From: Kangiella marina
Lineage (GTDB): Bacteria; Pseudomonadota; Gammaproteobacteria; Enterobacterales; Kangiellaceae
Direction: 5' to 3'
Length of the DNA: 64,000 nucleotides
Assembly (NCBI RefSeq): GCF_039541235.1
Contig: NZ_BAABFV010000001.1
Coordinates: 310,001 to 374,000, forward strand
Part shown: positions 1 to 64,000 of the stretch, in pieces
Layout: each line of letters begins with the position of its first letter
How positions within the stretch are numbered: the first letter of the stretch is position 1
The notes under the pieces: model-generated
What the model was told of the DNA's origin: nothing
Database searches by the model: none
What the model saw: only the letters and a program-made list of their open reading frames with translations
Program-made: the position numbers and the translations under genes

Positions 1-1110
1 AACTTTACTGAAGTACTGGTTCCTGATGCACACACCTCTATCGCTAGCGTCTCTAGCACTAAAGATCATGTATTAATTACGACCTTAAAAGACGTGAGCA
101 GTGAGTTATATCGCTATACTTTTAGCGATGGCAAATGGTCGCATGAAAAAATCAATATGCCAGATTTAGGTACCTTGTCAGTTACTGGTACCAGTGATGA
201 ACACAACAACTTCTTCATCAACTACCAGAACTTCTTAACGCCAAGCAGCTTGTATTACTTTGATGCCAAAAAAGATTCTGCGAGCGTATTAAAAAGCCTG
301 CCAGCATTTTTTGATGCAGCGCCTTATAAAGTCGAGCAAAAGTTTGCCGAAGCCGAAGACGGCACAAACATACCTTACTTCCTCATCATGGCCAAAGACA
401 CCGAACTGAATGGCAAAAACCCGACGCTTCTTTATGGTTACGGTGGTTTTGAAGTCTCAGTACGTCCAGGTTACTCAGCAACTATCGGTATCGACTGGTT
501 GGAGCAAGGCGGTGTTTACGCTATGGCTAACATCCGTGGCGGTGGCGAGTATGGCCCAGCATGGCACCAAGCAGCGCTGAAGAAAAACCGTCACATTGCC
601 TTCAACGATTTCATCACGGTTGCTGAGCACTTGATTGATACAAAAGTCACAGATAGTAAGCACCTTGGTATCCGCGGTGGTAGTAATGGTGGTTTGCTAG
701 TCGGTACGGTTGCGACCATGCGTCCTGACTTGTATGAAGCGGTGGTTTGCCAAGTCCCTTTATTGGACATGAAGCGTTTCAACCAATTACTAGCTGGCGC
801 AAGCTGGATGGGTGAATACGGCAACCCGGATAACGAAGACGAGTGGAACTATATTAAAACCTACTCGCCTTATCACAACGTCCACAAAGACGTCGATTAT
901 CCCAAGATCTTCTTCACGACCTCGACGCGTGATGACCGTGTACACCCAGGTCACGCCCGTAAAATGGTTGCCAAGATGATGAACCAAGGTCACGACCTTC
1001 TGTATTATGAAAACACGGAAGGTGGTCACGGCGGTGCGGCCAATAATGAGCAGTCAGCTAAGTTAAATGCATTGATTTACACTTACCTTGCTGATCAGTT
1101 AATGGATTAG
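1..1110 (+). CDS. Prolyl oligopeptidase (S9 family), 3' part; 5' end outside window
   Basis: The frame is open from base 1 to the stop at 1108-1110, so this is the C-terminal 369 residues of a longer protein. The alpha/beta-hydrolase catalytic domain is complete: the oxyanion and structural motif RGGGEYGPAWH, the nucleophile motif GGSNGG (Ser228 of the fragment), the acid in TSTRDDRVHPGH and the catalytic His in EGGHGG. These are hallmarks of the prolyl oligopeptidase family (EC 3.4.21.26), which cleaves short peptides after proline. The missing part would be the seven-bladed propeller and any signal peptide, so the cellular location cannot be judged. A GTG at 94 is inside the coding frame and is not the real start. 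The role fits a peptide-feeding bacterium and supplies proline-containing fragments next to proline metabolism genes, although no operon link is visible. Confidence 0.93.
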   Translation, partial: NFTEVLVPDAHTSIASVSSTKDHVLITTLKDVSSELYRYTFSDGKWSHEKINMPDLGTLSVTGTSDEHNNFFINYQNFLTPSSLYYFDAKKDSASVLKSLPAFFDAAPYKVEQKFAEAEDGTNIPYFLIMAKDTELNGKNPTLLYGYGGFEVSVRPGYSATIGIDWLEQGGVYAMANIRGGGEYGPAWHQAALKKNRHIAFNDFITVAEHLIDTKVTDSKHLGIRGGSNGGLLVGTVATMRPDLYEAVVCQVPLLDMKRFNQLLAGASWMGEYGNPDNEDEWNYIKTYSPYHNVHKDVDYPKIFFTTSTRDDRVHPGHARKMVAKMMNQGHDLLYYENTEGGHGGAANNEQSAKLNALIYTYLADQLMD

Positions 1111-1124
1111 TCTAAGCATTGATC

Positions 1125-1150
1125 GTCATCCCCGCAAAAGCGGGGATGAC
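1125..1150. repeat. REP-like palindrome, 11-bp perfect arms
   Basis: GTCATCCCCGC (1125-1135) and GCGGGGATGAC (1140-1150) are perfect reverse complements around an AAAA loop. A related palindrome lies at 6176-6198 (ATTCCCGC, TTAC, GCGGGAAT, then GAC). Short dispersed palindromes of this form are common in gammaproteobacterial intergenic DNA. No T tract follows, so it is not a canonical terminator, though it could stabilise the 3' end of the peptidase mRNA. Confidence 0.8.
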
Positions 1151-1235
1151 TTATAAAAGTTAAAACCTAGCAGCTATAAATCCTTATCACCAATTATTCA
1201 TTGCAAAATTTCAAATTCTGTAGGATATTTGAGCC

Positions 1236-1373
1236 ATGAAGTCGATTTTAAGCACAAACCTTAACCTAAAAACTGCCCTTCCCGGTCAGCCCATCCCCTA
1301 TTCTTTCAAGAATCAGGCAGGTTTGCGCACTCCCATGTTTTGTAAGTACCTAAATAACTGTATGACCAACTAA
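1236..1373 (+). CDS. Candidate proline leader peptide (45 aa) upstream of proB1
   Basis: An ATG at 1236, preceded by TAGGA at 1221-1225, opens a 45-codon frame ending in TAA at 1371-1373. It contains the proline-rich run LPGQPIPY and a fourth proline at codon 33. All four proline codons (16, 19, 21, 33) are CCC, whereas proB1 itself uses CCC in none of its eight proline codons. The ORF ends 24 bases before a terminator that precedes proB1. Bases 1319-1327 (AGGTTTGCG), 21 bases beyond the third CCC, can pair with 1402-1410 (CGCAAGCCT), which is the 5' arm of that terminator. This is the arrangement of a ribosome-stalling attenuator responding to charged tRNA-Pro. Translation and regulation are inference. 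It could also be a chance ORF. Confidence 0.5.
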   Translation: MKSILSTNLNLKTALPGQPIPYSFKNQAGLRTPMFCKYLNNCMTN

Positions 1374-1396
1374 CTTACCAAACACAAGAATTTACT

Positions 1397-1429
1397 AAGC
1401 CCGCAAGCCTCGCTTCGCGGGCTTTTTTT
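1397..1429 (+). terminator. proB1 leader: Terminator directly upstream of proB1 (possible attenuator)
   Basis: AAGCCCGCAAGC (1397-1408) pairs with GCTTCGCGGGCTT (1412-1424) with one bulged base, followed by a T tract at 1423-1429. The proB1 start codon is at 1445 with AGGAAA in between, so any transcript from upstream must read through this terminator to reach proB1. Either the terminator closes a short upstream RNA, or it is the regulated element of an attenuator. Confidence 0.85.
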
Positions 1430-1444
1430 GCATGAGGAAAATGT

Positions 1445-2272
1445 ATGAAAGACTTTAGCTTCAACCGTTATCACAATATTGTCATTAAAGTAGGATCTGC
1501 CCTCGTGGCACCTGATGGGCACTCCTGCTCAACTCAGCACTGCCTCCCTTTGGCGAACTTTATCAAAAAGTGTCAGCGGTTAAATAAACAGGTCACCTTA
1601 ATTAGTTCTGGGGCCGTCGCAGCGGGGTTTAATACCCTAAAGCCTACCGAGGGTAGCTTGTCACTTGATGAAAAGCAGGCGCTAGCCGCTGTTGGCCAAT
1701 CAAAAGTCATCAATCACTGGCAACGTTTTTTTGATAACCATGTCGCTCAGGTCTTATTGACCGCCGCTGATATCAACAACAGCTCCCGCTCACACAATGC
1801 CAAACAAACGCTCAATAAGTTACAGCAATATGGCGTTTTGCCAATCATCAACGAAAACGACACCGTAGCCACAGCTGAACTTAAGTTTGGTGATAATGAT
1901 AACTTAGCAGCCCAAGTTGCCAACCTGATTGAAGCCGATTTGTTAATCATCTGTAGTGATGTCGATGGCCTGTATGACATTAATCCGCATGATAACCCAA
2001 GTGCACAGCTGCTCACCTATATCAATGATCTCACCGATGAAGTCATGGCGTTTGGAACAGTGAGTCATAACCCGCAGGCGACAGGCGGAATGCAAACAAA
2101 ACTACAAGCAGCGCAGTTGGCTAGCCAGTCTGATATCGACACCATTATTTGCAATGGCAAGAATGAGGCTTACCTACAGCTACTACACGATAAGGTCCCT
2201 GGCACTTGGATTGACTCTAATAAGCAGATAACTAACCAAATACAGAGCAGCATTAGAATAACTAATGCTTGA
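1445..2272 (+). CDS. proB: Glutamate 5-kinase, first copy (no PUA domain)
   Basis: Glutamate 5-kinase (EC 2.7.2.11) phosphorylates L-glutamate with ATP, the first step of proline synthesis in the cytoplasm. The 275-residue protein is a single amino-acid-kinase domain: IKVGSALV near residue 15, SSGAVAAGF near 55, the INENDTVATAELKFGDNDN segment near 137-155, SDVDGLYD near 175 and ATGGMQTKLQAA near 210. The C-terminal PUA domain of the 367-residue E. coli enzyme is missing. The Asp of LLTAAD, in the region tied to proline feedback inhibition in E. coli, is kept. The start at 1445 is supported by TGAGGAAAAT just upstream. A second, closely related kinase lies at 2659. This copy is followed by its own terminator-like hairpin, so it is probably transcribed separately from proB2-proA and may be governed by the leader at 1236-1429. 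Confidence 0.93.
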   Translation: MKDFSFNRYHNIVIKVGSALVAPDGHSCSTQHCLPLANFIKKCQRLNKQVTLISSGAVAAGFNTLKPTEGSLSLDEKQALAAVGQSKVINHWQRFFDNHVAQVLLTAADINNSSRSHNAKQTLNKLQQYGVLPIINENDTVATAELKFGDNDNLAAQVANLIEADLLIICSDVDGLYDINPHDNPSAQLLTYINDLTDEVMAFGTVSHNPQATGGMQTKLQAAQLASQSDIDTIICNGKNEAYLQLLHDKVPGTWIDSNKQITNQIQSSIRITNA

Positions 2273-2402
2273 TATAAACTACTGTAATTCATGACAATTT
2301 TTTACAATCAGTGGAAATCGCTGAGATAACACGAGCCTCAGAGATAAGATGTGTTCATTTTATGCAACATACCCCCCAGTTATATGGAGTTTTGGCCGCT
2401 AA

Positions 2403-2433
2403 GAGGCGCTCAGAGCGTCTCTGAAATTTTTTT
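2403..2433 (+). terminator. Terminator-like hairpin after proB1
   Basis: GAGGCGCT (2403-2410) and AGCGTCTC (2414-2421) form an 8-bp stem with one G-U pair around CAG, followed after five bases by seven T residues (2427-2433). It lies 130 bases beyond the proB1 stop and just upstream of the proB2 promoter. Confidence 0.6.
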
Positions 2434-2443
2434 CGAGTCAAAT

Positions 2444-2471
2444 TTGACATAAGAAGCTGTATGTTAATAAT
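2444..2471 (+). promoter_or_regulatory. Sigma-70 promoter for proB2-proA
   Basis: A perfect TTGACA at 2444-2449 is followed by a 16-base spacer and AATAAT at 2466-2471 (or TAATAA one base earlier). The predicted transcript start near 2478 gives a leader of about 180 bases before proB2. Confidence 0.65.
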
Positions 2472-2658
2472 GCAAACCGTGCTTAACATTAATCGAACAG
2501 ACATAGCGACACTATCCACGGCAGGCGTTTCAAGCCAGCCAAGTCGGTTATTGTCTCCGATTAGATTACAAGCCTCGCGCTTGGGTAGCGTGTTCTAGCA
2601 CACCACGTCACTTTTAACTCGTCATACATTAATCCTTTAAATATAGAAAGGTCATTTC

Positions 2659-3468
2659 ATGCTCGAACATATTGAATTTGGTAATTACAACAACATCGTT
2701 ATTAAAGTTGGCTCAGCGCTTATCGCGCCAGATGGCCACTCGTGCTCTGCGGAGTACTGCTTGCCTATTGCCCACTTTGTTAGAAAGTGCAGAAAAGCAG
2801 GTAAACAAGTAACGCTAGTATCATCAGGCGCTGTTGCGGCAGGTTTCAACTTGCTAAAGCCTGACTACGACACTCTGACTCGTAAAGAAAAGCAACCCCT
2901 TGCAGCGGTTGGTCAGTCCATGGTCGTAGCCCACTGGCAAAGATTCTTTGACGATGTTGTAGCCCAGGTATTACTGACTTCAGCAGACATCAAAAATCCT
3001 GAGCGCGCACAAAATGCACGCAACACATTCAAAACACTTGAAGAACTTGGCGCCCTGCCGATCGTAAATGAAAACGATACGGTAGCGACGGAAGAACTGA
3101 CGGTTGGTGACAACGACAACCTCGTTGCACAAGTTGCCGCACTAACTGATGCTGATCTACTGATTATCTGTAGTGACATCGACGGTGTTTACGACGACAA
3201 CCCGAAAATTAACCCTGACGCCGAGTTAGTTAACCAATTTGAAGGCATCAGCGACGAAGCGTTAGCCATGGGTAAGCAAAGCACCAGCGCACAAGGTACT
3301 GGTGGTATGCGTACCAAGCTTAAAGCTGCGAAATTCGCCTCGGAAAATGGTATTGATACGATTATCTGTAACGGTACGAACGAAAGTTACATGCGTCTAT
3401 TCAGTAACCAAAACCCAGGTACATTAATTCGCAACAATGCTGACGAAAGTAAAGAAGACGTCGCTTAG
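2659..3468 (+). CDS. proB: Glutamate 5-kinase, second copy (no PUA domain)
   Basis: A second glutamate 5-kinase (EC 2.7.2.11), 269 residues, is clearly paralogous to the copy at 1445. It has the same kinase motifs: IKVGSALI, SSGAVAAGFN, VNENDTVATEELTVGDNDN, SDIDGVYDDNP and GTGGMRTKLKAA. It too lacks a PUA domain. The stop codon TAG at 3466-3468 is embedded in the AGGAGG ribosome-binding site of proA, so this copy is translationally linked to proA and is presumably the housekeeping one. GAAAGG precedes the ATG at 2659. Both copies keep all the motifs I can check, so neither looks like a pseudogene. A difference in proline feedback sensitivity or expression is a plausible reason for keeping both. 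Confidence 0.94.
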   Translation: MLEHIEFGNYNNIVIKVGSALIAPDGHSCSAEYCLPIAHFVRKCRKAGKQVTLVSSGAVAAGFNLLKPDYDTLTRKEKQPLAAVGQSMVVAHWQRFFDDVVAQVLLTSADIKNPERAQNARNTFKTLEELGALPIVNENDTVATEELTVGDNDNLVAQVAALTDADLLIICSDIDGVYDDNPKINPDAELVNQFEGISDEALAMGKQSTSAQGTGGMRTKLKAAKFASENGIDTIICNGTNESYMRLFSNQNPGTLIRNNADESKEDVA

Positions 3469-3476
3469 GAGGAACC

Positions 3477-4763
3477 ATGAACATGAAAGAGAATTCATTC
3501 CAAGATCAAGAACAGCAAGAGTTATATGAACTAACGCTTCGTGCCAAAGAAGCAGCCAAAACTCTTGCCACATTAACCAGTAGCCAAAAGAACGATGTGC
3601 TTGCTGCGATGGCGAAACAGCTGAAGACCAACCAAGCACAAATTCTTGAAGCGAACAAAAAAGACATTGAGTACGCGAAAGAAAACGACCTGTCAGACGC
3701 TATGGTTGATCGTCTTCTACTCGACGAAGAACGTGTCGATGGCATGGTAAGCGCGCTGCATAATGTGATGAACCTAGCTGACCCAGTCGGCGAGATGGGC
3801 GAAAGCACCCTACGCCCTAACGGTATCCGTGTGGCGAAAATGCGTATCCCGCTAGGCGTCGTGCTGATGATTTATGAAGCGCGCCCTAACGTTGCGGTTG
3901 AAGCAGCAGCGCTAACGCTAAAATCAGGTAACGTGGTTATCCTGCGTGGTGGTAAAGAAGCATGGCACTCAAACAACGCCATTATCGACTGCTGGCACCA
4001 AGCGATTGAAGCGTGCGGCTTCAGTAAAGAAATGGTCTGCATCGTGCCTTCGCAAAGTCACTCAGCTGTGAATCATCTACTCCAGTTCCGTGACACGATT
4101 GATCTCGTGATCCCACGTGGCGGCGAGCGCTTGATTCAGGCGGTAACGGATAACAGTAAGATTCCAGTGATTCAGCACTTTAAAGGCGTGTGTCACTTAT
4201 ACGTCGACAAATATGCTGACTTAGACAAAGCTGAGAAGTTACTGAAAGACGGCAAGGTATCGCGTCCAGGCGTCTGTAACTCGCTAGAAAGCTTAGTGAT
4301 ACATAAAGACATTGCTGACGAATTCCTGAAGCGTGTCAACGCCCTAGGCAATGAGTTTGGCATCCAATTTAAAGCAGACAAAGACTCTGCCAGCAAATTG
4401 GACAATGCGGAAGTAGCAAGCCCTGAAGACTACCACAACGAATACTTGAGCTTAGCCATGAGTGTCTCACAAGCTGACTCTTACGAAGCTGCTATTGAAC
4501 ACATTCAAAATCACAGCTCAAGCCACACCGAAGTCATCGTCACTAAAGACATCGACCGTGGCAACGAATTCGTAAAACGCATCAACTCGTCTGTTGTGAT
4601 GGTTAACGCTTCATCACGCTTCTCAGACGGCGGCGAACTTGGCCTAGGCGCAGAGATTGGTATCTCAACCAGTAAACTACACGCCTACGGTCCTATGGGT
4701 CTTGTACAACTAACTACTGAAAAATATGTGGTGACAGGCCAAGGCCAAGCGAAACACTATTAA
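3477..4763 (+). CDS. proA: Glutamate-5-semialdehyde dehydrogenase (gamma-glutamyl phosphate reductase)
   Basis: ProA (EC 1.2.1.41) reduces gamma-glutamyl phosphate with NADPH to glutamate 5-semialdehyde, which cyclises and is reduced by ProC to proline. The 428-residue protein has the aldehyde-dehydrogenase fold. The catalytic cysteine is Cys267 in VSRPGVCNSLES, with MIYEARPNVAVEAAAL near 131-146 and LRGGKEAWHSN near 156-166. Two ATG codons (3477 and 3483) are possible starts. AGGAGG at 3467-3472 is only 4 bases from the first and 10 from the second, so the second may be used. The gene is coupled to proB2, and a strong terminator follows at 4828-4858. No proC is present in the window. Confidence 0.96.
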   Translation: MNMKENSFQDQEQQELYELTLRAKEAAKTLATLTSSQKNDVLAAMAKQLKTNQAQILEANKKDIEYAKENDLSDAMVDRLLLDEERVDGMVSALHNVMNLADPVGEMGESTLRPNGIRVAKMRIPLGVVLMIYEARPNVAVEAAALTLKSGNVVILRGGKEAWHSNNAIIDCWHQAIEACGFSKEMVCIVPSQSHSAVNHLLQFRDTIDLVIPRGGERLIQAVTDNSKIPVIQHFKGVCHLYVDKYADLDKAEKLLKDGKVSRPGVCNSLESLVIHKDIADEFLKRVNALGNEFGIQFKADKDSASKLDNAEVASPEDYHNEYLSLAMSVSQADSYEAAIEHIQNHSSSHTEVIVTKDIDRGNEFVKRINSSVVMVNASSRFSDGGELGLGAEIGISTSKLHAYGPMGLVQLTTEKYVVTGQGQAKHY

Positions 4764-4800
4764 TAAACAGCACTATTAATTATTACAAAGCGTTCGAGCA

Positions 4801-4858
4801 ATAGGGTTCTACCAAGCCCTATCGTTGAAGCCGCGAGGTCAAACTCGCGGCTTTTTTT
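4801..4858 (+). terminator. Terminator of the proB2-proA operon
   Basis: AAGCCGCGAG (4828-4837) pairs perfectly with CTCGCGGCTT (4844-4853) around a six-base loop, with a T run at 4852-4858. A second stem, ATAGGG (4801-4806) with CCCTAT (4817-4822), lies just before it. Confidence 0.9.
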
Positions 4859-4868
4859 CGAAAGTAAC

Positions 4869-5267
4869 TTACCAGCCGATACCTTGTGAGTCTTTTATGT
4901 AAATCATCATCAAGAGCATCAAAATAATTAACATTGGCATTAAAGTTATCGCAACATATTTATAAACGCTTTTAACTTTGGCTGATAACTCATCAAAATT
5001 ATCCTGTATTTTAGGGATTTTCTTTTTTCCGTTAATAAAATAAGACACTGTCATTTCAAAAATAAAAAAAACAAAGGTTAGTTTCGTTTTAGAAAAGTCT
5101 TCATTGGTCATATTTAAGTTAAAGAAGATCACCACCAATACATTCAGGTAAATCAGAGTCCTAATACCATACATCCACACAAAAGCCGACTCATCTGGGT
5201 GCTTGTGGTTAAGTTTTATAAAAAATAAAAATATCGCATAATAGCAATGTCTAAAAAAAGATATCAT
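4869..5267 (-). CDS. Small membrane protein of unknown function
   Basis: I do not recognise this 132-residue protein. It has three hydrophobic stretches: YLNVLVVIFFNL near residues 40-52, LTFVFFIFEMTVSYF near 63-78 and ITLMPMLIILMLLMMIYI near 107-125. A lysine-rich middle segment (GKKKIPKIQDNF) presumably lies on the cytoplasmic side. It is AT-rich compared with its neighbours and has no clear ribosome-binding site, which suggests a recent or poorly conserved gene. It is convergent with proA and stands alone. The long uninterrupted frame with a coherent membrane pattern supports a real gene, but the call is tentative. Confidence 0.5.
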   Translation of the reverse strand: MISFFRHCYYAIFLFFIKLNHKHPDESAFVWMYGIRTLIYLNVLVVIFFNLNMTNEDFSKTKLTFVFFIFEMTVSYFINGKKKIPKIQDNFDELSAKVKSVYKYVAITLMPMLIILMLLMMIYIKDSQGIGW

Positions 5268-5317
5268 GGAACTATACGCTCTTGCTTATAATGATGCTTT
5301 TTTCGTATAGATTAATA

Positions 5318-5347
5318 CCCTTTTCTTTGCTTGTCCAAAGAAAAGGG
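5318..5347. repeat. Hairpin with 12-bp arms
   Basis: CCCTTTTCTTTG (5318-5329) and CAAAGAAAAGGG (5336-5347) are perfect reverse complements with a six-base loop. It appears to be the outer hairpin of the composite repeat whose core lies at 5420-5474. Confidence 0.85.
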
Positions 5348-5390
5348 CGAAAAGAAAAGACACCCCATGTCGTTAGGTGCTTCGCACTAC

Positions 5391-5474
5391 CCTCGATTTA
5401 AAAAGTCATTAACGCGCCGCAAAACGAAACATCCTGTTTCGCCTTTGCTAAATTGGGCTATCCCTGCCCAATTT
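5391..5474 (-). repeat. Composite hairpin repeat, copy A
   Basis: The core 5420-5474 is the reverse complement of 17173-17227 with one mismatch in 55 bases. It contains two palindromes: CGAAACA-TCC-TGTTTCG, and AAATTGGGC paired with GCCCAATTT around seven bases. Weaker similarity continues outward to about 5391 (CCCTC, then a T/A-rich stretch and TTAACG). Confidence 0.85.
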
Positions 5475-5589
5475 ACACGATGACTTTTGAAACCTTCGGC
5501 TAACTTAAAGGGGAAACCACATAACATGTAACTAAAACTTGTTGGCAATTACCTAATTTATTAAAAAGGAAATTGCTCCAGCAGTATAG

Positions 5590-5663
5590 GATGGGTTAGC
5601 TTAGCGTAACCCATCAAAATTAAAAACTCCATTGGTGGGTTACGACTTTACGTCTAACCCACC
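5590..5663. repeat. Two tandem GGGTTA hairpins
   Basis: GATGGGTTA (5590-5598) pairs with TAACCCATC (5607-5615). GGTGGGTTA (5634-5642) pairs with TAACCCACC (5655-5663). The two hairpins are related to each other and separated by 18 bases. Similar GGGTTA/TAACCC hairpins are known as dispersed intergenic repeats in many bacteria. Confidence 0.8.
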
Positions 5664-5939
5664 CTATGCATAATTTTAATAAGAGTTCCAAGGCTGTCAT
5701 TCCAAATTTAATTTGGAATCTTTTAAGCCCCTGAATCGAGCAAGCGTAGCCTCAATGGAACAAAGTGACTTCGAGGTTTATATCAACTATTACCCCCTCG
5801 ATTACGGCCGTAGGAAGTGCACAACAGGCATTCCTTTCAGCCACCCAAGGTGCGCTTACGCTAATCGAGGCTGCGCACTTGATTAGCATGCGAACTAAAT
5901 CCCCCTTAAAGTTAGCCGAGCGAAGAAAAGTTATAGCGT

Positions 5940-6050
5940 AAATTAGGCAGGAAGCTTAATTTAGTCAAAACGAGACAGGCAAGCAATGCTCCTGGCATTG
6001 CTAATGCATTCCCCACGTCCATGTGGGTCAGATGTTTCGTTTGGCGGCGA
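5940..6050 (+). repeat. Composite hairpin repeat, copy B, interrupted by a 51-bp insert
   Basis: 5940-5979 follows the same course as 17173-17212 with several changes. The matching continuation GATGTTTCGTTT starts at 6031. The intervening 5980-6030 is absent from the other copies and carries its own 8-bp palindrome (AGCAATGC at 5982-5989 with GCATTGCT at 5995-6002). A further fragment, GCGAAACAGGATGTT, lies at 6154-6168. Confidence 0.65.
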
Positions 6051-6111
6051 GTAACTTTGATAAGCGAGGGAAATGCGCAGCATCTAACGTCAGGGGTGAG
6101 CTTCTCTTTGG

Positions 6112-6144
6112 ATACTTTCTCTTGCTCATCAAGAGAAAGTATCT
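6112..6144. repeat. Hairpin with 14-bp arms
   Basis: GATACTTTCTCTTG and CAAGAGAAAGTATC are perfect reverse complements around a five-base loop. It sits where the outer hairpin of the composite repeat would be in copy B. Confidence 0.8.
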
Positions 6145-6175
6145 CGCCGAGTGGCGAAACAGGATGTTACTAGAG

Positions 6176-6198
6176 ATTCCCGCTTACGCGGGAATGAC
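6176..6198. repeat. REP-like palindrome
   Basis: ATTCCCGC (6176-6183), TTAC, GCGGGAAT (6188-6195), then GAC. It is the same family as the palindrome at 1125-1150. Confidence 0.75.
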
Positions 6199-6328
6199 AA
6201 AACGGCATAACCTCTTCAAATTCCTTAACATTCCTGTATATTCCTAGTTATTCCAATCAATTCATCTGGTTATTCCTAGGGCTTTTGAAAACAATGATAG
6301 CGTCAACTAACCACATGGAGACACAATA

Positions 6329-7057
6329 ATGACACTTGGTGAAAAGCTACGCTCATTGCGTTCAATCAGCGGCTGGACCCAGCCTGAGTTTGCTCAAAAG
6401 TTGGGGATTGAACAGTCCTATCTATCAAAGCTAGAGAACGATAGAAGCATTCCTTCTGTCGAGATTTTCGATAAGTTGTGTACGGCTTATGAAATTACGC
6501 CAGATGATATGATTAAGGACCTGGATAAGAATTATGTCCGCCAAAAGCTGATGCATATCCCTATCATCGCCAACGCGACCAATAGCAAGCATGAAGTGGC
6601 AAAAGGCAAACGTAAAGCAGCTGTGATCGTCTGCTCGACGTTTATCCTAGTCGGAGTACTCTTTTTCTTTATTGCGCACCTTGAGCTACTTTCAAGTAAT
6701 AAGCAGTGGGAGTATCGTTCGCTTGGAGTTGATTTCAAACACGAAATCAATCAATGTCTTGAAAAGGAAAACCCCAAAAAATGCTATATAAAATTTACAG
6801 GAGCTTATTTAAAAGGCGCTCACTTTCAAAGCACTCATAACGAAGTTCCTCACAGTATTATAACTAATGAATACAAAGGAGAGGCTTTTACTAAACAATT
6901 AGATATGGGTTTTAGAGAATATCATGCAAAACGTTTAGAAGATAAGCGTAGCCCAGCCAATAATATCTTCTTAATATTCGCCGTGTTTCTCGCAACTCTA
7001 GGGGTTCTTGGCTTAATTGTCGAAGCGCGATTCTACCGAATAGACAAGCAATCTTAA
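6329..7057 (+). CDS. Membrane-anchored XRE-family HTH regulator
   Basis: The N-terminal 60 residues form a Cro/C1-type helix-turn-helix (LGEKLRSLRSISGWTQPEFAQKLG, then QSYLSKLENDRSIPSVEIFDKL), which binds DNA in this family. A basic linker is followed by one transmembrane helix (AAVIVCSTFILVGVLFFFIAHLELL, about 97-121). A domain of about 85 residues with two cysteines (NQCLEKENPKKCYIKF) comes next, then a second helix near 211-234 before a short basic tail. The two helices place the middle domain outside the membrane and the HTH inside, so this may be a one-component sensor. GGAG at 6317-6320 supports the ATG at 6329. It is monocistronic with a terminator at 7079-7110. Ligand and targets are unknown. 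Confidence 0.82.
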   Translation: MTLGEKLRSLRSISGWTQPEFAQKLGIEQSYLSKLENDRSIPSVEIFDKLCTAYEITPDDMIKDLDKNYVRQKLMHIPIIANATNSKHEVAKGKRKAAVIVCSTFILVGVLFFFIAHLELLSSNKQWEYRSLGVDFKHEINQCLEKENPKKCYIKFTGAYLKGAHFQSTHNEVPHSIITNEYKGEAFTKQLDMGFREYHAKRLEDKRSPANNIFLIFAVFLATLGVLGLIVEARFYRIDKQS

Positions 7058-7078
7058 GATTAAGACCATCCAGATACA

Positions 7079-7110
7079 AAAAAACCGCTAAGCGTACTTA
7101 GCGGTTTTTT
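7079..7110. terminator. Bidirectional terminator between the HTH gene and tRNA-Lys 1
   Basis: ACCGCTAAG (7084-7092) pairs with CTTAGCGGT (7097-7105) around CGTA, with an A run before and a T run after. It can end the plus-strand HTH gene and the minus-strand tRNA. Confidence 0.88.
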
Positions 7111-7130
7111 GCTCCCCGAGGGGATAAATA

Positions 7131-7206
7131 TGGTGGGTTGCACAGGAATCGAACCTGTGACCACCTGATTAAAAGTCAGATGCTCTACCGACTGAGCTAG
7201 CAACCC
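7131..7206 (-). tRNA. tRNA-Lys(TTT), copy 1
   Basis: The reverse complement begins GGGTTGCTAGCTCAGTCGG and ends GCAACCCACCA, 76 nt with encoded CCA. It folds into a full cloverleaf with anticodon TTT in the loop CTTTTAA and the T-arm GTTCGAATC. It is identical to the copy at 7389-7464. Confidence 0.97.
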
Positions 7207-7242
7207 AAATCAACTAAGGCAACGCCTCGTTTGATGGCGCGT

Positions 7243-7270
7243 ATAATACCGTTTTTAACCAAAAAGACAA
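7243..7270 (-). promoter_or_regulatory. Promoter of tRNA-Lys copy 1
   Basis: On the minus strand TTGTCT (7265-7270), a 16-base spacer and TATTAT (7243-7248) are followed by the GC-rich ACGCGCC. A GC-rich discriminator is typical of growth-rate-controlled stable-RNA promoters. Confidence 0.65.
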
Positions 7271-7329
7271 CCCTTTAACGCCATAAATCTGTAATAATTT
7301 TTTATGATGTCATTGAGATTATAAATGGC

Positions 7330-7365
7330 AAACAAAAAAGCCGCTTAGCTTTCGCTATGCGGCTT
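7330..7365 (-). terminator. Terminator of tRNA-Lys copy 2
   Basis: On the minus strand AAAGCCGC pairs with GCGGCTTT through a short imperfect inner stem, followed by TTTTTT. It separates the two tRNA units. Confidence 0.75.
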
Positions 7366-7388
7366 TATGCTCCCCTAAGGGATGAATA

Positions 7389-7464
7389 TGGTGGGTTGCA
7401 CAGGAATCGAACCTGTGACCACCTGATTAAAAGTCAGATGCTCTACCGACTGAGCTAGCAACCC
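7389..7464 (-). tRNA. tRNA-Lys(TTT), copy 2
   Basis: It is identical base for base to the copy at 7131-7206, including the encoded CCA. The two genes are spaced 258 bases apart. The 20 bases downstream of each (GCTCCCC, then GGGAT or GGGGAT, then AATA) are also similar, so the whole unit was duplicated in tandem. Confidence 0.97.
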
Positions 7465-7515
7465 ATTGATTTGGCTATCTTTCTAGCCAAGCTCACCATC
7501 GCTGATGAGACGCGT

Positions 7516-7543
7516 ATAATACTGTTTTTTACGGAAAATACAA
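7516..7543 (-). promoter_or_regulatory. Promoter of tRNA-Lys copy 2
   Basis: On the minus strand TTGTAT (7538-7543), a 16-base spacer and TATTAT (7516-7521) are followed by ACGCG. The layout is the same as for copy 1. Confidence 0.65.
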
Positions 7544-7586
7544 CCTTTATACGCGAATTTTTAAGCTTTTTTATCGTTTCTAAGTC

Positions 7587-7787
7587 CTACTCAGCCTCTT
7601 CAATCCAAGCTGCCTGGATGGCTTCAAGAATTCTTTCGCCACTACGGTTTGGATCATCATCAAACTCATCAAGCTCAATGACTTTACTGCGTAAGTCCAT
7701 AAAATTAATACGAGTCGGATCCTGTTCAGGGAACTTCTCATACAACTCAATAGCGATATCTAGACTATCTGTCCACTTTAAGCCCAT
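7587..7787 (-). CDS. iscX: IscX, Fe-S cluster assembly accessory protein
   Basis: A 66-residue acidic protein, the same length as E. coli IscX. Family residues are visible in LKWTDSLDIAIELYEKFPEQ, INFMDLRSKVIEL and the acidic DEFDDDPNRSGERILEAIQ. IscX binds IscS and iron and modulates cysteine desulfurase activity in the cytoplasm. It is the last gene of the isc operon, 22 bases after fdx, as in E. coli. AGGAG lies just upstream of the ATG. Confidence 0.95.
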   Translation of the reverse strand: MGLKWTDSLDIAIELYEKFPEQDPTRINFMDLRSKVIELDEFDDDPNRSGERILEAIQAAWIEEAE

Positions 7788-7809
7788 AAGCTACTCCTTC
7801 AAAAGACGC

Positions 7810-8148
7810 CTAATGACGCTCTGAGACCTGATTAATGGTGTACTTAGGGATTTCTACGATTAAATCCTCATCGTCCACTAAAGCTTGGCAGCTTAAACGT
7901 GACTCAGGCTCTAATCCCCAAGCTTTATCCAGCATATCATCTTCTAGCTCGTCACTCTCTTCAAGTGAGTCAAAACCTTCACGAACGACCACATGGCATG
8001 TTGTACACGCGCATGACATTTCGCAAGCATGCTCAATAAAAATTTTATTATCTAAAGCCACGTCTAATACAGACTGGCCTTTTTCTGCTTCTACTTCTGC
8101 GCCTTCTGGGCACAACTCTTCATGAGGTAAAAATATAACTTTTGGCAT
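7810..8148 (-). CDS. fdx: ISC-type [2Fe-2S] ferredoxin
   Basis: This 112-residue adrenodoxin-type ferredoxin supplies electrons for Fe-S cluster assembly on IscU. Cluster ligands match E. coli Fdx: Cys42, Cys48 and Cys51 in HACEMSCACTTCHVV, and Cys87 in SRLSCQAL. An extra Cys46 is present, as in other ISC ferredoxins. The acidic helix SLEESDELEDDMLDKAWGL is the family's partner-binding surface. It lies between hscA and iscX in the operon. Confidence 0.96.
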   Translation of the reverse strand: MPKVIFLPHEELCPEGAEVEAEKGQSVLDVALDNKIFIEHACEMSCACTTCHVVVREGFDSLEESDELEDDMLDKAWGLEPESRLSCQALVDDEDLIVEIPKYTINQVSERH

Positions 8149-8157
8149 TTATTTACC

Positions 8158-10014
8158 CTATATATCGTCAACTTCATGGCCCACAAGAGCCTTGGCAATG
8201 CTAGCATCCATACGGCGGCTAGCAAACTCATTACTACTTTTCTCAACCGCTTCTACAGCTTTTTCGATAGCTTCAACACTGTCACCTTGAGTCGTTTGGT
8301 TCAACTGCTCAAGTGACGACTGGATTGCAGCATATTCGCTGTCGCTGAGTAACTCTTTTCCGTTTTCGTTCAACGCTGCTGTCACAGCCTCGATGACACG
8401 TGCTGCTTCAACTTTCTGCTCACGCAGCATCCGAGCTTCCATATCGCCTTCTGCGTGGCTAAAGGAGCTTTGTAGCATGTTAGTGATTTGATCATCGCTT
8501 AAGCCATATGACGGCTTTACTGTGATGTCAGCTTTAACACCGCTAGTCGTTTCTTCGGCTAAAACCTGTAATAAACCATCTGCATCAACTTGATAAGTCA
8601 CTTTAATTCTAGCTGCACCAGCGACCATTGGCGGAATACCACGCAGTTCGAACCGCGCTAGTGAGCGGCAGTCATCGACCAACTCACGCTCACCTTGGAC
8701 CACATGAATCGCCATCGCCGTTTGGCCATCTTTAAAGGTCGTAAACTCTTGTGCTTTTGCGATTGGAATTGGCGTGTTTCTTGGAATGATTTTCTCAGCG
8801 AGACCACCCATGGTTTCTACGCCTAACGATAACGGAATCACGTCCAATAACAACATATCGTCGTCAGACTTATTGCCGATAAGGACGTTCGCTTGAATCG
8901 CGGCACCGATAGCAACCACTTTGTCTGGGTCAATATCGGTTAGTGGCGGTACTTTAAAATGCTTTTCAACTTTTTCGCGCACCAGTGGTACTCGTGTCGA
9001 ACCACCGACCATGACGACTTTATCGACTTCATCAACTTTAATACCGGCATCTTTCAAGGTACGACGACAAGACAATAATGTTTTATCGACGATAGGCGCA
9101 ATAATATCTTCAATCTGTTGGCGACTCATTTGGCCATCCCAGTCAAGGAAATTGACATCAACCGTATCGGTATTGCTTAATGCCTCTTTGATGTCGCGAG
9201 CTTTGATCATTGCAAGCTGGTGCGCACGACGATCATCACTATCAATATTTGCTTGTTCAACTAAATAATGCGCAATGGCACGGTCAAAGTCATCGCCACC
9301 AAGCGCGCTATCCCCGCCAGTCGCCAATACTTCAAACACGCCTTTTTGTAAACGCAAAATGGAAATATCAAAAGTACCGCCGCCGAGATCGTAAATGGCA
9401 TGAATACCTTCACTGCCGGTATCAAGACCATAAGCCACAGCTGCTGCTGTTGGCTCGTTAAGTAAACGCAATACTTTTAAGCCCGCTAATTGTGCAGCAT
9501 CTTTAGTCGCTTGACGCTGGGCTTCATCAAAATAGGCAGGTACCGTGATCACAACACCGCCTAATTCGCCGCCAAGGGTTTGCTCAGCGCGGTCAGCCAA
9601 AGTGCGCAAAATATCGCTCGACACTTCAACCGGATTTTTTTCAACGGCATTGTCAAGAATCACACCCGGCATACCAGACTCAGACTCAACCAACTGGTTA
9701 GCGCTGAACTCTTTAATCTTATCCATATCAGCCAATCCACGGCCCATTAAACGCTTAATTGAACTGATAACGTTACCTGGCTCGATAGCTTGTTGGGACT
9801 TGGCTTTATGACCGACCTCAAACTCATCCTTGCTAGTGTAATGAACGACCGATGGCACTGTATGTTTGCCATTAGCGTCAGCCAAGGTTTCAGCCTTACC
9901 GCTACGCACTGTAGCAATCAGCGAGTTTGTTGTACCTAGGTCTATGCCTGCGGCCAATTTATGCTGATGAGGTTCTGTGCTTTGACCGGGTTCTGAAATT
10001 TGCAGTAATGCCAT
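8158..10014 (-). CDS. hscA: HscA, Hsp70-type chaperone for Fe-S assembly
   Basis: HscA uses ATP hydrolysis to promote transfer of the cluster from IscU to target proteins. The 618 residues match E. coli HscA (616). The N-terminal ATPase domain has [31 protein letters not shown] and [10 protein letters not shown]. The substrate-binding domain follows [14 protein letters not shown] from about residue 390. The start [12 protein letters not shown] matches the family N-terminus. It lies 10 bases downstream of hscB, its J-protein partner. Confidence 0.97.
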
Positions 10015-10024
10015 AATAATTTAC

Positions 10025-10558
10025 TTAATCTAAAATTGTATCTTCAGCGAGTTCAATGTCGTGCAAAGTCTTGTGCAAAAACTGTAACTTATAAATCGAT
10101 ACTTTTAATGCTTCAAGATCCCAATCGTCTTGCTCAAAAAGCTGCCCTAAGGAAGCTTCTTGCTCTTCTGCCATCGCTTCAATTTTATCGGCAAAGCTCA
10201 TCAACGCTGACGCATCTTTTTGCTTCGTTAGGTTGTCTAACTCTTCGCGCAACTCTAACTGCTGCATTAAAAACTCTGGATCGTTAACGGTGTGATCTTT
10301 TGTGGTATCAATACCTTTTTCAATGTCTAGAAGGTATTGAGCACGTTTGACGGGATGTTTCAGTACGGCAAAAGCATCATTTAAGCGAGTCGTTTTCTGC
10401 ATTGCTAACATCTGCTGCTGACTACCACCTTGCGCATGACGGTCAGGATGGGCAGACTGAAGCAAGCGCTTTAACTTACTCGACAGATCTTTTTGATCGA
10501 CGAAAAAATTCGGCTCAAGGCCGAATAATTCAAAATAATTTCGCTGCGCTTCTGCCAT
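10025..10558 (-). CDS. hscB: HscB, J-domain co-chaperone of HscA
   Basis: The 177-residue protein has an N-terminal J domain (NYFELFGLEPNFFVD, the HPD motif in SAHPDRHAQG near residue 36) and a C-terminal helical bundle (LDNLTKQKDASALMSFADKI) that binds IscU. It stimulates HscA ATPase and delivers IscU in the cytoplasm. It is separated from iscA by 149 bases that contain a 13-bp inverted repeat. Confidence 0.96.
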   Translation of the reverse strand: MAEAQRNYFELFGLEPNFFVDQKDLSSKLKRLLQSAHPDRHAQGGSQQQMLAMQKTTRLNDAFAVLKHPVKRAQYLLDIEKGIDTTKDHTVNDPEFLMQQLELREELDNLTKQKDASALMSFADKIEAMAEEQEASLGQLFEQDDWDLEALKVSIYKLQFLHKTLHDIELAEDTILD

Positions 10559-10621
10559 AATATTAAATTCGTTTGGAGATAGTTGAATTTTCTAGTGAGA
10601 ATAATTTATTCAGGGTGAGGC

Positions 10622-10681
10622 AAATTTAAATTCGGCTAGGGAATTTATAAATAATAAATGACCAACAGCGAATTTAAATTT
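10622..10681. repeat. 13-bp inverted repeat between iscA and hscB
   Basis: AAATTTAAATTCG (10622-10634) and CGAATTTAAATTT (10669-10681) are perfect reverse complements with a 34-base loop. In the isc mRNA this would form a hairpin between the iscRSUA and hscBA-fdx-iscX halves. It might set the ratio of the two parts through processing or partial termination. That is inference, as no T tract follows. Confidence 0.7.
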
Positions 10682-10707
10682 AACAAAACCATGGATAAAT
10701 TAGGCCA

Positions 10708-11031
10708 CTAGACGGTGAAGGACTCACCACACCCACACTCACCTTTCACATTCGGATTCACGAACTCAAAACCTTCGTTCAATCCTTCTTTCTTAAATTC
10801 CAAGTGAGTGCCTTCTAGGTACAGTTTACTTTTTGGATCGATAATGACTTTAACGCCTTTATCCTCATACACAATATCTTCATCATTGAGATCGTCTACG
10901 AACTCTAGAACATAAGCCAAGCCAGAGCAGCCCGTCGTCGTTACACCGAGCCTAACTCCGATGCCTTTACCACGGTTCTCTAGAAATGACTTTACACGCT
11001 CTGCTGCTGAGTCTGATAAAGTGATCGCCAT
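10708..11031 (-). CDS. iscA: IscA, A-type Fe-S carrier
   Basis: IscA accepts Fe-S clusters or iron and passes them to apo-proteins. The 107-residue protein has the three conserved cysteines: Cys35 in [14 protein letters not shown], and Cys99 and Cys101 in the C-terminal GECGCGESF. Its length equals E. coli IscA (107). It lies 42 bases after iscU in the operon. Confidence 0.96.
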
Positions 11032-11073
11032 AAATTACCTGTACCTATTGATTTCGCTTTGCTTGTAATGTCG

Positions 11074-11457
11074 TTACTTTTGACTTCTTTCTTTGAAGTC
11101 TTTTACTGCAGCTTTAATTGCATCTTCTGCCAGTACTGAACAGTGAATTTTCACTGGTGGCAACGCTAGTTCTTCAGCGATGTCTGTGTTCTTGATCGCT
11201 TGAGCTTCGTCAACGGTTTTACCTTTAACCCACTCGGTTACTAGCGAACTTGATGCGATAGCAGAACCACAACCATAAGTTTTGAACTTTGCATCTTCGA
11301 TGATGCCTTGTTCATTCACCTTGATCTGCAGTTTCATAACGTCTCCACAAGCTGGAGCGCCTACCATACCAGTACCTACAGTCGTATCATCTTTTTCGAA
11401 CGCACCAACGTTACGTGGGTTCTCATAATGATCAATAACTTTTTCACTATATGCCAT
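11074..11457 (-). CDS. iscU: IscU, Fe-S cluster scaffold
   Basis: IscU is the scaffold on which IscS sulfur and iron are combined. The 127-residue protein has the ligands Cys37, Asp39, Cys63 and Cys106 in GAPACGDVMKLQ, YGCGSAIASSS and KIHCSVLAEDA. The LPPVK motif at 99-103 is the HscA recognition site. A 105-base gap separates it from iscS, containing the stem CACGTC/GACGTG at 11519-11536. Confidence 0.97.
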   Translation of the reverse strand: MAYSEKVIDHYENPRNVGAFEKDDTTVGTGMVGAPACGDVMKLQIKVNEQGIIEDAKFKTYGCGSAIASSSLVTEWVKGKTVDEAQAIKNTDIAEELALPPVKIHCSVLAEDAIKAAVKDFKERSQK

Positions 11458-11562
11458 AATAATCTCTCCAAGCGGGGCTGATGTTCATTCAACACTGGCC
11501 CCTGTTGCCTTTCAAAGTCACGTCAATTGAGACGTGGGGAGCGCCAGTTTGGTCACTCCAAA

Positions 11563-12777
11563 TTAATGTGCCTGCCACTCAACTTTTGACAGGTCGATAC
11601 CTTCTTTATACATATCCCACAATGGAGATAATTCGCGCAAACGACCAATGCCTTCGCGAACTTTCTCAATGGTATAATCAATTTCTTCTTCAGTGGTAAA
11701 ACGACCAATACTGAAGCGAATTGAACTGTGTGCCAGCTCGTCATCACGACCTAGCGCACGCAATACGTATGAAGGCTCCAAGCTTGCTGATGTACACGCA
11801 GAGCCTGATGATACTGCTAAATCTTTAAGCGCCATTATCAATGACTCACCTTCAACAAAGTTGAAGCTGATGTTAATAATTCCTGCTACGCGCTGTTCTT
11901 CATGGCCGTTAAGATAGACTTCTTCCATATCATTAACACCACGCCATAAACGCTCACGAAGACTGATAATACGCTCATTATCTTTCGCCATATCTTCTTT
12001 CGCGATACGTGCCGCTTCGCCCATACCTACGATTTGGTGAGTTGGCAAGGTACCAGAACGCATGCCGCGTTCATGACCACCGCCGTGGATCTGCGCTTCT
12101 AAACGAACCCGCGGTTTACGACGCACATACAATACGCCAACACCTTTAGGGCCATACATTTTGTGACCAGAAATCGACATCAAGTCGACTTTGGTGTTTT
12201 GCACGTCGATCGGTAATTTACCGGCGCTCTGCGCTGCATCCACGTGGAAAATAATTTTACGCTCACGGCACAGTTCACCGATAGCGTCGATGTCTTGAAC
12301 TACGCCGGTTTCATTATTGACATGCATGATGCTCACAACAACGGTATCGTCGCGAAGAGCTTTCTTAAACTCATCCATGTCAATCAGACCGTCGTCTTTA
12401 ACATCAAGATAGGTCACTTCAAAACCTTCGCGCTCAAGTTGGCGCGTAGTGTCTAAAACGGCTTTGTGTTCAGTTTTAACTGTGATGACATGCTTGCCTT
12501 TCTTGCCGTAGAAATGTGCAGCACCTTTGATGGCGAGGTTGTCAGACTCGGTAGCACCCGAAGTCCATACGATTTCGCGTGGGTCTGCATTAATCAAGTC
12601 CGCCACATGCTGTCTTGCTTCATCAACCGCTTCTTCCGCTTCCCAACCAAACTTATGGGAACGAGACGCGGGATTACCGTAGATGCCATCAATACTCATG
12701 TATTGAACCATCTTCTCGGCAACACGCGGATCTGCTGGCGTGGTTGCTGCATAATCAAGATAGATGGGTAATTTCAT
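11563..12777 (-). CDS. iscS: IscS, cysteine desulfurase
   Basis: IscS (EC 2.8.1.7) is a PLP enzyme that removes sulfur from cysteine for Fe-S clusters and tRNA thiolation. I start it at 12777 ([19 protein letters not shown]), which gives 404 residues, exactly the E. coli length. The GGAGAAGAG on the minus strand just upstream is its ribosome-binding site. The frame extends to 12804, but that extension would include the ribosome-binding site. The PLP lysine lies in [12 protein letters not shown] and the active cysteine in [14 protein letters not shown]. Confidence 0.97.
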
Positions 12778-12814
12778 TCTCTTCTCCGCTAAAATATCAA
12801 GCACAATTCAAAAG

Positions 12815-13282
12815 TTAGCCAAAAGCTATAACGTCTTCTTCACGAAAACGCACATTTTGGCGTTCAGCCACCTGCTGAACAAAATCTCTCTGGATAACAT
12901 GGTCTAACGTTATCCCGCTCAAAAACTGGTATATCTGATCGCTAAGCTCTGACCATAATTGGTGAGATAAGCAAACATCTCCACCCTGGCAGTCGCCTTT
13001 GCCATTACAGCGAGTAGCAGTAATGGGTTCGTTTACGGCTAAAACAACCTCTGCGATGCTAATTTGTGTCGCAGGACGCTTTAACTCGTAACCACCGCCG
13101 GGACCGCGAACGCTATCCACCAGATTGGCTTTGCGCAGACGCGCAAAAAGCTGCTCTAGGTATGACAACGAAATATGCTGCCTACCTGAAACTTCTGCCA
13201 ATGTTATGGGGCCTTTCCCTGTGTGCAACGCTAAGTCCAGCATTGCCGTTACAGCATATCGACCCTTGGTGCTTAACTTCAT
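12815..13282 (-). CDS. iscR: IscR, Fe-S-sensing transcription regulator
   Basis: IscR is an Rrf2-family repressor of the isc operon when it carries a [2Fe-2S] cluster. The 155-residue protein has an N-terminal winged HTH (LAEVSGRQHISLSYLEQLFARL and RGPGGGYELKRP) and cluster ligands Cys92, Cys98 and Cys104 in RCNGKGDCQGGDVCLSH. It is the first gene of the isc operon, 37 bases before iscS. The operator at 13317-13341 indicates autoregulation. Confidence 0.97.
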   Translation of the reverse strand: MKLSTKGRYAVTAMLDLALHTGKGPITLAEVSGRQHISLSYLEQLFARLRKANLVDSVRGPGGGYELKRPATQISIAEVVLAVNEPITATRCNGKGDCQGGDVCLSHQLWSELSDQIYQFLSGITLDHVIQRDFVQQVAERQNVRFREEDVIAFG

Positions 13283-13316
13283 ATCAGTACCTTTACTTCG
13301 ATAGCTTTATGATCTC

Positions 13317-13341
13317 ATACCCGACTAATTTAGTCAACTTT
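13317..13341 (-). promoter_or_regulatory. IscR type-1 operator upstream of iscR
   Basis: Read on the minus strand, the 25-base site contains GTTGACT and AGTCGGGTAT separated by AAATT. It fits the type-1 IscR consensus (ATASYYGACTRWWWYAGTCRRSTAT, from memory) at all but one position. It begins 35 bases upstream of the iscR start codon, and its TTGACT may also serve as the -35 hexamer. Confidence 0.85.
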
Positions 13342-13519
13342 AGACAAGTGTGACTATCTATCCCAGGGTGACAGCTAATGCATTGATTTTCATAGAAATA
13401 ATATTTATTGGATAAAGATAACTAATCACACTGAACAATTGCATTAGTATAAATACCTAGTAGTTTACTCGGTTAAATGCAACTGATTCTCATTAATTAA
13501 ATCAAGCGGTTAGAGCTGA

Positions 13520-14317
13520 CTAGTTTTTGTCGGAAGGTTCTTTCTCTGTAGGATCAACTTCGCCTTCCTTGTAGACTCCATCGGGGTCTTTTGAGTCAAA
13601 TCGTAGAAGCTCATCGCAATCAACGTCAGGGAGATCAAGCTCAGCATAGTCAATGCCTTGTTTCTTCAGGGCGCAAGCAATCAACTCCATCTGCTTTTCA
13701 AGGGCACGAGAGTGTTCGTGTAAACTTCGAATAGCTTGAGATATAGGATCTTGCTGTTGAGTGCTGATGCCATATGCCTCAAATACCGTTTGTTCAGTAT
13801 CTTTCTGTCGACTGACTTGGCGTGCCGGGATGCCGATCATGGTGGTATCTTCAGGCACATCTTTTATCACCACAGCGTTCGAGCCTACTCGAGCACCTCT
13901 TTCGAGCGTTATCGGTCCCAGCACTTTTGCACCAGCACCAATGACAACATCATTTTTAAGCGTTGGGTGACGTTTACCTTCTTTCCAGCTGGTACCGCCT
14001 AAAGTTACGCCATGATAAAGCGTGCAGTCATCACCGATTTCTGCGGTTTCGCCAATGACCACTCCCATACCGTGGTCGATGAAAAAGCGACGTCCAATTT
14101 TCGCTGCAGGATGTATTTCAATACCGGTAAGCCAGCGCGCTAGTGTCGACAAAGTCCGAGCGAGCCATTTCCAATTAGCATTCCAAAGCTTATGAGCAGC
14201 ACGGTGTATCCAAATTGCGTGTAAGCCTGGGTAATTAGTGAGTACTTCAAAATTGTTGCGCGCCGCTGGATCGCGGTGGTATACGCTTTTAATGTCCTCT
14301 TTAATCCTAGAAAACAT
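13520..14317 (-). CDS. cysE: Serine O-acetyltransferase
   Basis: CysE (EC 2.3.1.30) acetylates L-serine from acetyl-CoA, making the precursor of cysteine. The 265-residue protein has the left-handed beta-helix of hexapeptide repeats. Active-site histidines lie in [19 protein letters not shown] and GKRHPTL, and the CoA region in [14 protein letters not shown]. It is the short type known from Pseudomonas ([21 protein letters not shown] at the start). A charged tail of about 75 residues ([10 protein letters not shown] onward), rich in Asp and Glu, extends beyond the helix domain. It lies upstream of iscR on the same strand, so cysteine supply adjoins cysteine desulfuration. The stop is 237 bases before the iscR start. 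Confidence 0.94.
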
Positions 14318-14319
14318 TC

Positions 14320-15141
14320 TTAATCCTCGCCACTCTTGTCATTGTTCAATAACTGATACTTCATATGCTTTGTCATCGACGCCAAGAACCCACGCATAAT
14401 ATTGACTTCGGCTTCGGTTAATTGCGCTTTAGCAAATAATCGGTGCAACCGAGCGGGCAATAACTTCGGCTCATCCGGATCGAAAAAGCCGGTTTCGGTC
14501 ATGACATTTTCAAAATGTTGGTATAAGCCTTCCGTTTGCTTGACCGTCGCTTTTCGCTCACTCCCAACTTCGTCATCAATATCAGCAGCGTCAGCCACCG
14601 AATGTAACGAACTATCCCTATCGAGGGCTAATAACCGACATTCATAACATATAACCTGAACGGCAGCAGCGAGGTTGAGCGACATGTACTCGGGGTTGGC
14701 AGGAATATTGACGTGGTAATGGCAAAGCTGTAACTCTTCATTCAGCAAGCCAGTGCTTTCACGCCCAAACACGATCGCCATCGGTAGCGCGGTAGGCTCT
14801 TTATCTAAAATGGTTTTGATTTCTCGTGGCTCGACTAAAGGCCATGGCAAGGCTCGGTTTCTAGAGCTGGTACCGATGACTAAACGGCAGTCCGCGATCC
14901 CCTCCTCTAAGGTCGAGACCACATGAGCAGCTTCTAAAACATCCGTAGCTCCTGATGAACGTGCTAACGCCTCATCAGACGGAAATTCTTTTGGATTAAC
15001 CAACACCAAGTGCTTCAGGCCCATGGTTTTCATGGCGCGAGCAGCTGCACCAATATTGCCAGGATGACTGGTCTGGCAAAGCACAATCTTAACTTGCTGT
15101 AAAAAGTGCTGCTCTTTGTGGGCTTGTGATTCTTTCACCAT
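14320..15141 (-). CDS. trmJ: tRNA (cytidine/uridine-2'-O)-methyltransferase TrmJ
   Basis: TrmJ (EC 2.1.1.200) methylates the 2'-OH of C32 or U32 in tRNAs. The 273-residue protein has the SPOUT fold: [22 protein letters not shown] near residues 21-42 and the knot region [15 protein letters not shown] and [16 protein letters not shown] near 135-170. The C-terminal helical extension includes [25 protein letters not shown]. cysE begins two bases after its stop, so the two are co-transcribed. The trmJ-cysE-iscR order is common in gammaproteobacteria. Confidence 0.94.
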
Positions 15142-15388
15142 TCAGACAAAAAAGTTGATAATTTACAAGAACGTATAGTATCAGAGCATATGCCAGAACC
15201 CCACTATTAATTATCAGGATTTCTCCATGAGCATCCGCTATTTATGAGAAAAATACAGTCTTAGGCCTTCTTAAAATCAATAACTTTTGCTATGATTCGC
15301 ACCGTTTTCGAGCAAATGCTCATTATTTGCCCAATTTATGGGCGCTGTTTTGCTAAACAGACTGTTCTTTGACTTTGGTGGTATCACT

Positions 15389-16165
15389 ATGAATGCGTAC
15401 AAAAACATTGCCGTACGTGCGGCAGAACGTGCAGGAAATTTCGTGGCAAAAGCATTTGCTAACCGCGATAGAATCATTGCACAAAGCAAGGGTCCTAACG
15501 ACTATGTCAGCAATATCGACAAACAAGCCGAAGAAATCATTATTGATACCATTAAATACAGCTACCCTGATCATGCCATTCTTGCTGAAGAAAGCGGCCA
15601 ACACGGTGAAGGCGATACTGTCTGGGTCATCGATCCGATAGACGGTACGACAAATTTCTTACAAGGTATCCCTCACTTCGCCATCTCAATTGCCGTCAAG
15701 CAAAAAGGAAAAACTCTTGCTGCTGTGGTCTATGACCCGATTAAAGATGAATGCTTTACTGCCTCGAACGGTGGCGGCGCACAACTTAACAATACCCGAA
15801 TTCGCGTGAGTGAAAAGAAAAGACTTGATAACTCGCTACTCGCCACAGGCTTTCCATTCCGTGGCCATCAGGATCTTGAAGAGTATTTACGCTACTTTGA
15901 AACGATATTCCCACTGTGTGTTGATATGCGTCGCGCTGGTGCTGCATCACTTGATCTAGCCTATGTTGCTGCGGGTCGCTTGGATGGCTTTTGGGAGTTC
16001 GGTTTAAGTGAATGGGACACAGCAGCAGGCATCTTAATCATCAAAGAAGCCGGTGGCTTCGTAGGCGACATTAAAGGCAACCCACACCAAGAAAAGTCAA
16101 AAAGCATTCTCGCAGCTACACCTGGCGTGTTCAAACATGTCATGAAAAGTGTAAAAGACCTTTAA
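15389..16165 (+). CDS. suhB: Inositol-1-monophosphatase family protein SuhB
   Basis: SuhB hydrolyses myo-inositol phosphates (EC 3.1.3.25) and in E. coli also takes part in rRNA antitermination. Metal-binding motifs are clear: AEESGQ near residue 67, WVIDPIDGTTNFLQGIPHF near 81-99 and LSEWDTAAGILIIKEAGG near 208-225. I choose the ATG at 15389 (MNAYKNIAVRAAERAGN), which gives 258 residues and aligns with the E. coli start. An upstream in-frame ATG at 15338 would add 17 unrelated residues. GGTGG at about 15376-15380 serves as the ribosome-binding site. It is divergent from trmJ. Confidence 0.93.
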   Translation: MNAYKNIAVRAAERAGNFVAKAFANRDRIIAQSKGPNDYVSNIDKQAEEIIIDTIKYSYPDHAILAEESGQHGEGDTVWVIDPIDGTTNFLQGIPHFAISIAVKQKGKTLAAVVYDPIKDECFTASNGGGAQLNNTRIRVSEKKRLDNSLLATGFPFRGHQDLEEYLRYFETIFPLCVDMRRAGAASLDLAYVAAGRLDGFWEFGLSEWDTAAGILIIKEAGGFVGDIKGNPHQEKSKSILAATPGVFKHVMKSVKDL

Positions 16166-16283
16166 ATTCGAGAACATATCACCATATAGGCAGCCTAAGA
16201 TTTGAAAGTGACAGGCCAAAGATTGTACAATTGGTCTGTCCTCTTACCAGATTCATTTATTAAACAAGTAGGTTTTTAATATT

Positions 16284-17093
16284 ATGTCTACCCAAGATCA
16301 CAAGGCTCTATTTGATGCATTGTGGAATGATTATTTAGCGATTACACCAGATGCCGACTCGATTCATGAAGAATTTCAGGCACTTGGCGATGATACCATT
16401 ATTAATGATCATATTGCCCTCCGTACTTTCAATGAAGGTGCAATCAACCTCGAAAACATTGGTAAACACCTCGAGCAGTTTGGTTATTACGCTGCTGGCG
16501 AGTATCACTTTGAAGAAAAGAAACTCTACGCCAAGCACTTTCAACACGACAGTGACGAAAATGCACCGAAAATCTTTGTCAGCGAACTGCTACTTGAAGA
16601 ATTTTCAGCAGAACTTCAAATGTTTTGCCGCGGCTTGATTGCCGAGGCGAATTGGAATATTCGCAAAGACGGTCTCACATTACCGTCTCGTCCTTGGGGC
16701 AAGATTACCCGTGAAGCTTACGAGCGCCTATTGGAAGAAAGTGAGTATGCAGCTTGGTTAGCGGCCTTTGGTCTGCGAGCGAACCACTTTACTGTATCAG
16801 TTAACAAACTGCGCGGCATGGATAGTCTTGAAGCCGTAAACCAGTTTCTTAAAGATAAAGGGTTTGAGCTGAACAACAGTGGCGGCGAAATTAAAGGAAA
16901 CGAAGAGGTTTGCTTAAAGCAAAGTGCAACAATGGCGAATATTGTTGACTGGGAATTTAATGGCGGCAAGCACCCTATCCGTTCATGTTTCTACGAATTC
17001 GCAGAACGCTTCCCAATGGACAACGGTGAGTTGTATCAAGGTTTTGTTGCAGCTAGCGCTGACAAAATCTTCGAATCAACAAACGCAGCATAG
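16284..17093 (+). CDS. DUF1338 protein, putative 2-oxoadipate dioxygenase/decarboxylase
   Basis: This protein belongs to the DUF1338 family. Characterised members (HglS of Pseudomonas putida, EC 1.13.11.93) convert 2-oxoadipate to D-2-hydroxyglutarate in lysine catabolism. The likely Fe(II) ligands are His43 (INDHIALRTF), His168 (LRANHFTVSV) and Glu238 (RSCFYEFAERFP). It is 269 residues, the short form, against about 460 for HglS, so substrate specificity is not assured. It lies close to etfBA and etfD, whose products accept electrons from 2-hydroxyglutarate dehydrogenases, which fits a lysine-degradation role. No lysine pathway gene is adjacent. The family assignment is firm and the reaction inferred. 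Confidence 0.8.
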   Translation: MSTQDHKALFDALWNDYLAITPDADSIHEEFQALGDDTIINDHIALRTFNEGAINLENIGKHLEQFGYYAAGEYHFEEKKLYAKHFQHDSDENAPKIFVSELLLEEFSAELQMFCRGLIAEANWNIRKDGLTLPSRPWGKITREAYERLLEESEYAAWLAAFGLRANHFTVSVNKLRGMDSLEAVNQFLKDKGFELNNSGGEIKGNEEVCLKQSATMANIVDWEFNGGKHPIRSCFYEFAERFPMDNGELYQGFVAASADKIFESTNAA

Positions 17094-17172
17094 AAACTCC
17101 TTTAGCGCACAACTCTCAAAGTGCGCTACATTCCCCTTTAAAAGTTAGCCTCACACTTTAAAATTATAGAGC

Positions 17173-17330
17173 AAATTGGGCAGGGATAGCCCAATTTAGC
17201 AAAGACGAAACAGGATGTTTCGTTTTGAGGCTCGTTAAGTAATTTTTAACTGTGAGGGCAGTCCAACGGACCTAACTTTTAGGGGCGAGTTTTTTGGTTC
17301 GTTTTTTTGCTCGCCAAAAAATGAACGTCA
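17173..17330 (+). repeat. Composite hairpin repeat, copy C
   Basis: The core 17173-17227 matches the reverse complement of 5420-5474 at 54 of 55 positions. It contains AAATTGGGC/GCCCAATTT and CGAAACA/TGTTTCG hairpins. Downstream, similarity to copies A and B becomes loose but keeps the same order. It ends in a T/A-rich hairpin near 17284-17321 (TTTTTTGG with CCAAAAAA, or GGCGAG with CTCGCC). Confidence 0.8.
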
Positions 17331-17439
17331 AAGTAATTTACTCATCAAGTTGACTGAACGGGTTCTTGAAGCTTTCAGAGAAGCGTGTGGACGAGCTTGG
17401 AAAGTACTTGTGATGAATCTGGAATGACAAACATAAAGC

Positions 17440-17468
17440 AAAAAAAACCGCCGTTTGGCGGTTTTTTT
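17440..17468. terminator. Bidirectional terminator between the DUF1338 gene and etfA
   Basis: ACCGCC and GGCGGT pair around GTTT with seven A residues before and seven T residues after, so it works on both strands. Confidence 0.9.
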
Positions 17469-17488
17469 ATATCTAACCTTTAAAACAA

Positions 17489-18418
17489 TTACAGAGCGTC
17501 AATTAACTCTGGAACGGCTTTAAATAAGTCTTCAACAAGACCGTAATCGGCAACTTGGAAAATAGGCGCTTCTTCGTCTTTGTTGATAGCCACAATGACT
17601 TTAGAGTCTTTCATACCAGCCAAGTGTTGGATCGCGCCAGAAATACCGACAGCGATATACAACTCGGGCGCAACGATTTTACCGGTTTGGCCAACTTGGT
17701 AATCATTAGGAACAAAGCCTGCATCAACAGCCGCACGCGATGCACCAACAGCTGCGCCTAACTTGTCCGCTAGGGTTTCTAGCATTTCAAAGTTTTCGCC
17801 ATTGCCCATACCGCGACCACCAGAAACCACAACCTTTGCAGTACCTAAGTCAGGACGCTCAGACTCAGTCAACTCTTCACCAACATAGTTGCTGAGTTCA
17901 GTGTGAGAGCCAGCATCAACATTTTCAATCGAAGCAGAGCCACCTTCAGTAGCAAGTGCATCAAATGCTGTTGCGCGAACTGTGACCACTTTCTTGCTGT
18001 CGTTACTTTTCACCGTAGCGATAGCGTTACCTGCATACACTGGGCGCTTGAATGTATCGTCTGAATCCACCGCAATGATATCTGAAATCTGCTGCACGTC
18101 TAATAAAGCAGCAATGCGTGGCATCATATTCTTACCAAACGTCGATGCAGGCGCTAGGATGTGCGAATAGTCGCCTTCCTGAGCCATCACAGCCTTTTCA
18201 ACATCTTCAGCAAGCAAGTGCTCTAAAAACTCAGCCTGAGCCAATAGAACCTTATCAACGCCTTCTGCTTTCGCAGCTTGGTCAGCAACTGACTGACAGT
18301 CGTGACCAGCTACCAACACAACCGTTTCACCGCTTAGCTGTTTAGCTGCAGCGATAGCGTTATAAGTAGAAGCCTGTAATTCGCTGTTATTGTGCTCTGC
18401 AATTACTAAAGTCGTCAT
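17489..18418 (-). CDS. etfA: Electron transfer flavoprotein alpha subunit
   Basis: EtfA and EtfB form the soluble FAD protein that takes electrons from acyl-CoA and other dehydrogenases and passes them to ETF-QO. The 309-residue protein has the FAD-binding C-terminal half with [17 protein letters not shown] near residues 196-212, [20 protein letters not shown] and [17 protein letters not shown]. Its start codon directly abuts the etfB stop, so the two are translationally coupled. Confidence 0.96.
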
Positions 18419-19168
18419 TTAGATCACCTTCGCTTCATTCTTCAGTTTATCAACCAGCTCAGCTACCGTTTCAACCTTGATACCTTCGCTACGCTCAGGC
18501 GGATTTTCAACGCTCAAAGTTTCTGTGCGGTTAGCAGTGTCCACGCCTAAGTCAGCCAATGCAATTTCATCAAGCGGCTTACGTTTCGCTTTCATAATAT
18601 TAGGAAGCGAAGCAAAGCGAGGTTCGTTTAAACGCAAGTCAGTTGTCACAACTGCCGGCAGCTTTAACTCGATAGTTTGTAGGCCGCCATCAATTTCACG
18701 CGTCACTTTTGTTTTACCATCTTCGACTTCAACCTCTGAAGCAAAAGTACCTTGGCCCCAACCTAATAATGCACCAAGCATTTGTCCGGTTTGGTTGTTA
18801 TCACCGTCGATAGATTGCTTACCAAGAAGCACCATTTCCGGCCCCTCCTGCTCAACAACTTTCTTCAATACTTTTGATACTGCTAATGGCTCTAACTGAT
18901 CATCAGTTTTTACCAAGATTGCTTTATCAGCACCAAGTGCTAACGCTGTACGCAAAGTCTCTTGGCACTGTTGGTTACCAATAGATACCGCGACAACCTC
19001 AGAAGCGATGCCTTTCTCCTTTAAGCGAACGGCCTCTTCAACAGCAATCTCACAGAATGGATTCATAGACATTTTTACGTTAGCAGTTTCCACACCGCTA
19101 TTGTCTGGCTTCACACGAACCTTTACGTTCGCGTCAATTACTCGTTTTATTGCAACTAGAATTTTCAT
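18419..19168 (-). CDS. etfB: Electron transfer flavoprotein beta subunit
   Basis: The 249-residue EtfB contains the family signature region [11 protein letters not shown], the AMP-binding area [20 protein letters not shown] and the helix preceding LGVD. It is the first gene of the etfBA operon and divergent from etfD across 167 bases. Together the three genes make the full route from flavin dehydrogenases to ubiquinone. Confidence 0.96.
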
Positions 19169-19335
19169 GAAAACCCTATCGTATGTATAATCTCTGCCAA
19201 ATATAGACGAAATAGACGCCTATCTTTTGTAAAATAGGGCGTAATGGTGACGTTTTACTGGCTTAAGGTCAATAGTTGATCGTGATTTTAGCCATATTTT
19301 GAATGATTTTTAATCAATTTTAAGAGGAGATCTAG

Positions 19336-20991
19336 GTGGAACGCGAATTTATGGAGTTTGATGTTGTGATAGTTGGTGCGGGTCCTTCAGGACTGTCAGC
19401 AGCTATCAAGCTGCGTCAATTAGCCATCGAGAACGATAAAGAATTGATGGTATGTGTCGTAGAAAAAGGCTCAGAAGTGGGAGCTCATATCCTATCTGGT
19501 GCAGTAATTGAACCAACGGCTCTGAATGAGTTAATCCCAGACTGGAAAGAAAAAGGCGCGCCACTTAATACAAAAGTGACTGGCGACTCCATCTACCTCA
19601 TGAAAAATGAAAATAAAGCGACAAAGGTACCGAACTTCTTTGTCCCTAAAACCATGCATAATGATGGCAACTACATCATCAGCTTAGGTAATTTGTGTCG
19701 TTGGTTAGCTGAGCAAGCAGAAGCACTGGGCGTTGAAATTTTCCCAGGATTTGCGGCGTCAGAAGTGTTGTACAACGACGACGGCTCCGTCAAAGGTATT
19801 GCCACTGGCGACATGGGTGTCGGCAAAGACGGCGAGAAAAAAGACGGTTACATGCCAGGCATGGAACTTCACGCTAAATACACCCTATTTGCTGAGGGCT
19901 GTCGAGGCAATCTTGGTAAAGAGCTGATCAGCAAGTTCAATCTTGACGAAGGCAAAGAGCCTCAACACTACGGTATCGGCATTAAAGAGTTATGGAAAGT
20001 GCCTTCTGAGCAGCACCAAGAAGGACTTGTCGTACATACAGCGGGCTGGCCGTTAAGCGAGTCTGGCTCAGCTGGCGGTGGATTTTTGTATCATATAGAG
20101 GACAATCAGGTTGTTGTCGGCTTGATCACTGACCTCTCCTACTCTAACCCCCATGTTAGTCCTTTCCATGAGTTCCAACGTTATAAGCACCAAAAGGTCA
20201 TTAAGCAATACCTTGAAGGCGGCGAACGTATTTCATATGGCGCGCGAGCACTAACCAAAGGCGGCTTGCAGTCGCAACCTAAGATGGCTTTTCCGGGCGG
20301 ATTATTGATTGGTGATAATGCCGGGACATTAAACTTCGCTAAAATCAAAGGTACCCATACCGCGATGAAATCCGGCATGGTCGCTGCAGAGACGATTATG
20401 GCTGCTTTTGGTGGTAATCGTGCAAACGATGAGCTAACCGAGTATGGCGCTAACTATAAAGTATCGTGGGCTTGGCGCGAACTGCATCAACAGCGTAATT
20501 TTGGTCCGGCACAACATAAATGGGGCAACTTTATTGGCTCCGCCTATGCTTTTATTGACCTTAATATTTTCAACGGAAAACTGCCCTGGACTTTAAGTGA
20601 TCCTAAGCCTGATTACGCACAGATGAAACCTGCAGATCAATGCAAAAAGATTGATTATCCAAAGCCTGATGGTAAGTTATCGTTTGATAAACTCTCTTCT
20701 GTATTTGTATCGAACACCAATCACGAAGAAGATCAACCTGTCCACTTAAAGCTTGAAGACAAGTCGATCCCGATTGATGTCAACCTTGAGAAATATGACG
20801 AACCTGCTCAGCGCTACTGTCCCGCTGGAGTTTACGAGGTTGTTCGTGATGACGATGGTAACAACCCACAATTTGTGATTAACGCGCAAAACTGCGTTCA
20901 CTGTAAAACCTGTGATATTAAAGACCCAAGTCAAAACATCACGTGGGTGACGCCTGAAGGTGCTGGTGGTCCTAACTACCCAAATATGTAG
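19336..20991 (+). CDS. etfD: Electron transfer flavoprotein-ubiquinone oxidoreductase
   Basis: ETF-QO (EC 1.5.5.1) is a membrane-associated FAD and [4Fe-4S] enzyme that passes electrons from ETF to ubiquinone. FAD binding is shown by DVVIVGAGPSGLSAAIKL near the N-terminus and GGLLIGDNAGTLNFAKIKGTH in the middle. Cluster cysteines lie in RYCPAGVYE and NCVHCKTCDIKDPSQN at the C-terminus. I accept the GTG at 19336: AGGAG at 19325-19329 is well placed for it, and the resulting MEREFMEF matches Pseudomonas homologues. The ATG at 19351 is an alternative. It has its own terminator at 21013-21041. Confidence 0.96.
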   Translation: MEREFMEFDVVIVGAGPSGLSAAIKLRQLAIENDKELMVCVVEKGSEVGAHILSGAVIEPTALNELIPDWKEKGAPLNTKVTGDSIYLMKNENKATKVPNFFVPKTMHNDGNYIISLGNLCRWLAEQAEALGVEIFPGFAASEVLYNDDGSVKGIATGDMGVGKDGEKKDGYMPGMELHAKYTLFAEGCRGNLGKELISKFNLDEGKEPQHYGIGIKELWKVPSEQHQEGLVVHTAGWPLSESGSAGGGFLYHIEDNQVVVGLITDLSYSNPHVSPFHEFQRYKHQKVIKQYLEGGERISYGARALTKGGLQSQPKMAFPGGLLIGDNAGTLNFAKIKGTHTAMKSGMVAAETIMAAFGGNRANDELTEYGANYKVSWAWRELHQQRNFGPAQHKWGNFIGSAYAFIDLNIFNGKLPWTLSDPKPDYAQMKPADQCKKIDYPKPDGKLSFDKLSSVFVSNTNHEEDQPVHLKLEDKSIPIDVNLEKYDEPAQRYCPAGVYEVVRDDDGNNPQFVINAQNCVHCKTCDIKDPSQNITWVTPEGAGGPNYPNM

Positions 20992-21012
20992 TCTTTCATT
21001 AAGCCTAGGATC

Positions 21013-21041
21013 AAAAAAGCCTCCATTTTGGAGGCTTTTTT
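21013..21041. terminator. Bidirectional terminator after etfD
   Basis: GCCTCC (21019-21024) and GGAGGC (21030-21035) pair around ATTTT with six A residues before and six T residues after. It serves etfD and the convergent gene at 21062. Confidence 0.92.
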
Positions 21042-21061
21042 GTATGAACAATAAACTTAAA

Positions 21062-22321
21062 CTATGAGAAACGTCTTCTCAAACCAACAGCAGCCAAAAT
21101 CGCCAACAATAAGGCTGGTACACTACCACCACCACTGTTAGGCTCATCACTATTACCGCAGTCTTCGACTGGTTCACCGGTTGGATCCAGGCGGAAAGCT
21201 CTTACCTCGCCATCTTTAGCTCCAAAACCTAAAATTTGTCCTGAGTTGTTAATTGACACAGCCTCTGTAAGCTTCCAGCCGGAGTCACAAGCAATTAGGG
21301 TATTGAGGTCCTTCATCTGTTCACCTTCATAGATAAAAGCTCCAAACTCACCTAAAGTCGGGGTTGATACCAAGGCTCTACCTACAATCTGTCCATTATC
21401 ATTGATGTCATTAGCTCTCGAGTCATTATAGTCCTCCCTGATAAATCCAAGTAACGTTGGTTCTGTCTGAGAGTTTCCACTATCAATATAGAAAGCCTCT
21501 CTTTGATCTCCAGTACCAGGAATGAATATACTACCCACAACCTCCCCAGCTAAGTTTAGCCCCATTGGGTAAAGCGCTCTGTTATCAATACTTGGAAGCT
21601 CAGTAAGATTTGAAAGGTCATTAGTATTTGCAACAAACCCCTTCACACTTGTTGTGTTATCAACGATAACATCTGTAAAACCTACAACTTGATTGTTATC
21701 ACTTATAGACGTCAAGTAAGAACGTCTGCTTGCACCCGCATCAAAAGGTTCAATCATTGTATATGAGTTATCATTACGGTTGAAAACAAATGCTCTTTCA
21801 ACTGCTAATATTTCATCATCGGGGTCTACATCATAGGAGCCCGAAAGGATAACTAAATTATTATTATTAATATCAAAAGCACGGGCGTTAGTTAGTCTCT
21901 CAAGAGAAGGTAACTTAGCAATGCTTGAACCTTCAAATATCACTGCATAATTTTGCGTGACGACTTGCTCATTTCCGTTATCATCTTCAACTGTAGAAAT
22001 TTCGTTAGAATATCCGACAGCAACCATAGCATCATTGATACCAATTGCTTCGCTTATTGTGCCGTCTGTAAGCGTTCCTAGATCGATATTCCCAGACTCG
22101 TCAAACTGAACAGCATGAGCAATAAAAGTTCTTTCTCCGTTTTCATCTAACGGCCCACTCGCAAAGCCTACAGCTTGCCCTGCAGTATTCAGGTCATAAG
22201 CGACACTACTGTTACCACCTAAACCACCAAGATCCACCACGTCATAGGGAGCAGCAAGAGTTATAGGGGTTAAGGCTGCAAAACTTAGCGCAAGTAATGT
22301 TTTTGTCGTTGTTAGCTTCAT
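21062..22321 (-). CDS. Secreted repeat protein with GlyGly-CTERM-like tail (DUF3466-like)
   Basis: The 419-residue protein has a signal peptide (MKLTTTKTLLALSFAALTPITLAA). It then carries repeated segments of the form A-x-x-I/L-N-x-x-x-x-V-V/A-G (AYDLNTAGQAVGFA, AIGINDAMVAVGYS, ANDINDNGQIVGRA, AVSINNSGQILGFG), typical of extracellular HAF or DUF3466 proteins with a propeller-like fold. The C-terminus is SGGGS followed by a hydrophobic helix and LRRRFS. This is a GlyGly-CTERM-type sorting signal, which in other gammaproteobacteria is cut by rhombosortase before type II secretion. Function is unknown. It is transcribed alone, convergent with etfD. Confidence 0.82.
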   Translation of the reverse strand: MKLTTTKTLLALSFAALTPITLAAPYDVVDLGGLGGNSSVAYDLNTAGQAVGFASGPLDENGERTFIAHAVQFDESGNIDLGTLTDGTISEAIGINDAMVAVGYSNEISTVEDDNGNEQVVTQNYAVIFEGSSIAKLPSLERLTNARAFDINNNNLVILSGSYDVDPDDEILAVERAFVFNRNDNSYTMIEPFDAGASRRSYLTSISDNNQVVGFTDVIVDNTTSVKGFVANTNDLSNLTELPSIDNRALYPMGLNLAGEVVGSIFIPGTGDQREAFYIDSGNSQTEPTLLGFIREDYNDSRANDINDNGQIVGRALVSTPTLGEFGAFIYEGEQMKDLNTLIACDSGWKLTEAVSINNSGQILGFGAKDGEVRAFRLDPTGEPVEDCGNSDEPNSGGGSVPALLLAILAAVGLRRRFS

Positions 22322-22357
22322 TAATTCTCTCTTTCGCGAACTGAGTCAGTGTTTAAG

Positions 22358-23011
22358 TTACTGGATTACTGCATCCGGCTGCGACTCTGGCTGAGCATCT
22401 TTGAATGCATCCAAAGTCAAACAGTGTTGCTCTATAGCAACTAAGCGTGGGAAGTCGGTCAAATCCACATTAAATCTTCGGGCATTGTACATCTGCGACA
22501 CCAAAAAGACATCCGCTAAGGTCAATTCTTCGCCAAAGCAGAAAGGACCTTGTTCTGCATATTCTTTTAGGGTCGCTTCCAACGCCGCAAACCCTTTTAA
22601 AATCCAGTGTGCATACCAAGTTGATTTATCTTCATCGCTCACCTTCAACTCACCTTTCAAATACTGCAACACTCGCAGGTTATCGAGTGGGTGAACATCG
22701 CAAGCAATGACTTGACATACACTTCTGACTTTAGCCTTTAGGAAAGGTTCACTGGGAAGTAAATTAGGGCCATCAAAAGCCTCGTTGATGTACTCACAGA
22801 TAGCCATAGACTGACTCAACAGCCTGCCGTTATCGTCTAATAACGGCACCAGCTCTTGAGGGTTTTTCTCAGCATATTCGGGGTTATGTTGCTCACCACC
22901 ATCTTTCACCAAATGGATTGGAATGATGGAGTAAGATAAGCGCTTTATATTTAACGCTGCGCGAACTCGATAAGCCGCAGTCGATCGCCAATAACTATAT
23001 AGCTTCAACAT
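22358..23011 (-). CDS. maiA: Maleylacetoacetate isomerase
   Basis: A zeta-class glutathione transferase (EC 5.2.1.2), 217 residues, that isomerises 4-maleylacetoacetate to 4-fumarylacetoacetate with glutathione. The N-terminal thioredoxin-like domain contains LYSYWRSTAAYRVRAALN, in which Ser and Arg are the active-site residues, and NPQELVPLLDDNGRLLSQSMAICEYI for glutathione binding. The all-helical C-domain has LTLADVFLVSQMYNARRF. It is the last gene of hppD-hmgA-fahA-maiA, 17 bases after fahA. Confidence 0.94.
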   Translation of the reverse strand: MLKLYSYWRSTAAYRVRAALNIKRLSYSIIPIHLVKDGGEQHNPEYAEKNPQELVPLLDDNGRLLSQSMAICEYINEAFDGPNLLPSEPFLKAKVRSVCQVIACDVHPLDNLRVLQYLKGELKVSDEDKSTWYAHWILKGFAALEATLKEYAEQGPFCFGEELTLADVFLVSQMYNARRFNVDLTDFPRLVAIEQHCLTLDAFKDAQPESQPDAVIQ

Positions 23012-23028
23012 AACCCTCTCCTTCTGTT

Positions 23029-24012
23029 TTATGCTTCGTACTTTTCGACAACTTGATTAATTTGACCGAAGATACTCTGCTTGTTCTCGTCAAACATCTC
23101 AATCGTCACTCGATCACCAAATTGCATAAATGGTGTAGTCGGCTTACCATCAGCAATGATTTCAAGCATACGAACTTCTGCAAGGCATGAAGACCCTACC
23201 GAACGATCTTTATTCGAAATCGTACCTGAGCCCACAATCGTGCCAGCTGAAAGAGGACGTGTTTTTGCAGCATGAGCAACCAACGTTGGGAAATCAAACA
23301 CCATATCAACGCCACAATCAGGGTGACCAAGCTCATTATCGTTTAAGTGTGTGATTAATGGTAAGAATACTTTTTTGCCATCCCACTTATCGCCTAACTC
23401 GTCTGGCGTTACTGCAACTGGTGAGAACGCTGATGAAGGTTTTGCTTGGAAGAAACCGAAGCCCTTCGCCAATTCTCCTGGAATTAAGTTACGAAGTGAC
23501 ACATCGTTAACCGTCATCAATAAACGAATTTCTTTTTCCGCTTGCTCAGCTGACGCACCCATTGGCACATCACCGGTAATCACAGCAACCTCTGCTTCCA
23601 TGTCGATACCATATTCTTCGCTCGCCATCTTGATGGTGTCACGAGGACCTAAGAAAGTATCGCTGCCGCCTTGGTACATCAATGGGTCAGTCCAGAATGT
23701 TTCTGGCATTTCTGCGTTACGCGCCTTACGAACCAATTCAACATGGTTTACGTAAGCACTGCCGTCAGCCCACTGATAAGCGCGTGGAAGTGGTGACTCA
23801 CAAGCACCTTGATCAAAATCCATGGCATCTGAAATTTGACCTTCGTTTAATTCTTGATAAGTCTTTTCAAGCTTTGGCTTGAAAGCATCCCAGTCATCTA
23901 GGGCCGCTTGTAATGTTTTAACGTAGTCAACTTTAGTCGCTTTAGTAAGATCGTTACTTACTACAACCAACTGACCATCACGAGAACCATCTCTTAAAGT
24001 AGCTAATTTCAT
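23029..24012 (-). CDS. fahA: Fumarylacetoacetate hydrolase family protein (fumarylacetoacetase)
   Basis: Last step of tyrosine degradation, giving fumarate and acetoacetate (EC 3.7.1.2). The 327-residue protein has the FAH fold with acidic metal ligands in EYGIDMEAEVAVITGDVPMG near 149-168 and MTVNDVSLRNLIPGELAKGFGFFQAKPSSAFSP beyond it, and GTIVGSGTISNKD near the end. It is shorter than the mammalian enzyme (about 420) and may be a related acylpyruvase type. Its place between hmgA and maiA makes the fumarylacetoacetase role the best call. Confidence 0.88.
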   Translation of the reverse strand: MKLATLRDGSRDGQLVVVSNDLTKATKVDYVKTLQAALDDWDAFKPKLEKTYQELNEGQISDAMDFDQGACESPLPRAYQWADGSAYVNHVELVRKARNAEMPETFWTDPLMYQGGSDTFLGPRDTIKMASEEYGIDMEAEVAVITGDVPMGASAEQAEKEIRLLMTVNDVSLRNLIPGELAKGFGFFQAKPSSAFSPVAVTPDELGDKWDGKKVFLPLITHLNDNELGHPDCGVDMVFDFPTLVAHAAKTRPLSAGTIVGSGTISNKDRSVGSSCLAEVRMLEIIADGKPTTPFMQFGDRVTIEMFDENKQSIFGQINQVVEKYEA

Positions 24013-24139
24013 TATCTACATCCTAATTCTTTATTCATTCTGCTGTCGGTACGAATAGATATGGCACCAACAACGCTAAATTCAACCGCTTAGGCCATTA
24101 CTTACAATTTGACCTAAGCACTAATAACGTGAATTTTTG

Positions 24140-24228
24140 AGCTCTGACGCGGCATTTTTTACGCGCAGTTCACGATAGTATATTCAATACGTGAGTGAAC
24201 GAGCATAAAAAATAACAAAGTCAGAGCT
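24140..24228. repeat. Nested long hairpin between hmgA and fahA
   Basis: AGCTCTGAC (24140-24148) pairs with GTCAGAGCT (24220-24228). Inside it ATTTTTTA (24154-24161) pairs with TAAAAAAT (24206-24213), and inside that GTTCAC (24168-24173) pairs with GTGAAC (24195-24200). The three collinear stems give an 89-base hairpin in the 227-base gap within the tyrosine degradation operon. It may be a mobile palindromic repeat or an mRNA processing or stability element. Confidence 0.75.
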
Positions 24229-24239
24229 TAAAAAGGCCG

Positions 24240-25370
24240 TTATTCAGAGGCCTTCCAACTATTACAATAATCCGGATTCTCAACCCCAGCCATCGCATCG
24301 CCCACTTCCAATGCATCACGCGTATCCAGCATCACCGCAACCTCATCGGTTTCCTTCTTAGCATGCTTGCGCCCTGCTTCGAAAGCTTTTGGATGTGGCC
24401 CATGTGTAAAACCTGATGGATGGAACGTGACCATTCCGGCATCAATGTTATCACGGCTGAAGAAGTCGCCAGCGTGATAGAACAAGACTTCATCGAAGTC
24501 GTCATTGTTATGGTAGAACGGTACTTTTAATGCTCCAGGATCCGACTCAATCGGTCTTGGCACAAAAGTACAGACCACAAAACGGCTTGCAACAAAGGTT
24601 GTGTGTGCTGATGGCGGTAAGTGATAACGGTGCGACATCAACGGACGAATATCACGCCAGTTAATACGAACCACCGACAAATCACCATGCCAACCGATAG
24701 CGTCTAATGGCGAATAGTTGTATTGCACGCGCGACAGCTGACCACGACGCTTGATCTCAACCGCCCATGGCGTATCGTCTTGCTGTGCTTTGAACTTGTC
24801 GTTAATGCTTGGCACATCCAACATCGCAGGGTCAAAAATCGCCTGCGGGCCAACCAAACCTTTCTCAGGCAATTGGTAGCTATCGTTAGTCGCTTCGATT
24901 AACAACATCGTCATAGGCTCTTGTGGTTCAATGCGCCACATGGTGCCACGAGGAACGACCACATAGTCGCCCTCACGAATTTCCATATGACCATAATCAC
25001 AGAACAAGTCGCCTTGGCCTTTATGAATGAAGAACAACTCATCACCATCGCCATTGCGCGCCAAATTCATCATCGCTTCATTGCAGTTCCAAATACGGAA
25101 GCGGCAATGGGCGTTGTATAACAGGCTCTCTGCGCCCCAAGGTGAGTTGGAGTTTTTGTCCAACTCGTTGAGGTCAAAAGCGCGTGGACGCAACGGACCT
25201 TCCCACTTTTCCCACGCCGTCGGCGGGTTCTTGTGGTGGAAGTGAGCCGTTGGGCCAAAGAAACCGCTTCGCCCCGCCTCACGCTCGTAGGGTGCTTCTT
25301 CAGGTAGATCAGCGTGTGCTTGGCGAGAAATGGTTCCTTCCTTATGCGGGAAAGCAATCCATTTACGCAT
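24240..25370 (-). CDS. hmgA: Homogentisate 1,2-dioxygenase
   Basis: A non-haem iron dioxygenase (EC 1.13.11.5) that opens the ring of homogentisate to maleylacetoacetate. The 376-residue protein is shorter than the human or Pseudomonas type (about 430-445). It keeps the iron ligands His, Glu, His in VPFYHNNDDFDEVLFYHAGD and SGFTHGPHPKAFE. The cupin-like N-terminal half has GDELFFIHKGQGDLFCDYGHMEI, GDYVVVPRGTMWRI. It follows hppD by one base on the same strand, so the two are tightly coupled. Confidence 0.93.
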   Translation of the reverse strand: MRKWIAFPHKEGTISRQAHADLPEEAPYEREAGRSGFFGPTAHFHHKNPPTAWEKWEGPLRPRAFDLNELDKNSNSPWGAESLLYNAHCRFRIWNCNEAMMNLARNGDGDELFFIHKGQGDLFCDYGHMEIREGDYVVVPRGTMWRIEPQEPMTMLLIEATNDSYQLPEKGLVGPQAIFDPAMLDVPSINDKFKAQQDDTPWAVEIKRRGQLSRVQYNYSPLDAIGWHGDLSVVRINWRDIRPLMSHRYHLPPSAHTTFVASRFVVCTFVPRPIESDPGALKVPFYHNNDDFDEVLFYHAGDFFSRDNIDAGMVTFHPSGFTHGPHPKAFEAGRKHAKKETDEVAVMLDTRDALEVGDAMAGVENPDYCNSWKASE

Positions 25371-25371
25371 T

Positions 25372-26430
25372 TTAAATTACTCCACGTTTCTGTTGGTCTA
25401 GTTCGATAGACTCAAACAACGCCTTGAAGTTTCCTTCGCCGAAGCCTTGGTTACCTTTACGTTGAATAATTTCGAAGAAAATAGGACCAATCACAGTGTT
25501 AGTGAAAATCTGAAGCAAGATACCTTCTTCGTGATCCAAAGAACCATCGATCAAGATGCGGTTTTTACGCAACTTTTCTACATCTTCGTGATGCTCTGGA
25601 ATACGCTTTGGAATCATGTCGTAGTAAGTTTCCGGCGTATCCATGAATTCCATACCACCTTCACGAAGCTTCTCAATCGTGCCATAGATATCGTCAGTCG
25701 ATAACGCGATGTGCTGGATGCCTTCGCCATTATACTCTTTCAAGTACTCTTCGATTTGAGACTTGTCATCAGCAGATTCGTTAATAGGGATACGCAGCTT
25801 GTTGCAAGGACCTGTCATCGCCTTTGAGAACAAACCCGTTTGCTTACCAGCGATATCGAAATAACGAATTTCGCGGAAGTTTGCAATGTTTTCGTAGAAG
25901 GTTGCCCAAACATCCATGCCACCACGCTTAACGTTGTGCGTTAGGTGGTCAAGGATTTGTAGACCCATGCCACGAGGGAACTCTTCAACGCCTTCGTAGA
26001 AGTTGAAGTCATCTTGATAAATGTTGTTTTCTTTGCCCCACTTGTCGACGAAATACAATACCGAACCACCGATACCGTAAACGCCTGGGTGAGCGCTGTG
26101 CTCTTCTTTATCGAATGGCTTAGCGCCTTGTTCAACCGCATACTCGTACGCTTTTTGTGCATCTTCAACACGCCACGCCATCGCACAGGCACATGGACCA
26201 TGCTGCTGGCTGAACTCGTTGAAGTAGCCGTCAGTTTCGCCATTGATTAGGAAGTTAATGTCGCCTTGACGGTACAAGAACACTTCTTGTGATTTGTGCT
26301 TTGCAACTTCTGTAAAGCCTAAAAGTTCAAACAATTCTTTCAGCTTCTGAATACCTTCAGCATTCGGCGCAGAATATTCAACAAATTCAAAACCGTCAGT
26401 TCCAAGTGGGTTAAAAGTAGTATCAGTCAT
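25372..26430 (-). CDS. hppD: 4-Hydroxyphenylpyruvate dioxygenase
   Basis: HppD (EC 1.13.11.27) converts 4-hydroxyphenylpyruvate to homogentisate. The 352-residue protein has two vicinal-oxygen-chelate domains. Iron ligands are visible as His in LDHLTHNV, His in GIQHIALSTDDIY and Glu in GPIFFEIIQRKGNQGFGEGNF. It is the first gene of the hppD-hmgA-fahA-maiA operon. GAGGAG lies just upstream of the ATG. Confidence 0.96.
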   Translation of the reverse strand: MTDTTFNPLGTDGFEFVEYSAPNAEGIQKLKELFELLGFTEVAKHKSQEVFLYRQGDINFLINGETDGYFNEFSQQHGPCACAMAWRVEDAQKAYEYAVEQGAKPFDKEEHSAHPGVYGIGGSVLYFVDKWGKENNIYQDDFNFYEGVEEFPRGMGLQILDHLTHNVKRGGMDVWATFYENIANFREIRYFDIAGKQTGLFSKAMTGPCNKLRIPINESADDKSQIEEYLKEYNGEGIQHIALSTDDIYGTIEKLREGGMEFMDTPETYYDMIPKRIPEHHEDVEKLRKNRILIDGSLDHEEGILLQIFTNTVIGPIFFEIIQRKGNQGFGEGNFKALFESIELDQQKRGVI

Positions 26431-26758
26431 TTTATAAACTCCTCATTGTGAGGTGGAATTACGTTCCTTTTGATCCTGCTTATCCGCTCTCGAGATGTTC
26501 TCTTCAATGTTTACACGAACTAGATACGCAGCTTTAACGATCAAAAGACCAAATTAATAAAAAATAGGTATTCCTACGCTTTGCTCCATTGAGCGCGTAT
26601 TTGTGCCGCAACGATAAACGTTGGGATGAGTTGTTTATCTAATTTCAATAACATAAATTCAAAAATTAAAGCAATTTCAAGGCTTTATCTATCCCTCTAT
26701 TATGCAACAGCCCACGACATTTCACAATCTCGCGGGCTGCCAAATAAAGATTTAGGGC
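26431..26758. other. Intergenic region upstream of hppD
   Basis: This 328-base gap between hppD and phhA (both minus) must contain the hppD promoter, but I could not fix -35 and -10 hexamers with confidence. A stem at 26708-26739 (CAGCCCACGA with TCGCGGGCTG, one mismatch) lies 20 bases after the phhA stop. It could end phhA transcription, though no T tract follows on the minus strand. Confidence 0.6.
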
Positions 26759-27562
26759 CTAACTAGCTTTCTGCTCTTCCTTTGGTGGATAAAGCGGTTC
26801 ACGTAAACCAAGGCGCTTTGCCTCTTCCACCATGCCCATGACATCGCCATTTGCTAAATCAAAAAGCTGTTTGAAGTCTTCAATCACAAAGTACTTCGGT
26901 TGCATGATATCAATACGATATGGCGTACGTAGCATTTCAATCGGATCAAACGGCGCACGAATCACCTCAGGATCTTCTAAGCTGTGGGGCGTTTCACCAA
27001 TAGAAGAAAGAATACCACCACCATAAATACGATCACCTTGGCCAGTATTAATTAAGCCAAACTCAACCGTAAACCAATATAAGCGCGCTAAATAGACGCG
27101 GTCTTCTTTACTCGCTTCATAGCCAAGCTTGCCGTAAGCTGCTGTAAATTCAGCAAAATATGGATTGGTTAGCATCGCCGTATGACCATAGATCTCGTGA
27201 AATACGTCAGGCTCTTGTAAGTAATCCATCTCTTCACGAGTACGGATAAATGTCGCACAAGGGAACTTCTTATCAGCTAGTAGAGCAAAGAACTTATCGA
27301 AATTAATCAACGCCGGAACCCAGGCCACTTCCCAACCGGTTTCTTTACGCAAAACACTTGAGACTTCTTCAAGTTGAGGAATACGGTCTTTAGGAAGGTT
27401 AATTTTTTCAAGACCTTCGAAATACTCTGGGCAGGCACGACCTTCGATAAGCTTCTCTTGGCGAGCCATTAGCTCACTCCAGATCTGATGCTCCTCGTCG
27501 GTGTAATGAATAAAACCATCTTCGTCCATTGGACGTGCTTTATATTTTGTACCTTTAGCCAT
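26759..27562 (-). CDS. phhA: Phenylalanine 4-monooxygenase
   Basis: PhhA (EC 1.14.16.1) hydroxylates phenylalanine to tyrosine with tetrahydrobiopterin and Fe(II). The 267-residue protein matches the bacterial type. The iron ligands are the two His of PDVFHEIYGHTAML and the Glu of LYWFTVEFGLINTGQ. It feeds tyrosine into the adjacent hppD operon. The pterin recycling gene phhB and an aromatic aminotransferase are not in the window. Confidence 0.96.
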   Translation of the reverse strand: MAKGTKYKARPMDEDGFIHYTDEEHQIWSELMARQEKLIEGRACPEYFEGLEKINLPKDRIPQLEEVSSVLRKETGWEVAWVPALINFDKFFALLADKKFPCATFIRTREEMDYLQEPDVFHEIYGHTAMLTNPYFAEFTAAYGKLGYEASKEDRVYLARLYWFTVEFGLINTGQGDRIYGGGILSSIGETPHSLEDPEVIRAPFDPIEMLRTPYRIDIMQPKYFVIEDFKQLFDLANGDVMGMVEEAKRLGLREPLYPPKEEQKAS

Positions 27563-27960
27563 ATACCTACCTAAACTCTTTGTTGTAGTTACTCGCTGTA
27601 ACTAACTGTTGTGACTAGTTTGTGTTAATTGCGATGTTGCCAGTAACACATTATAACGCAACAAAACATTTTATCAGGTCTGATCCCTTTGTACCGACCT
27701 GAACGGCGCACACATTATTACAGTTCATGTCACAAAAACAAGTGCCTTTCACTGAAAAGCACGTCTGCAACACCCTACTTTGGTTAAAACTGTTTGAACT
27801 CTTTGAGTTTTAGATATCTAATTACTGAGAATGTTCAACAACGGTAAACTCGAAGCTACGACCACTCAAATTGGCAGTTATCTTACACTTCTTTACTCAA
27901 CGTTTTGAATATTTAGGCCATAATAGATTTTAAGTTTTACTTTAAGGATAGAATTCAACA
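27563..27960. other. Divergent control region phhA / slt
   Basis: A 398-base intergenic region. For phhA a -10 TATAAT lies on the minus strand at 27651-27656. A 12-base palindromic site, ATCAG-GT-CTGAT (27673-27684), sits where the -35 hexamer should be, and no TTGACA-like hexamer is present. For slt a TAATAG near 27920 could be a -10 but lacks a clear -35. Nothing else was recognised. Confidence 0.55.
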
Positions 27961-29907
27961 ATGCGGGTTACAGCTAACTTTCTTATAGCGTCCACTATCT
28001 CGTTAATTTCCTTCACATTTTCGTCGAAAGCTCAGTCTACTTATAGCACTGAACAGCTCGCTTTTTTGGCGGCTGAAAAAGCCTATGCGCATGGCGACTT
28101 GGTGAACTATAGAAAACTAAAACGTTCATTGAAGGACTACCCTTTATACCCCTACCTCGAGTATAAAGAACTGTTAAAGAAACTCGACGTGAAAAACCGT
28201 CCAGACATCGATGCGTTTATTACTACTTATGCAAACTCGCCCCTTGCAAGCAGTTTAAAACAGCAGTTTATCAATCAGTTAGCTGTTGATAAAAACTACA
28301 AACTGCTCCAAGAGTATTATTCTTACGGTCGCGATGCCAAGCTTGACTGCAAAATCCTCATTAATAAGCTGACCCAAGGAAGCACTATAAAAGAGCTACA
28401 TGATGATGTTGAAGATTTGTGGAGCGTTCCAAAGTCACAACCTAAAGAGTGTGACACTGTTTTTCAAAAATGGATCGACTCAGGCGCCGTCAATCACAAC
28501 ATTGCTTATCACCGCTTCTATCGTACAGCACACGAGGGCTCGATAGGCTTGTTAAAGTATCTGGAGCGCTTCTTAGATCATGATAAACGATACATTGTTG
28601 ACCTATGGGTAAAAGCCAAGAAAGACCCTGGCGTAGTCAATCGCAGAAACTTTTTCCCCGCTAGAGATGCCAACCTGGAAGCTCCGATTTTGGTTTTCGC
28701 CATGCAGCGTTTATCTTGGGACGACCGTAATAAAGCCTATAAAGTATGGCAGCGCACAAAAAATAGAATTCCGTTATCACAAAACCACGTTGACGATATT
28801 GAAAGAACGCTGTTTCTAGCCCTCGCCACGGAAAATAATCCGAAAGCGCTTGATTGGCTTGATAAGAATCACTTGAATAAGTTTATTACCGATGAGCTGG
28901 TTAATCATTGGAAACTAGCGGTATTACTACGAAATGAGCGCTGGGAAACGATAAAAGAGCTCTATTCATTGCTGCCAATAAATCAACAAAAAAGTCATCA
29001 GTGGCAGTACTGGACGGCAATTGCACAGCAAAAAACGGGAGAGCAAGAAGAGTCGGCGCTGACTCTGAAATTATTAGCAGAAGAGCGTGACTACTATGGA
29101 TACCTTGCAGCAACTCGGTTAAAGCAACCTTTAAAACTTAACCATGTTGCTCTTAAGTTACCTCCGGACGTACTGAAGCGTGTCGAGGAAAGCGACAATG
29201 TAAAGCGCGCCAAAGAGTTGTTTGAGTTAGAGCGCTACATAAATGCTACGCGTGAGTGGCGAACTCAAATCAGTCGTATGAACTCAGACGAGGAAATACA
29301 AGCGGCGTCCCAGTTCGCGCACTCATGGGGATGGTACAACCAGGGTATCGTTACCATTGCCAAATCGAAATTCTGGGATGAGACTGACATTCGATTCCCA
29401 ACCGCCTTCAAGGAAAGCTATATCAAAATGGCAAAGAAAGTAAATTTACCGCCTCAATGGCTTATGGGCGTATCGCGTCAAGAAAGTGCCTATGGTCCTT
29501 TAGCAGTTTCACCTGCGGGAGCTTACGGATTAATGCAAGTGATGCCTGCGACTGCAAGATCCTATTCAAGAAAATTTAATATTCCTTATTCAACGCGCCG
29601 CGACTTGTTGAAACCACACGTTAACATTGAGGTTGGCAGTCACTACTTAGGATTACGTTACAAGCAACTGGGACAGAACCCCATCTACGCCTCCGCCGCT
29701 TATAACGCCGGTAAGCATCGCATTGATGAGTGGAAACCTTTTGGACGCCATCCAACAGAAGTTTGGATCGAAAGTATTCCTTACACCGAAACCAGAGATT
29801 ACATCAAAAAAGTGATGACTTATCGTGCTATTTACGCACTAAAGCTTGGGGTCGATGACGATATTTTTGAGTATATCTTGAGTACTGAAACGGGTGGAGA
29901 TATTTAG
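27961..29907 (+). CDS. slt: Soluble lytic murein transglycosylase (Slt70 type)
   Basis: Slt cleaves the MurNAc-GlcNAc bond of peptidoglycan with formation of 1,6-anhydro ends (EC 4.2.2.n1), in the periplasm. The 648-residue length matches E. coli Slt70 (645). There is an N-terminal signal peptide (about 1-25), a long alpha-superhelical U and L region, and the C-terminal lysozyme-like domain. In that domain the catalytic Glu lies in GVSRQESAYGP, followed by AGAYGLMQVMPATA and YASAAYNAGKHRIDEW. It is monocistronic with a terminator at 29917-29947. Confidence 0.95.
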   Translation: MRVTANFLIASTISLISFTFSSKAQSTYSTEQLAFLAAEKAYAHGDLVNYRKLKRSLKDYPLYPYLEYKELLKKLDVKNRPDIDAFITTYANSPLASSLKQQFINQLAVDKNYKLLQEYYSYGRDAKLDCKILINKLTQGSTIKELHDDVEDLWSVPKSQPKECDTVFQKWIDSGAVNHNIAYHRFYRTAHEGSIGLLKYLERFLDHDKRYIVDLWVKAKKDPGVVNRRNFFPARDANLEAPILVFAMQRLSWDDRNKAYKVWQRTKNRIPLSQNHVDDIERTLFLALATENNPKALDWLDKNHLNKFITDELVNHWKLAVLLRNERWETIKELYSLLPINQQKSHQWQYWTAIAQQKTGEQEESALTLKLLAEERDYYGYLAATRLKQPLKLNHVALKLPPDVLKRVEESDNVKRAKELFELERYINATREWRTQISRMNSDEEIQAASQFAHSWGWYNQGIVTIAKSKFWDETDIRFPTAFKESYIKMAKKVNLPPQWLMGVSRQESAYGPLAVSPAGAYGLMQVMPATARSYSRKFNIPYSTRRDLLKPHVNIEVGSHYLGLRYKQLGQNPIYASAAYNAGKHRIDEWKPFGRHPTEVWIESIPYTETRDYIKKVMTYRAIYALKLGVDDDIFEYILSTETGGDI

Positions 29908-29916
29908 CTCGTGCAT

Positions 29917-29947
29917 AAAAAAGCCCAGTAACTCGCTGGGCTTTTTT
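29917..29947. terminator. Bidirectional terminator after slt
   Basis: GCCCAG and CTGGGC pair around a seven-base loop (29929-29935), flanked by six A residues and six T residues. It is shared with the convergent gene at 29962. Confidence 0.92.
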
Positions 29948-29961
29948 GATTAAGCTTTAGA

Positions 29962-31188
29962 TTAAAAATAACGCTCAAAAGTCACTGACACATAATCATC
30001 ATTTCTAAAGGGATAGAGCAAACTTGAATTAGGGCCTTGATCTTCATCCACGCTAAACAATCTTGCTTCCAAAATCATCTTCCAATCATCCCCTAAACGA
30101 CGACTGGCCTCTAAATTCACAAAGCTTTGCTCGTCAGCATAAGACATTGCGAGCAAAGCATCGGTAGATTGAATATCGTTAAGCGCAAGGCGAAAACCCA
30201 ACACTCCGACATCTTGCTGCTGATAACCGCCTGGCAAGGTCTCTCTTGAATCATGCTGGTATTCCATAATCATCCCTAAATCTGCTCCACTTTCAGTAAC
30301 GCCAAAAAACGTATACTCAAAACCGCCAACCGCGGCCCAGTAGCGATCTTCATTAAACCCCGAGCGACTCATGGCCTCTAGCTTCCATAACCAAGCTCCT
30401 TTTGTTGCTTGAACGTCTAAGCTCGTTTGATCGATAGTGACGTATAATGGACGCAACATGGGTTGTACTGGATTGGTTGAGTCAACAACAAACAAAGGCT
30501 CTCGGCTCGTACCTGAAAAGTGTGACAAACCAATATCCCAGTCACCAATCCACTTAGACCAACGAATCGCACCATCCAGTCTCTGCTTACCGTCTTCGTC
30601 TGCATAAATCGGGTTATCCTCATCCACCGCTAATGGGAAGCGGAAACGCCCTTCTTCGCCAGCAAACGTGCGCTCTCTTGATCCTGGCAAAACAAATAGT
30701 TCCAATAAACCAAAGTCCTGCTCCGTCGATAGCACCACCATCTGCTGTCCTAGCTTATCTTCACCATCAATATTCTCGACAAAGTCCGTTTGGTTGATCA
30801 CATCAACTAAATGTTGAGATTCAGCGACCCCCCAAAACACTTTGCTGACGCCAGCCTTAAGTTCCCATTGGTCACCCACATAACGAACCATCAGCTCACG
30901 AATATCCGCATGGCTGCGCTCATCATCTAAACTGTCCCAGCGCAGAAACGGTTTAAACACGATACTCCAGTCGGTGTCTTCCCAGCGATGATAAAATTCT
31001 GGCTCTAAAGCGACAGAAAACTCGCCCTGTTCCTGGCCAAAGTCACCCTCCTCAAAAAAGTAACGCCCTTCAGTCGATACTACGCCACTCCACTCAGCAG
31101 CACTCGATACAGGCTGGCCAATAAAAGACGTTAAAAATAAAGTAGTTAAGATTAATCCCTTTGTAGTCATAGTCATTTTCTTCGACAT
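29962..31188 (-). CDS. Outer-membrane beta-barrel protein, family unassigned
   Basis: The protein has a signal peptide (MTTKGLILTTLFLTSFIGQPVSSAAE). Alternating amphipathic strands follow (FSVALEPEFYHRW, WSIVFKPFLRWDSL, WELKAGVSKVFWGVAES, GVLGFRLALNDI, WKMILEARLF) and the C-terminus is aromatic (VTFERYF), as recognised by the BAM machinery. It looks like a porin or channel of the outer membrane. I do not recognise the substrate or family. The frame extends upstream to a GTG at 31230, but that would put a non-signal segment before the signal peptide. Starts at 31188 or a few codons later are more likely, and the ribosome-binding site is weak. Confidence 0.78.
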   Translation of the reverse strand: MSKKMTMTTKGLILTTLFLTSFIGQPVSSAAEWSGVVSTEGRYFFEEGDFGQEQGEFSVALEPEFYHRWEDTDWSIVFKPFLRWDSLDDERSHADIRELMVRYVGDQWELKAGVSKVFWGVAESQHLVDVINQTDFVENIDGEDKLGQQMVVLSTEQDFGLLELFVLPGSRERTFAGEEGRFRFPLAVDEDNPIYADEDGKQRLDGAIRWSKWIGDWDIGLSHFSGTSREPLFVVDSTNPVQPMLRPLYVTIDQTSLDVQATKGAWLWKLEAMSRSGFNEDRYWAAVGGFEYTFFGVTESGADLGMIMEYQHDSRETLPGGYQQQDVGVLGFRLALNDIQSTDALLAMSYADEQSFVNLEASRRLGDDWKMILEARLFSVDEDQGPNSSLLYPFRNDDYVSVTFERYF

Positions 31189-31379
31189 ACCAGTTGGTCT
31201 GTTTAATGCAAGCATTGTAGGAAATAACACCAGAAATTACTACTGAACTAAAAAAATATCTCTTCTAAAAATCAGAACTGCTAGACAATTACCCGATCTG
31301 TCATCGTGCATTTTTTAACCGTTGTGTTACTCTAAATAGTACTAAAGTAGCAAGCAAACCCTTGCTACTAGGAGGATTG

Positions 31380-31670
31380 ATGGCACAAGCAATAAACCCA
31401 GAAAGAGGCCACTGGTATAAAAGACTCGATCTTGATGAAAGTTTTGAAGTTGTGGCGATTGACCGCGACGACGAGTGTATTGAAATTCAATATTACAGCG
31501 GCGAAGTGGAAGAACTCGATCAAGCAAGCTGGGATTTACTAGACATTGCGCCTGTCGCCCCGCCCGATAATTGGAGCGGTGCTTTTGGTACGGATAACCG
31601 GGTTGAACTAGACTTTCAAGCTGACTCGTTAGAATCAGCACTAAACATGATGGACAGAAAAAACTCTTAA
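31380..31670 (+). CDS. Conserved small acidic protein (DUF6763-like)
   Basis: A 96-residue protein from the ATG at 31380, which has AGGAGG at 31370-31375. The frame opens further upstream at 31362, but that start would contain the ribosome-binding site. The first half (WYKRLDLDESFEVVAIDRDDECIEIQYYSGEVEELD) resembles small proteins of unknown function widespread in gammaproteobacteria, which I tentatively link to DUF6763 from memory. It has no signal peptide or membrane segment and so is cytoplasmic. No function is proposed. Confidence 0.75.
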   Translation: MAQAINPERGHWYKRLDLDESFEVVAIDRDDECIEIQYYSGEVEELDQASWDLLDIAPVAPPDNWSGAFGTDNRVELDFQADSLESALNMMDRKNS

Positions 31671-31845
31671 GAGCCCTCAAGCCTCTCCAACCTCCACAGG
31701 TATCGACCTGCTTTAAATAACAAAAACGTATTCGCCTGCTAACTCGGTCCTAATAGTTAAGCTGATGGACATTCGTTCTGTGATTGGGTACATTCAAGCA
31801 CTGTAATGGTACAAATATCAAAGTCAGCTCCAAAGGGATTTCACC

Positions 31846-33591
31846 TTGAAAAAAACAAAACTTACTCATCAATACAGTTTTGCGTATGCGATCGCATTTG
31901 CTGTCGTTTTGATCGTGGTAAATTTTGTCTTTTATCGTTCTCTGGAAGACACCCATAAAATACAACAGAAAAAATTGTGTGACCTGATTATCGCGAGCTT
32001 CACCCCAGGTATCGAGTATGGCTTAAGTTTTGGTAATACCAGTGATCTACAACACACGCTATACCCGCTTAGAAATAACCCTGAAATTGCCTTGATACAA
32101 ATCATTGATAATCAAGGCACCGTAGTATCTCAAGTTGATAACCGCGGCTTAATCGGTATGTCGCAAAACATTGATTTACCGACCGTTGATAAAGATATTT
32201 CTCAAACACTAAGTTCAGGTGTTCAAGGCTCATTCTCAGAGCAGCTTATACAAAGTGCTCAAAACGAAAAAAGACGTTTAGGACAGCTTAAAATAGCGAC
32301 AACGCCTTATCGTTATAGCAGAGCTTATGATGGTATAACTCACCTTTTTATTAACTTAGCAATTATCCTCCCGCTGGCTTTATTTTGGCTATTCCTTAAG
32401 GTTAGACAAAACCAACAATCTAAAGTCGTTAGGAAGATCACCGCTCAACTTAATAACCCGGAAAGCTACAAAGACTTTAAAGAGAACCTGAGAACTGCCG
32501 AAGGAACTGACCTGCTTACAGCAGTGGAAAATCAAGTGATCAAAACCCAAGGGTTAAGGCATAAACTCAACATGCTTAAAACTGAGGTTCAAAAGGCTCG
32601 ACTTGATGCTAACACGGAACTTCACGAGTTTATTGGCTTTATCACTCAACAAGACTTCAATAGCTCCATCAATAATTTGATGATGTTTTATGAGATCATA
32701 AAGCGTCCCATCGATCAAACTAGAGCAGCCGTTTGGTGCAGAGATTTACTCTCTCAGTCAGTGGTAGAACTGTCTAGTGAAGCCAAAAATAGGAACACCC
32801 TAATTCAAGAATCTTTCAGCGGAAACAGGATGAACCACCAAGTCCATGTTGATCAAAAAGCTTTCAAGCAGATGCTGAGACTACTGCTTCAACAGCTTAT
32901 TACAATTTGTGAGGGAGAAACGCTAAATATTCACTTTGACCTACGTCAAGACTATCAGGATATAGCAAACCTCCGAATCTCCTTTTCTTCTGAAGCTGAA
33001 CTTTTCAAAAAAGCTCTTGAAAGGCAGAGCTTATTCCAGTTTATAGAAGAGCTTCCTGTGACAGTGCACAGCAACAACATTCAACTGATTTCAGCCAAGC
33101 ATCTACTGAAAAAATTTGGTGGCGAGTATTTATACTTTAGTGATGAAATTCGTTTCGAAATGCCTTTAAACACACTGTCTCAGACGGATAAGAAATCTCA
33201 ACCAGAGCCCATAGTCCCACTGGGAATTAATCTGAGCGTATTAGTTTACGACTCAGACCCAATCGACAAAATGGTTTTAATTGGCTACTTAACAAAGCTC
33301 GGTGTCACCGTTGATAAAGCAACAACTAAGCAAGTAGTCGTACAAAAATTGCGCCATGACAGTTACGATGCCATCATTGTAAACTCAGACTTTCTAAGTG
33401 ATGACGCGTCATTTGCACTAAACAATTTCTTAGAAGAAATTGAGCAGCTAGAAACCAAACCGGACGTTATTATTGTGAGTCATGATCACAGCGTTATAGA
33501 AACGGAGGCGTTTGGAAAGTTAGGCTCGGCTCAGTTTATCACTAAGCCGGTTGACCCACGAAAACTCGGTAAAACGCTATCAAGCCTGTAA
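31846..33591 (+). CDS. Degenerate hybrid sensor kinase (pseudokinase with pseudo-receiver)
   Basis: The 581-residue protein has the layout of a BarA-type hybrid kinase. There is a TM helix at about 13-30, an extracytoplasmic domain (GIEYGLSFGNTSDLQHTLYPL), a second TM at about 165-186, a coiled HisKA-like helix, an ATPase-like region and a C-terminal receiver (about 463-581). Key residues are lost. The H-box position reads FITQQDFNSSINN with Gln268 where the phospho-accepting His should be. N- and G-box motifs are not recognisable. The receiver has Asn513 (YDAIIVNSD) at the phospho-acceptor Asp, while the acidic pocket (VYDSDP) and Lys567 (ITKP) remain. It is an intact frame, so a non-enzymatic scaffold or regulator is more likely than decay. 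No partner gene is adjacent. The start may be TTG at 31846, with AAAGGG 17-22 bases upstream. Confidence 0.8.
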   Translation: MKKTKLTHQYSFAYAIAFAVVLIVVNFVFYRSLEDTHKIQQKKLCDLIIASFTPGIEYGLSFGNTSDLQHTLYPLRNNPEIALIQIIDNQGTVVSQVDNRGLIGMSQNIDLPTVDKDISQTLSSGVQGSFSEQLIQSAQNEKRRLGQLKIATTPYRYSRAYDGITHLFINLAIILPLALFWLFLKVRQNQQSKVVRKITAQLNNPESYKDFKENLRTAEGTDLLTAVENQVIKTQGLRHKLNMLKTEVQKARLDANTELHEFIGFITQQDFNSSINNLMMFYEIIKRPIDQTRAAVWCRDLLSQSVVELSSEAKNRNTLIQESFSGNRMNHQVHVDQKAFKQMLRLLLQQLITICEGETLNIHFDLRQDYQDIANLRISFSSEAELFKKALERQSLFQFIEELPVTVHSNNIQLISAKHLLKKFGGEYLYFSDEIRFEMPLNTLSQTDKKSQPEPIVPLGINLSVLVYDSDPIDKMVLIGYLTKLGVTVDKATTKQVVVQKLRHDSYDAIIVNSDFLSDDASFALNNFLEEIEQLETKPDVIIVSHDHSVIETEAFGKLGSAQFITKPVDPRKLGKTLSSL

Positions 33592-35004
33592 GCGCTTAAG
33601 ACTCGATTTAAAACCATCGACGATTACAGACTGAGAAACATGCTTGCCCTGCTCGACCACTTTTTGCCCTCGAACCCAAACCGCATCAATCGCATCGTTG
33701 TCCGCTTGATGGTTAAAAATAAAGGCATCGAGAAGTTGCTCTTGGGATTTACCCGTAAACACTAGTGACTCAAGGTTAAGCTCTACAAAGTTTGCTTTAT
33801 AACCGACGGCAATCTGTCCAACTGGTTGTTGTAGACTTTGTGCTCCGCCCTGCGCAGCCTGAGTCCACAACCAGTGCCCCGTAGAGCTGTTAGCACCATC
33901 AACCAATACCGTTCTTGAATGCTCACGTAAACGCTGCTGATACTCCAACCAACGTAACTCTTCAATCGCATTCACAGAGATATGGCTATCGCTACCCACT
34001 GACCAGCGACCACCCTTTGCCTTAAATTCCTTCATTGGGAAGAAACCATCGCCAAGATTGGCTTCGGTGGTTGTACAGATCGAGACTACTGCTTTAGAGT
34101 CAGCAATCGACTTCACTTCGTTGTCGGTTAAATGCGTGGCGTGAATTAAACACCACTTGTCATCAGGACTTAGGTTCTCGTAAAGCCACTCAACCGGGCG
34201 CTGACCATAATGCGCCACACAATCGTCCACTTCCTTGGTTTGCTCCGCGATGTGAATATGGATCGGCGCTGAGTCTGAGTGCGACCGTAACGCTTCAACT
34301 GCAAATTTGAGGTCGCTTTTGTCCACGGCTCGCAACGAATGCGGCGCGATACCGTAGCTTTGGTTGTACTCTGACGATAGCGAATGAACCTGCTCCAAAA
34401 GGCGTCCGTAAGCCTCTTGTGAGTGAATAAAACGTTTCTGCCCATCGTTTGGTGCTTGTGACCCGAAACCGCTGTAGCGATAGAATACCGGCAATAAGGT
34501 GACATCAATGCCACTGTTTTTACCTGCTTCAAAAATCTGTAACGACATTTCTGCAGGATTCTCGTAAAAGCTACCGTTCTTGTCATGATGTAAATAATGA
34601 AACTCGCCCACCGAAGTGTAACCCGCTTTTAACATCTGCATATAAAGTGCGCTGGCGATATGGTTCAAGTCCTCTGGCTCAATATTCTCCACAAAACCGT
34701 ACATCGCTTTGCGCCATGTCCAAAAGCTGTCTTTTGCATCTTTATTAGAGCCGCCACTGGCGCCGCCGCTCACTTCGCCCAGACCGGCCATCGCCCACTG
34801 GAACGCATGGGAGTGATTATTGACCATACCAGGTATCACCGCGCCATCAATCACTTTTCCACTAAAGTTTGCGGGTTTCTCGGTTTGTGGTTTAATTTTA
34901 GTGATAACCCCATTAGAATCGTGCTCCAACAACACGTTCTCCTGCCAGCCGTCGGCCAACAGTATTGATTTAGCGAAAATCTGTTGCGGGTGAATACTTG
35001 TCAT
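33580..35004 (-). CDS. hutF: Formimidoylglutamate deiminase
   Basis: HutF (EC 3.5.3.13) hydrolyses N-formimino-L-glutamate to N-formyl-L-glutamate and ammonia. The 474-residue protein has the amidohydrolase fold with metal ligands in PGMVNNHSHAFQWAMAG, IHIHIAEQ, CLIHATHL and SVGSDSHIS. Its 3' end overlaps that of the pseudokinase gene by 12 bases (convergent). It is divergent from hutI across 41 bases. With HutG it forms the two-step route from formiminoglutamate to glutamate. Confidence 0.95.
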   Translation of the reverse strand: MTSIHPQQIFAKSILLADGWQENVLLEHDSNGVITKIKPQTEKPANFSGKVIDGAVIPGMVNNHSHAFQWAMAGLGEVSGGASGGSNKDAKDSFWTWRKAMYGFVENIEPEDLNHIASALYMQMLKAGYTSVGEFHYLHHDKNGSFYENPAEMSLQIFEAGKNSGIDVTLLPVFYRYSGFGSQAPNDGQKRFIHSQEAYGRLLEQVHSLSSEYNQSYGIAPHSLRAVDKSDLKFAVEALRSHSDSAPIHIHIAEQTKEVDDCVAHYGQRPVEWLYENLSPDDKWCLIHATHLTDNEVKSIADSKAVVSICTTTEANLGDGFFPMKEFKAKGGRWSVGSDSHISVNAIEELRWLEYQQRLREHSRTVLVDGANSSTGHWLWTQAAQGGAQSLQQPVGQIAVGYKANFVELNLESLVFTGKSQEQLLDAFIFNHQADNDAIDAVWVRGQKVVEQGKHVSQSVIVDGFKSSLKRLQA

Positions 35005-35045
35005 AGTGTCGAGTAAAATAGTTAAAACAATATCAGGATCATAAT

Positions 35046-36296
35046 ATGAGCCAGAGTGAAACGAAACCTTTTGATTACATTATTCACAACGTCAATATCG
35101 CGACTTTGTCCGACCAGTACGCCAGCGAAGACAATCCCTACGGTGTCATCGAAAAGGGCGCGATTGGCGTTAATGATGGCCTGATTTCGTATATTGGCAC
35201 TTCTAACCCTGAACTTGATGCAAAAGAAACGATTGATGCCCAAGGCCAATGGCTCACTCCTGGTCTCATCGACTGCCACACGCACCTTGTCTATGGCGGT
35301 AATCGTGCAAACGAATTTGAAATGCGGCTCAATGGCGTCGCTTACGAAGAGATCGCCAAAGCTGGTGGCGGTATTATTTCTAGCGTTAAAGCCACCCGCC
35401 AAGCCACCGAAGAAGAGCTCTTCCAAAGCGCCGCCAAACGTTTACAAAGCTTTATTGACGAAGGCGTAACCACGATTGAAATCAAATCGGGCTATGGTTT
35501 AGATACTGAGAACGAAATTAAAATGCTCAAAGTCGCCAAGCGACTGGAGCAAGAATTTCCTATCCGCGTCAGCACCACCTTCCTTGGCGCACATGCGTTG
35601 CCGCCCGAATTTAAAGGCGATGGCTCAAAAGATAACTCTGATGGGTATATCGACTTAGTCTGTAATGACATGATCCCTCAAATCTCTGAACTGGGTTTAG
35701 CAGACTGTGTCGATGCATTCTGTGAAAACATCGGTTTTACTTACGAGCAAACCGAACGCGTTTTTAAAGCCGCACAAAAACATGGCCTCAAAGTCAAACT
35801 GCACGCTGAACAGCTATCCGATCAGTCTGGCGCAGGCTTAGCCGCAGACTATAACGCCCTATCCGCAGATCATTTAGAATACTTGTCACAAGACTCCATC
35901 GACAAAATGGCCAAGAGCGGCACAGTTGCGGTGCTACTACCAGGCGCTTTCTACTTCCTGCGCGAGACCAAGCTGCCACCAATAGACGAACTGCGCCAAG
36001 CAGGCGTACCCATTGCCGTCGCCTCCGACAGCAACCCCGGCACCTCGCCAGCGCAATCACTATTGCTCATGCTCAATATGGCCTGCACTCTCTTCCGTAT
36101 GACGCCCCTTGAAGCACTACAAGGCGTCACCATCAACGCCGCTAAAGCTCTAGGACTAGAAGATAAGGTGGGCAGTATTGAAATAGGCAAAAGCGCTGAA
36201 CTCGCGCTGTGGGATATTGACCACCCTAATCAGTTAAGTTATCAGTTAGGTGGGAATAACTTAGTTAAAGTTTATAACTCGACTAATAAACAATAG
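35046..36296 (+). CDS. hutI: Imidazolonepropionase
   Basis: HutI (EC 3.5.2.7) opens the ring of imidazolone propionate to N-formimino-L-glutamate, the third step of histidine breakdown. The 416-residue amidohydrolase has metal ligands in [33 protein letters not shown] and [11 protein letters not shown]. The substrate-binding segment [15 protein letters not shown] is also present. The start at 35046 is preceded by CAGGATC. It shares a very short (41 bp) divergent promoter region with hutF, which lacks the palindrome found upstream of hutC. Confidence 0.95.
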
Positions 36297-36436
36297 CTCG
36301 TCATGCCGTGGCACCACAGGCACTCCCAATGGTCGATCACCACCGTATCCAGAGTCTTTTCTAACTTGCAAAAAAGTCACCCAGGAATTAAAGTCGGCCA
36401 TGCTAAAATATGTATTTATAATTAAGGAGAACTAAG

Positions 36437-36994
36437 ATGCAATTACTTTGGGGCGCAATAATACTCGTTGTAGGCTTGGCGATAGGAGCTGTAGTTGAAG
36501 TTCCATTTTTTAAGTTTGATTCAAAAAACAGCATTCCTGTGCACTCTCCGGGAGACTTACTTTTTGAAGATAAGAACCCTAGAGACTTAACGGAAAGTAA
36601 AATCATAAGAATTGTTTTTAAAAAAGAGCTACCCAACGAAGTTGTATTCGAAGTTACATATAACTTTTTGGAAAATGACAAGCAAGGACGTAAAGTTGGT
36701 TTATGGACTGATAGTAACTTTTGGTCGTTTAGTCACGGGAAGTTAAAACAGGGACTGAATACTGTTACTGTAAAGTCCATTTTATCTTCACGATCTGAGG
36801 CTGTACATGTATCTGAGACGTTGACATTCACGATATCAAGTTCAGAAAATAAGTATAATAACTGGCTGGATAAGGAAGTAATTAACTTCAATAAAATATG
36901 GTTCCAATGTGAAAAGCATGAAACATGTAATTTTGTTTTTAATGCTTTATCACATGAAACAAAGGAAAAAGTTTTTAGTCGTGCCCATAAGTAA
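36437..36994 (+). CDS. Orphan protein with N-terminal membrane anchor
   Basis: I do not recognise this 185-residue protein. It begins with a hydrophobic helix (LLWGAIILVVGLAIGAVVEV), either a signal anchor or an uncleaved signal. An apparently beta-rich domain follows (EVVFEVTYNFLEND, GLNTVTVKSILSS, VSETLTFTISS), with two cysteines near the end (WFQCEKHETCNFVF). AAGGAGA at 36423-36429 gives it a strong ribosome-binding site. It is AT-rich relative to the hut genes on both sides and interrupts the hut region, which suggests insertion by transfer. No mobile-element ends were seen. Confidence 0.65.
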   Translation: MQLLWGAIILVVGLAIGAVVEVPFFKFDSKNSIPVHSPGDLLFEDKNPRDLTESKIIRIVFKKELPNEVVFEVTYNFLENDKQGRKVGLWTDSNFWSFSHGKLKQGLNTVTVKSILSSRSEAVHVSETLTFTISSSENKYNNWLDKEVINFNKIWFQCEKHETCNFVFNALSHETKEKVFSRAHK

Positions 36995-37055
36995 GACAAT
37001 TATGGAGTTAAACTAAACTCTGCTTTACTATTGCGTTGCTTTTGATTTAAGTTTG

Positions 37056-38282
37056 TTAATAGCGGTCAAAAGCAGCGCATTGCAACTTCAGGACTAAGTC
37101 CTTAATCACTCCCCCAACCTTATGCGCCTTTTCCTTATCAAACAATCTTAATTTTTCATTTAAATACGTAGCCTGCGACAACTCTAGCTGGATGGTATAG
37201 ATATTATCCTCTGGCTTGGCGTATTGACGAGTAATAAAACCGCCTTTAAAGCGTCCGTTGATAATTTTTGAATAGTCACCGGTATCGAAGTTTTCGAGCA
37301 CTGCTTTAAGCTCGTCGCTTACAGTTTGGCCTTCGTTTGTGCCGAAGTTAAAGTCTGGCAACTGGCCATCGAAGAAACGCGGAACGTGGGACTGAATGGT
37401 GTGTGCTTCAAACAGTAAACAATAACCGAACTTGTCTTTGGCTTGCTTAATTAGGCGCTCTAACTCTTGATGATACGGTTTCCAGTACAATTCTGTTCGT
37501 CGAGCGACCTCATGCGAATCAGGCTCTTCGTCTTCTTCGTATAGTGCTTCTAAATCAAAGGTCGATGTTGGGCAAAGCTCAGTATTATCAGCTCCTTTGT
37601 ACAGCACTTTACCGCTACAGTCTCGATTTAAGTCAATCAGGTAACGTGAATAGTTAGCGTTAATTCGAGTGACTTTTAGCTCTTCTAAATAGTCATAAAG
37701 TTGTACTAGATACCAGTCGGTGTCGGCGCTATTCAAGGCGGTGTCCGTCATCTGCTCTAAGACATCATGCGGGATAAACTGCCCGTGATGCGGCATCGAA
37801 ACAATAATAGGCGAATCCTGCTCGACTAGATCGAATACTGGTATTTCAGCCTCACTAAAACGCAGGCTGGCTCTATCCAAAATCATAATATCAGCCTCGA
37901 CATACTGAGTTCGTGCGAGGTCTGAATTGATTAATTCATCGCTGTAATAGTAACTAATCAGCTTTTTGGCGTCGCTAATCAATAACGGACACTGTTGCTC
38001 TACCGCACTCCATGATTCCGAGCTTGCGCCTGAATGATTTAAGTACCACTTTACTTGGTACAGGTAATCTAAAAAGAAGTCGGTCAGCGTTCGATGATAC
38101 TTTTCTTCGGCGCCAAGAACTTTGGTCAGCTTGATAATATCCTGATGGAACTTTTCGCGAGCCTCGACCATAGAGTATTCATGGATATAATCCCAAGCAA
38201 CTTGTAAATGCGCCAAGTGATTGAATTCACTCGGTTCTATTTGCTGCTTTTTAAATCGTTCGGTTAAAGATTTAGAATTCAT
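37056..38282 (-). CDS. hutG: N-formylglutamate deformylase fused to an N-terminal helical domain
   Basis: The C-terminal part (residues about 150-408) is HutG (EC 3.5.1.68), which hydrolyses N-formylglutamate to glutamate and formate. It has PIIVSMPHHGQFIP, INANYSRYLIDLNRD, CLLFEAHTIQSHVPRFFDG, DFNFGTNEG and GRFKGGFITRQYA, all family motifs. HutG alone is about 265 residues. Here an extra domain of about 130 residues precedes it (FNHLAHLQVAWDYIHEY, KYHRTLTDFF, SDLARTQYVEAD). This resembles free-standing small bacterial proteins of unknown function that carry an H-x-x-H-x-x-V/L-A-W and YH-x-T-x-T pattern. I use the ATG at 38282. The frame opens at a GTG at 38318 with no better ribosome-binding site. 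It is divergent from hutC around the HutC-type operator. Confidence 0.9.
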   Translation of the reverse strand: MNSKSLTERFKKQQIEPSEFNHLAHLQVAWDYIHEYSMVEAREKFHQDIIKLTKVLGAEEKYHRTLTDFFLDYLYQVKWYLNHSGASSESWSAVEQQCPLLISDAKKLISYYYSDELINSDLARTQYVEADIMILDRASLRFSEAEIPVFDLVEQDSPIIVSMPHHGQFIPHDVLEQMTDTALNSADTDWYLVQLYDYLEELKVTRINANYSRYLIDLNRDCSGKVLYKGADNTELCPTSTFDLEALYEEDEEPDSHEVARRTELYWKPYHQELERLIKQAKDKFGYCLLFEAHTIQSHVPRFFDGQLPDFNFGTNEGQTVSDELKAVLENFDTGDYSKIINGRFKGGFITRQYAKPEDNIYTIQLELSQATYLNEKLRLFDKEKAHKVGGVIKDLVLKLQCAAFDRY

Positions 38283-38337
38283 TGGTCTCACTTGCCTTTT
38301 CTTTATTTCTCTTTTCACTTTTCTTTGCTATTTACGC

Positions 38338-38367
38338 TTGAAAAGCATACGTATTTATTAGTATAGT
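38338..38367 (+). promoter_or_regulatory. Candidate promoter of hutCUH
   Basis: TTGAAA (38338-38343) and TATAGT (38362-38367) are separated by 18 bases. The predicted start falls at the palindrome at 38373-38384. Confidence 0.5.
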
Positions 38368-38372
38368 TCAAC

Positions 38373-38384
38373 TTGTATATACAA
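38373..38384. promoter_or_regulatory. HutC-type operator
   Basis: TTGTATATACAA is a perfect 12-base palindrome between divergent hutG and hutC. HutC operators described in Pseudomonas have the form CTTGTATGTACAAG, so the core matches. Its place at the expected transcript start of hutC suits a repressor relieved by urocanate. Confidence 0.8.
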
Positions 38385-38454
38385 CTTAGCATACAGGATT
38401 TTTTGCTGGGTTCAAGTCACTACAGGGATTATACAATCAATTAGATTGGAGCTC

Positions 38455-39186
38455 ATGACTGAAGCTAATACTCACCGTTATATGGTGGTAAAAAACTTTA
38501 TAAAACAAGGTATTGAAGACGAAAGTTGGGCGGAGCACAAACGAGTGCCCTCTGAGAATCAGCTGGTGGAAACCTGTGGCGTCAGTCGCATGACAGCTCG
38601 CCGCGCTTTAGATGAACTGACCGAAGAAGGTATTTTGTATCGCGTTCAGGGCCGCGGCACTTTTGTCGCTCCAAAGAAGCTCCATTCGCCGATGCTCGAA
38701 ATTAGAAATATCGCCGACGAAGTTCAAGATCGTGGTGGAGAATATTCTAATGAATTGATTTTATTGCAAAAAGAGCACTGCCCTACTCACCTTTTACACT
38801 ACTTTGACTTAGAGGAAGGCGAAGACATTTTCCACTCGATCATGGTCCACAAAGAAAATAAAAAGCCGATTCAGATTGAGCAACGTTACGTTAATCCCAA
38901 AGCTGCGCCGGATTACTTAAAACAGAATTTTAATGAGATGACGCCGAACGTCTATCTATCAGAAGTAGCGCCACTAACGCAGGCCGAACATCAAATCGAA
39001 GCCAAAGAGGCAGATCCCTTTATGCGGATCACCCTAAAGCTGCAAGAGAATGAGCCGGTGTTATCGATTGATAGAACGACTTGGTCGAAAGAACTCTTGG
39101 TCAGCTATTGCCAATTATTCCACCCTGCCAGCCGTTTTAAGCTGACTGGACGATTTACTACTGAACACCAACTGACCGAGCTTTAG
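38455..39186 (+). CDS. hutC: Histidine utilisation repressor HutC (GntR family)
   Basis: HutC represses hut genes until urocanate binds. The protein has a GntR winged HTH (KRVPSENQLVETCGVSRMTARRALDELTEEG, about 30-60, then GRGTFVAP) and a UTRA effector domain (about 95-240, with IEQRYVNPKAAPDYL and LSIDRTTWS). The ATG at 38455 gives 243 residues with GGAG just upstream. A TTG at 38446 is an alternative. It is the first gene of hutC-hutU-hutH and lies downstream of its likely operator. Confidence 0.94.
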   Translation: MTEANTHRYMVVKNFIKQGIEDESWAEHKRVPSENQLVETCGVSRMTARRALDELTEEGILYRVQGRGTFVAPKKLHSPMLEIRNIADEVQDRGGEYSNELILLQKEHCPTHLLHYFDLEEGEDIFHSIMVHKENKKPIQIEQRYVNPKAAPDYLKQNFNEMTPNVYLSEVAPLTQAEHQIEAKEADPFMRITLKLQENEPVLSIDRTTWSKELLVSYCQLFHPASRFKLTGRFTTEHQLTEL

Positions 39187-39219
39187 CTGGGTTACTTACA
39201 ATATTAGAGAGGAGTCAAA

Positions 39220-40887
39220 ATGAGCGAACGTTTTGATGCAAGTCGCGAGATAAGAGCGCCAAAAGGTACAGAGTTAAACGCAAAGTCATGGTTAACCGAA
39301 GCACCGCTTCGCATGTTAATGAACAATTTAGATCCAGATGTTGCAGAGCATCCGCAAGGCCTAGTGGTTTATGGCGGTATTGGTCGAGCGGCTCGTAACT
39401 GGGAATGTTATGACAAAATCGTTGAGTCGTTGAAAGAACTTAACGATGATGAAACGCTTTTAGTACAGTCGGGAAAGCCTGTAGGCGTTTTTAAAACTCA
39501 CGCTGATGCACCGCGAGTTTTAATCGCGAACTCAAACCTAGTGCCACACTGGGCAAACTGGGAACACTTCAACGAGCTAGACCGAAAAGGTTTAATGATG
39601 TACGGCCAGATGACGGCGGGCTCTTGGATTTATATTGGCAGCCAAGGCATTGTGCAAGGCACCTACGAAACGTTTGTTGAAGCGGGTCGTCAACACTTCG
39701 ACGGCAACACCACAGGCAAATGGATTTTAACCGGCGGTCTTGGTGGTATGGGTGGTGCGCAGCCGCTTGCTGCAACCATGGCAGGCTATTGCATGATCGC
39801 CGTTGAGTGCGACGAAACGCGTATCGATTTCCGCCTGCGCACGGGCTATGTCGATAAGAAAGCCACCAGCATTGATGAAGCTTTAAAAATGCTACAAGAA
39901 GCTTTGGACAATGGCGAGGCGATTTCGATTGGTTTACTGGGCAACGCGGCTGACGTGTTCCCTGAGCTTCAAAAGCGTGGCGTTAAACCTGACTTAGTGA
40001 CTGACCAAACATCAGCACATGATCCTGTGAATGGTTATTTGCCACAAGGCTGGACACTTGAAGAGTGGCGCGAAAAAGCGCAATCTAGCCCTGAAGAAGT
40101 GACTAAAGCGGCGAAACAATCCATGGCCGTTCAAGTCAAAGCTATGGTTGAGTTTGCTCATGCCGGCATCCCAACCGTCGATTACGGTAACAACATTCGC
40201 CAAATGGCGCTGGAAGAAGGTGTCGAAAACGCTTTTGATTTCCCAGGCTTTGTTCCAGCTTATATCCGCCCTCTTTTCTGCCGCGGCGTAGGTCCATTCC
40301 GCTGGGTAGCGCTTTCAGGTGATCCAGAAGATATTTACAAAACCGACCAAAAAGTGAAAGAAATCATCGCTGACGATCCGCATCTTCACAACTGGCTGGA
40401 TATGGCGAAAGAGCGTATTCAATTCCAAGGCTTACCATCGCGTATCTGCTGGGTCGGCTTAGGCTTACGCCATAAACTAGGCTTGGCATTCAATGAAATG
40501 GTTAAAAATGGCGAGCTAAAAGCGCCAGTTGTCATTGGTCGTGACCACTTAGATTCAGGCTCAGTAGCCAGCCCAAATCGCGAAACGGAAGGCATGAAAG
40601 ATGGCTCTGACGCTGTATCTGATTGGCCTTTACTGAACGCCATGTTGAACGTAGCTGGTGGCGCCACTTGGGTATCGTTGCACCACGGCGGCGGCGTTGG
40701 CATGGGCTTCTCGCAGCACTCAGGCGTCGTGATTTGCTGTGATGGTACTGACGAAGCTGCCGCACGCATTAATCGTGTACTCTTCAATGATCCAGCGACA
40801 GGCGTTATGCGCCACGCAGATGCTGGCTACGAGGCAGCTGTCGAGTGCGCTAAAGAAAATAACTTAAACCTTCCAATGGTTAAGTAG
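39220..40887 (+). CDS. hutU: Urocanate hydratase
   Basis: HutU (EC 4.2.1.49) adds water to urocanate with tightly bound NAD+ as the electrophile, giving imidazolone propionate. The 555-residue protein shows the family motifs [46 protein letters not shown], the catalytic-region [17 protein letters not shown] and [26 protein letters not shown] precedes the ATG. It is 33 bases after hutC and 31 before hutH, in one operon. Confidence 0.97.
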
Positions 40888-40918
40888 AGCTGACAAACAA
40901 TTTTAAGGTTATCAATTT

Positions 40919-42448
40919 ATGACAATGTATACATTAACTCCAGGCAAGTTGACGCTTGCCGACTGTCGAGACATTTACTCGAAGCCTTGTCAGATCGAAC
41001 TAAACGCTGACTTTTACCCAGTGATCGACCGCTCGGCGCAAACAGTCGCAAACGTCGTCGAAAACAACCAGACGGTTTACGGTATTAACACGGGCTTCGG
41101 TTTGCTCGCTTCAACACGCATTCCACGCGAAAAATTAGAGCTTCTACAAGAAAGTTTAGTGCTTTCTCATGCCGCAGGCATTGGCGAGTTACTTCCTGAT
41201 AACGTAGTTCGCTTATTGATGGTGCTTAAACTGTCGAGTCTATCGCAAGGCCACTCAGGCGTGCGTCGCGAGACGGTTGATGCACTGATTAAACTAGTAA
41301 ACCATGAAGTCTATCCGTGCATTCCGGAAAAAGGCTCTGTCGGTGCCTCAGGCGATCTAGCGCCACTAGCGCACATGAGTTGTACGCTAATTGGCGTCGG
41401 TGAAGTACGTCATAAAGGCAAAATTATCAGTGCCGTTGAAGGCTTAAAAGCTGCTGGGCTAGAGCCTTTGACGTTAGCCGCCAAAGAAGGCCTAGCGCTA
41501 CTGAACGGTACCCAATGCTCAACGGCGCTAGCCTTAGCAGGATTGTTCGGCGCGGAAAACAATTTCTCAGCAGCGATAGTCGCTGGTGGTTTAACGGTTG
41601 ATGCCGTGCTTGGTTCAGTTGCACCTTTCGATGCACGAATTCATGAAGTTCGTGGCCATGATGGTCAAAAGAAAGTGGCCTTGTCGTTACTGAATCTAAT
41701 CAAGGGCAGTGAATTAAACGAATCACACGAAGACTGCGACAAGGTACAAGATCCATACTCTTTACGTTGTCAGCCTCAGGTCATGGGCGCAGCTCTCGAC
41801 CACATGCGTTTCGCTGCTTCGGTATTATTAACTGAAGCCAATGCGGTTTCTGATAACCCGCTAGTCTTCCCCGAAGACGGCGATATTATTTCTGGCGGTA
41901 ACTTCCACGCAGAGCCAGTCGCTATGTCCTCTGACTTATTGGCCATCGTTATCTCTGAAGTGGGTGCGATTGTGGAGCGTCGTATTGCTCTTATGCTCGA
42001 TAAACACCTAAGCGGCCTACCAGCCTTCTTAGTCGAAGACAGTGGCGTTAATTCAGGCTTTATGATCGCACAGGTGACTGCCGCAGCATTAGCCTCAGAA
42101 AATAAAACATTGGCGCACCCTGCTTCTGTCGATAGTTTACCAACGTCAGCCAATCAAGAAGATCACGTTTCTATGGCTACCTTCGCGGCGCGACGTTTAC
42201 GCGATATGAACTTCAATACTGCTGGCGTCATTGCAGTTGAGTTATTAAGTGCAGCACAAGGACTGGACTTTAGAGCACCACTTAAAACCTCAGCGACGCT
42301 ACAGAAAGCTTACGATGCGATCCGTGAAGAAGTCCCTTATTACGATAAAGATCGCCACTTTGGCCCAGATATTGAAGCCATTCGTGAGTTAATTGATAGC
42401 GGCTTATTTAATCAATTCGCTAAAGAGTTAGAACTTCCTAGTTTATAA
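40919..42448 (+). CDS. hutH: Histidine ammonia-lyase
   Basis: HutH (EC 4.3.1.3) deaminates histidine to trans-urocanate, the first step of the pathway. The 509-residue protein has the Ala-Ser-Gly triad that forms the MIO cofactor in [16 protein letters not shown] near residue 145. It also has [11 protein letters not shown] near 54, [15 protein letters not shown] and [19 protein letters not shown]. Two close ATG codons (40919 and 40925) are possible, and AAGG lies upstream. It is last in hutC-U-H and followed by a terminator. Confidence 0.97.
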
Positions 42449-42469
42449 AACTTAAATTGTAATAAGCAC

Positions 42470-42497
42470 AAAAAAAGCGCCAAATCGGCGCTTTTTT
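42470..42497. terminator. Bidirectional terminator after hutH
   Basis: GCGCC and GGCGC pair around AAATC with A residues before (42470-42476) and six T residues after (42492-42497). Confidence 0.92.
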
Positions 42498-42530
42498 AAT
42501 TCAGGAGCTTTGCTCTGCTTTTCTTACAAC

Positions 42531-42866
42531 TTACATTCCTAACGAAATCTCAGCGATTCTTCGACGGGCTTTCTTGAGCTGAGAAGTAAATTCTTTCTTT
42601 TCCAATAAATGTTTGTAGCTGTCCGATTGATAAAGGTGGCTAACTAACTTCTTTTGTCGGATGAACTGCTCTGGCATGTAGTCTACCCCTACTTTGCACC
42701 AAGCCATTCCTTTCAGTCTAAGTTGCTCAGGATGGCCTTCACCTTTAACAAACTTGCAGATTGAGACGATCTTATCGGCAGTGTGGTCGTCAATATCAAG
42801 GATGTCAGCTTTTGCTGCCGAAGAAACCGCGAGTAACACAATGCCAGTTATAATGGGTTTGTACAT
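42531..42866 (-). CDS. Small secreted protein of unknown function
   Basis: A 111-residue protein with a clear signal peptide (MYKPIITGIVLLAVSSAAKA), so the mature form of about 91 residues is periplasmic. Two cysteines (SICKFVKG and MAWCKVGVD) could form a disulfide. The C-terminal half is basic and helical (KKEFTSQLKKARRRIAEI). I do not recognise a family. It is convergent with hutH and lies upstream of nothing obvious. Confidence 0.68.
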   Translation of the reverse strand: MYKPIITGIVLLAVSSAAKADILDIDDHTADKIVSICKFVKGEGHPEQLRLKGMAWCKVGVDYMPEQFIRQKKLVSHLYQSDSYKHLLEKKEFTSQLKKARRRIAEISLGM

Positions 42867-42929
42867 TTGCCCTTCTCTATTGCTATTATGGTTGATAACA
42901 ATAGCTGCTTGAAACCCTTATGTTTGTGT

Positions 42930-43529
42930 TTATTTTTTTCTGGATTTCACAGCTATATAAAACTCAACGTCAACCTCATGCTTCACCCAGTCTGGGTTTT
43001 CCCAAGCACCAAGCCCGAGGTCAAAATCGAGACGATTGATTGTAAAATTACCTGACAAATGCAACAAGTCGACTAGTTCACGAATTTCTAATTTAAAGCT
43101 GTAAGGCTTTGTTATTCCTTTAATTTTCAAGTCGCCAGTTATTTCATAAACACCTTTAGAAACAGACTTAATAGAACTTGACTTAAAGTAACTTCTAGGT
43201 GAGTTCTCAATATCAAACCAGTTACCTTTTTTGAGCTTTGTGTCACGCTTTTCGCTGCCACTTTCAACCGATGCCAGTTCGATAACAACATCTATCTGGC
43301 TAGCCTCTAAATTATGGCTATCAAAAGTCGCTTCAACGTCAAACTCTTTGAAGTGACCAGTGAATGATGTTTTACGATTTTGTACACCGCTAAATTCAAT
43401 TTTACTGTCTTCTTTTACTAGCTGGTTATACTCGGCAGCCACTGCGGAGAATGGCGTGAAAAAACTCAACATTACAATAAAACTGCTCAACAAATGTTTA
43501 ACTTTCAACATACTCAACCCACGATTCAT
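42930..43529 (-). CDS. YceI-family periplasmic protein
   Basis: A 199-residue protein with a signal peptide (LLSSFIVMLSFFTPFSAVAA) and a YceI-like lipocalin-type domain: SKIEFSGVQNRKTSFTGHFKEFDVEATFD, VIELASVESG, RDTKLKKGNWFDIENSPRSYFKS, and KIKGITKPYSFKLEI. YceI proteins bind long polyisoprenoids or other amphiphiles in the periplasm, and the ligand here is unknown. A second Met at 43511 (MLKVKHLL) gives a more usual signal peptide and may be the true start. It is divergent from the DUF4139 gene. Confidence 0.87.
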   Translation of the reverse strand: MNRGLSMLKVKHLLSSFIVMLSFFTPFSAVAAEYNQLVKEDSKIEFSGVQNRKTSFTGHFKEFDVEATFDSHNLEASQIDVVIELASVESGSEKRDTKLKKGNWFDIENSPRSYFKSSSIKSVSKGVYEITGDLKIKGITKPYSFKLEIRELVDLLHLSGNFTINRLDFDLGLGAWENPDWVKHEVDVEFYIAVKSRKK

Positions 43530-43608
43530 AAAATTTTGAAAGATTTAACCCTTTTAGGTTCCTTAGACGTTTATAGTGTTAGAACTAAGGAAATACAAGG
43601 TAAACTTT

Positions 43609-45129
43609 ATGCACATTACACATAACTCACATAGCCTTTTAACATTACTTGTCAGCGTAGCGTTAGGTACAACTGCTGTTTCCGCACATGCAAAAACAAA
43701 AAGCGAAGCCGTTACCATCTACAGCAGCGCTCAGCCCGGCTCTATTTCACCAAATGTCTACCGCCCTATTCCTGGGCAACATTATGGTCACTACAATGTC
43801 CCAGGATACGCTGTCGTTCGTAGCACTCAATCTCACAAGCTCGACAAAGGTCTAAACCGACTCGAAGTTAACGACGTCGCTGCTCTTCTTGACCCAACCA
43901 CGGTATCATTTCGTTCATTAACTGACCCTGAAGCGCATGTTTTGGAACAAAACTACCAGTTTGACCTGGTTAGCCAGCAGAAATTACTGCAGCGCTATTT
44001 AGGAAAAACCATTATTGTAGAACAAGTGCAAGGTGATGATATTAATCGCATTGAAGGTGAGCTGATTAGCGCTACAGGAGGTCTTGTCCTAAAAGATACA
44101 CGCGGCAACATTCATAGCATTAGGAATTACAGTAACATCAAGTTTCCACAACTTCCCGGTGGCTTGCGGACAAAGCCTACCCTGGTCTGGGATTTGAATG
44201 CGACCCAATCTGGTCAGCAAAATATTGAACTGAGCTACCAGACGGAAGGCATGACTTGGTGGTCAGATTATAACGTTGTCTATAACGAGGAAGATAACTG
44301 CACACTCGATCTGTCGGCATGGGTTAGTATTATTAATCAATCTGGCGCTAATTTTGAGAATGCCAAGCTGAAACTGATTGCGGGTGATGTCAATCGGGCG
44401 CAGCCAGAACAGCCTAGTAGAAACCATATGGTTTATGAAAAAGTGGCATCAGTAGCAGACGGTTCCAGAGGCTTTGAAGAAAAAGCCTTCTTTGAATACC
44501 ACCTCTATACGCTTGGCCGCCCGGCTACACTTCCTAATAACTCCACAAAGCAGCTGGAGCTGTTCCCTTCCGTAAGTTCAATAAGCTGTAACAAAGAGCT
44601 GGTATTCGACGCATCAAGCCAATATCGCTATGTCGGCCTCAATACCAATCAAAGTTATGGCCGCAATACGCAAGGCGACGTTAATGTGTATTTGCGCTTT
44701 GATAATAGCGAAAAAAATAACATGGGAATGCCTTTGCCGGCTGGGCGCATTCGAGTTAATCAGAAAGACTCGGACGGCAGTTTGGAGTTCATTGGCGAAG
44801 ACATTATTGATCATACGCCTAAAGATGAAGACGTTTTGATTAAGATGGGTAATGCTTTTGATATTAAAGGCGAACGCAAACAAACCGACTATCGAGTCGA
44901 TACCAAAGCTCGAACCATGAGCGAAAGCTTTGAAATTACGCTACGAAACCACAAACCTGAAGCCGCGGATGTCGTCATTAGAGAAACCTTGTATCGCTGG
45001 TCTGAGTGGGAAATTGGGCGTAAATCTCACAGTTTCATCAAACAAGACTCCCGCCATATCCACTTTGATGTATCTATTCCGGCTAACGGAGAGGTTACGG
45101 TGACTTACACGGTAAACTACTCATGGTAA
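43609..45129 (+). CDS. Secreted DUF4139-domain protein
   Basis: The 506-residue protein starts at the ATG at 43609 (AAGG upstream). The frame extends to 43576 but would then precede the signal peptide. The signal peptide MHITHNSHSLLTLLVSVALGTTAVSAHA is followed by a domain rich in beta strands, with WDLNATQSGQQNIELSYQTEGMTWWSDYNVVY matching the DUF4139 core and VTVTYTVNYSW at the end. Family members are usually described as mucoidy-inhibitor MuiA-like proteins. The function is not known. Confidence 0.82.
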   Translation: MHITHNSHSLLTLLVSVALGTTAVSAHAKTKSEAVTIYSSAQPGSISPNVYRPIPGQHYGHYNVPGYAVVRSTQSHKLDKGLNRLEVNDVAALLDPTTVSFRSLTDPEAHVLEQNYQFDLVSQQKLLQRYLGKTIIVEQVQGDDINRIEGELISATGGLVLKDTRGNIHSIRNYSNIKFPQLPGGLRTKPTLVWDLNATQSGQQNIELSYQTEGMTWWSDYNVVYNEEDNCTLDLSAWVSIINQSGANFENAKLKLIAGDVNRAQPEQPSRNHMVYEKVASVADGSRGFEEKAFFEYHLYTLGRPATLPNNSTKQLELFPSVSSISCNKELVFDASSQYRYVGLNTNQSYGRNTQGDVNVYLRFDNSEKNNMGMPLPAGRIRVNQKDSDGSLEFIGEDIIDHTPKDEDVLIKMGNAFDIKGERKQTDYRVDTKARTMSESFEITLRNHKPEAADVVIRETLYRWSEWEIGRKSHSFIKQDSRHIHFDVSIPANGEVTVTYTVNYSW

Positions 45130-45161
45130 GGGTTTTACCACTAACGTTATAAACAGGCATA

Positions 45162-45198
45162 AAAAAGCCGCGATCTTGCTTACAAGTCGCGGCTTTTT
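45162..45198. terminator. Bidirectional terminator between the DUF4139 gene and the M16 protease
   Basis: AAAAAGCCGCGA pairs with TCGCGGCTTTTT, with an inner CTTG/CAAG stem. A and T runs serve both convergent genes. Confidence 0.9.
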
Positions 45199-45210
45199 CT
45201 GGTCTTCGGA

Positions 45211-47949
45211 TTACTCAGCTTTCGCTTTATCACCTGCTTTGATAATAGAGATCTTATCTAAGCTTAAGTGTTCACGGAAAGCGTCATTAACGTCCTCAAC
45301 AGTTAGAGATTCAAGCTTCTGCTCAAGCTCTTTATCCCAAGTCATTGAGCGCTGTAAATCAAGGTTTCCAGCAAGTGTTCCAACCAAGCGATTATCTTTC
45401 GCTCTGTCGATACGGCGGTTTTGAAGCATACCTTTTACAGCAGCATCTAACTCTTCTTGCGTAAAGCCATTTTCGATCACCTTCTCAAACTCTTCTTTAA
45501 AGCCAACCTCAACTTTCGCTAAGTTTTCAGGCGCACAAATTGCATAAGCACCAAACGTCGCTTTATCGTCATATGAGCTCGCACTAAAGAATGAACCCGC
45601 ACCATAACTTAAACCATCTTTTTGGCGTAAACGAGTTGCTAAACGACTGTTCAAGAAACCGCCACCAAAAATTTGATTGGCCACAACTAAGGCTGGGTAA
45701 TCAGGGTGACTGTCACTAAGCGGTAGTTGAGTCATTGCGCCGAAAGCGGCACCCGCTTTATCCGGTGTGTTAATGAAACGGTTTACTGACTCAACATCTG
45801 ACGCTGACGTTTCAATACGTTGATAATCAACTTTTGAGTTCCACTCGCCCAATGTTTTTTCTAAAGCCGTCTGTACAGCGTCTTTATCAAAGTCACCAAC
45901 TACCGCAATATCTGCTGCTTGAGCACCTAGGAAGTTATCATGGAATGTCTTTAACTGTTCCGGCTTAACGTCTTTAATAGCGGCTATCTGCTCATCAATA
46001 CTCATTGCATACAATGGATGCGATGGGTCGTAAGTATTCATATGACGCCCAAGCTCCGTGAACACTTTGGATGTAGGTTGTTGCTTCTGCTGCTCTAACG
46101 CTACAATTCGCTCACGCTTAAGCACTTCCAACTCTTTTGCATCAAATGATGGCTTCTTGAACACTTCTTCCAATAACTGAATAACCTCATTCAAGTTTTC
46201 TTTGGTCGTTTCTACCTTAGCAGTTACCTGAGTAGTACCACCTTGGATGCTCACGTTAGCTTTCAAACGATCGAACTCGGACTGCAACTCTTTACGATTA
46301 TGTTCTGTTGTGCCGCGCTCTAGCATTCCCGCTGTTAGCGAAGGAATGACACCGCTATTTCTTAGGTCTTCTAGATTACCCAAGTCTAGCTGCACCGTTG
46401 CTACAACGGACTCGCCTCGTGTTTTCTTTGGCAAATAAATCACTTTAGCGCCGTTAGATAACGTCGAGACAGTCGTTCTTGAATCAATGTTGTCTTGCGA
46501 TGGGTCAAAGTCTTCACCTTGAGCAACAGCCTCACGTCCCTTATAACCCTTTAACATTGCTTTAACGTCTTCCGCGTCAAGTCGGGCAATTGAATCAGCG
46601 CGATCAGGCGACTGTTCTGGCAAGAACAATCCAAGCGTTCGGTTATCATTAACCAAGTACTCTTCTGCGGCGGCTTGAACATCGGCTGCTGTAACTTTTT
46701 CTAAGCGATCACGATTTAAGAACAGTAAACGCCAATCACCCATGCCGACCCACTCGGTAAGCTGCAACGCAATACCTTGCGACGAATTAAAGCTTAACTC
46801 TATTCCTTTTAAGATTTTTGCTTTGGCACGACTGACTTCTTCGTCAGTAATCGGCTTGCTTTTGATACCTTCAAGCGCGTCTAAAAAAGCTTCTTCTGTT
46901 TTTTGAATGTCTTTGTCTTTTCCCACTTGAGCCACAAACAACAATGCGCCGGGCTCGCCTAACTGGAATGGGAAACCAAATGATGATGCCGCTAAACCTT
47001 TTTTGACAAGAGAGTCATGCAAGCGACCTGTTTCGCTATCGCCTAAGATCTGAGTCAAAATTTGTGTTGCCGCAAACTTTTCAGAAGGACCCGCAGGCGT
47101 TTTGTATAAAGCGCCAACCATTTGGACGTCACCTGGACGACGAATCACTACTCGACGCTCGCCGTCTTGAATCGGCTCTTCCGTGTAAAGCTCAGGAATG
47201 ACACGTTTTGGTTTCGGAATGTCGCCAAACTCTTCTTCAATTTGCTTAATGATCTGCTCTTCATCAATTTTTCCAGAGACAATCAAGGTCGCGTTATCTG
47301 GCTGGTAATACTTACGATAAAAAGCCTGTAAGTTGCTAATATCAACATTTTCGAGATCCGAACGAGCACCAATCGTTGACTTACCATAGTTGTGCCAGTC
47401 ATAAGCGGTCGACATTAAACGTTGCAACAATACTCGAATAGGATTGTTCTCACCACTTTCAAGTTCGTTACGAACAACCGTCATCTCGCTATCTAAATCT
47501 TTCTTTGCGATGAATGAGTTAATCATTCGATCCGCTTCTAAATCTAGCGCCCAAGCAATGTTTTCTGGCGTAGCCGTAACTGTTTCATAATAGTTGGTTC
47601 TGTCATACCAGGTCGTGCCGTTTGGTTCAGCACCATGGTCGGTTAACTCTTTAGGAATATCTTTGTGGTCTGGCGTGCCCTTGAACACTAAGTGCTCTAG
47701 CAAGTGAGCCATGCCCGTTTCACCGTAGTTTTCATGCTTTGAACCTACGTGATACGTAATATTAACAGTGACTGTTTCTTGGCTTTTGTCTGGAAACAAT
47801 AAAACTTGAAGCCCGTTATCCAAACGGTACTCCGTAATTCCTTCGACAGAAGTGACTTTTTCAACGCCTTCAGGAAGCTTGGCATAGGCTGTTCCAACGC
47901 CTGTTGCTAAGGCGATTGCTAGAAACGTTTTTTTAAATGTTAGAGCCAT
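45211..47949 (-). CDS. Secreted twin-domain M16 zinc metallopeptidase
   Basis: The 912-residue protein (start at 47949, with GAGGG six bases upstream) has a signal peptide MALTFKKTFLAIALATGVGTAYA and two tandem M16 units. The first unit carries the inverted zinc motif HLLEHLVFKG (HxxEH) near residue 83, with the third ligand Glu expected in DSEMTVVRNELESGEN. The second unit (from about 480, TLSNGAKVIYLPKKTRGESV) lacks HxxEH, as expected of the non-catalytic half, and has GLSYGAGSFFSASSYDDKATFG. Such pitrilysin relatives degrade peptides in the periplasm. An in-frame upstream start at 48003 is rejected because it would precede the signal peptide. Confidence 0.93.
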   Translation of the reverse strand: MALTFKKTFLAIALATGVGTAYAKLPEGVEKVTSVEGITEYRLDNGLQVLLFPDKSQETVTVNITYHVGSKHENYGETGMAHLLEHLVFKGTPDHKDIPKELTDHGAEPNGTTWYDRTNYYETVTATPENIAWALDLEADRMINSFIAKKDLDSEMTVVRNELESGENNPIRVLLQRLMSTAYDWHNYGKSTIGARSDLENVDISNLQAFYRKYYQPDNATLIVSGKIDEEQIIKQIEEEFGDIPKPKRVIPELYTEEPIQDGERRVVIRRPGDVQMVGALYKTPAGPSEKFAATQILTQILGDSETGRLHDSLVKKGLAASSFGFPFQLGEPGALLFVAQVGKDKDIQKTEEAFLDALEGIKSKPITDEEVSRAKAKILKGIELSFNSSQGIALQLTEWVGMGDWRLLFLNRDRLEKVTAADVQAAAEEYLVNDNRTLGLFLPEQSPDRADSIARLDAEDVKAMLKGYKGREAVAQGEDFDPSQDNIDSRTTVSTLSNGAKVIYLPKKTRGESVVATVQLDLGNLEDLRNSGVIPSLTAGMLERGTTEHNRKELQSEFDRLKANVSIQGGTTQVTAKVETTKENLNEVIQLLEEVFKKPSFDAKELEVLKRERIVALEQQKQQPTSKVFTELGRHMNTYDPSHPLYAMSIDEQIAAIKDVKPEQLKTFHDNFLGAQAADIAVVGDFDKDAVQTALEKTLGEWNSKVDYQRIETSASDVESVNRFINTPDKAGAAFGAMTQLPLSDSHPDYPALVVANQIFGGGFLNSRLATRLRQKDGLSYGAGSFFSASSYDDKATFGAYAICAPENLAKVEVGFKEEFEKVIENGFTQEELDAAVKGMLQNRRIDRAKDNRLVGTLAGNLDLQRSMTWDKELEQKLESLTVEDVNDAFREHLSLDKISIIKAGDKAKAE

Positions 47950-48141
47950 AGATATCCCTCTACTTAATATCCCGTTGTGGGTGAGTGTTAATGTATTGTA
48001 CAAATCTTTTGGCCGCGTAACTGCGCGCTGCCAATAGCAAAGCCGAGTATCTTATAAACCTATGTAACAGTATAGGTACTAAATGTTAATAAATATGACA
48101 AGAAGTCAGAAATCAACGACTTAAAAAATCTTAGCCATAAA

Positions 48142-48171
48142 AAAACCGGAAACTAAGGCGTTTCCGGTTTT
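48142..48171 (-). terminator. Terminator downstream of sucD
   Basis: AAAACCGGAAAC and GTTTCCGGTTTT pair around TAAGGC. On the minus strand the stem is followed by a T run, so it ends the sdh-suc transcription unit. Confidence 0.9.
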
Positions 48172-48198
48172 CTTTTTAACAAGAAATTACAACTAGTA

Positions 48199-49071
48199 TT
48201 ACCAACCAGTAATCTCTTTCATGGCTGAACCAATATCAGCTAATGAACGTACGGTTTTTACACCAGCATCTTCAAGCGCAGCAAACTTTTCAGCCGCTGT
48301 ACCTTTACCACCAGCAATAATCGCACCAGCATGCCCCATGCGCTTACCTGGAGGCGCTGTAACACCAGCAATGTAAGAAACGACAGGCTTAGTGACATTT
48401 TCTTTGATGTAAGCCGCTGCTTCTTCTTCGGCAGAACCACCAATTTCACCGATCATGACAATCGCCTCAGTCGCTGGATCTTTCTCGAACATTTCAAGAA
48501 TGTCGATGAAGTTTGAGCCAGGAATTGGATCACCACCGATACCGACGCAGGTTGATTGACCGAAACCAAAGTCAGTGGTTTGCTTAACCGCTTCATAAGT
48601 CAAAGTACCTGAACGAGAAACGATACCCACTTTCCCTGGCTTGTGGATATGACCCGGCATAATACCGATTTTACTTTCACCCGGAGTAATAACACCAGGA
48701 CAGTTAGGGCCGATTAGGCGAACACCTAGACGGTCACACACAATTTTTGCATCCAACATATCAAGCGTTGGAATACCTTCTGTAATACAGATAACTAACT
48801 TAATGCCTGCATTAGCAGCTTCTAAGATAGAGTCTTTACAGAAAGGGGCTGGAACGTAAATAACCGATGCTTCTGCGCCTGTTTTTTCAACCGCTTCAGC
48901 AACTGTGTTAAATACTGGCAAGCCTAAATGCGTTTGGCCACCTTTGCCAGGTGTCACACCACCAACCATGTTAGTGCCATACTCCATCGCTTGTTCAGTG
49001 TGGAATGTGCCTTGTGAACCAGTAATACCCTGACAAATAACTTTTGTGTCTTTATTTAATAGAATACTCAT
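48199..49071 (-). CDS. sucD: Succinyl-CoA synthetase alpha subunit
   Basis: SucD (EC 6.2.1.5) binds CoA and carries the phosphohistidine. The 290-residue protein has a Rossmann fold ([19 protein letters not shown], residues 13-31), [26 protein letters not shown] and the active His in [16 protein letters not shown] near 246. The start overlaps the sucC stop by one base (TAATG), so the subunits are translationally coupled. Confidence 0.97.
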
Positions 49072-50237
49072 TATTTGCCCTCCGCTGCAGCAACAACTTT
49101 TTTCGCTGCGTCAGTTAAGCTTTCTGCTGCGATAATGTTTAAACCTGACTCTGCAAGAACTTTTGTGCCAAGCTCAGCATTGTTACCTTCTAAACGAACG
49201 ACAACCGGATCTTCAATGCCGACTTCTTTTACAGCACCGATAATACCTTCTGCAATCAAATCACAACGAACGATACCGCCGAAGATATTGACTAAAACTG
49301 CTTTTACATTATCGTCAGAAAGAATGATTTTAAATGCTTCAGTCACGCGCTCTTTTGTTGCACCACCGCCTACGTCTAGGAAGTTCGCTGGCTCACCACC
49401 GTGTAACTTGATGATGTCCATTGTTCCCATCGCTAGGCCCGCGCCATTAACCATACAACCGATGTTGCCGTCGAGAGCAACATAGTTCAGCTCAAACTTA
49501 GCTGCGTGCGCTTCACGCTCGTCTTCTTGCGACGGATCGTGCATTTCAGAGAGATTGTTTTGACGGTACAGGGCATTGCCATCAATATTGATCTTTGCGT
49601 CTAAACAGTGCAAGTCGCCGTCATCTTTGATGACTAAAGGGTTAATCTCTAGAAGCGCCAAGTCTTTTTCAGTAAACATTTTGGCTAACTGAATAAAGAT
49701 ATGTGTGAATTGCTTAACTTGTTTGCCTTCTAGACCAAGTTTAAAAGCTAACTCACGCCCTTGATAAGGCTGTGGCCCTACTAATGGATCAATCGTTGCT
49801 TTAAGAATTTTTTCAGGCGTTTCCTCAGCAACTTTCTCAATCTCGACACCACCTTCTGTCGAAGCCATAAAGACAACCCGACGTGATGAACGATCGATAA
49901 CAGCGCCCAAGTACAACTCTTGAGCGATATCTGTGCAAGATTCCACTAAGATTTTGCTCACTGGCTGACCGTTTTCGTCAGTTTGGTAAGTCACCAAGTT
50001 CTTACCTAACCATTGTTTAGCAAACTCTTTCACTTCATCTTTAGTTTTAACTAGTTTTACACCGCCTGCTTTACCACGACCACCTGCGTGCACCTGAGCT
50101 TTAACCACCCACATGTCACCGCCGATTTGGCCCGCAGCTTCAAAAGCTGACTGAGGGTTATCAACTGCATAACCTTCAGATACTGGTAAACCGTATTCAC
50201 GGAATAATTGTTTACCTTGATACTCGTGTAGGTTCAT
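49071..50237 (-). CDS. sucC: Succinyl-CoA synthetase beta subunit
   Basis: SucC is the ATP-grasp nucleotide-binding partner of SucD. The 388-residue protein begins [19 protein letters not shown] and contains [18 protein letters not shown] near 46-63, LLEINPLVI and the C-terminal ligase domain [20 protein letters not shown] and [11 protein letters not shown]. It is 79 bases after sucB in the suc operon. Confidence 0.97.
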
Positions 50238-50316
50238 TTTGATGTTCCTAATTTCACGTTAATTAAAAAGACAAAAGCCGGATAGTAACTATCCGGCTGT
50301 ACTTGATACTTATAGA

Positions 50317-51570
50317 TTAAACATCCAATAAGATGCGAGCTGGATCTTCAATAAACTCTTTAATCGTTTTCAAGAAGCCAACTGATTCACGACCATCAAT
50401 AATTCGATGATCATATGAAAGCGCAACATTCATCATTGGGCGAATAACGATTTCACCATCAATCACAACTGGACGATCTTCCATACGGTTCATACCTAAA
50501 ATACCACTTTGCGGTGGGTTAATAATTGGCGTTGCCATAAGCGAGCCAAAGACACCACCGTTCGAGATAGTAAAGGTGCCGCCTGTCATCTCTTCGACAG
50601 TCAATTTGTTATCGCGAGCCTTTTGACCGAACTCACGAATCTTAGCTTCGATATCCGCCAAGCTCATCGTATCTGCATCACGCAACACTGGAACCACCAA
50701 GCCGCGAGGTGAAGATACGGCGACGCCGATATCGTAGTAACCATGATAAACAATGTCGTCACCATCAATTGAAGCGTTTACCGCAGGGTAACGTTTCAAA
50801 GCTTCGACCGTTGCTTTTACGAAGAAAGACATGAAGCCCAAACGAGTTTCATGAACTTTCTCAAACTGTTCTTTGTAGCGCGCACGCAATTCAACCACTT
50901 CTTTCATGTTGATGTCGTTGAACGTTGTTAGTAACGCTGCATTTTGTTGCGCTTCGACTAAGCGAGTAGCAATCATCTTGCGCAAACGAGTCATTGGCAC
51001 ACGCTTTTCTTCACGCAAGCCTGCTGAGACGCCTTGATTCGAGGCTGTCGCATCAGAAGAGCTCTTCGCTGCGGGTGCAGATTTTTTGCCACCGTCTTTA
51101 ACAAACTTCTCAACATCTTCTTTAGTAAGACGTCCGCCTTTGCCTGTTGCGGGAATATCGGCAGGATTAAGGTTATGCTCAGCAACTAAACGTCGAACCG
51201 CTGGTGATAAAGCATCGTTCTCTTTTGAAGGCTCTGCAGGTTTGTCTTCAGTTTTCTCTTCAGGCTTAGACTCTTTCTTATCGCCCGAAGCGTCTTCTTT
51301 TGATTCAGAGTCAGACCCAGCGTCGCCACCAGCACCAGCTTCAAATTTAGCAATCGCTTCTTCTTGAAGAACCGTATCACCTTCTTCTTTCAAGATTTCA
51401 GAAATCGCACCATCTTCTGGCGCAACCACTTCTAAAACCACTTTATCAGTCTCAATATCGACCAAGTTCTGATCACGAGATACTGCTTCACCTGGCTTGA
51501 CGTGCCAAGTAGCAATCGTTGCATCCGCTACTGATTCAGGCAACACAGGAACTTTAATTTCGATAGCCAT
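50317..51570 (-). CDS. sucB: Dihydrolipoamide succinyltransferase (2-oxoglutarate dehydrogenase E2)
   Basis: SucB (EC 2.3.1.61) transfers succinyl groups to CoA. The 417-residue protein has one N-terminal lipoyl domain with the lipoylated Lys in [17 protein letters not shown] near residue 43. A linker rich in Ser, Glu and Lys covers about 80-110, and the E1/E3-binding domain [32 protein letters not shown] about 122-153. The catalytic domain ends with [16 protein letters not shown]. It is coupled to sucA (59 bases). No lpd (E3) gene follows, so E3 is encoded elsewhere. Confidence 0.97.
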
Positions 51571-51629
51571 GTTATAACCTTTTTTACCTTAATTTAATTT
51601 TAAATACTGTTTCTCAATGCCTTCAATCT

Positions 51630-54449
51630 TTAATCCAGACCTAAGGCATCGTTTACTAATCTTGCTTGCTGCTCGTTATGAATGCTGGCATAACCGACTG
51701 CTGGTGCAGCTGAGGCAGCTCGGCCTGCAAAAACAACCGGCTCTTTATTGGGTACAGCGTCATCTAAGTTATGGCGACTACAGTACCAAGCGCCCTGATT
51801 CTGAGGCTCTTCTTGACACCATACAAATGTATTCGCATTTTTGTATGAGTTCAAAATCTTCTTCACTTCGTCATGCGGGAACGGATACAGCTGTTCGATA
51901 CGAATAATCGCTACATGCTCTAACTTCTCTTCACGACGCTTCTTCAACAGGTCATAATAGACCTTACCAGAGCACATGACTACCCGCGCCACTTTCTTTT
52001 TAACGATTTTATCGATTTCATCAATCGCATTTTGGAACTGACCATTGGTCAGCTCTTCGATGCTCGAAACCGCGTCACGATGACGTAATAAGCTCTTCGG
52101 TGTCATCACAATCAATGGCTTACGCATATCACGCACCATTTGACGACGAATCATGTGGAAGGCTTGGGCTGGAGTTGATGGCACAACAACCTGCATATTT
52201 TGTTCAGCCGACAGCTGCAAGAAGCGCTCTAAACGCGCCGAACTGTGCTCTGGCCCTTGACCTTCGTAACCATGCGGTAAGAATAAAGTTAAGCCTGATA
52301 AACGGCCCCACTTTTGCTCGCCCGAGCTAATAAACTGGTCAATCACGACCTGGGCTCCGTTGGCAAAATCACCAAACTGCGCCTCCCAAATCACCATGGA
52401 ATTCGGTTCATTGGTTGAATAACCGTACTCAAAGGCCATGACCGCTTCTTCTGAAAGCACTGAGTCAATCACAGTAAAACGCGGCTGATCGTCTTTGATG
52501 TTTTGGAGAGGGATATACACTTCGGCGTCATCTTGATCGTGCAATACCGCATGACGGTGGAAGAAGGTTCCGCGGCCGCTGTCTTGGCCACAAATACGAA
52601 CTTCAAAGCCTTCATCAAGCAAAGTTGCGTACGCTAAAGTTTCAGCAAAACCCCAATCCATTTTGGAATCACCTTTCGCCATCTCTTTACGAGACGCCAT
52701 GATTTTCTTAACTTGGCGTTGTAGCGGCAGGTCTTCCGGGTAGTCGCAGATGCGTTCGGCTAACTTGTTAAACTTCGCCTTTTTGATTGAGGTATCCGCT
52801 GGAGACTGCCAAGACTGACCTTCAAAGGTTGACCAATCTACGCTGTATTCGTTTTTATGGGTCGGAATACGATTAAGCACCACCGAGTCACCTTTATCTA
52901 AAAGGTCACGATAATCATCAACAAACGTCTTCGCTTCATCTTGAGAGATAGTCTTTGCTTCGATCAACTTGTCTTCATAAATCTTGCGAGGCGTTGGGTG
53001 CTTTTTAATTTTTTGATACATCATTGGCTGAGTTGCGTTTGGCTCATCAGCCTCATTATGGCCGTGACGGCGGTAACAGACTAAATCAATCACCACGTCT
53101 TTCTTAAACTTGTTACGGAATTCCAGTGCTAAGCGAGTGACGTATAAAACGGCCTCAGGATCATCACCATTGACGTGGAATACTGGCGCTTCAACCATCT
53201 TAGCAACGTCCGTACAGTAAGCTGTAGAACGAGTATCAGCCAGTTTTGACGTTGTGAAGCCAACTTGGTTATTAATAACCACATGCACTGAGCCACCGAT
53301 ATAGAAACCACGGGCTTGAGACATGTTGAAGAGCTCCATGACAACGCCTTGGCCGGTCACTGCTGAGTCACCATGTATCAGAACCGGAACCACCTGTTCA
53401 CAGTTCGTGTCGTTACGACGCTCTTGACGCGCACGCACCGAACCAATGACAACTGGGCTCACGATTTCAAGGTGTGATGGGTTAAACGCTAGCGCTAAGT
53501 GGACAGGGCCACCGTCAGTTTCAACATCACTGGAGTAACCCATATGATACTTAACATCGCCAGAGTTACCTTCTTCAACCACGGCATTTTTACCAGCAAA
53601 TTCATCAAATAAAACTTCTGGTTTTTTGCCCATCACGTTAACCAGCATATTCAAACGCCCACGGTGGGCCATGCCGATAACGATCTCTTTAGTGCCTTTA
53701 GCACCAGCTTGGTTGATGAAGTCCCGCATCATCGGAATAAGGCTGTCGCCCCCTTCCAGTGAGAAACGCTTTGCGCCTGGGAACTTAGAACCTAAATACT
53801 TTTCTAGACCTTCTGCAGCGGTTAAACCTTCAAGTGTCTTTTTCTTAGTTTCATCGCGAAAATCATGGGATGACGATGCTGATTCTAGCTTTTCTTGAAT
53901 CCAACGGCGTTCTTCCAGATCATTGATATGAAGGAACTCAGCGCCAATGGAGTTGCAATAAGTTGACTTTAGACGCTCTACAATCTCTTTAAGCGACTGT
54001 TGTTCTGGGCCCGCGAGATTGCCAACATGGAATTTTTTATTTGGATCTACATCACCCAAATCATAAGCTTCAAGACTTAAGTCGGTTGGATAAGGATGCT
54101 TCCATAACCCTAAAGGATCGATATTGGCATGGTGGTGACCGCGTGCGCGGTAAGACTCAATAAGATGAAGGACTTTGACTTGCTTAGGATCAGCAGTTGC
54201 ACTACCGCCACCTTGGCTGAATGCTAATTTTTGACGGTTTATACCAATCTGACGAAAATGCTCGCGAATGTCGCTATGCGCAACTTCTTGTTTATCGCTA
54301 ACCTTTTCATATTCATCAAATTTTGCACGCCATTCGGCATCGACTGACTGAGGATCTTCAAGATACTGTTCGTAAAGTTCTTCTAAATAGGCCGCGCTAC
54401 CTCCCGAAAGGTAGGCACTGTCAAACATTGCCTCTAAGCCGTTTTTCAT
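51630..54449 (-). CDS. sucA: 2-Oxoglutarate dehydrogenase E1 component
   Basis: SucA (EC 1.2.4.2) is the thiamine-diphosphate decarboxylase of the complex. The 939 residues match E. coli (933). Motifs include AYLEELYEQYLEDPQSVDAEWR near the N-terminus, GMAHRGRLNMLVNVMGK, the ThDP-binding HVNGDDPEAV, RRHGHNEADEP and the C-terminal PHGYEGQGPEHSSARLERFLQL. It lies 466 bases downstream of sdhB. That gap carries a terminal-inverted-repeat element that could affect its promoter. Confidence 0.97.
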   Translation of the reverse strand: MKNGLEAMFDSAYLSGGSAAYLEELYEQYLEDPQSVDAEWRAKFDEYEKVSDKQEVAHSDIREHFRQIGINRQKLAFSQGGGSATADPKQVKVLHLIESYRARGHHHANIDPLGLWKHPYPTDLSLEAYDLGDVDPNKKFHVGNLAGPEQQSLKEIVERLKSTYCNSIGAEFLHINDLEERRWIQEKLESASSSHDFRDETKKKTLEGLTAAEGLEKYLGSKFPGAKRFSLEGGDSLIPMMRDFINQAGAKGTKEIVIGMAHRGRLNMLVNVMGKKPEVLFDEFAGKNAVVEEGNSGDVKYHMGYSSDVETDGGPVHLALAFNPSHLEIVSPVVIGSVRARQERRNDTNCEQVVPVLIHGDSAVTGQGVVMELFNMSQARGFYIGGSVHVVINNQVGFTTSKLADTRSTAYCTDVAKMVEAPVFHVNGDDPEAVLYVTRLALEFRNKFKKDVVIDLVCYRRHGHNEADEPNATQPMMYQKIKKHPTPRKIYEDKLIEAKTISQDEAKTFVDDYRDLLDKGDSVVLNRIPTHKNEYSVDWSTFEGQSWQSPADTSIKKAKFNKLAERICDYPEDLPLQRQVKKIMASRKEMAKGDSKMDWGFAETLAYATLLDEGFEVRICGQDSGRGTFFHRHAVLHDQDDAEVYIPLQNIKDDQPRFTVIDSVLSEEAVMAFEYGYSTNEPNSMVIWEAQFGDFANGAQVVIDQFISSGEQKWGRLSGLTLFLPHGYEGQGPEHSSARLERFLQLSAEQNMQVVVPSTPAQAFHMIRRQMVRDMRKPLIVMTPKSLLRHRDAVSSIEELTNGQFQNAIDEIDKIVKKKVARVVMCSGKVYYDLLKKRREEKLEHVAIIRIEQLYPFPHDEVKKILNSYKNANTFVWCQEEPQNQGAWYCSRHNLDDAVPNKEPVVFAGRAASAAPAVGYASIHNEQQARLVNDALGLD

Positions 54450-54915
54450 TGTAATTTAACACCACTTCTCGGTATTTGTTTCGCTATGATAACCAAAAAT
54501 CGCAACTCTTAACACAGTAAGACCCTTTTAATTTACAAAGGGTTACCCTGGGGTCTGTTGCATTCTTAAAAGGCTTTCCTGCAGAGACTATTTTTTTTTA
54601 ACTGACAAGGCAAAGGGAGTTATTAATAGTCATCTATTAAAACGACCGATAACACTGTCAGATGAAAAAGTAGCCCTGCCCGCTGGGTTGACACAAAATC
54701 TCGTCACTCTTTGTTATAGCTCGCTTATTTGGAACACCAAATTTACACTCGCTAATGCCTCGATTGACAAGATTTTGTGAACAACAGGAATGTCTTTTAA
54801 GAATACAACAGACCCCAAGTTGCGATTCATGCGTTGTTTATTTTGTTATAAATAAAGCAACCTTATCAACGTTTTGATTAATCACTATCAGATACTACTA
54901 ATTCAGTACCGTGGA
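54450..54915. other. Intergenic region between sdhB and sucA
   Basis: These 466 bases consist mostly of the 269-base element at 54549-54817. The flanking parts (54450-54548 and 54818-54915) are AT-rich and could hold the sucA promoter and the sdhB 3' end, but I cannot place hexamers with confidence. Confidence 0.6.
54549..54817. mobile_element. 269-bp MITE-like element with 24-bp terminal inverted repeats
   Basis: The left end 54549-54572 (beginning TGGGGTCTGTTG) and the right end 54794-54817 (ending CAACAGACCCCA) are reverse complements at 23 of 24 positions. Inner inverted repeats CACAAAATCT (54692-54701) and AGATTTTGTG (54770-54779) lie within. There is no coding frame. The size, ends and absence of a transposase fit a miniature inverted-repeat transposable element. 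I see no clear target-site duplication, so a large regulatory or structural hairpin is an alternative. Confidence 0.7.
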
Positions 54916-55614
54916 TTATACACCACTTTTCAGTAGCATAGAACGGATATGACCAATCGCTTTTGTTGGGTTCAGTCCTTTTGGACAAACGTCAACACAG
55001 TTCATGATGCCACGACAACGGAATACGCTGTAAGCGTCATCTAAATCGTTCAAGCGCTCTTCAGTATGAGTATCACGGCTATCCGTCAAGAAACGATACG
55101 CCTGTAATAGACCCGCTGGGCCAACGAACTTATCTGGATTCCACCAGAACGATGGGCAAGACGTTGAACAACAAGCGCAAAGGATGCACTCATACAAGCC
55201 ATCAAGCTTTTCACGGTCTTCAGGAGACTGTAAGCGCTCTTTAGCTGGCGTTTCTGTATCGGCAATCAAGTATGGCTTAATTTTCTCATACTGCTTATAG
55301 AACTGAGCCATATCGACCACTAGATCACGAATCACAGGTAAGCCAGGTAGTGGGCGAATAACTACCGGCGATTTCAAGCTTGAAATCGAGGTAATACACG
55401 CCAAGCCATTCTTACCATTGATGCTCATACCATCTGAACCACAAACACCCTCACGGCACGAACGACGGAATGATAAGGTTGGATCTTGCTCTTTAAGATC
55501 AACCAACACATCCAATAGCATTTTGTCCGAACCTTCAGGAATGTCGAGATCGAACTCCTGCATGTAAGGCTTTTTATCGGTTTCAGGGTTGTAGCGATAA
55601 ATTTTAAACTTCAT
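54916..55614 (-). CDS. sdhB: Succinate dehydrogenase iron-sulfur subunit
   Basis: SdhB (EC 1.3.5.1) carries the three Fe-S clusters of complex II. The 232-residue protein has the [2Fe-2S] motif CREGVCGSDGMSINGKNGLAC near residue 55, the [4Fe-4S] motif CILCACCSTSCPSFWWN near 148 and the [3Fe-4S] region CRGIMNCVDVCPKGLNP near 205. It follows sdhA by 46 bases. Confidence 0.97.
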   Translation of the reverse strand: MKFKIYRYNPETDKKPYMQEFDLDIPEGSDKMLLDVLVDLKEQDPTLSFRRSCREGVCGSDGMSINGKNGLACITSISSLKSPVVIRPLPGLPVIRDLVVDMAQFYKQYEKIKPYLIADTETPAKERLQSPEDREKLDGLYECILCACCSTSCPSFWWNPDKFVGPAGLLQAYRFLTDSRDTHTEERLNDLDDAYSVFRCRGIMNCVDVCPKGLNPTKAIGHIRSMLLKSGV

Positions 55615-55660
55615 ATTTTTTAACTCCGCAGTCTCTTCGTTACGGACTCTTCGTTAGCAA

Positions 55661-57424
55661 TTAGTAAGTACGCGCTTTCGGTGGGAAAGCATCAACTTTT
55701 TCAGGGTGCATATTAACGTCACGAGTACCCATTTCTTCAGTTGCTGGGTAGTACACTGAGTGAACCAGCCAGTTTTCATCATCACGATCTGGGAAATCTT
55801 CGCGGCTGTGAGCACCACGACTTTCGGTACGGTATTCTGCTGCCATCGCTGTTGCGTAAGCAACTTCCATCAAGTTCTCAAGTTCAAGACACTCAACACG
55901 CTCCGTATTAAAGCCTTGTGACTTATCTTTTAATACAGCATTTTTCAGGCGCTCACGAAGTTTCTTAACTTTCTCAAGACCTTCTTTCATCAAGTCACCA
56001 GTACGGAATACACCGAAGTGATTTTGCATCGTTTGCTGTAGTTCTTTACGCAATTGCGCTACATCTTCACCCTCATTCGACTCTTCCCAACGGTTATAAC
56101 GAGCCATTGAGCGCTCTGCGTCAGATTCATTAAAGTCTGAGAAAGGTAAGCCTTCACGTAAAGACTCTTCAAGGTGTAAGCCTGCAGCACGGCCAAATAC
56201 CACCAAATCAAGCAGTGAATTACCACCCAAGCGGTTTGCACCGTGTACAGATACACAAGCAACCTCGCCCACCGCGTAGAAACCTTTAACCACTTTCTCT
56301 TCGCCGTTTGGATTACGGTCAATCACTTGGCCGAATTTGTTCGTAGGAATACCGCCCATCATGTAGTGACAGGTTGGAACCACTGGAATCGGATCTTTCG
56401 CAGGATCAACGTGTGCGAAAATTTTCGCTAGCTCGCTAATACCCGGCAAACGCTTGCCTAAAACTTCTTCACCCAAGTGATCCAGTTTCAAGAATACGTG
56501 ATCGCCCTCTTCGCCAGCACCACGGCCAGCTAGAATTTCTTTCATCATTGAGCGGGCAACAACGTCACGCGACGCCAAATCTTTCGCGTTTGGTGCATAA
56601 CGCTCCATAAAACGCTCGCCATCTTTATTGATCAGATAGCCACCTTCACCACGACAACCTTCTGTCACCAATACACCGGCGCCAGCAATACCCGTTGGGT
56701 GGAACTGCCACATTTCGATGTCTTGTACTGGAAGTTTTGCACGAAGCGCCATACCAACACCGTCACCAGTATTGATTAAAGCGTTCGTTGTCGAGGCATA
56801 AATACGCCCTGAGCCGCCCGTCGCGAATACGGTTGCACGTGATTTAAACAAGGCAACTTCCCCTGTTTCAATCGACATAGCAGTAACACCACACACATCA
56901 CCCTCTTCATTACGAACGATGTCCATCGCGTACCATTCGTTGAAGAATTGCGTTTGTGCCGCTAAGTTTGCTTGGTAAAGCGTGTGCAATAAGGCGTGGC
57001 CGGTACGGTCAGCCGCTGCCGCAGTACGCGCAGCCTGCTCGCCACCGAACTCTTTCGATTGACCACCGAAAGGACGTTGGTAAATTTTACCATTATCCAA
57101 ACGTGAGAACGGCAAGCCCATGTGCTCCAGCTCATAAACCGCTGCTGGACCATTTTCACACATGTACTCAATCGCATCTTGGTCACCAATATAGTCCGAC
57201 CCTTTAACGGTATCAAACATATGCCAGCGCCAGTCGTCTGGATGTGAGTTACCCAACGCAACAGTAATACCGCCTTGCGCCGATACCGTGTGCGAACGGG
57301 TTGGGAATACTTTTGAAATCAATGCTACTTTCTGGCCGCTTTTAGCAAGTTGTAGCGAGGCACGCATACCAGCGCCACCGCCCCCTACAATTACGGCATC
57401 AAAAGTGTACGTAGGTATAGACAT
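55661..57424 (-). CDS. sdhA: Succinate dehydrogenase flavoprotein subunit
   Basis: SdhA holds covalent FAD and oxidises succinate to fumarate. The 587-residue protein has [20 protein letters not shown] at the N-terminus, the FAD-attachment His in [19 protein letters not shown] near residue 46, [22 protein letters not shown], and [14 protein letters not shown] before the C-terminal domain. It is separated from sdhD by three bases. Confidence 0.97.
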
Positions 57425-57427
57425 GCT

Positions 57428-57775
57428 TTATAAGCTCCACAATATCTGGATGCCCCACACAATCAGTGAAAGACAAATCACAATAACAATCGCTTGGAAG
57501 GCGATACGAATGCCCACTTTAGGCATATAATCGGTCGATACGATCCACAAACCGATCCAAGCGTGAATAACCACTGACAGTAACGTTAAGAACGAAAACA
57601 CTTTCATAAAAGTGCTGGCGAACAAACCCTGCCAAGCGGTGAACGTAATTTCTGGTGTTGTTGCAAAGAAATAGCCTAGGTAAAGAACGTAGGCCAACAT
57701 GATTACCGCAGAAAGGCGTTGCAACACCCAATCGTGTAAGCCTGAACGGCCTAAACTAGTGACGGTAGTTACCAT
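57428..57775 (-). CDS. sdhD: Succinate dehydrogenase membrane anchor subunit D
   Basis: The 115-residue integral membrane protein has three TM helices and the haem-region His in VVIHAWIGLWIVSTDYMP. Starting at 57775 (MVTTVTSLGRSGLHDWVLQRL) gives the E. coli length of 115. The ATG overlaps the end of sdhC by seven bases. The frame continues to 57829 inside sdhC, and that start is rejected. Confidence 0.95.
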   Translation of the reverse strand: MVTTVTSLGRSGLHDWVLQRLSAVIMLAYVLYLGYFFATTPEITFTAWQGLFASTFMKVFSFLTLLSVVIHAWIGLWIVSTDYMPKVGIRIAFQAIVIVICLSLIVWGIQILWSL

Positions 57776-58143
57776 ACCCAAACTCCTAATAATACTGCTG
57801 CAATTGCTGAAAGGACTAAAACACTCCAAGCGCCTCGACGGCCTCCTTTAAGCGTCTCACCAATCCCCAAATCCATCAACAAGTGGCGTACACCTGCGAT
57901 AACGTGGAAGGCAACTGACGTTAAGATTGCCCAAAGGATGAATTGCCAGAGGAATGATTCAGTGAACATCGCCTGAAGCTCAGCATAACCAGCGCTATCA
58001 AACGACTTCTGCAGCATCCATAAAAGGATAGGTACAGCGATGAATAGAACAACACCTGTAATACGATGCAAGATTGATGATATTGCAGGCACAGGAAACC
58101 TTACCGTTGTAAGGTCTAAGTTTTTAGGTCTCTTTTTAATCAC
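57769..58143 (-). CDS. sdhC: Succinate dehydrogenase cytochrome b556 subunit C
   Basis: The 124-residue membrane subunit of complex II. It has the quinone-site segment RPKNLDLTTVRFPVPAISSILHRITGV and a haem-ligating His in AFHVIAGVRHLLMDLG, with three TM helices. It is the first gene of sdhCDAB. A promoter with a leader of about 140 bases is proposed at 58289-58317. Confidence 0.95.
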   Translation of the reverse strand: MIKKRPKNLDLTTVRFPVPAISSILHRITGVVLFIAVPILLWMLQKSFDSAGYAELQAMFTESFLWQFILWAILTSVAFHVIAGVRHLLMDLGIGETLKGGRRGAWSVLVLSAIAAVLLGVWVW

Positions 58144-58489
58144 AAGTATCTTACAAAATTATTGCCTTGGTCGAAGAAGGCATGAGTTTATGCTTTCGCC
58201 AGGATATCTACAACTGCTTTAATGTATGTTCGACCCAGAAAAACGGCTTACCTGACGAACTCCCCAGTGATACATATTTCAGACCGAAATTATATAAGTG
58301 CTTATCACTGATTACAATTATTTCCCCCCGCTAATTTCATATCATTGGTAAAACTGATGGATTAATAGTAATCGTCATAAAATTAATTTATGAAATTCAT
58401 TCAAAATTTTGTAGAATGTGTGGCCTTCTTACTCTTAAACACAGCTTTTAGATTAAAAAGTAAGCAATTTATTGTCCCGAGGAGACTAT
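58144..58489. other. Divergent control region sdhC / gltA
   Basis: This 346-base gap contains the sdhC promoter (58289-58317, minus). For gltA on the plus strand, TGTAGAAT near 58409-58416 is an extended -10-like element without a clear -35. No gene or repeat was seen. Confidence 0.6.
58289..58317 (-). promoter_or_regulatory. Sigma-70 promoter of sdhCDAB
   Basis: On the minus strand TTGTAA (58312-58317), a 17-base spacer and a perfect TATAAT (58289-58294). The start would be near 58282, giving a 5' leader of about 140 bases before the sdhC ATG. Confidence 0.7.
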
Positions 58490-59785
58490 ATGTCGGATAA
58501 AACAGCTAAACTTAGCCTACCAAATGGCGAAGAACTCACCCTAGACGTGTTAACACCAAGTCTAGGTAAAGACGTCGTTGCCGTTGGTGCATTAGGGAAA
58601 GCGGGTTATTTCACTTACGACCCGGGCTATGTATCTACTGGTGCCTGTGAATCAAAGATCACATACATTGATGGCGCCAAAGGACAGCTACTTTATCGCG
58701 GTTATCCGATCGAACAGTTAGCGGATAACTCAAATTTTGAAGAAGTTGCCTATTTATTACTTAATGGCGAACTACCAAGCAAAGAACAGTACGACGAATT
58801 TGTCGCAAAAATTAATAACCACACCATGGTTCATGAACAAATGATGAGCTTCTTTAACGGCTTCCGTCGTGATGCTCACCCAATGGCTATCATGGTATCG
58901 GTGGTTGGTGCTCTTTCAGCCTTCTATCACGACTCACTGGATATTAATAACCCACAACACCGTGATATCAGTGCATTACGTCTAATCTCTAAAGTGCCGA
59001 CGATTGCTGCAATGTGCTACCGCTACTCAGTAGGCCACCCGTTCGTTTATCCAAATAACGATATGAGCCTCGCTGAAAACTTCTTGAACATGATGTTCAG
59101 CATGCCTTCTGAAGATAACTGGAAGCCAGATCCTGTACTGGTTAAAGCGATGGATCGTATTTTTGTACTGCACGCTGACCACGAGCAAAATGCCTCTACG
59201 TCAACAGTACGTCTAGCCGGTTCATCAGGCGCTAACCCATTCGCGGCTATCGCGTCAGGTATCGCGTGCCTATGGGGCCCTGCTCACGGCGGTGCTAACG
59301 AAGCATGTTTGAACATGCTGCGTGAAATTGGCGATGTAAAGAATATTCCTGAGTACGTTAAGCGCGCTAAAGACAAAAACGACCCGTTCCGTCTAATGGG
59401 CTTCGGTCACCGCGTTTATAAGAACTTCGACCCACGCGCGAAAGTGATGCGTGAAAGTGCTCACGAAGTTCTTGAGCTATTGGGTAAACACGACGATCCA
59501 ACATTTAAGGTTGCTCTTGAGCTTGAGAAAATCGCGCTTGAAGATCCGTACTTCGTCGAGAAGAAGCTATACCCTAACGTTGACTTCTACTCAGGCGTTA
59601 TCTTAGACGCCATTGGCATCCCAACGAATATGTTTACGGTAATCTTCGCATTATCACGTACCGTCGGCTGGGTCTCTCAATGGAACGAAATGATGGGCGA
59701 ATCAAGCCGTAAAATCGGTCGTCCTCGTCAGTTGTACACGGGTGAAAAAGCACGTGATTATGTCGACATTAGTTCACGAAAATAA
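58490..59785 (+). CDS. gltA: Citrate synthase (type II)
   Basis: GltA (EC 2.3.3.16) condenses oxaloacetate with acetyl-CoA. The 431-residue protein starts at 58490 with GAGGAG about six bases upstream. The frame extends to 58472, but that start would lie in the ribosome-binding region. Catalytic residues are His in [16 protein letters not shown], His in [14 protein letters not shown] and Asp in YPNVDFYSG. The size and N-terminal domain ([12 protein letters not shown]) match the hexameric enzyme of gammaproteobacteria. It is divergent from the sdh-suc genes. Confidence 0.97.
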
Positions 59786-59855
59786 CCGACAGCACATTAA
59801 CTAAAAATAGTTAAAATCTTTGCTGACATTATTTTTTTGAAATGTCTATAATCGG

Positions 59856-59887
59856 AAAGGAGTGGTCATGAGGCCACTCCTTTTTTT
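59856..59887 (+). terminator. Terminator of gltA
   Basis: AAGGAGTGG and CCACTCCTT pair around an eight-base loop and are followed by seven T residues (59881-59887). Confidence 0.92.
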
Positions 59888-59922
59888 CATGGCGCTAATC
59901 GTTAACGATACATCGTCGGCCC

Positions 59923-59973
59923 TAGAAATTTTGACTCGTTATTTAGCAAACTAAACGCCTCCTAAAAATTTCT
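59923..59973. repeat. Imperfect hairpin between gltA and the TDO gene
   Basis: AGAAATTTT (59924-59932) pairs with AAAATTTCT (59965-59973). Inside, TTTAG (59942-59946) pairs with CTAAA (59951-59955). No T tract follows. It may be a repeat or mRNA stability element. Confidence 0.5.
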
Positions 59974-60043
59974 GCCCTTCTCGTCTCGTTTTAGCTTAGC
60001 TCCCTGAATAATGCTTTATAAATAAATTATATGCTGGTGGATT

Positions 60044-61129
60044 ATGCAGAAGAACGTTAAACCTTGTTACTACGCCGATTATTTACAACTGGATAAATTA
60101 CTCGACGCACAACATCCAGAAAGTACAAAGTATGGCGCAGAAGCTCACGATGAGACTTTATTCATTATTGTGCACCAAGCCTATGAACTCTGGTTCAAAC
60201 AGATTTTGCATGAAATTCACGCAATTTTGCCAGTGTTATCAAAAGATCCTGTCGAGGAAGATAAATTAAGCACCGTTAATCTGCGTATCGAGCGCATTCA
60301 TCGCATCCAAGAAGTCCTAGTCGATCAAATCGATATTTTAGAGACCATGACTCCACTGGACTTTTTGGACTTCCGTGACTACCTTATCCCTGCGTCTGGA
60401 TTCCAGAGTATTCAATTTAAAGAAATCGAAATTCTATTGGGCTTGAAGTCTGAGTTCCGTATTAATTTCGACAAAAAATCATTCTATAACCGCCTTAATG
60501 AAAAAGACCGCAATTACTTAATGAATCTGGAAGAGCAGCCAAGTTTGTTTGATGCGGTAGAGCATTGGCTTGAACGTATGCCGTTTTTAGAGTTTGGTGA
60601 CTTTAAGTTCTGGCAGAGATATAAAGATGCGGTCGAAGACATGCTGCAACACGACGAGCAAGTGATTAAAGACGCTGACTACTTAACTGACGCAGAAAAG
60701 ACTTTCCAGTTGAATGATCTATCGAACACTCACGCGAACTTTGATGCGCTTTTTGATAAAGACAAGTATGAAGAACTTAAGCAACAGGGCCGCTTCCGCT
60801 TAAGCCAAGAGGCAACCCTAAGCGCCCTCTTTATCAACCTCTACCGCGAACAGCCAATGCTCAACTCGCCATTCCGGTTGCTACAGGGCCTAATAGACAT
60901 TGATGAAAAGTTTACGACTTGGCGCTACCGTCATACCACGATGGTCCATCGCATGTTAGGAACGAAAATTGGTACCGGTGGTTCTTCAGGTCACGACTAC
61001 TTGAAGCAAACGACTCAGAACAACCGATTCTTTAGAGATCTGTTTAACCTGACAACGTTCCTTATCCCACGCTCATCACTTCCAGAGCTTCCGCCTGAAG
61101 TCGTAAAAGCAGTTAACTTCACATTATAG
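60044..61129 (+). CDS. kynA: Tryptophan 2,3-dioxygenase
   Basis: TDO (EC 1.13.11.11) is a haem enzyme that converts tryptophan to N-formylkynurenine. The 361-residue protein has the substrate-pocket motif FIIVHQAYELWFKQILHEI near residues 40-58, the proximal haem His in YRHTTMVHRMLG near 300, and GTGGSSGHDYLKQT. It is longer than the Xanthomonas enzyme (298), with an insertion around residues 160-250. In this it resembles the longer eukaryotic and Bacteroidetes type. No kynureninase or formamidase gene is nearby. A strong inverted repeat follows the stop. Confidence 0.93.
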   Translation: MQKNVKPCYYADYLQLDKLLDAQHPESTKYGAEAHDETLFIIVHQAYELWFKQILHEIHAILPVLSKDPVEEDKLSTVNLRIERIHRIQEVLVDQIDILETMTPLDFLDFRDYLIPASGFQSIQFKEIEILLGLKSEFRINFDKKSFYNRLNEKDRNYLMNLEEQPSLFDAVEHWLERMPFLEFGDFKFWQRYKDAVEDMLQHDEQVIKDADYLTDAEKTFQLNDLSNTHANFDALFDKDKYEELKQQGRFRLSQEATLSALFINLYREQPMLNSPFRLLQGLIDIDEKFTTWRYRHTTMVHRMLGTKIGTGGSSGHDYLKQTTQNNRFFRDLFNLTTFLIPRSSLPELPPEVVKAVNFTL

Positions 61130-61441
61130 TCCCATTCTCATTGCCTGAACCAAGCCCATCATCGCCTTGGTTTAGGCAATGGTACAACCTCATAAATTCT
61201 AGTAGCTAGACATTTCACTTAGAGTAGAATAATCTCACTCATAGCATCTTTTGAGCTCGTTTTAGCGTTTCTTTGGGGAAGTTTTAACTTTTTTTACGCT
61301 TTATAACTTGTGAGCTTTTTCACAACGATAATGCAATAATGCTATACAATTGCCACACCTTGTGGAGAAGTCTGAATACCGATAACACCTTATTCATAGA
61401 CTTTAAGCTCGTTTAGACCTAGGACTAACACTAACTTTCAT
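61130..61441. other. Intergenic region upstream of the ATP-grasp fusion gene
   Basis: This 312-base gap begins with a 15-bp stem (61140-61180) and otherwise shows only AT-rich sequence. TATACAAT near 61341 could be a -10. No small gene was found. Confidence 0.55.
61140..61180 (+). repeat. 15-bp stem-loop after kynA
   Basis: ATTGCCTGAACCAAG (61140-61154) pairs with CTTGGTTTAGGCAAT (61166-61180), with one G-U pair and an 11-base loop, 10 bases after the kynA stop. There is no T tract. It may act as a rho-dependent end or mRNA stabiliser. Confidence 0.75.
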
Positions 61442-63850
61442 ATGTTAAAAAAACTAAATCGACCTTCCGTTTGGTTTACCCTGCTGGGTTTAGCCTTACT
61501 GGGCTTACACTTTTGGCTGCAACCAACACACGTCAAGCAACTTGGTGCAGAGCTGCTCCACCGTTACTCATTAACCATGTCGTTCGATGCTGCTAACGAA
61601 GATATTGTTAACAGAACCTACTTACCGCTGACCAATGATCGACAAGAAGTCATCAACGAGTCATTGCAGTCGGGAACGCTTGAGTTTACCAATGACGAAT
61701 CCCTGGTCGGTCGCCAAGGTATTTGGACTGGATTTTCAACCACGCCTATTCGGTACAACGCGATCATTTCTTCGCGTGAGCAAAAGTACGATATCGACCC
61801 TGAGTTGGATATTCCGACAGATTACCCCCCACACTTAAAACGCTGGCTTGAAGCTACCGATGTGATTCAAGTTAACGACCCTAGAATTCTTGAGCTTTGG
61901 ATGAATATTCAGCCCAAAGAACGGAAGTTATTGGCGACCTTACGAGCCATTCACGACTATACCTATAAAGAAATTGAAGGCGCTCCGTTTAAAGGCACTA
62001 CCGACGCCATCACTACCATGGTGCTAAAACGCGCCAGCTGTAACGGCAAGAGCCGATTATTCGTCGCCTTAGCCCGTCTTAATGGTATTCCGACTCGGTT
62101 GGTCGGCGGTGTGATTCTTGAAACATCGAAAAAGAAAACTTCACACCAGTGGGTAGAGGCTTATGTTCAGGGACACTGGGTTCCTTTTGATCCCCTAAAC
62201 GACTATTTCGCACACATTCCACATCACTACCTTGAGCTTTATATCGACGATCAGGCGCTATTTAGTCACACCCGTAATATCAACTTTGACTATATTTTTG
62301 ATATTAAGCGTGAACATATTGCAGCCCCACTCCTTCGCTTCGATAACGATGAAGGAGCATTTTTCAATGCAGCATCACTACTTGCAAAATTAGGCATTGA
62401 GAACAAAACGGCCGGTATTTTCTTACTGTTCCCGTTTGTGGCCTTGTTAATTTCATTTGCAAGAAACGTGCTTGGGATAAAAACCTTTGGTATTTTCATG
62501 CCAATGCTGGTTTCCGCAGCCTGCGTTTACACCGGCTTCTGGATGGGCTTGATTGGCTTTATTGGCGTACTCCTCACAGCTTGGCTGGGACAGTTGTATT
62601 TTGATAAACATAAACTGCTGAAAATCCCTAGGCTGGCCGCCATCATTACTCTGAATACCATCTTGTTCATTGGTATTTTCATGGCGCTCGGTGAACAGAC
62701 GCCGCTGCAAATGGGCATGATGACCCTATTCCCCGTAGTCATTATCTCATTCATCGCTGAACGTTTAAGCAATATGTCGCAGGACAATAATTGGTATGAG
62801 CTGTTTATTACCAGTATGGGCAGTATTGCCATGATTGCGGTGTGTTACCTCGCGTTCTCCTCGATCACGCTTCAAAGTTTCTTCGCGCTATTCCCTGAAA
62901 CCCTATTGTTGGTAATGGCTGCACAAATCTTTATTGGCCAATGGACTGGGCTGCGTATTTCAGAGCACTTACGGTTTAAAGGCATTAACAAGCAGAAAAA
63001 TACGCTTGGCATCAATCAACGCAATCGTGAGTATGTTTACCGCCTTAATGAGCGCAAGTTATTGCAGTTAGCGATTGATAAAATTGAAACCAAGAAAGTA
63101 CTGTTGCAACAAGGCGTTCCCGTTCCGCAAACGCTCGACATGTGCGACAGTTTTAGGAATTTGGATGAGTTTGTTGAGCACCTGAGAGACTTCAACAGCT
63201 TTGTGGTCAAACCGAATCGCGGCTCTCAGGGCAACGGTATCTTGGTTATCGTTAAGAATGATGATGGTACTTTCGTTACCACCTCTGGCAAGCGTTTAAG
63301 CCTACTCGATATTCGTTACCATGTTTCAGAAATTATCACCGGTAATTTCGCACAGGACGGCCAGCCAGATACCGCCTACATTGAGCCACTACTCGTGGAG
63401 CATCATGGAATTGCAAAAATTGCCAACCTAGGCTTGAGCGATATTCGCGTGATTCTCTGCAATCAAAAAATTATCAGCTGCATGCTACGCGTACCGACAA
63501 AACTATCCGATGGTAAAGCGAACCTTCATCAAGGTGCGATCGGGCTGAGTGTCGATACGGAAACCGGTATCACCACGAAATGCAGCTTTAAAGGCAAGGA
63601 GCTCAAAGCTCACCCTGATACTGGCTTTGATATTATCGGTATCCAGGTGCCATTCTGGAATAAAATCAAACAGATAGCTGAGAATTCTCAAAAAGCAATT
63701 CCTCTTGGCTACATTGGTGTGGATATTTGTATTGATGAAAAGCTTGGGCCAATGGTGCTCGAAGTGAATGGGCGTCCGGGCCTAGAAATACAAAACGTTC
63801 AAAACAAAGGTTTTTCTGGAGAAATGGAGACAGCACGTGACAACACCTAA
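61442..63850 (+). CDS. Transglutaminase-like / 7TM / ATP-grasp ligase fusion protein
   Basis: The 802-residue protein joins three parts. After an N-terminal TM (about 10-27) comes a transglutaminase-like domain with a complete candidate triad: Cys200 (RASCNGKSRLF), His235 (TSHQWVEAYV) and Asp250 (VPFDPLND). Residues about 323-500 hold a series of TM helices as in 7TM-transglutaminase proteins (FGIFMPMLVSAACVYTGFW and following). The C-terminal about 280 residues form an ATP-grasp domain of the alpha-L-glutamate ligase-like type (FVVKPNRGSQGNGILVI, LGYIGVDICID, VLEVNGRPGLEIQNVQ). In Pseudomonas and others the 7TM protein and the ligase are separate neighbouring genes, as far as I recall. The substrate is unknown, and peptide or amino-acid ligation at the membrane is suggested by the family. 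The next gene overlaps its end. Confidence 0.85.
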   Translation: MLKKLNRPSVWFTLLGLALLGLHFWLQPTHVKQLGAELLHRYSLTMSFDAANEDIVNRTYLPLTNDRQEVINESLQSGTLEFTNDESLVGRQGIWTGFSTTPIRYNAIISSREQKYDIDPELDIPTDYPPHLKRWLEATDVIQVNDPRILELWMNIQPKERKLLATLRAIHDYTYKEIEGAPFKGTTDAITTMVLKRASCNGKSRLFVALARLNGIPTRLVGGVILETSKKKTSHQWVEAYVQGHWVPFDPLNDYFAHIPHHYLELYIDDQALFSHTRNINFDYIFDIKREHIAAPLLRFDNDEGAFFNAASLLAKLGIENKTAGIFLLFPFVALLISFARNVLGIKTFGIFMPMLVSAACVYTGFWMGLIGFIGVLLTAWLGQLYFDKHKLLKIPRLAAIITLNTILFIGIFMALGEQTPLQMGMMTLFPVVIISFIAERLSNMSQDNNWYELFITSMGSIAMIAVCYLAFSSITLQSFFALFPETLLLVMAAQIFIGQWTGLRISEHLRFKGINKQKNTLGINQRNREYVYRLNERKLLQLAIDKIETKKVLLQQGVPVPQTLDMCDSFRNLDEFVEHLRDFNSFVVKPNRGSQGNGILVIVKNDDGTFVTTSGKRLSLLDIRYHVSEIITGNFAQDGQPDTAYIEPLLVEHHGIAKIANLGLSDIRVILCNQKIISCMLRVPTKLSDGKANLHQGAIGLSVDTETGITTKCSFKGKELKAHPDTGFDIIGIQVPFWNKIKQIAENSQKAIPLGYIGVDICIDEKLGPMVLEVNGRPGLEIQNVQNKGFSGEMETARDNT

Positions 63851-64000
63851 TTATAACAAGGGGCTTTCAGCACCAGCGTTATGTGCTATCGTCCTGCTAC
63901 TGACAATCGGCTTATTAATTATTGAGACGAACGAACGTGACGTCATCAACGACGGTACTTTGATTCAAATTGATGTCGATGACAGCACTAGCGAAAGCGT
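63837..64000 (+). CDS. Membrane-anchored protein, 5' part; runs off the window
   Basis: A GTG at 63837, with GGAG seven bases upstream, opens a frame that runs to the window end (54 codons visible). It overlaps the fusion gene by 14 bases, so it is translationally coupled. The visible part has one TM helix (ALCAIVLLLTIGLLII, about 14-29) and then a polar segment (RDVINDGTLIQIDVDDS). A role with the ATP-grasp fusion protein is likely. The family cannot be told from this fragment. Confidence 0.75.
   Translation, partial: MTTPNYNKGLSAPALCAIVLLLTIGLLIIETNERDVINDGTLIQIDVDDSTSES

Follow-up and report, generated by a model that had tools for sequence, protein, structure and literature searches.

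A predicted proline-responsive transcription attenuator upstream of the glutamate 5-kinase gene proB1 in Kangiella

The glutamate 5-kinase gene proB1 of Kangiella marina is preceded by a short open reading frame whose proline codons are all CCC, by segments able to form three mutually exclusive RNA helices and by an intrinsic terminator. These parts, together with their exclusive pairings in silico, are conserved in all 13 Kangiella genomes that carry proB1 or a lone proB. The element is very probably a ribosome-mediated transcription attenuator which would make expression of proB1 dependent on charged tRNA-Pro, as judged from sequence comparison and RNA folding. The isoacceptor sensed is probably tRNA-Pro(GGG), the reader of CCC. 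The transcription start, the translation of the reading frame, ribosome stalling and the response to proline are all predicted. A proline-responsive attenuator had been proposed in the preliminary description of this DNA; the 13/13 conservation and the decay of the element where proB1 has been lost argue for that reading. All coordinates (Table 1) refer to the window, which is the whole 64,000-nt stretch analysed.

Table 1. Features of the proB1-proB2-proA region (positions in the window)
Feature	Position	Strand	Remarks
End of S9 prolyl oligopeptidase gene		+	upstream of 335-nt spacer before proB1
Predicted promoter	1201-1229	+	-35 TTGCAA (1201-1206), 17-nt spacer, -10 GATATT (1224-1229)
Leader peptide ORF	1236-1373	+	45 codons, MKSILSTNLNLKTALPGQPIPYSFKNQAGLRTPMFCKYLNNCMTN; translation predicted
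Segment 1, GCACAAACCT	1252-1261	+	protector 1:2; pairs with 1319-1328; sequesters segment 2
Control codons CCC	1281, 1290, 1296 (within 1281-1298)	+	encode part of LPGQPIP
Segment 2, AGGCAGGTTTGCG	1315-1327	+	5' half of antiterminator
Fourth CCC of leader ORF	1332	+	beyond segment 2
Segment 3	1397-1415	+	terminator 5' arm and loop; 1402-1415 is the 3' half of antiterminator
Intrinsic terminator (3:4)	1397-1429	+	stem 1397-1424, AAGCCCGCAAGC-CTC-GCTT-C-GCGGGCTT; T7 1423-1429; -17.7 kcal/mol
proB1 start	ATG at 1445	+	ribosome-binding site GAGG 1434-1437
proB1, glutamate 5-kinase	1445-2272	+	TIGR01027 proB 269.7 bits, cut-off 186; presumed controlled gene
Terminator-like hairpin with T-run	2402-2430	+	3' of proB1; hairpin and T-run conserved
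Spacer proB1-proB2			386 nt
Structured RNA, leader of proB2	2471-2605, with 2606-2658		~135 nt, conserved in 13 Kangiella genomes
proB2	2659-3468	+
proA	3477-4763	+

The leader reading frame and its locus

All 20 available Kangiella genomes were searched for proB, and 14 contained it. Twelve have the tandem arrangement proB1-proB2, G018 has lost proB1, and G004 has a single proB followed by proA. Synteny around the leader and proB is conserved in the 13 genomes with proB1 or the lone proB. No proB was found in the other six genomes (G007, G010, G012, G015, G016 and G017), which suggests proline auxotrophy in these protein-degrading bacteria. The hairpin and T-run behind proB1 and a promoter-like sequence of proB2's own indicate that proB1 is probably transcribed separately from proB2-proA. 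With a transcript of its own for proB1, the attenuator would govern just the extra glutamate kinase in most species, and the proBA pair in G004. The two kinases evolve at different rates: proB1 changes much faster than proB2 (~72% versus 95% identity between close species). A PUA domain match is absent from both, and their feedback control may differ.

A 45-codon ORF with four CCC codons had been reported at this site, and every coordinate given for it proved correct. A recount also bore out the codon usage of the two kinase genes, in which CCC serves for none of the eight prolines of proB1 and for one of the nine of proB2. The background for CCC, taken from the 44 ORFs of at least 150 aa in the 64-kb window only, is 53 of 697 proline codons (7.6%). 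At that frequency the exclusive use of CCC in the leader (4/4) has a probability of ~3e-5, in agreement with the earlier statement that it is unlikely by chance. The proline content as such is not unusual (4/45 residues, P ~0.1), and what counts is the CCC bias and the conservation, not proline richness.

The leader ORF was found in 13/13 genomes with proB1 or the lone proB, with a length of 28-46 codons and three to five proline codons. CCC makes up 40 of the 52 proline codons in these frames. Within the first 75 nt of the 13 leaders, 38 CCC triplets are in frame and 13 fall into the other two frames combined. The last two CCC codons align between both Kangiella subclades. The fourth CCC of the window lies past segment 2 and is otherwise present in G001 alone, so that it probably has no regulatory role. 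In G018 the leader begins ATG-TAA, its proline frame is interrupted and no terminator remains, which is what one would expect of an element serving proB1. Seen in one genome only, with proline richness at P ~0.1, the arrangement might have no regulatory meaning, the ORF having arisen by chance ahead of a terminator that belongs to an unrelated short RNA. Given the 13/13 conservation, the decay upon loss of proB1 and the in-frame excess of CCC, we consider this exceedingly unlikely.

The peptides themselves differ. Seven species have LPGQPIP or a near variant as the core (one LPGLPMP, three LPGxPMP), five other leader peptides have SLPxPGK/Q..LALC or ILPVPGKSRLALC in common, and G004 encodes KPGYPAAPYS, with CCA three times and CCC once. 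The core kept in seven species would be compatible with a nascent-peptide arrest, in which LPGQPIP or LPxPGK stalls the ribosome in response to a metabolite such as free proline and thereby sets off the RNA switch. This is highly unlikely, as the RNA architecture is the same in the other subclade and in G004 although their peptides differ, and as the identity of CCC is kept, not just proline. In the second subclade, moreover, the dN of the peptide is about as high as its dS, indicating weak selection on the peptide.

Of the two tRNA-Pro genes in the genome, one has the anticodon UGG and the other GGG, which provides a dedicated reader for CCC. The same attenuator could in principle answer not to low proline but to slow or frameshifting decoding of CCC by tRNA-Pro lacking m1G37 (low Mg2+ or methylation), a signal that has been proposed for mgtL. 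Dependence on m1G37 is greatest for CCC and CCU (PMC6335274), and the control codons here are nearly all CCC. The codons of G004 speak against such a signal, and so does the controlled gene, whose product makes proline and for which the amino acid is the natural signal. Use of the codons of a single isoacceptor is also expected of a sensitive amino acid attenuator (PMC1183508). We regard the m1G37 signal as very unlikely and take charged tRNA-Pro as the probable one.

Upstream of the ORF, 13/13 genomes have a promoter-like hexamer pair, which stops 6-7 nt short of the leader ATG and has a spacer of 17 nt (18 in G004). This distance of the -10 hexamer places the transcription start at or adjoining the ATG, and the leader mRNA is probably leaderless, with the start predicted at the A of the ATG. 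An AGGA at poor distance, overlapping the -10 hexamer, is present in six of the seven members of one subclade; none precedes the leader ATG in the other subclade, in G008 or in G004.

Alternative helices and the predicted switch

Three mutually exclusive helices, the protector 1:2, the antiterminator 2:3 and the terminator 3:4, can be formed in silico by 13/13 leaders. The terminator, conserved in all 13 genomes, had been placed correctly: in the window it follows the stop codon of the ORF by 23 nt and precedes the ATG of proB1 by 15 nt. The pairing of 1319-1327 with 1402-1410 proposed earlier (AGGTTTGCG/CGCAAGCCT, 9 bp including one G-U) was recovered and extends to 13 bp. The extended duplex, AGGCAGGTTTGCG with CGCAAGCCT-C-GCTT, has -19.0 kcal/mol and was equalled in 3 of 500 shuffles. 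The second proposal, that 1252-1260 could sequester the same segment, corresponds to the 1:2 helix (GCACAAACCT/AGGTTTGCGC). This helix appears together with the terminator in the unconstrained fold of 1236-1430 (z = -4.2).

Among the 13 genomes, the leader RNA before segment 3 forms the 1:2 helix without exception. When complete and free, 12 of the leaders fold into the terminator; the leader of G019 favours the antiterminator even when free. In 10 of the 13, the 2:3 duplex equals or betters 95% of shuffles; it is marginal in G001, and in G003 and G005 it is no better than shuffles. For 1:2, own partners pair at -20.6 kcal/mol and foreign partners at -15.8 kcal/mol (permutation p = 0.00015, a significance inflated by relatedness). 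The segments of G009 and G004 have different sequences and still form the three helices; the 1:2 helix of G009 (AATAAGCAC/GTGCTTATT, 9 bp) is wholly different. Helix re-pairing is seen between clades. Within the close group of seven genomes no pair changes on both sides, because segments 2 and 3 hardly vary, and segment 2 hardly varies because it serves two helices and the codon stretch.

The following switch is predicted from these pairings. Transcription would begin at or beside the leader ATG. With plentiful proline, the ribosome would clear the CCC codons and 1:2 would re-form behind it, holding segment 2; segment 3 would be free, and the 3:4 terminator would halt RNA polymerase ahead of proB1. 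A shortage of charged tRNA-Pro would make the ribosome stall at CCC 1281, 1290 or 1296, between segments 1 and 2. It would thereby keep 1:2 from closing, with segment 2 still ahead of its leading edge. Upon emergence of segment 3 the 2:3 antiterminator would form, and polymerase would read into proB1. The control codons are just three, spread over 18 nt. Given their location between segments 1 and 2, a ribosome stalled on them would sit in the loop of 1:2 and interfere with this helix from there, leaving segment 1 uncovered.

That segment 2 would stay free during a stall at CCC had been part of the original proposal. We modelled the stall by a mask reaching 14 nt past the first base of the A-site codon; under this mask, segments 2 and 3 are predicted to pair in 13/13 genomes before the 3' arm of the terminator exists. 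At equilibrium, the terminator of the window beats 2:3 even with a stalled ribosome, so that the switch would have to be kinetic, relying on the order in which the RNA segments are made. An early stall is enough for 2:3 to prevail even at equilibrium in G004, G006, G002, G014, G011, G013 and G019. Conservation among relatives had been named beforehand as one of the points on which the proposal could fail: the ORF, its CCC codons, the terminator and both pairings are kept in 13/13 genomes, including the subclade with a different peptide.

Distribution, and a second leader before proB2

A sequence model spanning promoter to segment 2 found one confident copy in each of 12 Kangiella genomes (E <= 2.5e-18), always upstream of proB1, and the decayed copy of G018 (E 8e-6); G004 is too divergent for the model. 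Neither the other members of the family nor 296 genomes from the order yielded a convincing match. Three of the weak matches outside the genus were inspected, and no proB was nearby. Upstream of 80 proB loci among the matches listed, many GC-rich genomes have proline-containing ORFs, in which no pattern is conserved.

Some individual loci deserve mention. Four loci of genus g3 from the same family (L015, L016, L018 and L019) have short ORFs ~100-320 nt upstream of proB. These end in P-L-V-G-stop or R-P-L-K-G-stop (for example MFICNKKQFISIPSFNPLVG or STLPAPLVG before the stop), with CCC CTT GTG GGT or similar as the last codons; an evident terminator follows only that of L018. These ORFs may represent an independent proline leader whose output is a different one. 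Locus L029 of genome G046 has, upstream of proB, a GTG-start ORF (VTQLRNYHHSTNIPPPQSSSLKN) with three consecutive prolines and no terminator seen. Directly upstream of proB in Arsukibacterium (L089), an ATG-led stretch beginning MNINTYFLRLPALMPVPAVVPGKPFWYS contains five prolines and runs towards proB; it could be a leader, or else extend the protein at its N terminus.

The proB2-proA pair has a structured leader of its own, confined to Kangiella with proB2. It consists of an outer stem GUGCU/AGCAC, inner helices which differ between the subclades yet still pair, and a hairpin GGCxGGC-N7-GCCxGCC. Its RNAalifold energy corresponds to z = -6.7 against column shuffles. A CCUUU near 2634 is able to pair with the Shine-Dalgarno sequence AAAGG of proB2. 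An ORF inside the leader is frameshifted in G009, so that the RNA rather than a peptide seems to be conserved. No Rfam match was obtained for it. A riboswitch-like control of proB2-proA is possible.

Relation to known systems

Ribosome-mediated attenuators are known for the trp, his, leu, ilv, thr and phe operons in proteobacteria. To our knowledge, proline does not usually figure among the amino acids with a biosynthesis under leader-peptide attenuation. Our search, which covered the open-licence literature, brought up no proline biosynthetic gene with a leader-peptide attenuator. The Kangiella element is best filed as a ribosome-mediated attenuator with a new specificity, its translation and proline response being predicted. 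We consider it rather probable that it is the first attenuator dedicated to proline biosynthesis, with a leaderless ORF tuned to the CCC-reading tRNA-Pro, that it mostly controls only the faster-evolving proB copy, and that the RNA leader of proB2-proA is perhaps a separate sensor. Such a compact, conserved case in a culturable marine genus would add proline to the list of leader-peptide attenuation. It would put to the test the prediction that attenuators use codons read by whichever isoacceptor reacts most sensitively to starvation. Given its predicted leaderless start, it would also be a clean example of attenuation without a Shine-Dalgarno sequence in gammaproteobacteria.

With the trp, his, leu, ilv, thr and phe attenuators the element shares a leader ORF with codons for the product amino acid, the 1:2/2:3/3:4 arrangement and a terminator before a biosynthetic gene. 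It differs by its proline specificity, the location of CCC in the 1:2 loop and the predicted leaderless ORF; the control codons of his or trp leaders are more numerous and more clustered.

T-boxes control the proline genes proBA in Bacillus, where proline biosynthesis is likewise tied to tRNA-Pro charging via a terminator, but by direct tRNA binding and without a leader peptide. A T-box or a metabolite riboswitch might also work the terminator of the proB1 leader without translation. To this we assign almost no probability: an Rfam search of the leader gave no known family at gathering level, the best sub-threshold matches include Trp_leader and Leu_leader and no T-box, and the start codon, the open frame and the in-frame CCC codons are all kept.

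The preliminary description knew of no established proline case, which stands for proline biosynthetic genes, where none was found, but not for proline-codon leaders as such, which are established for Mg2+ transporter genes of Salmonella (PMC3641672). There, the proline-codon leader ORFs of mgtCBR (mgtP) and mgtA (mgtL) respond to a shortage of charged tRNA-Pro with more transcription downstream (PMC3641672). The Kangiella leader resembles mgtP and mgtL in its proline-codon ORF. They govern a Mg2+ transporter and virulence genes, whereas the controlled gene in Kangiella is proB; mgtP has a Shine-Dalgarno-like sequence, whereas the Kangiella leader is predicted to be leaderless; and no sequence homology is apparent. 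For an RNA starting with the ATG of the leader ORF, the trpL attenuator of Sinorhizobium meliloti provides a parallel, although it concerns tryptophan and an alphaproteobacterium (PMC7298713).
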